A stretch of 20,569 nt of DNA, from positions 1 through 20,569 of the IMG/VR virus record IMGVR_UViG_3300032291_000530; one strand, given 5' to 3'. The stretch's first letter is position 1, and every line of letters begins with the position of its first letter. Shown one piece after another: positions 1 to 20,569 of the stretch. The notes below the pieces were generated by a model, which searched no databases, was not told the origin of the DNA, and saw only the letters and a list, made by a program, of their open reading frames with translations. This DNA comes from a virus. The position numbers and the translations under genes are program-made.

Positions 1-1
1 C

Positions 2-175
2 AAAAAGGATAAAGAGGCTATTGTGGATTCTGTTGGTGATGTCATGGTCTGCCTTATCAATTACTGCGCTCTTCAGGACATCAATCTGGTAAACTGCATG
101 GAAGTTGCATACGATCAGATCAAGAATCGTAGGGGTACTCTTTTGCCAAATGGAGTCTTCCAAAAGGATATATGA
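2..175 (+). CDS. MazG-like nucleotide pyrophosphohydrolase, C-terminal part (5' end outside window)
   Basis: The frame is open from the left edge and ends at TGA 173-175, giving 57 residues of a C-terminus. It contains the motif DSVGDVMVCLINYC followed by a helix ending in YDQIKNRRG. This fits the last helices of all-alpha NTP pyrophosphohydrolases of the MazG/phage-MazG type, where a D-x-x-GD helix carries Mg-binding residues and an IK-x-RKG-like segment follows. The family hydrolyses (d)NTPs to NMPs, and phage copies are proposed to adjust nucleotide or alarmone pools. The E-x-x-E half of the metal site would lie outside the window. The stop overlaps the next start as ATGA, so it is in an operon with 172-381. 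The family call rests on the motif alone. Confidence 0.7.
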   Translation, partial: KKDKEAIVDSVGDVMVCLINYCALQDINLVNCMEVAYDQIKNRRGTLLPNGVFQKDI

Positions 176-381
176 CCATGAAGTTTGAAATGGAATTTGG
201 TATTTTCAATGACAAGCTAGTTATTGAAACCAGTGACTTTGACATCATAAAAATATTCCAAGAGTTTGTTATGTTCCAAGAAGCTCATGGGTGGGCGGTT
301 AACTATAAAGCAGTTGATCCTGATAATGAAATTAAAGAAGAAATCCCGCCATTTGCGTTAGACACTTACGAGCCACTATAA
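172..381 (+). CDS. Hypothetical 69-aa protein
   Basis: I do not recognise the family. The protein is short, acidic and soluble, with no membrane segment or Cys. The N-terminal half alternates hydrophobic residues (MKFEMEFGIFNDKLVIE) like a beta hairpin, then comes a helix-like segment (DIIKIFQEFVMFQEAHGW). The start at 172 overlaps the upstream stop (ATGA) and has AAGGA a few bases upstream. A second in-frame ATG at 178 is also possible. It is the last gene of the plus-strand operon, and its TAA (379-381) is separated by one base from the stop of the opposing minus-strand gene. Confidence 0.65.
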   Translation: MTMKFEMEFGIFNDKLVIETSDFDIIKIFQEFVMFQEAHGWAVNYKAVDPDNEIKEEIPPFALDTYEPL

Positions 382-382
382 G

Positions 383-526
383 CTACTTAGCCAATAAGTA
401 AAGTCCTACATTTGAGAAAGCATAACCCGCATAGACAATAGCCATGTGTGGGTTATCTTTCCATAGCTGTTCACCAGCAATATATGCGTAGATTGCACCC
501 GTCAAGATGATTAGCCAAGCACTCAA
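383..526 (-). CDS. 47-aa small two-helix membrane protein (TTG start)
   Basis: This short frame begins at TTG 526-524, overlapping the TGA of the metallophosphoesterase gene (523-525) as TTGA. AGGTG lies about 4 bases upstream of the start. The product has two hydrophobic stretches, residues 2-18 (SAWLIILTGAIYAYIAG) and 28-46 (MAIVYAGYAFSNVGLYLLA), separated by a polar loop EQLWKDNPH. That predicts a helical hairpin in the membrane with both ends on the same side. The stop TAG (383-385) lies one base from the convergent plus-strand gene. No family is recognised. The small size, the two helices and its place at the end of a lysis/late operon would suit a holin-like or superinfection-type membrane protein, but that is inference. 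The frame was judged real from overlap, ribosome site and composition. Confidence 0.65.
   Translation of the reverse strand: MSAWLIILTGAIYAYIAGEQLWKDNPHMAIVYAGYAFSNVGLYLLAK
422..456. other. Hairpin near the convergent operon junction
   Basis: An inverted repeat pairs ATAACCCGCATA (422-433) with TGTGTGGGTTAT (445-456). This gives 12 pairs including two G-T wobbles, with an 11-base loop. It lies inside the 47-aa minus-strand gene and about 40 bases beyond the stop of the last plus-strand gene. It could slow or terminate transcripts arriving from the left, since it is followed by a weak T run (CTTT). There is no proper U tract on either strand, so a terminator call is not secure. Confidence 0.35.
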
Positions 527-1509
527 AATGCACCTACATCAATCACTTCACCCCTAAACTGAACCATATCCTCATCAAATTTATGGACGAGTTCAGGCCA
601 TAAAAGCTGACCATTGAAGAAGTTTAACACCGCAAATCCTGATCTGTGGTTGTTAGGATTTATTTCGGCATAAGTAAATTGTGGGCCATCTGTTTCAGCC
701 AAAGTCCCCGTATCTACCCCGTATCTGCATCCGTTATAGTCAGAGAATGGAGTGACCTTTAGAGAGTGCAGATGCCCTGTCACTACTGAGACACCAGCGT
801 TTACAGTATTGTTGTGAGTGGCATGAACACCACCTTTGTATCGGTGCTTGATAATGACCTGCTCGGTAGGCCATACTGCCCAACAAAAGTCCCAATCTGG
901 GATGTGGTCTGTCAACTTAAACCCCTGAACTTCTTTAAACTGTGGTGCGTGTTGGGCTAATCTATTGCCAAACCGAATATCGTGATTGCCCCACGTAAAC
1001 AGTAGCTTTACATTGTGTCTGGCAGCTTTAGCGGCTTCCTCAATCTCACCCAAAGCCCCCTGACAAGCCTTTAACTCTTGAATAACAGAAGTCTGTGGTT
1101 GGTCAGTTACATCATGGCGAGATATAGACGCCCCATCAAAGGCATCCCCGTTACATACTATTGCCTTGGGTTTGAACTGTTCTATAGCCCATAGAAGTCC
1201 TTTAAAAGCAGTTGTTCGTTGACCAGGTATGAAGTGGGCGTCAGAGAAGACAATTACAGTCCCATCTAAGATGCCAAGTTCTATTTGTTTAAGTGGGCTA
1301 AATGATTTAGGTTTGTTTTTATCGTATTGCAAACCACGATGGTCACTTGCGGTAAGTGCCATGTTGTAGGTTTTCTCAATAAACCTTCTGCGTAAATGAA
1401 CAGCTCTATTGTTTATTCCTAAATGTTTAGCTATTTTTGTAGCAGATTGAAATTGTCCCCATAGTTGGATGAACTCCATATCTGAACAAGTTTCATTATG
1501 TGCGCCCAT
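523..1509 (-). CDS. Metallophosphoesterase with N-terminal helix-turn-helix
   Basis: This is a 328-aa calcineurin-like phosphoesterase. The dimetal-site motifs appear in order: SDAH (89-92, D90 and H92), NGDAFDG (120-126, D122), GNHD (174-177), H229 in GVHATHN, and GHLH (245-248). Ahead of the enzyme domain, residues about 22-43 (ATKIAKHLGINNRAVHLRRR) read as a helix-turn-helix, so the protein may bind DNA through its N-terminus. The family hydrolyses phosphomono- or diesters, and phage members can be nucleases or phosphatases. The substrate cannot be told from sequence. The ATG start has AAGGA upstream and overlaps the 3' end of the peptidase-like gene by 14 bases. The downstream 47-aa gene starts inside its stop codon. 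Function in DNA processing is inference. Confidence 0.85.
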   Translation of the reverse strand: MGAHNETCSDMEFIQLWGQFQSATKIAKHLGINNRAVHLRRRFIEKTYNMALTASDHRGLQYDKNKPKSFSPLKQIELGILDGTVIVFSDAHFIPGQRTTAFKGLLWAIEQFKPKAIVCNGDAFDGASISRHDVTDQPQTSVIQELKACQGALGEIEEAAKAARHNVKLLFTWGNHDIRFGNRLAQHAPQFKEVQGFKLTDHIPDWDFCWAVWPTEQVIIKHRYKGGVHATHNNTVNAGVSVVTGHLHSLKVTPFSDYNGCRYGVDTGTLAETDGPQFTYAEINPNNHRSGFAVLNFFNGQLLWPELVHKFDEDMVQFRGEVIDVGAF

Positions 1510-1870
1510 TGGAATCCTTAGACAATAACTTTTCTAAAAGGTTAATGACTCTATGCTCTTGCATTTCAACCTCATCTTGAGATGATTTAGGGTCTTGAGC
1601 CACAGTCATCAAATCGTGCAGAAACACATGAAGCAACTCATGTAAAGCAGTCTGATCCAGAGATTCTGGTGTGATCTTTTCAGCACCAAAATCACCTAAT
1701 CTATAAGTAGCCAATCGAGCAGAAGTATTGAACTCCACAGAAGCCATAGCCGCCTTTGCCGCTTTGCTTCCCTTCTCTATTCTCCAATCACCCAAACTCA
1801 AAATTTGCTGCCATTTTCTGACACTTTGTGAGAACAGTTTTACATCATCTGGCGTAGGAATGTTAGGCAT
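1496..1870 (-). CDS. Putative HExxH zinc metallopeptidase (SprT-like)
   Basis: The 124-aa product contains HELLHVFLHD at 77-86, a HExxH zinc site (H77, E78, H81) inside a predicted helix. H85 and acidic residues about 20 positions on (EMQEH, 102-106) are candidate third ligands. Small proteins of this shape occur in many environmental phages and resemble SprT or phage-encoded Zn peptidases. The sequence before the motif (WRIEKGS, then alternating beta segments) fits a minimal metzincin-like fold. AGGTG lies 5 bases upstream of the ATG. It follows the endolysin by 35 bases and overlaps the phosphoesterase gene. The target protein is unknown, and the catalytic call is from the motif only. Confidence 0.7.
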   Translation of the reverse strand: MPNIPTPDDVKLFSQSVRKWQQILSLGDWRIEKGSKAAKAAMASVEFNTSARLATYRLGDFGAEKITPESLDQTALHELLHVFLHDLMTVAQDPKSSQDEVEMQEHRVINLLEKLLSKDSNGRT

Positions 1871-1905
1871 TTCAACACCTTATAGCGTTATTATGACATT
1901 TTAAT

Positions 1906-2409
1906 TTAAGACAGAAACAAAGCTACTTCTGCTTTGCGTCTTTTGACAAGCCCTGAAACCTCTTTCCCACCCGCTTTAGTCCACGACATGAAAGCCTCGG
2001 AAGCGCCTGTCCAATCCTCACGATTGACCTTCATCCGAATGGTAGAACGCTGATAATTTCCTAGCCCTGCATTGTAGGCAAAAGAGACAACAGCATCGAA
2101 TTTGCTTTGATGACTAACAAGATTAGGGCTAAGTCGAAGAACACCACGTTCAAAAGAATTGATGTCCACCTTGAATAAATCGACCAGTTCCTCTTTTGAC
2201 CATACACGATTATCTTCCCCCTTGAGTTGGTAATCAGACCTGATAAGCCCTGTATAACCCTCTTTACGCACGTTTGGAAGGTTTAATTGGTCAGCATACA
2301 TAGCGTGACCCCACCCAACAGTCCAAATAGCCGCAGAACAGCGATAAGGCTTGTTCCTGTAGCCTTCAAAGAAGTGCATTAGGTGTTCGCCTTCTTTGCT
2401 GATCTTCAT
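1906..2409 (-). CDS. Endolysin, GH24 lysozyme (T4/P21 type)
   Basis: This 167-aa lysozyme should cleave the MurNAc-GlcNAc bond of peptidoglycan at the end of infection. The GH24 catalytic pattern E-x8-(D/C)-x5-T is present as E15, C24 and T30, within FFEGYRNKPYRC and TVGWGH. This is the Cys variant of the triad. Further family features are FDAVVSFAYNAG (about 104-115) and the C-terminal GLVKRRKAEVALFL. No signal peptide or SAR anchor is visible, so export should depend on a holin. Its length is normal for the family. The ATG overlaps the stop of the upstream holin gene by ATGA, which indicates translational coupling. Confidence 0.93.
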   Translation of the reverse strand: MKISKEGEHLMHFFEGYRNKPYRCSAAIWTVGWGHAMYADQLNLPNVRKEGYTGLIRSDYQLKGEDNRVWSKEELVDLFKVDINSFERGVLRLSPNLVSHQSKFDAVVSFAYNAGLGNYQRSTIRMKVNREDWTGASEAFMSWTKAGGKEVSGLVKRRKAEVALFLS

Positions 2410-2909
2410 TTCTTAGCCCAACCTCTTGATCCGAACCAGAAACCAATGATTCCACCCAACATCGCCATCTCATCAGTAGAGAAAATGATGTCTGACAAGC
2501 GAATCAAATCATCCATGCTCATCACCAAACTAGGGCGAGAGTAGATGTAGTAGGCAATCCAAGCATTGATAGCACACAACTCAAACACAAAGATATAGGT
2601 AACTGTAGGTCTTACAGTACCGACATAGTTAGCAACCCATTGAGAAGCCTTCTCTAAGACCTTCTCATCGTGTTTTAAAGCCGCCTCGGTCATCTGTGCT
2701 TCAGACTGCATGGCAACTTGGTCTGTGCGAATCTCCTCCATACGCTCTTGGGCAGCAAAGCCTTGAGCCATCATCTGAAGTTGCATCTGAACTTGGATGT
2801 TAGCCAAAGCTAATTCATGCTTTTGGTCTGCTTTATTTTGAAAGAAGTCTAATAGTTTTGGTAGACCCGAAATGAGCAAACCGCCAAGAGTTGAAAATAG
2901 AGAAAGCAT
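2406..2909 (-). CDS. Holin, 3-TM (GTA holin-like family)
   Basis: The 167-aa protein has hydrophobic segments at about 2-22, 103-123 and 146-161. A long charged, Gln-rich helical region (24-92) separates the first from the second. The signature VRPTVTYIFVFE near 99-110 and the ending GGIIGFWFGSRGW match the 3-TM holin family described from gene transfer agents and many environmental phages. It would form inner-membrane lesions that release the endolysin, whose gene starts within its stop codon (ATGA). AGGA lies 6 bases upstream of the ATG. The 91-aa membrane-protein gene is 2 bases upstream. Confidence 0.85.
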   Translation of the reverse strand: MLSLFSTLGGLLISGLPKLLDFFQNKADQKHELALANIQVQMQLQMMAQGFAAQERMEEIRTDQVAMQSEAQMTEAALKHDEKVLEKASQWVANYVGTVRPTVTYIFVFELCAINAWIAYYIYSRPSLVMSMDDLIRLSDIIFSTDEMAMLGGIIGFWFGSRGWAKK

Positions 2910-2911
2910 TA

Positions 2912-3187
2912 TCAGTCCTTACATTTAGATTTATCGTCACCTTGCATGAGTTTTACCCCAGACAAAAAGCCAATCATACCGCCAACAATTGTTTGAAATG
3001 CTGGCCCAATCAAGGCAAAAATAGAAGCGTTATCAACCTCTTTTGCCCACAATCCAACTAAAAATGCACCAACCATTGCCAACATACAAAGGCATAAAGT
3101 TGTTGAAACAATCATAGTGACATAAAAAGTCAACTTCTCTTTAGTGTCTGAAATTGGTTTGCGTAAAGTGCGTGTCGGTCTATTCAT
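2912..3187 (-). CDS. Small two-helix membrane protein, possible second holin or antiholin
   Basis: The 91-aa product has a basic N-terminus (NRPTRTLRKP), a hydrophobic helix at about 21-47 and a second, Gly-rich helix at 55-79 (GPAFQTIVGGMIGFLSGVKL). A hydrophilic tail with one Cys follows. The arrangement resembles class II holins, but I do not recognise a defined family. It lies directly upstream of the 3-TM holin and overlaps the stop of the 78-aa gene by ATGA. An accessory lysis role, such as antiholin or pinholin, is inferred from context only. Confidence 0.7.
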   Translation of the reverse strand: MNRPTRTLRKPISDTKEKLTFYVTMIVSTTLCLCMLAMVGAFLVGLWAKEVDNASIFALIGPAFQTIVGGMIGFLSGVKLMQGDDKSKCKD

Positions 3188-3420
3188 ACATAAACATCCA
3201 GTTTACGATTATTAAAAATCTCAAGCCTTATTTCTTGTTGTTCTGCCTTCTTACAGTACAACTCAAATAGCAAGTCATCTAACTTATCCTCTGCTTTAGC
3301 AACTTTGACTATGGCTCTGTGTTCTTCTTGAAACTTCTCTATGCGTCTTTGAGTGCCATCAGTTTTCTGAGGGTAGCCAGTAGCATCAACAATGGGAAAC
3401 CACCTGATTTTGTCAATCAT
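3184..3420 (-). CDS. Hypothetical 78-aa protein in lysis cluster
   Basis: No family is recognised. The protein is soluble and highly charged. Residues about 24-70 are helical with heptad-like spacing (RRIEKFQEEHRAIVKVAKAE, then DDLLFELYCKKAEQQEIRLE), suggesting a short coiled coil. It has one Cys and no signal peptide or membrane helix. GGAG sits upstream of the ATG, and the start overlaps the stop of the secreted-protein gene by ATGA. It is encoded between predicted envelope proteins of the lysis cluster, but nothing in its sequence states a role. Confidence 0.65.
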   Translation of the reverse strand: MIDKIRWFPIVDATGYPQKTDGTQRRIEKFQEEHRAIVKVAKAEDKLDDLLFELYCKKAEQQEIRLEIFNNRKLDVYV

Positions 3421-3704
3421 TTCTTCTCCCTCTCAAGTGCGTTCTTATACCCTTGAATAACCTTATGTCTCAACAATGCACTATCAGCAGTCCCTGCCCA
3501 TTCCGATAAGTTATTCCAAATTACAATCATGTCGGTACTTTTACATAAGTCCTGATGATTTGTAAGCCAAACAGACATTTGTTGATGACGCTCTGATGGG
3601 TTGTGGATTGTCCAAGCAATAGAATAAAACTCACGCACACTACATAGGTCTTTGCCTGTGGAATGAAGTGCTAGAGTTAAAACAAGTGCTAATAGCCATC
3701 TCAC
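3417..3704 (-). CDS. Small secreted or membrane-anchored protein (95 aa, GTG start)
   Basis: From the GTG at 3704-3702 the protein begins MRWLLALVLTLALHSTGK, a compact signal-peptide-like or anchor sequence. About 77 polar residues follow, with two Cys (CSVREF and LCKSTD) that could form a disulphide in the periplasm. There is no lipobox. A TTG at 3716 would add four residues. I prefer GTG because it overlaps the TGA of the upstream 30-aa gene as GTGA, the same coupling used elsewhere in this cluster, and because it gives a better signal sequence. It has no recognised family. Its position before the holin and endolysin suggests a part in envelope disruption, which is inference. Confidence 0.65.
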   Translation of the reverse strand: MRWLLALVLTLALHSTGKDLCSVREFYSIAWTIHNPSERHQQMSVWLTNHQDLCKSTDMIVIWNNLSEWAGTADSALLRHKVIQGYKNALEREKK

Positions 3705-3793
3705 GGGTACGCCCAAATTATGATGTAACTACAAAAGACGACAAAAGCAGAAAAACAGACTGCGGCAATAAATGCAAGCAGCCAGTCTTTCAT
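3701..3793 (-). CDS. 30-aa single-helix membrane micropeptide
   Basis: A short frame runs from ATG 3793-3791 to TGA 3703-3701. It follows AGGGA by 5 bases; this ribosome site overlaps the last codons of the transglycosylase gene, whose TAA ends one base upstream. The product is a charged MKDW start followed by one long hydrophobic helix (residues about 4-27, including AAVCFSAFVV and YIIIW) ending in AYP. Its stop overlaps the GTG start of the secreted-protein gene. Tight spacing on both sides and a good ribosome site support a real gene. No family is recognised. A small single-pass membrane peptide here could modulate lysis, but that is a guess. Confidence 0.65.
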   Translation of the reverse strand: MKDWLLAFIAAVCFSAFVVFCSYIIIWAYP

Positions 3794-3794
3794 G

Positions 3795-6263
3795 TTAGTC
3801 CCTAAAAAAGTCTAACAAACCTGTTGCATTAGGAAAGAAGTTTTCTGGATTAGTTGTTGCGGCATTTACGCCCTGACCAATTGCACCCCCCATGCCACCC
3901 GCACCTTGAAGTTGCTCACCAAGTAAGAATCTAGTTCCACCAGTACCACCCAATACGTTACCCAATCTGTTTGCCATAGGAGGAGTTAAGCTTGCTCCAA
4001 GTAAACCACCAGCCGCTAGTCCAGTAGCGCCATCAATGCCAAACATTTGAGCAAGTTGATTCCCCGTTGCCGCACCCATTCCAGTTGTTGCAAGTGGAAG
4101 TAATACCGCACCTGTTTGTGGTCCGACTTTAGGTGTAACAGCACCACGGGTTGTATCAACAATGTCTCTCAATAAAGTGACTTCATCTAACAATTCTGGA
4201 TTGTTTGCAAATGCTGTACGTTGTGGAGTTGGTGCATCTGGTCTGCCAAGATTTAATGTTCTTGTAAATGCAGGAGCTGAAAATCCAGTAGCTGCATCTG
4301 GATTAATAGCTTTGTTTCTAGCTTCATTAAGAATAGAGTATTGAGCCGCTTGTTTACCAACGGGCGACATCAAATTAACCGCAAGCTCTGCTGTTGCAGG
4401 GTTAGTGTCAAAATTAAACTTTTGAGCCGCCAAATCAACATCACCTGCACCTGATCTACTAGACACAAGTTTGTAAATATTGGGATCATCACGAAACGGC
4501 AAAACAGTCGCTTTAAACTGGTCAATAGCTTTGGTATGTTGTGCGCCAGCAGGTGTAAATAATCTAACACCATTTTCATCAATAGCGGGTGCAGCCCATA
4601 CATCCACATCGTCAGCCATACCTTTGTATAACTGATTAATTGCGTTAACTTGTTTTTCGTTGTAAGAGCCAGGCACTACGCCTTTACGAACACGCTCCAA
4701 CTCTGCAAAAACTGTAGATTGCAAGTCACGAAGTTCTTTGTAAGAACCACCACCACTTTGGCTTAAAGCATCTAACTTTTCTATTGTTTTTTCAATAATA
4801 GGAGTTTGTGAAGTAGATGGGAACTGCTTTACAACATCAAGTTTTGCTTGATTGGTATTTCGTAATGGAATGATGTCATCACCAGCCAATATTTCAGCTT
4901 GTTTAAACTCAGGATTAACATTGTCTTTTGCAGTCTTGTATTGTTGACGCAAATCATCAGCAATAATCTTCTTCTCACCGCCATCCTTCATTCCAGCAGG
5001 ACGCAACTTATCAGTAGTTCTTTCAATCAAACTCTTTACTTGGTTTGATTTAGTTTGATTTGCTGTTTCTGTTGTAAAACCAAATTGACGGGCTTTAGTA
5101 AGAGTTCCTGCGCCTGGGCCACCAACATCACCAACATCTACATTAACACCACGTTGTGCAGCAGATTCAATAATTTGACCTGTAACTGGATCACGATAAC
5201 GTGTGCCAGAAGGAATGTTTCCTGCACGTGCCGCAACAGCACCCGCAGGTAGACCTGTTGCCAAGTTAATTCCAAGCAATGCTAATGGGTTTTGAATATC
5301 AAAAACATTTCTAGCAATTTCAGCAGAGCCAGTACCTACTGTTGCACCTGCTGCTTGTGCAATAGGTTGAGCTGCCAAACCACGCCCAACAACCTGAGCA
5401 GTTAAATTAGGAGCTTGTTGTAGCAAACCACCAGCGCCACCCATTACGGGAATACCTGCTACTGCACGAGTAACATTGGCAATTCCTTTTTGGAAATTAG
5501 TTTCTGGTTGTGGCAAACCAAGTAAGTTAGCAAAGTTTGACATTGCTTGGCTAGGATTTTGGAGCTGACTACCAGTAGCCCTGTTAATCAACATATTTAA
5601 TGGTGATCCAACAATGTCAGCAACTCCACCCATGCCTTCCAGACCATATCGAATTGTTCTACCAACCTCGTTTACAGCTTGGTTGCCTAAACGATTAAAA
5701 GCAGTACTTTGAGGTGCGGGAGCTTTTGCAACAACTGGTTGTCCAATCATTGAAGGATCAATTTCACGAAAACCACGATTTTGATCTGTAGTAGCTATGC
5801 CTCTTAAATCAATTTTAGGAGCTTGTTGTGGCAGTTGACCAATAAATGAGTGATCAATATCTCTATATGTTGCCATTTTTGTACCTACAACTTTCTCAAC
5901 ATAGTCTTGCGTTTCTTTAAATGGAGGAACTCCACCATACTTTTCAACATTACCTGGACCAGCGTTATAAGCAGCCGCAACCAAAGTAGGATCTTGGAAT
6001 CGTTCTGTTAACTGGCCTAGATACTTAACACCACCTCTGATGTTATCTTTCCATTCCATTCTATTAACACCAAGATCTTTTGCAGTAGCACCCATTAATT
6101 GCATAGGACCATAGGCACGATCACCAGTTCGTGTTTTAGGTCCAATGGCGTTAAAGTCGCCCTTAGATTCTGTTTCAACAATCTTCTGTACCAAAGAATA
6201 AGGAACGCCTTGCCTTTGGGCTTCTTGCCTAGCAAATTCGTAAACTTGTTCTCTGGTTGCCAT
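3795..6263 (-). CDS. Internal virion (ejection) protein with N-terminal lytic transglycosylase domain
   Basis: This is an 822-aa protein. Residues about 1-130 form an SLT-type lytic transglycosylase: the catalytic Glu in VETESKG (E32, before Ser as in the family), AYGPMQLMGATAKDLG (50-65), NIRGGVKYLGQL (74-85) and AAAYNAGPGNVEKYGG (96-111). The enzyme cuts peptidoglycan with 1,6-anhydro ring formation. The remaining 690 residues are not recognised. They include Ala/Gly-rich hydrophobic stretches around 255-350 and 715-790 that could contact membrane, and a charged helical middle. A transglycosylase domain at the start of a large late protein, last of three in a row, resembles T7 gp16, which enters the cell envelope during DNA ejection. 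The ATG shares its A with the upstream stop (TAATG). Confidence 0.85.
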   Translation of the reverse strand: MATREQVYEFARQEAQRQGVPYSLVQKIVETESKGDFNAIGPKTRTGDRAYGPMQLMGATAKDLGVNRMEWKDNIRGGVKYLGQLTERFQDPTLVAAAYNAGPGNVEKYGGVPPFKETQDYVEKVVGTKMATYRDIDHSFIGQLPQQAPKIDLRGIATTDQNRGFREIDPSMIGQPVVAKAPAPQSTAFNRLGNQAVNEVGRTIRYGLEGMGGVADIVGSPLNMLINRATGSQLQNPSQAMSNFANLLGLPQPETNFQKGIANVTRAVAGIPVMGGAGGLLQQAPNLTAQVVGRGLAAQPIAQAAGATVGTGSAEIARNVFDIQNPLALLGINLATGLPAGAVAARAGNIPSGTRYRDPVTGQIIESAAQRGVNVDVGDVGGPGAGTLTKARQFGFTTETANQTKSNQVKSLIERTTDKLRPAGMKDGGEKKIIADDLRQQYKTAKDNVNPEFKQAEILAGDDIIPLRNTNQAKLDVVKQFPSTSQTPIIEKTIEKLDALSQSGGGSYKELRDLQSTVFAELERVRKGVVPGSYNEKQVNAINQLYKGMADDVDVWAAPAIDENGVRLFTPAGAQHTKAIDQFKATVLPFRDDPNIYKLVSSRSGAGDVDLAAQKFNFDTNPATAELAVNLMSPVGKQAAQYSILNEARNKAINPDAATGFSAPAFTRTLNLGRPDAPTPQRTAFANNPELLDEVTLLRDIVDTTRGAVTPKVGPQTGAVLLPLATTGMGAATGNQLAQMFGIDGATGLAAGGLLGASLTPPMANRLGNVLGGTGGTRFLLGEQLQGAGGMGGAIGQGVNAATTNPENFFPNATGLLDFFRD

Positions 6264-7765
6264 TAGTCATAAACCCGATAAGCGCCACTAGGCAGTTGAT
6301 AAGCTGTTTTGCCTTTATCAGGACCAGCAGTAACTTGGAACTGAGGCAAATACTTACGCAAGCCTGGTGCTTCAAACATTCCCCGTTGACCTTGTGGAGA
6401 TGCTTCCCATTTACGAATAGCATCAGGACCTGCATTTTTAGGATCAGAAACAAAGTTGTAGTACTCTTGCTTACGCTTATTTGCTTCACGCAAAACTGCT
6501 AAGTTAAAGTTTGTTGATTCTTTAGGGTCTGTAATCTGAGCATTACGCTGACCATAGTAACCAATTTCAAAGTTAGAAATAGCACCAACAGCTTCAGTCA
6601 AACTTTCACCAGTTAGAGCATTTACACCTTGACGAGCAGAAATACCGCTAGTTAAGAATTGTTTAGTCCTGTCTCCAGATACACCCAAACTATTGAAGAT
6701 GTTTCCTAGCTTTAACCTAATGTCTGTAAATGATCCTGTATCAAAATTTGGATCATTAAAAGCATTTTGTAATTGGTCAATTACAGGAGCAGTCTTTTTA
6801 GCTGTTTGATAACCTTTGTAAGCATCAGCAAGAATTGGCTTAAATGCTTCATTCAAAGCTGTTTGAGCAGTACTAGGACCAGTTTCTGGCTGTACAACAG
6901 CTCCACCCTGACCTTGCATAGCAGGTGGGGTAACAAATGTATATGTAGGAGCACCAGTTGACGTTGTAGATGCACGAGGAATATTGGCCTCACGTGCCGC
7001 AGTTTCAGTTCTTGTTCTTGCTGCTAACGCTTCCAAAGCTCCATTAGCATTAACAATACCAATTACATTTCGGTTGTTGTCAAAAGCGTACTGCTCACCT
7101 TTTTGCAACTCAGGCAATGTGTTAAGTGCAGCAGCTTGAGCAGCACCTGGCAACACGCTTGTCTGAAAAGATGGTTGTCCATCTATCATTGTTCCTGTTG
7201 TAACTGTGCCAGCTTTTGTGTCAATTTTAGGAGCAAAACCAGTAATATTGCCACCTGGAGCAACAACATAACCATCTTGCAGTTTAGGTTGCATAGCCGT
7301 CAAAGTATTAAGCAATTGTGGTTGTGCGGGGTTTCCTGCCAAACGCAAAGATTCTTTTAGTGCTTGTTGATAGTCAATTGGTTGATTAACTAACTGTGGC
7401 TCTACTCGACCTAATGGTGCGCCTAGTTTGTTTGCTAAAGAATAAGGACTAGATAAGTCTGCTTCCCTACCCAAAGTGGCATTCAATGCTTTTCTAGTTG
7501 CTTGTTCTTCAGTAGGAGCAAACCTACTAGTAAAGTTAGCAAGTTCTTGTTGTTGTCTATTTGCAATCTGCGAATCACGAATCATCTTCTGCATATTCAA
7601 TGAAGTAGATGGGATATCCATTGCAGACTTAAAGCCCATAGCGGGATCACCACTTAACAAACTTCCCAACAAGAACTGTTGAGTAGCTTGCTTTTGCATT
7701 GATTCTTTTTCAGTATCAGTCAATCCCGTCAATGCGGCATCAGATAACAAACCAATATTAAACAT
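6263..7765 (-). CDS. Probable internal virion (ejection) protein, 500 aa
   Basis: I do not recognise a named domain. The protein is rich in Ala, Gln, Thr and Asn and mostly helical by eye, for example MQKMIRDSQIANRQQQELAN near 58-77 and a helical region around 310-440. An ordered, Gly/Thr-rich middle lies between (about 160-275). It has no signal peptide or obvious membrane helix. AGGAG precedes the ATG. The gene sits between the repeat-rich 417-aa gene and the transglycosylase gene, with a 1-base overlap to the latter. Three adjacent large late proteins of this composition, the last with an SLT domain, parallel the ejection proteins of podoviruses (T7 gp14-15-16, P22 gp7-20-16). Assignment is by position. 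Confidence 0.6.
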   Translation of the reverse strand: MFNIGLLSDAALTGLTDTEKESMQKQATQQFLLGSLLSGDPAMGFKSAMDIPSTSLNMQKMIRDSQIANRQQQELANFTSRFAPTEEQATRKALNATLGREADLSSPYSLANKLGAPLGRVEPQLVNQPIDYQQALKESLRLAGNPAQPQLLNTLTAMQPKLQDGYVVAPGGNITGFAPKIDTKAGTVTTGTMIDGQPSFQTSVLPGAAQAAALNTLPELQKGEQYAFDNNRNVIGIVNANGALEALAARTRTETAAREANIPRASTTSTGAPTYTFVTPPAMQGQGGAVVQPETGPSTAQTALNEAFKPILADAYKGYQTAKKTAPVIDQLQNAFNDPNFDTGSFTDIRLKLGNIFNSLGVSGDRTKQFLTSGISARQGVNALTGESLTEAVGAISNFEIGYYGQRNAQITDPKESTNFNLAVLREANKRKQEYYNFVSDPKNAGPDAIRKWEASPQGQRGMFEAPGLRKYLPQFQVTAGPDKGKTAYQLPSGAYRVYD

Positions 7766-7774
7766 ATAAACTCC

Positions 7775-9028
7775 TTAACCAATACCTAACAAGCCAAGCA
7801 AACCTTGTCTTGATGTAGATGTTTGTTGTGTACCAGAACCACCACCAACATTGATGCCTAATGCTTGGTTGAGAATCTGTTGTTGTTCCAAAGGTAAATT
7901 GCGGATTGCATCAAGTTGAGCTTGTGTAAGACCTTGTTGAATAGCTCCAACATCTGCAAGTGCTTTAGCACCAGTAAGACCCATTTGTTGACCGCCTTGA
8001 GCAATGTTTGACATTTGGTTGGCGGCAGCAATACGTTGTTGGTTGGCAGTTAAACCCGCACCCTGATTAGCCAACATAGCTTGTTGAGCATTCTGAGTAT
8101 TGAGTTGACCAGTACCAAAGTCCATACCTTGATTGGCAATTTGCGCTCTTAAATTAGCTTCTTGGTTAGCCAAATTAACAGCATTCCTTAACTGTGCATT
8201 TGATGTCATTGCCGACAAATCAACACCTTGGTTTGCCAAGTTAAATTGACCCGCAAGTTGTAGACCTTGTGCAACAGTAGCGGCATCAACACCTTGATTA
8301 GCCAACTGAGCTTGCATTGAGCGAGACAAATCAGCCTCAGAAAGCCTAGAAGCAGCATCAAATCCAGCTTGTCTTTGTTGGGCAATCATTCGTGCAGTAT
8401 TTTCATCATAAGCACGATTAGTCTCAGCCTCAGTTACACCTTGGCGAGATCCACCAAATGATCTTGCGGCAGCGGCTTTAGCGGCATCAACAGTTCTTGC
8501 TTGTTGTCTTGAACGCTCTAAATCTGCAGCTCCTACATCAATAACACTCTGTGTATATGGATTCATATAACTTTGAATGTTCTGATTTAAGAATGAACCA
8601 GGTGTTATATCCTGAATAGCGCCACGGGCTAAAGATGCAATGTCATTAACACCCTGTGCGGCAACATCTTTTCCAACAACATCCCGAATGTCGGCACGAT
8701 TGATCTGTGCGGCAGTAGCGGCTTGATTGGCTACATCACGTATAGATCCACGATTTAACGTAGCACCAGTTACGTTTAAAGGACTGTATGCAGCAGCACC
8801 TGCGGCTTGATCAAAAGCATTACGCATACCCCCAAAATATATATTATTGGGATTTGCAAACTGCCCTGTAGTTTGAAATGCCGCTAGTTGGTCAGGAGTA
8901 AATCCCGCAAACTGACGAGCCGTTAATCCAGATGCAACGTCTTGTGCGCCTTGATAATTACTTTTAAATAAATCAAGTAATTCAGGATTTAATTGTTGCT
9001 GACTTGAGCTTCCACCACCTAGAGACAT
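7775..9028 (-). CDS. Probable internal virion (ejection) protein with 11/22-residue repeats
   Basis: This 417-aa protein is very rich in Ala, Gln and Asn. I place the start at ATG 9028-9026 (MSLGGGSSSQQQ): AGGGG lies about 6 bases upstream and the upstream gene stops one base before it. A longer frame from 9064 would overlap that gene by 35 bases. Residues about 30-230 are helical and polar, with ARSFGGSRQGVTEAE near 188-202. Residues 242-340 carry an (L/I)ANQG repeat in an 11/22-residue register. The C-terminus is Gly-rich, ending GLLGLLGIG. No Cys or signal peptide is seen. The composition and the location next to the SLT protein suggest the smallest of three ejection proteins. This is inference. 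Confidence 0.6.
   Translation of the reverse strand: MSLGGGSSSQQQLNPELLDLFKSNYQGAQDVASGLTARQFAGFTPDQLAAFQTTGQFANPNNIYFGGMRNAFDQAAGAAAYSPLNVTGATLNRGSIRDVANQAATAAQINRADIRDVVGKDVAAQGVNDIASLARGAIQDITPGSFLNQNIQSYMNPYTQSVIDVGAADLERSRQQARTVDAAKAAAARSFGGSRQGVTEAETNRAYDENTARMIAQQRQAGFDAASRLSEADLSRSMQAQLANQGVDAATVAQGLQLAGQFNLANQGVDLSAMTSNAQLRNAVNLANQEANLRAQIANQGMDFGTGQLNTQNAQQAMLANQGAGLTANQQRIAAANQMSNIAQGGQQMGLTGAKALADVGAIQQGLTQAQLDAIRNLPLEQQQILNQALGINVGGGSGTQQTSTSRQGLLGLLGIG
8009..8305 (-). repeat. Protein-level 11/22-residue repeat, (L/I)ANQG units
   Basis: Within the 417-aa protein, units starting LANQGVD, LANQGVD, LANQEAN, IANQGMD and LANQGAG begin at residues 242, 264, 286, 297 and 319. The spacings are 22, 22, 11 and 22. 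A degenerate unit (NIAQGGQ) follows after another 22. The regular 11-residue step suggests a continuous amphipathic or hendecad helix. The DNA copies have diverged, so this is an old protein repeat rather than a recent tandem duplication. Confidence 0.8.
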
Positions 9029-9029
9029 A

Positions 9030-9500
9030 TCATTCCCCTTGTATCCATTTAATTGCATCATCATGTGAGGTGAAATACCGCCACATTTCTGTACTAGTTT
9101 CTCTCATTGCTTCTTTACCTCTGAGCAATAAGACTATCATTGGTGCTATTTGTAATGAAATAATACGCAATGTGAGCGCATAGGCTCTGTCGTTGGTATT
9201 ACCATTTTCAAGTTCTACAGAGTCTTGCCAAGCATTTATACTCTGAATCACTAAAGGCATTAAAAATGACCTATTTTGATTAAAGAACTCATTTGTCGGT
9301 AACGTCACCAAAGCATTCCAAAAGACAGTATCTATCTCTTTTCTAGTAGGCTCTTTGTCTTTATCTACCAAGTCATCCCATAACTCAGCAATACCCGATA
9401 AAGCAACTAAAAAGTCTACGGCACTTTGGTTGCCACCAAACCATTCTAACAGTTTGGCATTCCTTATTTGACGCCAATCTTCAGTATCATGTTCTATCAT
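9030..9500 (-). CDS. Hypothetical helical protein, 156 aa
   Basis: No family is recognised. The sequence is largely helical with many Trp (WRQIRN, LLEWFGG, ELWDDLVD, FWNALVTLP, INAWQDS, MWRYFTS). It has a moderately hydrophobic helix near the C-terminus (LTLRIISLQIAPMIVLLL) that could be buried or membrane-associated, and no Cys. I use ATG 9500-9498; a TTG at 9515 would add five residues, and neither has a clear Shine-Dalgarno. It lies between the probable tail hub gene and the ejection-protein genes, and ends one base before the start of the 417-aa gene. A structural or assembly role, such as a chaperone for ejection proteins, is possible but unsupported by motif. Confidence 0.6.
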   Translation of the reverse strand: MIEHDTEDWRQIRNAKLLEWFGGNQSAVDFLVALSGIAELWDDLVDKDKEPTRKEIDTVFWNALVTLPTNEFFNQNRSFLMPLVIQSINAWQDSVELENGNTNDRAYALTLRIISLQIAPMIVLLLRGKEAMRETSTEMWRYFTSHDDAIKWIQGE

Positions 9501-9527
9501 AATATTGATAATCAAAAATAGCTAGTT

Positions 9528-11003
9528 TTATCGTAAACCGCCAAGTTTTGCATCAAATCTTATTTGACCAACTCGCCAATCAGATAGCGTGTTTCCTTGT
9601 ATTTTTACCGCTATCTGCCTACCAGATAAGCGAATAGAAGTTGGGTTTGTCATGGTGTATGGGCCATAACTGTAAACAGTATCTGTTGGATAGAATTTAG
9701 TGCTAAAACTAGCCTTTACATCACCCAAGTTCTTCTCATCAGGGACTAGTCCTGTAATGTTTAGAATCCTTTCGCCAACACCTATTTCTAATGGTCCTGA
9801 CTCGGCATATACCTCTTGAGAGTCATAGGCAAAACCTACTTCATGCTCATAAACATAGCCATCTGAAGATACCATCAAAGGATTGGCAAAAATACCCCTA
9901 TCTGTACCACTAGTCCTATCCAAAACACCAATAGACCAATGGTTTTCACGATAGTTATAGGTCACATAGGAGTCAATCTCACTACTGGCTGAACTAGGGT
10001 AAAACCACCAAATCTCACCATAAGATGAGTTATGGATAGCATAAACTTTGGAAGATTGCTCATTATTCAAGTTGCCAAATACGTAGTCACCAACATCAGA
10101 TACCAAAGGCTTTACAAAGCCATCGTATGTCCAGAATCCAGACTTGGACATCCAATAACAAGCGTTATCAGTTACAGCAATACTTTGCTTTGAAATTGAC
10201 CCACAACTACTGCCAACTCTGTCAAAACTATAGACGTATGGTGGGCCAATGTATGTGGCAGTATGCACATCAACATCAGTAAAGATAATAGTTGTTCCAC
10301 GCACACGTTTGGCACATTGGATTGAACCTACTGTTGTAAGCTCAAAATCACCCGCTTGATTAGTGGTTGCGGCAGTCCAAACAGTATTGTTTTCTTGGTC
10401 ACACCAAGAGACTTTTCTAGGATTACCACTTGCACCCAAGGCAAACAAGAATCGTTCCTGAGTAACAATCAGTCCAACACAACTAGTTGGAGCATTTGTA
10501 ATGGCGGCAGCGTCACTAGCATTGTTTAACTGCCATTCAAGCAGTCTTCCATCTTTAGATGAACAGGCCACCAAATACTCACCAAATGTGTCTAAACTCC
10601 ATGTAGTAGCGGGTGTAAATGATCCCAAGTCAGGTCTAGCAACACCATAGGCAAAACTGCCATAAGTACCATAGCCATAACCTAACTTCTGGAGCTGATC
10701 TGCATCACCTGCTACCAAATCTGGTGGTGAAATGTTTGTCAAAGCACCCGCTTCATTCATCACATAAAGGTTGGTATGCGTACCAATACCAATACGTCTG
10801 TTTCCAGAGTTATCTTTCCAGTTAATCAAACCTCTTGAAAGACCTGAAACTTGATTAGTAGATCTTTTTCTCCAACCACCAACTGGACGCATTGTTCCCT
10901 CAAACCAACGAACTAAATTGGAGTTATTCCAACGTCCCTTGGATTGGTAATTTGTGCCGTTTTTATAGACACCAGGCGGGATTTGAAGTGGTATGTAAGC
11001 CAT
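9528..11003 (-). CDS. Probable tail hub/stabilisation structural protein (P22 gp10-like)
   Basis: The 491-aa protein starts MAYIPLQIPPGVYKNGTNYQ and continues RWNNSNLVRWFEGTMRPVGG. This opening is common in podovirus structural proteins placed in the tail hub or needle-stabilising position. The rest consists of repeating beta-rich segments with regularly spaced Trp and Tyr-Gly motifs (for example GIGTHTNLYVM, TWSLDTFGEYLVACS, ACYWMSKSGFWTYDG, EIWWFYPSS), which fits a beta-propeller. The C-terminal ~100 residues look like a separate beta domain ending KLGGLR. It has no enzymatic motif. Position between fibre genes and ejection proteins fits a component of the short tail. The assignment is by general resemblance, with the fold inferred. 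Confidence 0.65.
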   Translation of the reverse strand: MAYIPLQIPPGVYKNGTNYQSKGRWNNSNLVRWFEGTMRPVGGWRKRSTNQVSGLSRGLINWKDNSGNRRIGIGTHTNLYVMNEAGALTNISPPDLVAGDADQLQKLGYGYGTYGSFAYGVARPDLGSFTPATTWSLDTFGEYLVACSSKDGRLLEWQLNNASDAAAITNAPTSCVGLIVTQERFLFALGASGNPRKVSWCDQENNTVWTAATTNQAGDFELTTVGSIQCAKRVRGTTIIFTDVDVHTATYIGPPYVYSFDRVGSSCGSISKQSIAVTDNACYWMSKSGFWTYDGFVKPLVSDVGDYVFGNLNNEQSSKVYAIHNSSYGEIWWFYPSSASSEIDSYVTYNYRENHWSIGVLDRTSGTDRGIFANPLMVSSDGYVYEHEVGFAYDSQEVYAESGPLEIGVGERILNITGLVPDEKNLGDVKASFSTKFYPTDTVYSYGPYTMTNPTSIRLSGRQIAVKIQGNTLSDWRVGQIRFDAKLGGLR

Positions 11004-11015
11004 ATTATTAGTCTA

Positions 11016-11666
11016 TCAGGTTGCGATACTTGACACAAAGTTCATTGTAACAATGGCTGAAGGAACTGCTGGCCTTGTGGGGCTTGTTCCAACAGGGTAT
11101 TGTTCAATCGTGACACCGACATCGGTTGGCCTCCACATGATCTCAACATAGTCAAGTGCATTTAAGCTCAAATAATAGTTCATTGCAGCAATGGTGTGGA
11201 AAGGATCACCAGCACCTTTTCTTGGTGCAAATCCAAACCTGCTGTTTGAGTTGGCAGAATTTGTGCCATTTACCCGAAACCAAACATCCACATCCTGAGA
11301 AGCATTGGTTGTGTTTGTGAACTGAATGGAAAACTGAATGTTGTAAAGGCCAGAGTTTGCTACGTTTAACCTTGAACTGTTACTTAATGTGATTGCATTG
11401 GTGTAATCAGTTGTATTAAAAGTTACCGCATAAGCAGTAGTAGTGTTAGCCGCTACTTGATCTGTACTGTCTTGAAAAGCACCATAAGGTGTATTTAAAT
11501 AAGTACCACCACTTGGTCCAATTAAGTTGCTTATAGAGTTAGTTAACTTAGTAAAAAACAACCTCAATACGTTTAAGTTCTGGTTTTGCGTTTCAGCAGA
11601 ATACTTCTCTGTTGAAGACGAAAAACTAGGAACTGGAGGTATTAAAAGTTGTTTTTGGCTAGGCAT
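11016..11666 (-). CDS. Virion surface/fibre protein with C1q-like C-terminal domain
   Basis: This is a 216-aa protein. Residues about 20-50 are a short helical stem (AETQNQNLNVLRLFFTKLTN). Residues 60-216 are beta-rich with features of a C1q/TNF-like jelly roll often found at tips of phage fibres: an AF-x-D start (GAFQDSTDQ), NVANSGLYNIQFSIQF, VDVWFRVNGTN, and a final LDYVEIMWRPTD strand followed by VTMNF. Such domains trimerise and bind receptors or stabilise fibres. The start ATG follows the stop of the XhlA-like gene by two bases and lacks a clear ribosome site, so translation is probably coupled. Exact location on the virion is unknown. Confidence 0.65.
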   Translation of the reverse strand: MPSQKQLLIPPVPSFSSSTEKYSAETQNQNLNVLRLFFTKLTNSISNLIGPSGGTYLNTPYGAFQDSTDQVAANTTTAYAVTFNTTDYTNAITLSNSSRLNVANSGLYNIQFSIQFTNTTNASQDVDVWFRVNGTNSANSNSRFGFAPRKGAGDPFHTIAAMNYYLSLNALDYVEIMWRPTDVGVTIEQYPVGTSPTRPAVPSAIVTMNFVSSIAT

Positions 11667-11668
11667 GA

Positions 11669-11893
11669 TTATTTTTTAAGTAATGTCTGCCAAACAGCAC
11701 CTGCCGCCACTATCAAACCACCAACCCATAGAATAGGCTTGGCAGCAGAGGCAATCCATCCCAAGACCTTAAAAGCCCCATCAAGAGCCTTTATAGCCTC
11801 TACAAGACCTTTTGTGTTCTTGTCTATTTCATCTACTTTATGCTCTACTGTGAGCAGTCTTTCATAGATCTGTTCGTGAGTGACGTTTTCCAT
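11669..11893 (-). CDS. XhlA-like small membrane protein (coiled coil plus one helix)
   Basis: The 74-aa product has an N-terminal amphipathic coiled-coil (residues 5-40, heptads in IYERLLTVEHKVDEIDKN) and one hydrophobic region at about 43-70 (LGWIASAAKPILWVGGLIVA), ending LLKK. This layout is that of haemolysin XhlA-type proteins, which act with holins in some phages and prophages. The 3-TM holin lies about 9 kb away in the lysis cluster, so this gene is unusual in sitting among fibre genes. Its ATG follows directly on the stop of the polyglycine gene. An accessory lysis role is likely by family. A membrane-associated virion part is an alternative. Confidence 0.65.
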   Translation of the reverse strand: MENVTHEQIYERLLTVEHKVDEIDKNTKGLVEAIKALDGAFKVLGWIASAAKPILWVGGLIVAAGAVWQTLLKK

Positions 11894-12811
11894 TTAAGCA
11901 CCATCAAAGACTGTAATTTGAACACGCCCTGCAGCGCCAGCGCCAGAAGAGAATCCTGCGGCACGACTTGCACCACCGCCACCGCCTGGTTGGGTTCCCG
12001 CAGTTCCATTGCCAGTGTTGCTACCAGCGCCACCATTACCTGCGTATTGGCTAGTACCACCTGCCCCAGTTTGATTTACTGACCAACCAGTTGAGTTTCC
12101 TGAAGAGCCAATGCCTCCACCACCACCGCCACCCCAAACGCTTTCCCCACCATTGGCATTTATTTGTACTGGAGCGCCACTATCACCAAATGATCCACCA
12201 CCACCGCCACCTTTGTAAAATGCGCCCGTACCTGGGCCAGCGCCAACTCCAGCTCCACCACCGCCAGTTCCATATCCAAATCCTTCTGGATAATAAACTT
12301 CAGATAAATAAGTAATTGAAAATGGGAATCCTGGGCCACCAGGTGATCCATTGTTAACACCCGCAGATGTTTGACCACCACCACCACCGCCATAGGCTTT
12401 ATTGTAGTTAGCAGAATTACCACCACCACCACCATAGGCAGATACATGAGATCCAAAAGTAGATGTACCACCTGTATTTGATCCACCAGTGTTTACTGCT
12501 ACGGCAGCACCACCTGCGCCTACAGTTACTGTTACTGTAGAACCCAAGTCAGATAAATTCATCCAACGATAGTTATATGCTCCACCACCACCGCCACCAA
12601 CTCCTTGAGTTGTATTAGCACATCCACTACCACCACCACCCCAACATTCAATAAGCACTCGGGATGCTGAAGCATAGCCAGTAGGTTTTGTCCATGTTCC
12701 AGAAGAGTTAAACGTCTGAAAATTTATCGCTTTTGCGGCATTAATAACAGCAGTAGTTTGTGTTGTTGCATCAGGGAATGTTACCCCTGTTGATGTAATT
12801 GACGTTCCCAT
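11894..12811 (-). CDS. Polyglycine-rich tail fibre/adhesin protein
   Basis: The 305-aa protein begins with a phage-fibre motif (ITSTGVTFPDATTQTTA, about residues 5-21), then FNSSGTWTKPTGYASA and VLIECWGGGGSG. From about residue 57 to the end it is dominated by Gly tracts (GGGGGG, YGGGGG, GGGGVGAG-type runs) with short intervening segments. It ends RVQITVFDGA. The pattern recalls phage adhesins built from packed polyglycine-II helices, as in the S16/T2-type gp38 receptor-binding tip, and glycine-rich domains seen in many environmental phage fibres. The variable loops between Gly runs would contact the host. AAGGGG precedes the ATG. Function as receptor-binding protein is inferred. Confidence 0.75.
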   Translation of the reverse strand: MGTSITSTGVTFPDATTQTTAVINAAKAINFQTFNSSGTWTKPTGYASASRVLIECWGGGGSGCANTTQGVGGGGGGAYNYRWMNLSDLGSTVTVTVGAGGAAVAVNTGGSNTGGTSTFGSHVSAYGGGGGNSANYNKAYGGGGGGQTSAGVNNGSPGGPGFPFSITYLSEVYYPEGFGYGTGGGGAGVGAGPGTGAFYKGGGGGGSFGDSGAPVQINANGGESVWGGGGGGGIGSSGNSTGWSVNQTGAGGTSQYAGNGGAGSNTGNGTAGTQPGGGGGASRAAGFSSGAGAAGRVQITVFDGA

Positions 12812-12821
12812 TTATATCCCC

Positions 12822-13214
12822 TTATGGAGTTCCACTACCAGTAATATTTCCTGATGTAATAAAAACACCAGAACTAGATAAGCTTCCAATTGTCGTTGCA
12901 CCATACTTAAATACCAGTTTTCCACCAGATTCAGTTATGGAGAAACCACCAATAGTACAGTTAAGAAGGTTTCCAGATGTTGGCGTACCAAGAACAGGCG
13001 TAACCAATGTCGGACTAGTAGAAAGAACTAAGTTTCCAGTACCAGTTTTAGTGCCTACACCAGAGCCACCTTTAGTTACTTTTAGGTATGCACCAGTATC
13101 AAATAACCCATCAATGGTATCTAAGTCAGTATTGATCTTAGTACCCCATGTGTCTGTTGACGCACCAACTTCTGGCTTTGTCAGCCCTAGATTTGTGGTT
13201 GTTGTATCAGCCAT
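12822..13214 (-). CDS. Tail fibre-type structural protein, 130 aa
   Basis: The N-terminus [20 protein letters not shown], followed by [14 protein letters not shown], is a widespread opening of phage fibre and base proteins. A Gly/Thr/Ser-rich beta region follows. Residues about 62-85 ([20 protein letters not shown]) repeat a module also present in the 295-aa gene near 17.3 kb. No catalytic motif is present. A good ribosome site (AGAGG) lies upstream. It may form a short fibre or link between larger fibre proteins. It is much shorter than many proteins with this N-terminus and may be a trimmed or adaptor version. Confidence 0.65.
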
Positions 13215-13223
13215 TTTTACCTC

Positions 13224-13661
13224 TTAATTGGTTGCTGTAGTCCATGTTTCACTAATATCTTCTACTGTTGTCCATGTTTCTGAAATATCAGTAGTATTTT
13301 CCCATTTTTTTGCTCCAGAAGCCACAACTATTGAAGTACCATTAATTTCTGCTGATGAAACAAATACTGATACTCCGCTTGCGGTAACAGTGCTTTCAGG
13401 GAAAATTATAAGAATTGTTGTTTTTACATTTATACCGAATGCCGTAACACTTGAAACTGATTCAATATTAGCACTTCCAAAAGCAATACGATAAGCATTC
13501 AACTCCATTGTAGAAGTTGATGCACTTGTGGCGCTTGCTAATCCTACATAAATGGCACTAGCACTTACTGAAGAATCTGCCGTAATATTTGCAGACGCAT
13601 CTTTACTTCCACCAACAAATGATGAAAAAGGAGCTTCAGAAAGTGAGTAATTTCCAAACAT
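13224..13661 (-). CDS. Hypothetical beta-rich structural protein, 145 aa
   Basis: The start is ATG 13661-13659, which shares one base with the stop of the upstream gene (TGATG) and has GGGG upstream. A TTG just before it would add one residue. The N-terminus MFGNYSLSEAPFSSF is a pattern I associate loosely with small phage virion proteins. The rest is Ser/Ala/Val-rich with regular beta-strand-like repeats (ITADSSVSASAIYVG, ESVSSVTAFGINV, ESTVTASGVSVFV), roughly a beta-solenoid or stacked-sheet look. It ends in two copies of DISETWTTVE-like sequence. Family unknown. Location in the fibre cluster supports a virion role. Confidence 0.55.
   Translation of the reverse strand: MFGNYSLSEAPFSSFVGGSKDASANITADSSVSASAIYVGLASATSASTSTMELNAYRIAFGSANIESVSSVTAFGINVKTTILIIFPESTVTASGVSVFVSSAEINGTSIVVASGAKKWENTTDISETWTTVEDISETWTTATN
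13233..13292 (-). repeat. Tandem 30-bp repeat encoding DISETWTT
   Basis: Two adjacent 30-base units share TCCATGTTTC at 13241-13250 and 13271-13280 (plus strand). They encode DISETWTTVE and DISETWTTAT at the C-terminus of the 145-aa protein. A degenerate third unit (WENTT) precedes them in the protein. The short period and high similarity suggest recent slippage duplication of a Trp-containing tail. Confidence 0.75.
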
Positions 13662-14170
13662 CAATCACCCCAATTTGCAGAACTTATTGCAGAAACAAAA
13701 GTATCTATGTCAGATGAAGCGTTTATTGCTGAAATTAATCTATCACATTCAGTAAGAATGGCGGCACGTTTAGCAACTGTCGCAGAAGGTATGTCAATAT
13801 TACGCTCTGCTTTACGAATTACCATCCAATCTGTACTTGCCAGTTGTGAGTTGGCAATAGATTTGACTTGAGCAATCCATTGCGACTTCAGGCCCTTAGT
13901 TGTTACTGGCTCAGTCTGGTTCTCTGGTGTCTCAGTCACATCCTCCAAAGCCTTTGGAGTGTTGGTATAGGTGCGAGTGACCATAGAGCCGTTGACTTCA
14001 TAGTGGGAGAAAGTCACCCAATAAAATCGTTGGTCTTTTTGTTCACCTTCAACCACTTCTAATGCGCCTTGCTCAACAGCAAAAGCATGGTTAGGATTTG
14101 ATGTATCAGGAAAGAGAGTTACTAGTTCACCAACCTTGGTAACTGCGTTGTTTTCAATGAGTGCGTACAT
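13661..14170 (-). CDS. Tail fibre assembly-like protein (DUF4376-type C-terminus)
   Basis: The 169-aa protein opens MYALIENNAVTKVGEL, a small beta domain typical of fibre chaperone-like proteins that begin with MYA-x-IENG-type strands. The C-terminal half is helical, with SQWIAQVKSIANSQLASTDW (about 96-115), MVIRKAERNIDIP (116-128) and an AAILTECDRLISAIN helix. The TDW-x-VIRKAE-x-x-IDIP pattern is characteristic of this helical domain in phage tail-fibre assembly proteins. It likely helps fold or attach a neighbouring fibre. The gene directly follows the 873-aa fibre gene (8-base gap, AGGAC upstream), which makes that protein the natural client. Confidence 0.7.
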   Translation of the reverse strand: MYALIENNAVTKVGELVTLFPDTSNPNHAFAVEQGALEVVEGEQKDQRFYWVTFSHYEVNGSMVTRTYTNTPKALEDVTETPENQTEPVTTKGLKSQWIAQVKSIANSQLASTDWMVIRKAERNIDIPSATVAKRAAILTECDRLISAINASSDIDTFVSAISSANWGD

Positions 14171-14178
14171 ATTGAGTC

Positions 14179-16800
14179 CTATCGTGCAATAGAATATTTA
14201 AATGGGGATTCAGCAAAAGCCATATAGATTAAAGTTCCACCACTAGCGTTGTAATATGTAGAAGCATTACGAATCTTAAATCCGTTAGATAAGAAATCAA
14301 CACCATAGTTAGTTGTATCAACCGATTCTGTTGCAAAATTATTTGGTTGCAAAATTGCATTAGCTACATTGTATGTATTACGTTTTGAATCCATTACAAA
14401 CCAACCATCTACACCACTGCTTCTTTTAATCAAAATATAAGCAGGTCTAAACCCTGTATACACAAAAGGCCCATCAGCAGAACCATTGCCTGTGTAAGAG
14501 CCAAACGCAGAATACCCTGCTATGGGTGCAAAACAGTAGGCGACATAAGTTGAGCCGCTATTATTTACAGCAGTGTAATCTCCAAGAGAAAAAACTGTAC
14601 TTGATGCGGCAGTTGAATTCCACAGAACCGAAGCACCTGCATTTGAGTTTGAATCAGTATCATTTAAAATTAAACGCCCTGTACCCATCACAATTCCAAC
14701 ATGGCCAACTATCCAAGCACCATCAGCACCAGAAGCACTACGTTTCTTAATAATAAGCATGGATGGCGCAACACCCAAGCCATGACCCACAGTCGCATTA
14801 GCCCCTGTACCCGTGTAGGTAACAATCGAGAACCCACTTGTAGTGTTTGCGCTTACTGTTGAAGTGATTGACCCTGATGTGTTGGTTGAGCCAGCACCAT
14901 TGGCTTTCCATTGCCACCCAACATAAGTTGTACCAGAGCCATTTATATCTGCTTTAGCACCCATCGTAAAGCCATTTGAATTAAATGCAGTTAAAGCATC
15001 TGTATCTGTAACTTCAGCGTTTGTGTTGTTAGAAAAAATGGACTTATTAGTTCCACGAACCGCATCAAACAATAAATTGCTGTAACTAACGCTACGACCT
15101 TTAATCCATACCCAATCAGGTTGAAATGAGCCACTATTTGTAATCGATTGAGTTGAACCATTTCCTGTGTACAAATTTGCATCGTAGTATTTGTTAGCCT
15201 GAGTTGCACTTGTTGCACCAATGGTAGGCGTAGGCAAGTTCTGTGTGCAAAGTGCTTTGAAGCCTGATGGGGCTGTGTAGGCAAATGCTCGTTGACCGAA
15301 GTTCACAATTTGCGTATTTGTCGAGCCGTTGTAATAAACACCAAATTGTGGCAGTACAGTTACTCCAGTCAAACCTGTACTAAATGCAACACCTTGACTA
15401 GTGCCATTTTTGTAAAAAGTAATTGTTCCAGCAGTTAAATCTAATGCAATACCAATTACATCACCAGAACCATAAGTTGCACCATAGGCAGTTGAACTAG
15501 ATCCACCTTCACCTATTTTATAGCCTCTACCATCGTATACCCATATTCCATATTCTCCTGTTGAGTATGTAGAATCAACTTTTGTAGGTATTGCAACACC
15601 AACACAATAATATGTTCCTCCACCAGACATGGTGGATTCCCAATAAAATTTATCGGATGACATACCAATCGTTGCTTGAACATTTTTCCAGACAGAAGTG
15701 CCTGAAGTTGATGTTTCTAAATTTCCATTTGCAATGCTTGGCGAACTAAAAACATTAAGCGGATTCAGCGTAGCGTAGTTACCCCGCACAGTCCCACCCA
15801 CACCAGTATCAGTTCCATACGATGTTGGTGAATCTACAAGTGAATCATTCCCTGCACCCGCAGTCACGCTGAAGTTATTAGGTGTCCAGTTGTTGCCACT
15901 AAATGTGTAACTAACAGAAGCATTTGTGCTTGTTGCTGCTTGCGACAAAGTAACACTCAAAGTACCAGTAGCAGTTACATAAGTATTTGCAGGTATTCCA
16001 GTTCCAGTAACAATGTTCCCAACAGAAACACCTGTTAAGCTAACAACAGTCATTGTTGTTGAACTTGCTGTTGTGCTACCTGTGATTGCAACACCTGCTT
16101 GACCAGAATAGTCTTTACCAAGCGTTACAGGAGTTGTATTACTGTTATCTGAGAAGTTCAGATAGAAGCCGTTAGTGCCGTATGATCCTGAGTAGGCTTT
16201 AGGTTGCCATACGCCTGTTTGTGCGTTGGTTTCTCCAAAGGATGATGGGGTTAACTGCTGACCATCGATGAAGTTCACTTCGGTCATCAGCCCATTAAAA
16301 AATTCGGAAGGAGTAGGAGAAGCTCCAAGACCATGCACTACCGCCTGATTAAAACCTGTGTCTAAATTTTGGGTTGGGTATGTGGCAACAGAAAATGATG
16401 TTTGTTGTACGCCATTAACGTAAATTTTTGCCCGATCAGATGCAGTTGCCTGAGTCGTATCAATAGCAAATATAATGTGATACCAAGCACTTGGGTCTCT
16501 AAATATTGCCGTGGTTCGCAAGTCAGATGTATTTGTCGATCCATTATTAGTGTAAAACATCAAACTGTTATCTTCTACACGTAAACGAAGTGCTGTTTCA
16601 AGGCCAGAATTCACCCTCATAAAGTGTCCTTGACTAGCAAACGATCCTCGTTTAACCCATCCACTCCATGTCCATGTGCGTCTATTACCCGCACTTGCAG
16701 GAGTACGATTCAGATAAGCAGAGTCAGCACTATTAAAGCGCAAACTGCGTGAGATTTGATACGCTGCAGAGACTGAAGCTGTTTTACTTGCTGCAAACAT
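14179..16800 (-). CDS. Large multidomain tail fibre/surface protein with LamG and SPRY domains
   Basis: This is an 873-aa mosaic. Residues 15-220 form a LamG/concanavalin-like domain (SLRFNSADSAYLNRT, WTWSGWVKRG, WYHIIFAIDTT, IYVNGVQQT, FFNGLMTEVNFIDG). Residues about 235-301 are a small beta module (TGVSVGNIVTGTGIPANTYV) that appears inserted in a linker. Residues about 375-508 resemble SPRY (FYWESTMSG, YCVGVA, YGIWVYDGRGYKIG, GDVIGIALDLTAGTITFYKN, LPQFGVYYNG). The rest (510-873) is repeated beta-rich sequence (WVWIKGRS, GWQWKANG, MLIIKKRS, PAYILIKRS, FVMDSKRNTYN) ending FAESPFKYSIAR, as in many environmental phage surface proteins. Such domains bind glycans or proteins, so a receptor-binding or decoration role is likely. 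AGGA precedes the ATG. Confidence 0.8.
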   Translation of the reverse strand: MFAASKTASVSAAYQISRSLRFNSADSAYLNRTPASAGNRRTWTWSGWVKRGSFASQGHFMRVNSGLETALRLRVEDNSLMFYTNNGSTNTSDLRTTAIFRDPSAWYHIIFAIDTTQATASDRAKIYVNGVQQTSFSVATYPTQNLDTGFNQAVVHGLGASPTPSEFFNGLMTEVNFIDGQQLTPSSFGETNAQTGVWQPKAYSGSYGTNGFYLNFSDNSNTTPVTLGKDYSGQAGVAITGSTTASSTTMTVVSLTGVSVGNIVTGTGIPANTYVTATGTLSVTLSQAATSTNASVSYTFSGNNWTPNNFSVTAGAGNDSLVDSPTSYGTDTGVGGTVRGNYATLNPLNVFSSPSIANGNLETSTSGTSVWKNVQATIGMSSDKFYWESTMSGGGTYYCVGVAIPTKVDSTYSTGEYGIWVYDGRGYKIGEGGSSSTAYGATYGSGDVIGIALDLTAGTITFYKNGTSQGVAFSTGLTGVTVLPQFGVYYNGSTNTQIVNFGQRAFAYTAPSGFKALCTQNLPTPTIGATSATQANKYYDANLYTGNGSTQSITNSGSFQPDWVWIKGRSVSYSNLLFDAVRGTNKSIFSNNTNAEVTDTDALTAFNSNGFTMGAKADINGSGTTYVGWQWKANGAGSTNTSGSITSTVSANTTSGFSIVTYTGTGANATVGHGLGVAPSMLIIKKRSASGADGAWIVGHVGIVMGTGRLILNDTDSNSNAGASVLWNSTAASSTVFSLGDYTAVNNSGSTYVAYCFAPIAGYSAFGSYTGNGSADGPFVYTGFRPAYILIKRSSGVDGWFVMDSKRNTYNVANAILQPNNFATESVDTTNYGVDFLSNGFKIRNASTYYNASGGTLIYMAFAESPFKYSIAR

Positions 16801-16808
16801 TTCGGTCC

Positions 16809-17696
16809 TTATGGCGTGTAGTTTTGAGCTACAACAACACCATACCAGTTTGTTCCATCAGCAAAAAAACTCAGAATATCTTGTCTGCTTGCAGTAGATG
16901 TAATCGTTGGTGCAGTGCCGCCCGCCCATTTAACTGTTGACCAAGTAACTGTGCGTGATCCTGTGCCATCTTGTTTTAAGAACATGATGAAAGACTTACC
17001 GCTAGTAGCAGTTGGCATAGTGATAGTTGCATTGCCTGTCAGGGTAATGATTTGTACTGTGCCGTTGGTTAGAGCTAAAGTAATAGCAGTAGAACTATTC
17101 GCTGTGAATGGAGTCTCTACATAGTTGGTTACTGTTGGATTTGTTAATGCGGGTGCGCTATTAAATACCAAAACACCAGATCCAGTTTCATCAGAAACAA
17201 CTGATATTAAATTGGCACTTGTTGGTGTTCCTAACCAAGTCGCTACATTAGTTCCTAAACCAGATACGCCAGTAGATATTGGCAAACCAGTAGCATTGGT
17301 TAACGTACCACTTTGTGGCGTACCAAGAATTGGAGTTGTTAACGTAGGGCTTGTTAAAGTCTTGTTTGTCAGAGTCTGTGTAGAATCTGAAAGAACAGAT
17401 TTATCAGCAGGGTATGTTACAAACACATCTTTAGAACCTGCCGCAAACACAACCTTTGCATCTGCATTGCTAGACTGCAATACAGTAGTTCTGGCAAGAG
17501 TTAATCCATCGCCAGATAGCGTACCAAGGCCAACTTCGTAATCAGATCCTAAAGATACTGCATAGTAAGTTGTATTGCTATTGCCAACGCCAGAAGAGAA
17601 TGTCTGGAAGCCGCTTACCGCACCACCAAGCACAAAATCACTTGTGCCTGTTGTGGTAGTAGTTTCCTTTACCCGATCAGCAAGTACAAGTGCCAT
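16809..17696 (-). CDS. Tail fibre/tip structural protein, 295 aa
   Basis: The N-terminus ([20 protein letters not shown], then [17 protein letters not shown]) is a widespread virion-protein opening that forms a beta sandwich up to about residue 105. A linker of Thr-rich repeats follows ([41 protein letters not shown]; about 109-190). A C-terminal knob contains [29 protein letters not shown] and [14 protein letters not shown], a domain often found at phage fibre ends. Part of the linker matches the 130-aa fibre gene at 12.8 kb. There is no enzymatic motif. It sits between the Gp80-like 130-aa gene and the LamG/SPRY gene. The start lacks a strong ribosome site and is probably coupled to the upstream stop 2 bases away. 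Confidence 0.7.
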
Positions 17697-17698
17697 GA

Positions 17699-18091
17699 TT
17701 AACTCAATGTAATGTCTAAATCACCTGCAGGGATGCGGAAAATATCGCCTGTGTCAATAGTTTTGTTAACAGTCAAATCTGCCCAAGCTAATAGGTTTCC
17801 TGACGTAGAAGCATCAAAAATACCTACTGCTACCACAGTACCCCAAGAGGCAGTAGCCGCAGGGAATTCAACTGCAGCAGAGTTTGTAGCGATTGTTGTA
17901 GTCCCGCTAACAGTAAATGCTACAGAAGTACGTGCATAACCATTACCAGTTATTTGAGTGCCACCACCCGCATCAGTTGGGGCGGCAGTATACAAAGCAA
18001 CATACAAAGTAGTTGCAGGTGTATAACTAGTGTTTGTAAAAGCGTGTTTTAGAAGCTTATCTTCTAAATAATCTGAGAATGAACCAGCCAT
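17699..18091 (-). CDS. Tail fibre-like virion protein, 130 aa
   Basis: The sequence [20 protein letters not shown], then [20 protein letters not shown], matches a common small phage virion protein in which a short helix is followed by a beta sandwich. [10 protein letters not shown] and the late [17 protein letters not shown] are the recognisable parts. It ends in [15 protein letters not shown], typical of the family. These proteins are usually annotated as tail fibre or minor structural protein, and their exact role is unknown. A GGGG ribosome site precedes the ATG. The gene is 3 bases downstream of the adaptor gene and starts the fibre block. Confidence 0.75.
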
Positions 18092-18094
18092 TTT

Positions 18095-18715
18095 TTACCC
18101 CAAAGATCGGGCACGAACAATAGGAGTAGAAGCCACAGATGCCCTTTGATCTGCAACCTCTATGTCGCCCAAGGAGTTTGTGTATAACGCACTCCATGTG
18201 GCAAGACGCTCATCATCTTTCAAATATGGAGTTGCCTCAATCAATGCACCATATAAGTACAAGTCTGGGGCATAAGTAAGAAGCCAGTTGCTTGTGTTTG
18301 AATCACTCAATACAGGAATCTTACCATAATAGGTCAGTTCACCCGTATAACCAGTATCAGGAGTTGGTATCACTTCAATCTGCGTACCAATGATTGTGAA
18401 AAACTGAGGCTTTCCAACAGAAATATAAAGATTCTGGGAGCTGTAGTCACCTTGATTCATAGTGAGATACTGCAAATAAGTGATTGGATTTGTATTTAAC
18501 TGAAACTCTTTAGCCTGAAGAAAGTCTCCAGGGAAGGCAAAATACTGAGTATCTAAAGTGGCAGTAGCCCTCTTTACCATCTGACGAACACGCAATTTAC
18601 GATTAAATTTTGCTTCTGCCAAACTAATAAATGACGGGATAATTGAAGTCAAGTCATCCCGATTAAGATAATCAGCAATGGTTGTCTTCAGTCCACTATA
18701 GGTATCAAGTGCCAT
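18095..18715 (-). CDS. Head-tail adaptor protein (SU10 adaptor-like)
   Basis: The 206-aa protein has N-terminal helices (TYSGLKTTIADYLNRDDLTS, SFISLAEAKFNRKLRVRQM, about 4-45). A beta-rich part follows (FAFPGDFLQAKEFQLNT, FFTIIGTQIEVIPTP, GELTYYGKIPVLSDS), then C-terminal helices (LYLYGALIEATPYLKDDERL, WSALYTNSLGDIEVAD). This order, including the LY-YGAL-x-EA-PYL-D-D pattern, is that of adaptor/connector proteins of short-tailed phages that sit below the portal ring. The ATG lies inside the glycosyltransferase gene (11-base overlap), with GGGA upstream. Position after the capsid genes and before the tail genes agrees with the role. Confidence 0.75.
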   Translation of the reverse strand: MALDTYSGLKTTIADYLNRDDLTSIIPSFISLAEAKFNRKLRVRQMVKRATATLDTQYFAFPGDFLQAKEFQLNTNPITYLQYLTMNQGDYSSQNLYISVGKPQFFTIIGTQIEVIPTPDTGYTGELTYYGKIPVLSDSNTSNWLLTYAPDLYLYGALIEATPYLKDDERLATWSALYTNSLGDIEVADQRASVASTPIVRARSLG

Positions 18716-19370
18716 TTTCTACATCCCTACACGCTAGTGTATGCTCATGTTTGTATTCAAATGTTCCAATATGGAAGATCTGTTTTGAGAGATCTTGATC
18801 CACATAAGTTTTATGCCCATTCTGGGCGGCTCTACGGCAAAACCATACATCTTCACCAATGTAGTCTTCCGCAGCAGGAACCCAAGGGATAGCAAACCAA
18901 GGATATTCCATAGATTTATAGACTTCGGATTTGACAAGCATTACGCCCATCCCGCAGTAGTCTACTTCAACAAGTCCTGTTGAATCGTCCTCAGTATATA
19001 CCCGATTGATAAAAGTTGCATCCATATCTGGAGTATTTTTCTTTACCGCAATAGGTTCTGTAGGGAATCTACGTTTGGCATAGTTTCCACAAACAATACC
19101 CGTGTCATGTTTCAATAAGCGAATAATTGAGTCCTTTGGGAATCTCATATCGCTATCTAGCCATAATGTATGCGTACATCCCGCCTCAACTGCATCCCTA
19201 GCTAGGTCCTGACGTTGTGCTGACAACAAAGTGCCAGAACTGGTGTAAATCACTACTTTATGATTTGATGTACCTACTGTAAATCCAACTAGTCTAGCCA
19301 AATCAAAAGCAAATCCAGAGTTAACAAAATCCCGTGTTGGAACCAAAATTCCAATGGTCTTACTATCCAT
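18705..19370 (-). CDS. GT-A-like glycosyltransferase
   Basis: The 221-aa protein begins with a Rossmann-like strand (KTIGILVPTRDFVNS) and contains LLSAQRQDLARDAVEAGCTH followed by LWLDSDMRF. The DSD at 72-74 is the DxD-type metal and nucleotide-sugar binding motif of GT-A enzymes. CGNYAKRRFP and VDYCGMGVMLVKSEVY (about 137-152) follow, and a GEDVWFCRRAAQNGHKTYVD stretch (about 173-192) carries the acidic E-D-x-x-F type motif seen near the acceptor site. Length is near the minimum for one GT-A domain. Being encoded between capsid and adaptor genes, it could glycosylate virion proteins or host surface during infection. Donor and acceptor are unknown. It shares one base with the preceding stop (TAATG). 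Confidence 0.8.
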   Translation of the reverse strand: MDSKTIGILVPTRDFVNSGFAFDLARLVGFTVGTSNHKVVIYTSSGTLLSAQRQDLARDAVEAGCTHTLWLDSDMRFPKDSIIRLLKHDTGIVCGNYAKRRFPTEPIAVKKNTPDMDATFINRVYTEDDSTGLVEVDYCGMGVMLVKSEVYKSMEYPWFAIPWVPAAEDYIGEDVWFCRRAAQNGHKTYVDQDLSKQIFHIGTFEYKHEHTLACRDVENGT

Positions 19371-19684
19371 TAAACTTCTCCAGGTCTTGTGCGAAATGCA
19401 CGATTATCAGGGTCATTGAGCCATCGTTTCATGTAGGCTTGGTCATCAAGCTTACCTTCTGCCTTCATTTGATAATACAAAGCCATAGGAATGGATGCAA
19501 CATGGTGCATATCACCCTTCCAATTAGCCTTCTCATCAAACGAATTAAATCGTTCTTTGTTTGCTTCTACTACATTTGTAGCATCAATAATTGTCTGAAT
19601 GGTTGCCTCATCTTTATTAGCATCGTAATGCCAAACTTTCTGAGTCCCCATCTCTAGGTTTGTATCAAAGATTTTTGTAGTCAT
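19370..19684 (-). CDS. Hypothetical 104-aa protein next to the capsid gene
   Basis: No family is recognised. The protein is soluble and polar, with two likely helices (TIQTIIDATNVVEANKERF, about 28-47, and SIPMALYYQMKAEGKLDD, about 64-81) and a basic end NRAFRTRPGEV. The stretch WKGDMHHVASIP carries adjacent His residues but no complete metal motif. The ATG (19684-19682) directly follows the T run of the capsid-gene terminator and has no Shine-Dalgarno within reach. A later in-frame Met at residue 12 has no better site. Location right after the major capsid gene suggests a small head or completion protein, which is inference. Confidence 0.65.
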   Translation of the reverse strand: MTTKIFDTNLEMGTQKVWHYDANKDEATIQTIIDATNVVEANKERFNSFDEKANWKGDMHHVASIPMALYYQMKAEGKLDDQAYMKRWLNDPDNRAFRTRPGEV

Positions 19685-19714
19685 AAAAAAAGGGGTGGGT
19701 TATTAGCCCACCCC
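19685..19714 (-). terminator. Intrinsic terminator after the major capsid gene
   Basis: On the minus strand a GC-rich stem GGGGTGGG (19714-19707) pairs with CCCACCCC (19699-19692). The loop is short (about 7 bases, with a possible extra G-T pair), and seven T residues follow (19691-19685). This is a textbook rho-independent terminator 12 bases after the capsid stop codon. It should end most capsid transcripts and leave reduced read-through into the downstream genes. Confidence 0.9.
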
Positions 19715-19726
19715 GTTGTCTTCAGA

Positions 19727-20569
19727 TTAGGTCTGAATTGTTGAGTTCAAGTCATAGACAGCGCCATGAGCTTTCTCGTTCTTGATCTTCAAGCCCCACT
19801 CACACAAAAGCATACGCTTCTCGGCATCACCTGTCTTAGCCAGTTCAACTGTCTGGAAGGGACGCAGGAAAGCAACGCTTGCGTACTCGGGATCAAGCAC
19901 AAAAACATCACGCTCACGTTGGAAGCGGTTGGCAACAATGCTCACGTTACCAAAGTCGGAAACATAAATGTCTGCGGCTCCGATAATTGTGGAAGGCTTA
20001 GGACCTGTAACATTGAAACGCTGACCAGCAATACCAGCCATCTTAGACAAGTTCTGCTTGTTAACAGGACCAGCCATAACGATAGATGGTGAGCCGCCTT
20101 CTGTCCACACCTTCTGAATTACGTCTTTCAGCAATGTTTCGCTGAATGAACGCAAGTTAGTAGTTGTAGCATCAGTACGAGCCGCATCAGGAATGGTTGT
20201 GTATGAAGGATCACCACCACCAGAACCTTCGTTTGTATTGGTCTTCAAGAAGGCCAACAAAGCGCCTGTTTTACGGGCAGATGACGTAGAACCAGCGGCA
20301 GCGGCTTGGTTAGCCAACATTGTGGCCTCCATGTCACGCTTAATTTCCGCAGATTTTTTAGCCATTTGGTAACTCAGCTCGGAGCGACGACCTGCCTTGT
20401 CAACCGCTTCCAATGTACCAGCAATGATTACATCCTTACGGCTAATCTGGGTGTAGTTGCCCAAACGAACTGTAGCTGTAACTGCTGTGAAAGAGGTGAT
20501 GTCATCGCCCTCGATCTGTGCATTAGTTGTGATTGCAGCAGCCAAATCATCAGTCTGCCATTCAAAGAA
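19727..20569 (-). CDS. Major capsid protein, SU10/DUF5309 family (5' end outside window)
   Basis: The frame is open to the right edge, beginning FFEWQTDDLAAAITTNAQ. No start codon is reached in a sensible place, so the first few residues lie outside the window. A TTG at 20545 is internal and not the start. 280 residues are visible. Family features are TAVTATVRLGNYTQISRKDV and GTLEAVDKAGRRSELSYQMA (N-arm and E-loop region), KSAEIKRDMEATML helix, NLRSFSETLLKDVIQKVW, an IYVSDFGNVSIVANRF strand pair and the C-terminal DPEYASVAFLRPFQTVELAK, then RMLLCEWGLKIKNEKAHGAV. This matches the HK97-fold major capsid proteins of the SU10 type that form the icosahedral shell. It ends at TAG/TAA-type stop 19727-19729, followed by the terminator. 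Confidence 0.9.
   Translation of the reverse strand, partial: FFEWQTDDLAAAITTNAQIEGDDITSFTAVTATVRLGNYTQISRKDVIIAGTLEAVDKAGRRSELSYQMAKKSAEIKRDMEATMLANQAAAAGSTSSARKTGALLAFLKTNTNEGSGGGDPSYTTIPDAARTDATTTNLRSFSETLLKDVIQKVWTEGGSPSIVMAGPVNKQNLSKMAGIAGQRFNVTGPKPSTIIGAADIYVSDFGNVSIVANRFQRERDVFVLDPEYASVAFLRPFQTVELAKTGDAEKRMLLCEWGLKIKNEKAHGAVYDLNSTIQT

Follow-up and report, generated by a model that had tools for sequence, protein, structure and literature searches.

The window analysed here, a 20,569-base virus record (IMGVR_UViG_3300032291_000530) from a freshwater phage whose capsid protein has matches to many Pseudomonas phages, carries on its minus strand an operon transcribed in the order micro30, p95, p78, p91, p167 and a GH24 lysozyme. 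Four of its five junctions are 4-nt overlaps (GTGA or ATGA) and the remaining one is a 2-nt gap. The head gene, micro30 (3701–3793; ATG at 3793, TGA at 3703–3701), encodes a predicted 30-aa single-helix membrane micro-protein (MKDWLLAFIAAVCFSAFVVFCSYIIIWAYP), an assignment drawn from conservation, ω and KD19 values. Its stop codon is part of a GTGA junction (3701–3704) at which p95 (3417–3704), a 95-aa protein predicted to be exported, begins with GTG 3704 and without a Shine–Dalgarno (SD) sequence. The original prediction of a 30-aa single-helix peptide with its TGA inside GTGA was right in coordinates, sequences and junction. The 78-aa soluble p78 (3184–3420), for which a Pfam search returned nothing above cut-off, starts at an ATGA overlap with the p95 stop and follows p95 in most loci; the start of p91 (2912–3187), a 91-aa two-TM holin-like protein with a weak match to a holin family (phrog_1527, E = 0.015), overlaps the p78 stop in turn. 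The 167-aa p167 (2406–2909; phrog_6637, function unknown, E = 3.7e-15; phrog_1544) is a holin-like protein whose position and membrane segments suggest that role; it had been taken for a 3-TM holin, and a 19-residue Kyte–Doolittle scan gives no clear 3-TM protein. The endolysin (1906–2409) is a GH24 phage lysozyme (PF00959, E = 4.8e-32; phrog_7) with, by eye, no N-terminal signal, hydrophobic stretch or SAR; it also resembles a Bartonella gene transfer agent model (NF058676, E = 9.9e-25, far below that model's cut-off). Some 8 kb upstream of micro30 the window encodes p74 (11669–11893, minus strand), a coiled-coil and TM protein that is found upstream of micro30 in many relatives and, at locus L048, directly before p95 without micro30.

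micro30 is a protein-coding gene under purifying selection. The family comprises 98 distinct sequences, with exactly 30 codons in 107 of 124 copies, and micro30 ends at the same p95 overlap in the window and in 77 of 80 p95 homologues from IMG/VR. Copies beside p95 give ω = 0.33 (p = 3e-13; 35 independent pairs of close sequences) and copies away from it ω = 0.24 (p = 4e-13). For copies found with a DNA pattern covering residues 1–11, codons 12–29, which lie outside the pattern, give ω = 0.44 (p = 6e-6). Frame 0 never contains a stop, this being a condition of selection, and frame +1 always does. In the alignment the family sequence is MKDWAxAFIAAA...W: M1 and D3 never vary, W4 and A11 hardly ever do, and in the p95 context A7, W27 and A28 are invariant as well. 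The carboxy terminus varies with the partner gene (IIIWAYP or IVWAMT before p95), which may reflect co-inheritance or contact. The protein is one strongly hydrophobic helix (KD19 maximum 2.59) whose amino terminus carries two or three polar residues. It has no Pfam or NCBIfam match, and a single member of 24 matches a PHROG holin family (phrog_198), at E = 0.058 only. The AGGGA noticed ahead of its ATG is present in the window but is not conserved, an SD match of at least 4 nt preceding the micro30 start in 12% of relatives.

A scan of IMG/VR found 432 p95 relatives, of which 80 were kept; their start codon (GTG in 77, ATG in 3) always falls on the same residue. With a second scan the set rose to 101 distinct p95 loci, window included, where GTG (92) or ATG (nine) again occupies that residue. 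Several ATG homologues have an in-frame stop (TGA) directly before the start codon, so a longer protein is impossible there. For both reasons p95 starts at GTG 3704 and not at TTG 3716, as had been predicted from the junction. TTG 3716 is ruled out by start-codon conservation at 3704 and by variation of the TTG itself, a triplet at −12 that derives from the TGG codon of micro30 Trp27 and is CTG in 6/89 loci. The accompanying claim that the GTG start makes a much better signal sequence does not hold: comparing the two starts, the hydrophobic core (WLLALVLTLAL), the one positive charge and the STG-K cleavage site are identical.

Among the 92 GTG starts, 89 overlap micro30 and three overlap an unrelated gene of 214–249 aa. 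An SD match of at least 4 nt within the 15 bases upstream is present at 2% of p95 starts, compared with 32% of random 15-mers of the same DNA and 59–93% for the genes from p78 to mpe; in the wider p95 family it accompanies 0/18 coupled and 17/31 uncoupled starts. Because its start has no SD and shares 4 nt with the micro30 stop, p95 is most likely translated by termination–reinitiation, with the ribosome that ends micro30 starting again; this would tie p95 output to that of micro30. Elsewhere, 13 of 14 overlapping gene pairs tested were strictly coupled (PMC6728339). The missing SD, the almost invariant overlap and the coupling of several different genes to micro30 would also be expected if micro30 were a mere leader ORF, supplying ribosomes to the start codon after it and coding for an idle peptide. 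We regard that as very improbable, given that the amino acids of micro30 are under purifying selection away from p95 too (the ω of 0.24 above) and that MKDW...F.AA is kept across different downstream genes.

p95 itself gives ω = 0.235. Its predicted cleavable signal peptide (approximately residues 1–17) is retained throughout the family, and relatives have A-x-A-type cleavage sites (GATAK, GAVAK, WASAK and VLAQQ), in agreement with the earlier view of the GTG-started protein as exported. The hydrophobic core is too short for a membrane anchor (KD19 maximum 1.23), and the protein has neither a lipobox nor a C-terminal TM segment. Cys21 and Cys54, the only cysteines common to all of 34 representatives and invariant in them, plausibly form a disulfide in the mature protein. 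An AlphaFold2 model (mean pLDDT 89) is composed of helices 3–15, 23–32, 36–53, 56–73 and 76–94. Foldseek matched it to no solved structure at E below 1, and VIA-align gave a best Z of 6.6, to designed and repeat helical bundles, a value no higher than helical models would be expected to give; the only significant fold matches are three unnamed phage proteins. At the sequence level p95 has no PDB match at E = 10, the best PHROG match for any member has E = 0.0043 (unknown function) and scans of bacterial genomes returned no p95 relative. Three proteins of uncultured Caudovirales phages in BFVD (A0A6J5Q980, A0A6J5QTX3 and A0A6J5PMF2; 30–38% identity) and UOF82387.1 from MW202825 (38.7% identity) are related to p95 and have no assigned function; all relatives are metagenomic. 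Neither protein gave anything significant against Pfam, PHROGs, NCBIfam, PADLOC or PDB, which bears out the statement that they match no known lysis protein, and we found no description in the literature of a phage micro-protein like micro30. p95 is a protein without a name in any library searched, and we claim no known-family membership for it or for micro30.

As a rule, p95 loci have the synteny micro30–p95–p78–p91–p167–lysozyme; p249 takes the place of p91 in some of them, and L367 and L410 have replacements for both p167 and the endolysin. Of 38 micro30 loci found by pattern and continuing for at least 3.5 kb beyond the gene, 29 have an endolysin motif (GH19, GH24 or GH108) in the 5 kb downstream; none of 40 loci has one in the 5 kb upstream. 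Pfam searches on examples confirmed GH19 and GH108. The pair thus sits at the head of a lysis cluster, as first proposed, and the presence of three unrelated endolysin classes argues for a role in lysis and against hitch-hiking with one enzyme. We hold it highly likely that micro30 and p95 are real, coupled lysis-operon genes with the locations given here. At L374, p167 and the endolysin are separated by a 161-aa protein starting MTIGIYAVVNTQNGKAYIGSSKHIELRL (3466–3951) that by eye resembles a GIY-YIG endonuclease.

The two genes are also found apart. Eight of the 101 close p95 relatives have no micro30 and start with ATG after a 67–77-aa coiled-coil/TM protein or similar; three p95 loci, MW202825 among them, have the GTGA overlap with p249 in place of micro30, and at L078 p249 sits between micro30 and p95. 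The divergent p95 of L367, used as a query, yielded 71 further loci, most of which have no adjoining micro30 and an ATG start (starts here were picked by a heuristic, a few rows having no assigned start). Homologues of this kind, ATG-started and without the upstream micro-frame, are what the original prediction had named as evidence against a pair. micro30, for its part, lies ahead of no fewer than six other, unrelated genes. Those that follow it include p95, a 38–51-aa secreted protein, 148–166-aa C-terminally anchored proteins, p152, p150 and p249, and the junction is in most cases again a 4-nt overlap. L396 shares p167, lysozyme, p124 and phosphoesterase genes with the window, and comparison of its positions 5918–9149 with window positions 523–3793 shows two otherwise collinear operons with p95–p78–p91 exchanged for p41–p158–p49 between micro30 and p167. 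In MW202710, the 30-aa hypothetical protein UOF80813.1 is a micro30 homologue (MKDWLLSFMAAASLIGLTIWTVKIMIEVLK) followed by a 158-aa C-terminally anchored protein and not by p95. micro30 therefore recurs as the head gene, with p95 as one of several interchangeable partners; since each occurs without the other, they are separate parts of a mix-and-match lysis toolkit and not the dedicated two-component unit that had been envisaged. An obligate micro30–p95 pair is ruled out.

The 38–51-aa secreted family that follows micro30 (L355, L357, L361, L385, L396 and others) has the motif EYRC(T/V)RWxWxGDVYNRxVxCxxW, also written RC(V/T)RWxWxGDVYNRxVxC, with two cysteines and a mature length of about 27 residues; a 41-aa member of this RCVRWxW family had no match in the phage collection. 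Such free swapping of partner genes, and the combination of a small secreted protein with a membrane peptide, would suit superinfection exclusion or another envelope change that precedes lysis and is not part of it. The constant place of micro30 before holin and endolysin genes makes this improbable; the lack of a PADLOC match for either protein weighs little, as PADLOC holds defence systems.

A spanin-like function had been raised for the pair as a speculative possibility. The λ Rz/Rz1 and T1 gp11 spanins are indeed comparable, as small overlapping genes for envelope proteins located next to those for holin and endolysin; micro30 and p95 differ from them in having no lipobox or outer-membrane lipoprotein and an overlap of only 4 nt. 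Neither protein is an outer-membrane lipoprotein with a lipobox, as an o-spanin is. p95 also departs from an i-spanin, having a predicted short cleavable signal and not an anchor (KD19 maximum 1.23, A-x-A-type sites in relatives, short helices), and from a unimolecular spanin in its lack of N-terminal lipoylation and of a C-terminal TM. A six-frame lipobox scan that finds the lipoproteins in L167, L184 and L198 found no lipobox ORF in any frame of the window; six long p95-bearing contigs (G001 to G006) and the complete 34-kb MW202825 contain no credible lipoprotein, their matches being short, chance-like ORFs as judged by eye. Because p95 has neither lipobox nor C-terminal membrane segment, and because no credible o-spanin or u-spanin lipoprotein is found in the window or in these seven genomes, neither protein is a spanin by definition; spanin membership is ruled out, and a dedicated spanin-like two-component unit is not supported. 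An 82-aa ORF with ATGC occurs in G017, a 54-kb contig outside G001 to G006.

p95, with or without micro30, might instead replace spanins through a non-classical disruption of the outer membrane. The absence of lipobox ORFs from the window and of credible ones from the p95-bearing genomes would fit this, as would the arrangement in L167, where a nested Rz/Rz1-type pair occupies a position similar to that of p95–p78, ahead of a p91 homologue and endolysin. Approximately 13% of surveyed phage genomes, LUZ24 and PaP3 included, are without spanins, their route being open (PMC6139136). p95, however, lacks both a lipid anchor and a C-terminal TM, micro30 loci with p41 (L184, L349 and L357) also carry lipoprotein and i-spanin-like genes, and the outer membrane may need no spanin. 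MW202710, which has micro30 and no p95, likewise contains no credible lipoprotein, so this absence is not confined to genomes with p95. We accordingly consider it quite unlikely, possible but not favoured, that p95 replaces spanins. As no credible spanin is found in the scanned p95-bearing genomes, the cassette offers concrete candidates for outer-membrane opening or lysis timing. The nested i-spanin/o-spanin pair of L167 (2380–3200, o-spanin lipobox LTGC) is unannotated, as is the p91 homologue before the endolysin of MW202520 at the same locus; at L198 (3001–4802), two p67 copies enclose a lipoprotein gene together with an i-spanin-like gene in which a lipoprotein ORF is nested.

Being very short, hydrophobic, probably membrane-spanning and encoded in a lysis operon, micro30 resembles pinholin S21 and other small holins. 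It could on this basis be a minimal membrane-permeabilising peptide, holin- or pinholin-like, with p95 as a coupled passenger; its single strongly hydrophobic helix within 30 residues, its run of small residues (FIAA) and its occurrence with unrelated endolysins are all consistent with such a role. We find this doubtful. micro30 has one helix where S21 has two TM domains, and the endolysin here is cytoplasmic, with no SAR domain or signal sequence, so that a large hole would be needed. Moreover, the operon already has two candidate holins in p91 and p167, and micro30 has no family match above threshold, the lone PHROG holin hit (1/24 members, E = 0.058) included.

Taken as a whole, the data are best explained if micro30 and p95 are separately inherited accessory proteins of a modular lysis operon that act at the envelope, a reading to which we give a probability of about 0.45. 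Ribosomes finishing micro30 would reinitiate on p95; micro30 is predicted to cross the inner membrane once and to have hardly any soluble part, and p95 to be exported by Sec and processed by signal peptidase I at about residue 17. Mature p95 would then be a small helical periplasmic protein, probably closed by the Cys21–Cys54 disulfide, and the two would act at the envelope when lysis occurs, micro30 inside the membrane itself and p95 on the periplasmic side. Their most likely task there would be to tune the triggering of the holin, much as antiholins like T4 RI do. Regulation of the holin by p95 is our leading guess, a tentative one made by analogy, because RI provides a precedent for a small exported helical protein that acts on a holin. 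RI, a small antiholin located in the periplasm, has a cleavable signal peptide and binds its holin (PMC8385771); p95 is a phage protein of similar size with a predicted cleavable signal peptide and predicted periplasmic location. The two differ in context, p95 belonging to a holin–endolysin operon with no T-like holin: p91 and p167 are not like T4 T, and p95 has no constant holin partner. The cysteine positions of RI differ from those of p95. We found no sequence match between p95 and RI or any antiholin, and none among the fold matches listed. More speculatively, and unlikely in its entirety, micro30 may be the founder of a widespread group of freshwater-phage lysis proteins, 30-residue single helices that regulate or assist holins, with the coupled gene (p95, the 41–50-aa RCVRWxW peptide or others) supplying an exchangeable envelope factor, possibly for the outer-membrane step that is missing in phages without spanins.

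In the lysis operons of environmental phages, many small genes are missed by gene callers or given a wrong start. micro30 has only 30 codons and is nonetheless conserved, selected, tied to three unrelated endolysin classes and coupled almost invariably to p95, a predicted exported protein. UOF82387.1 (L001 = MW202825.1, 3989–4222) is one such case, annotated too short and without a signal peptide; its true start is most likely the GTG at L001:3950, which forms a GTGA overlap with the upstream gene and adds the signal peptide VRWWWISIILLCV.
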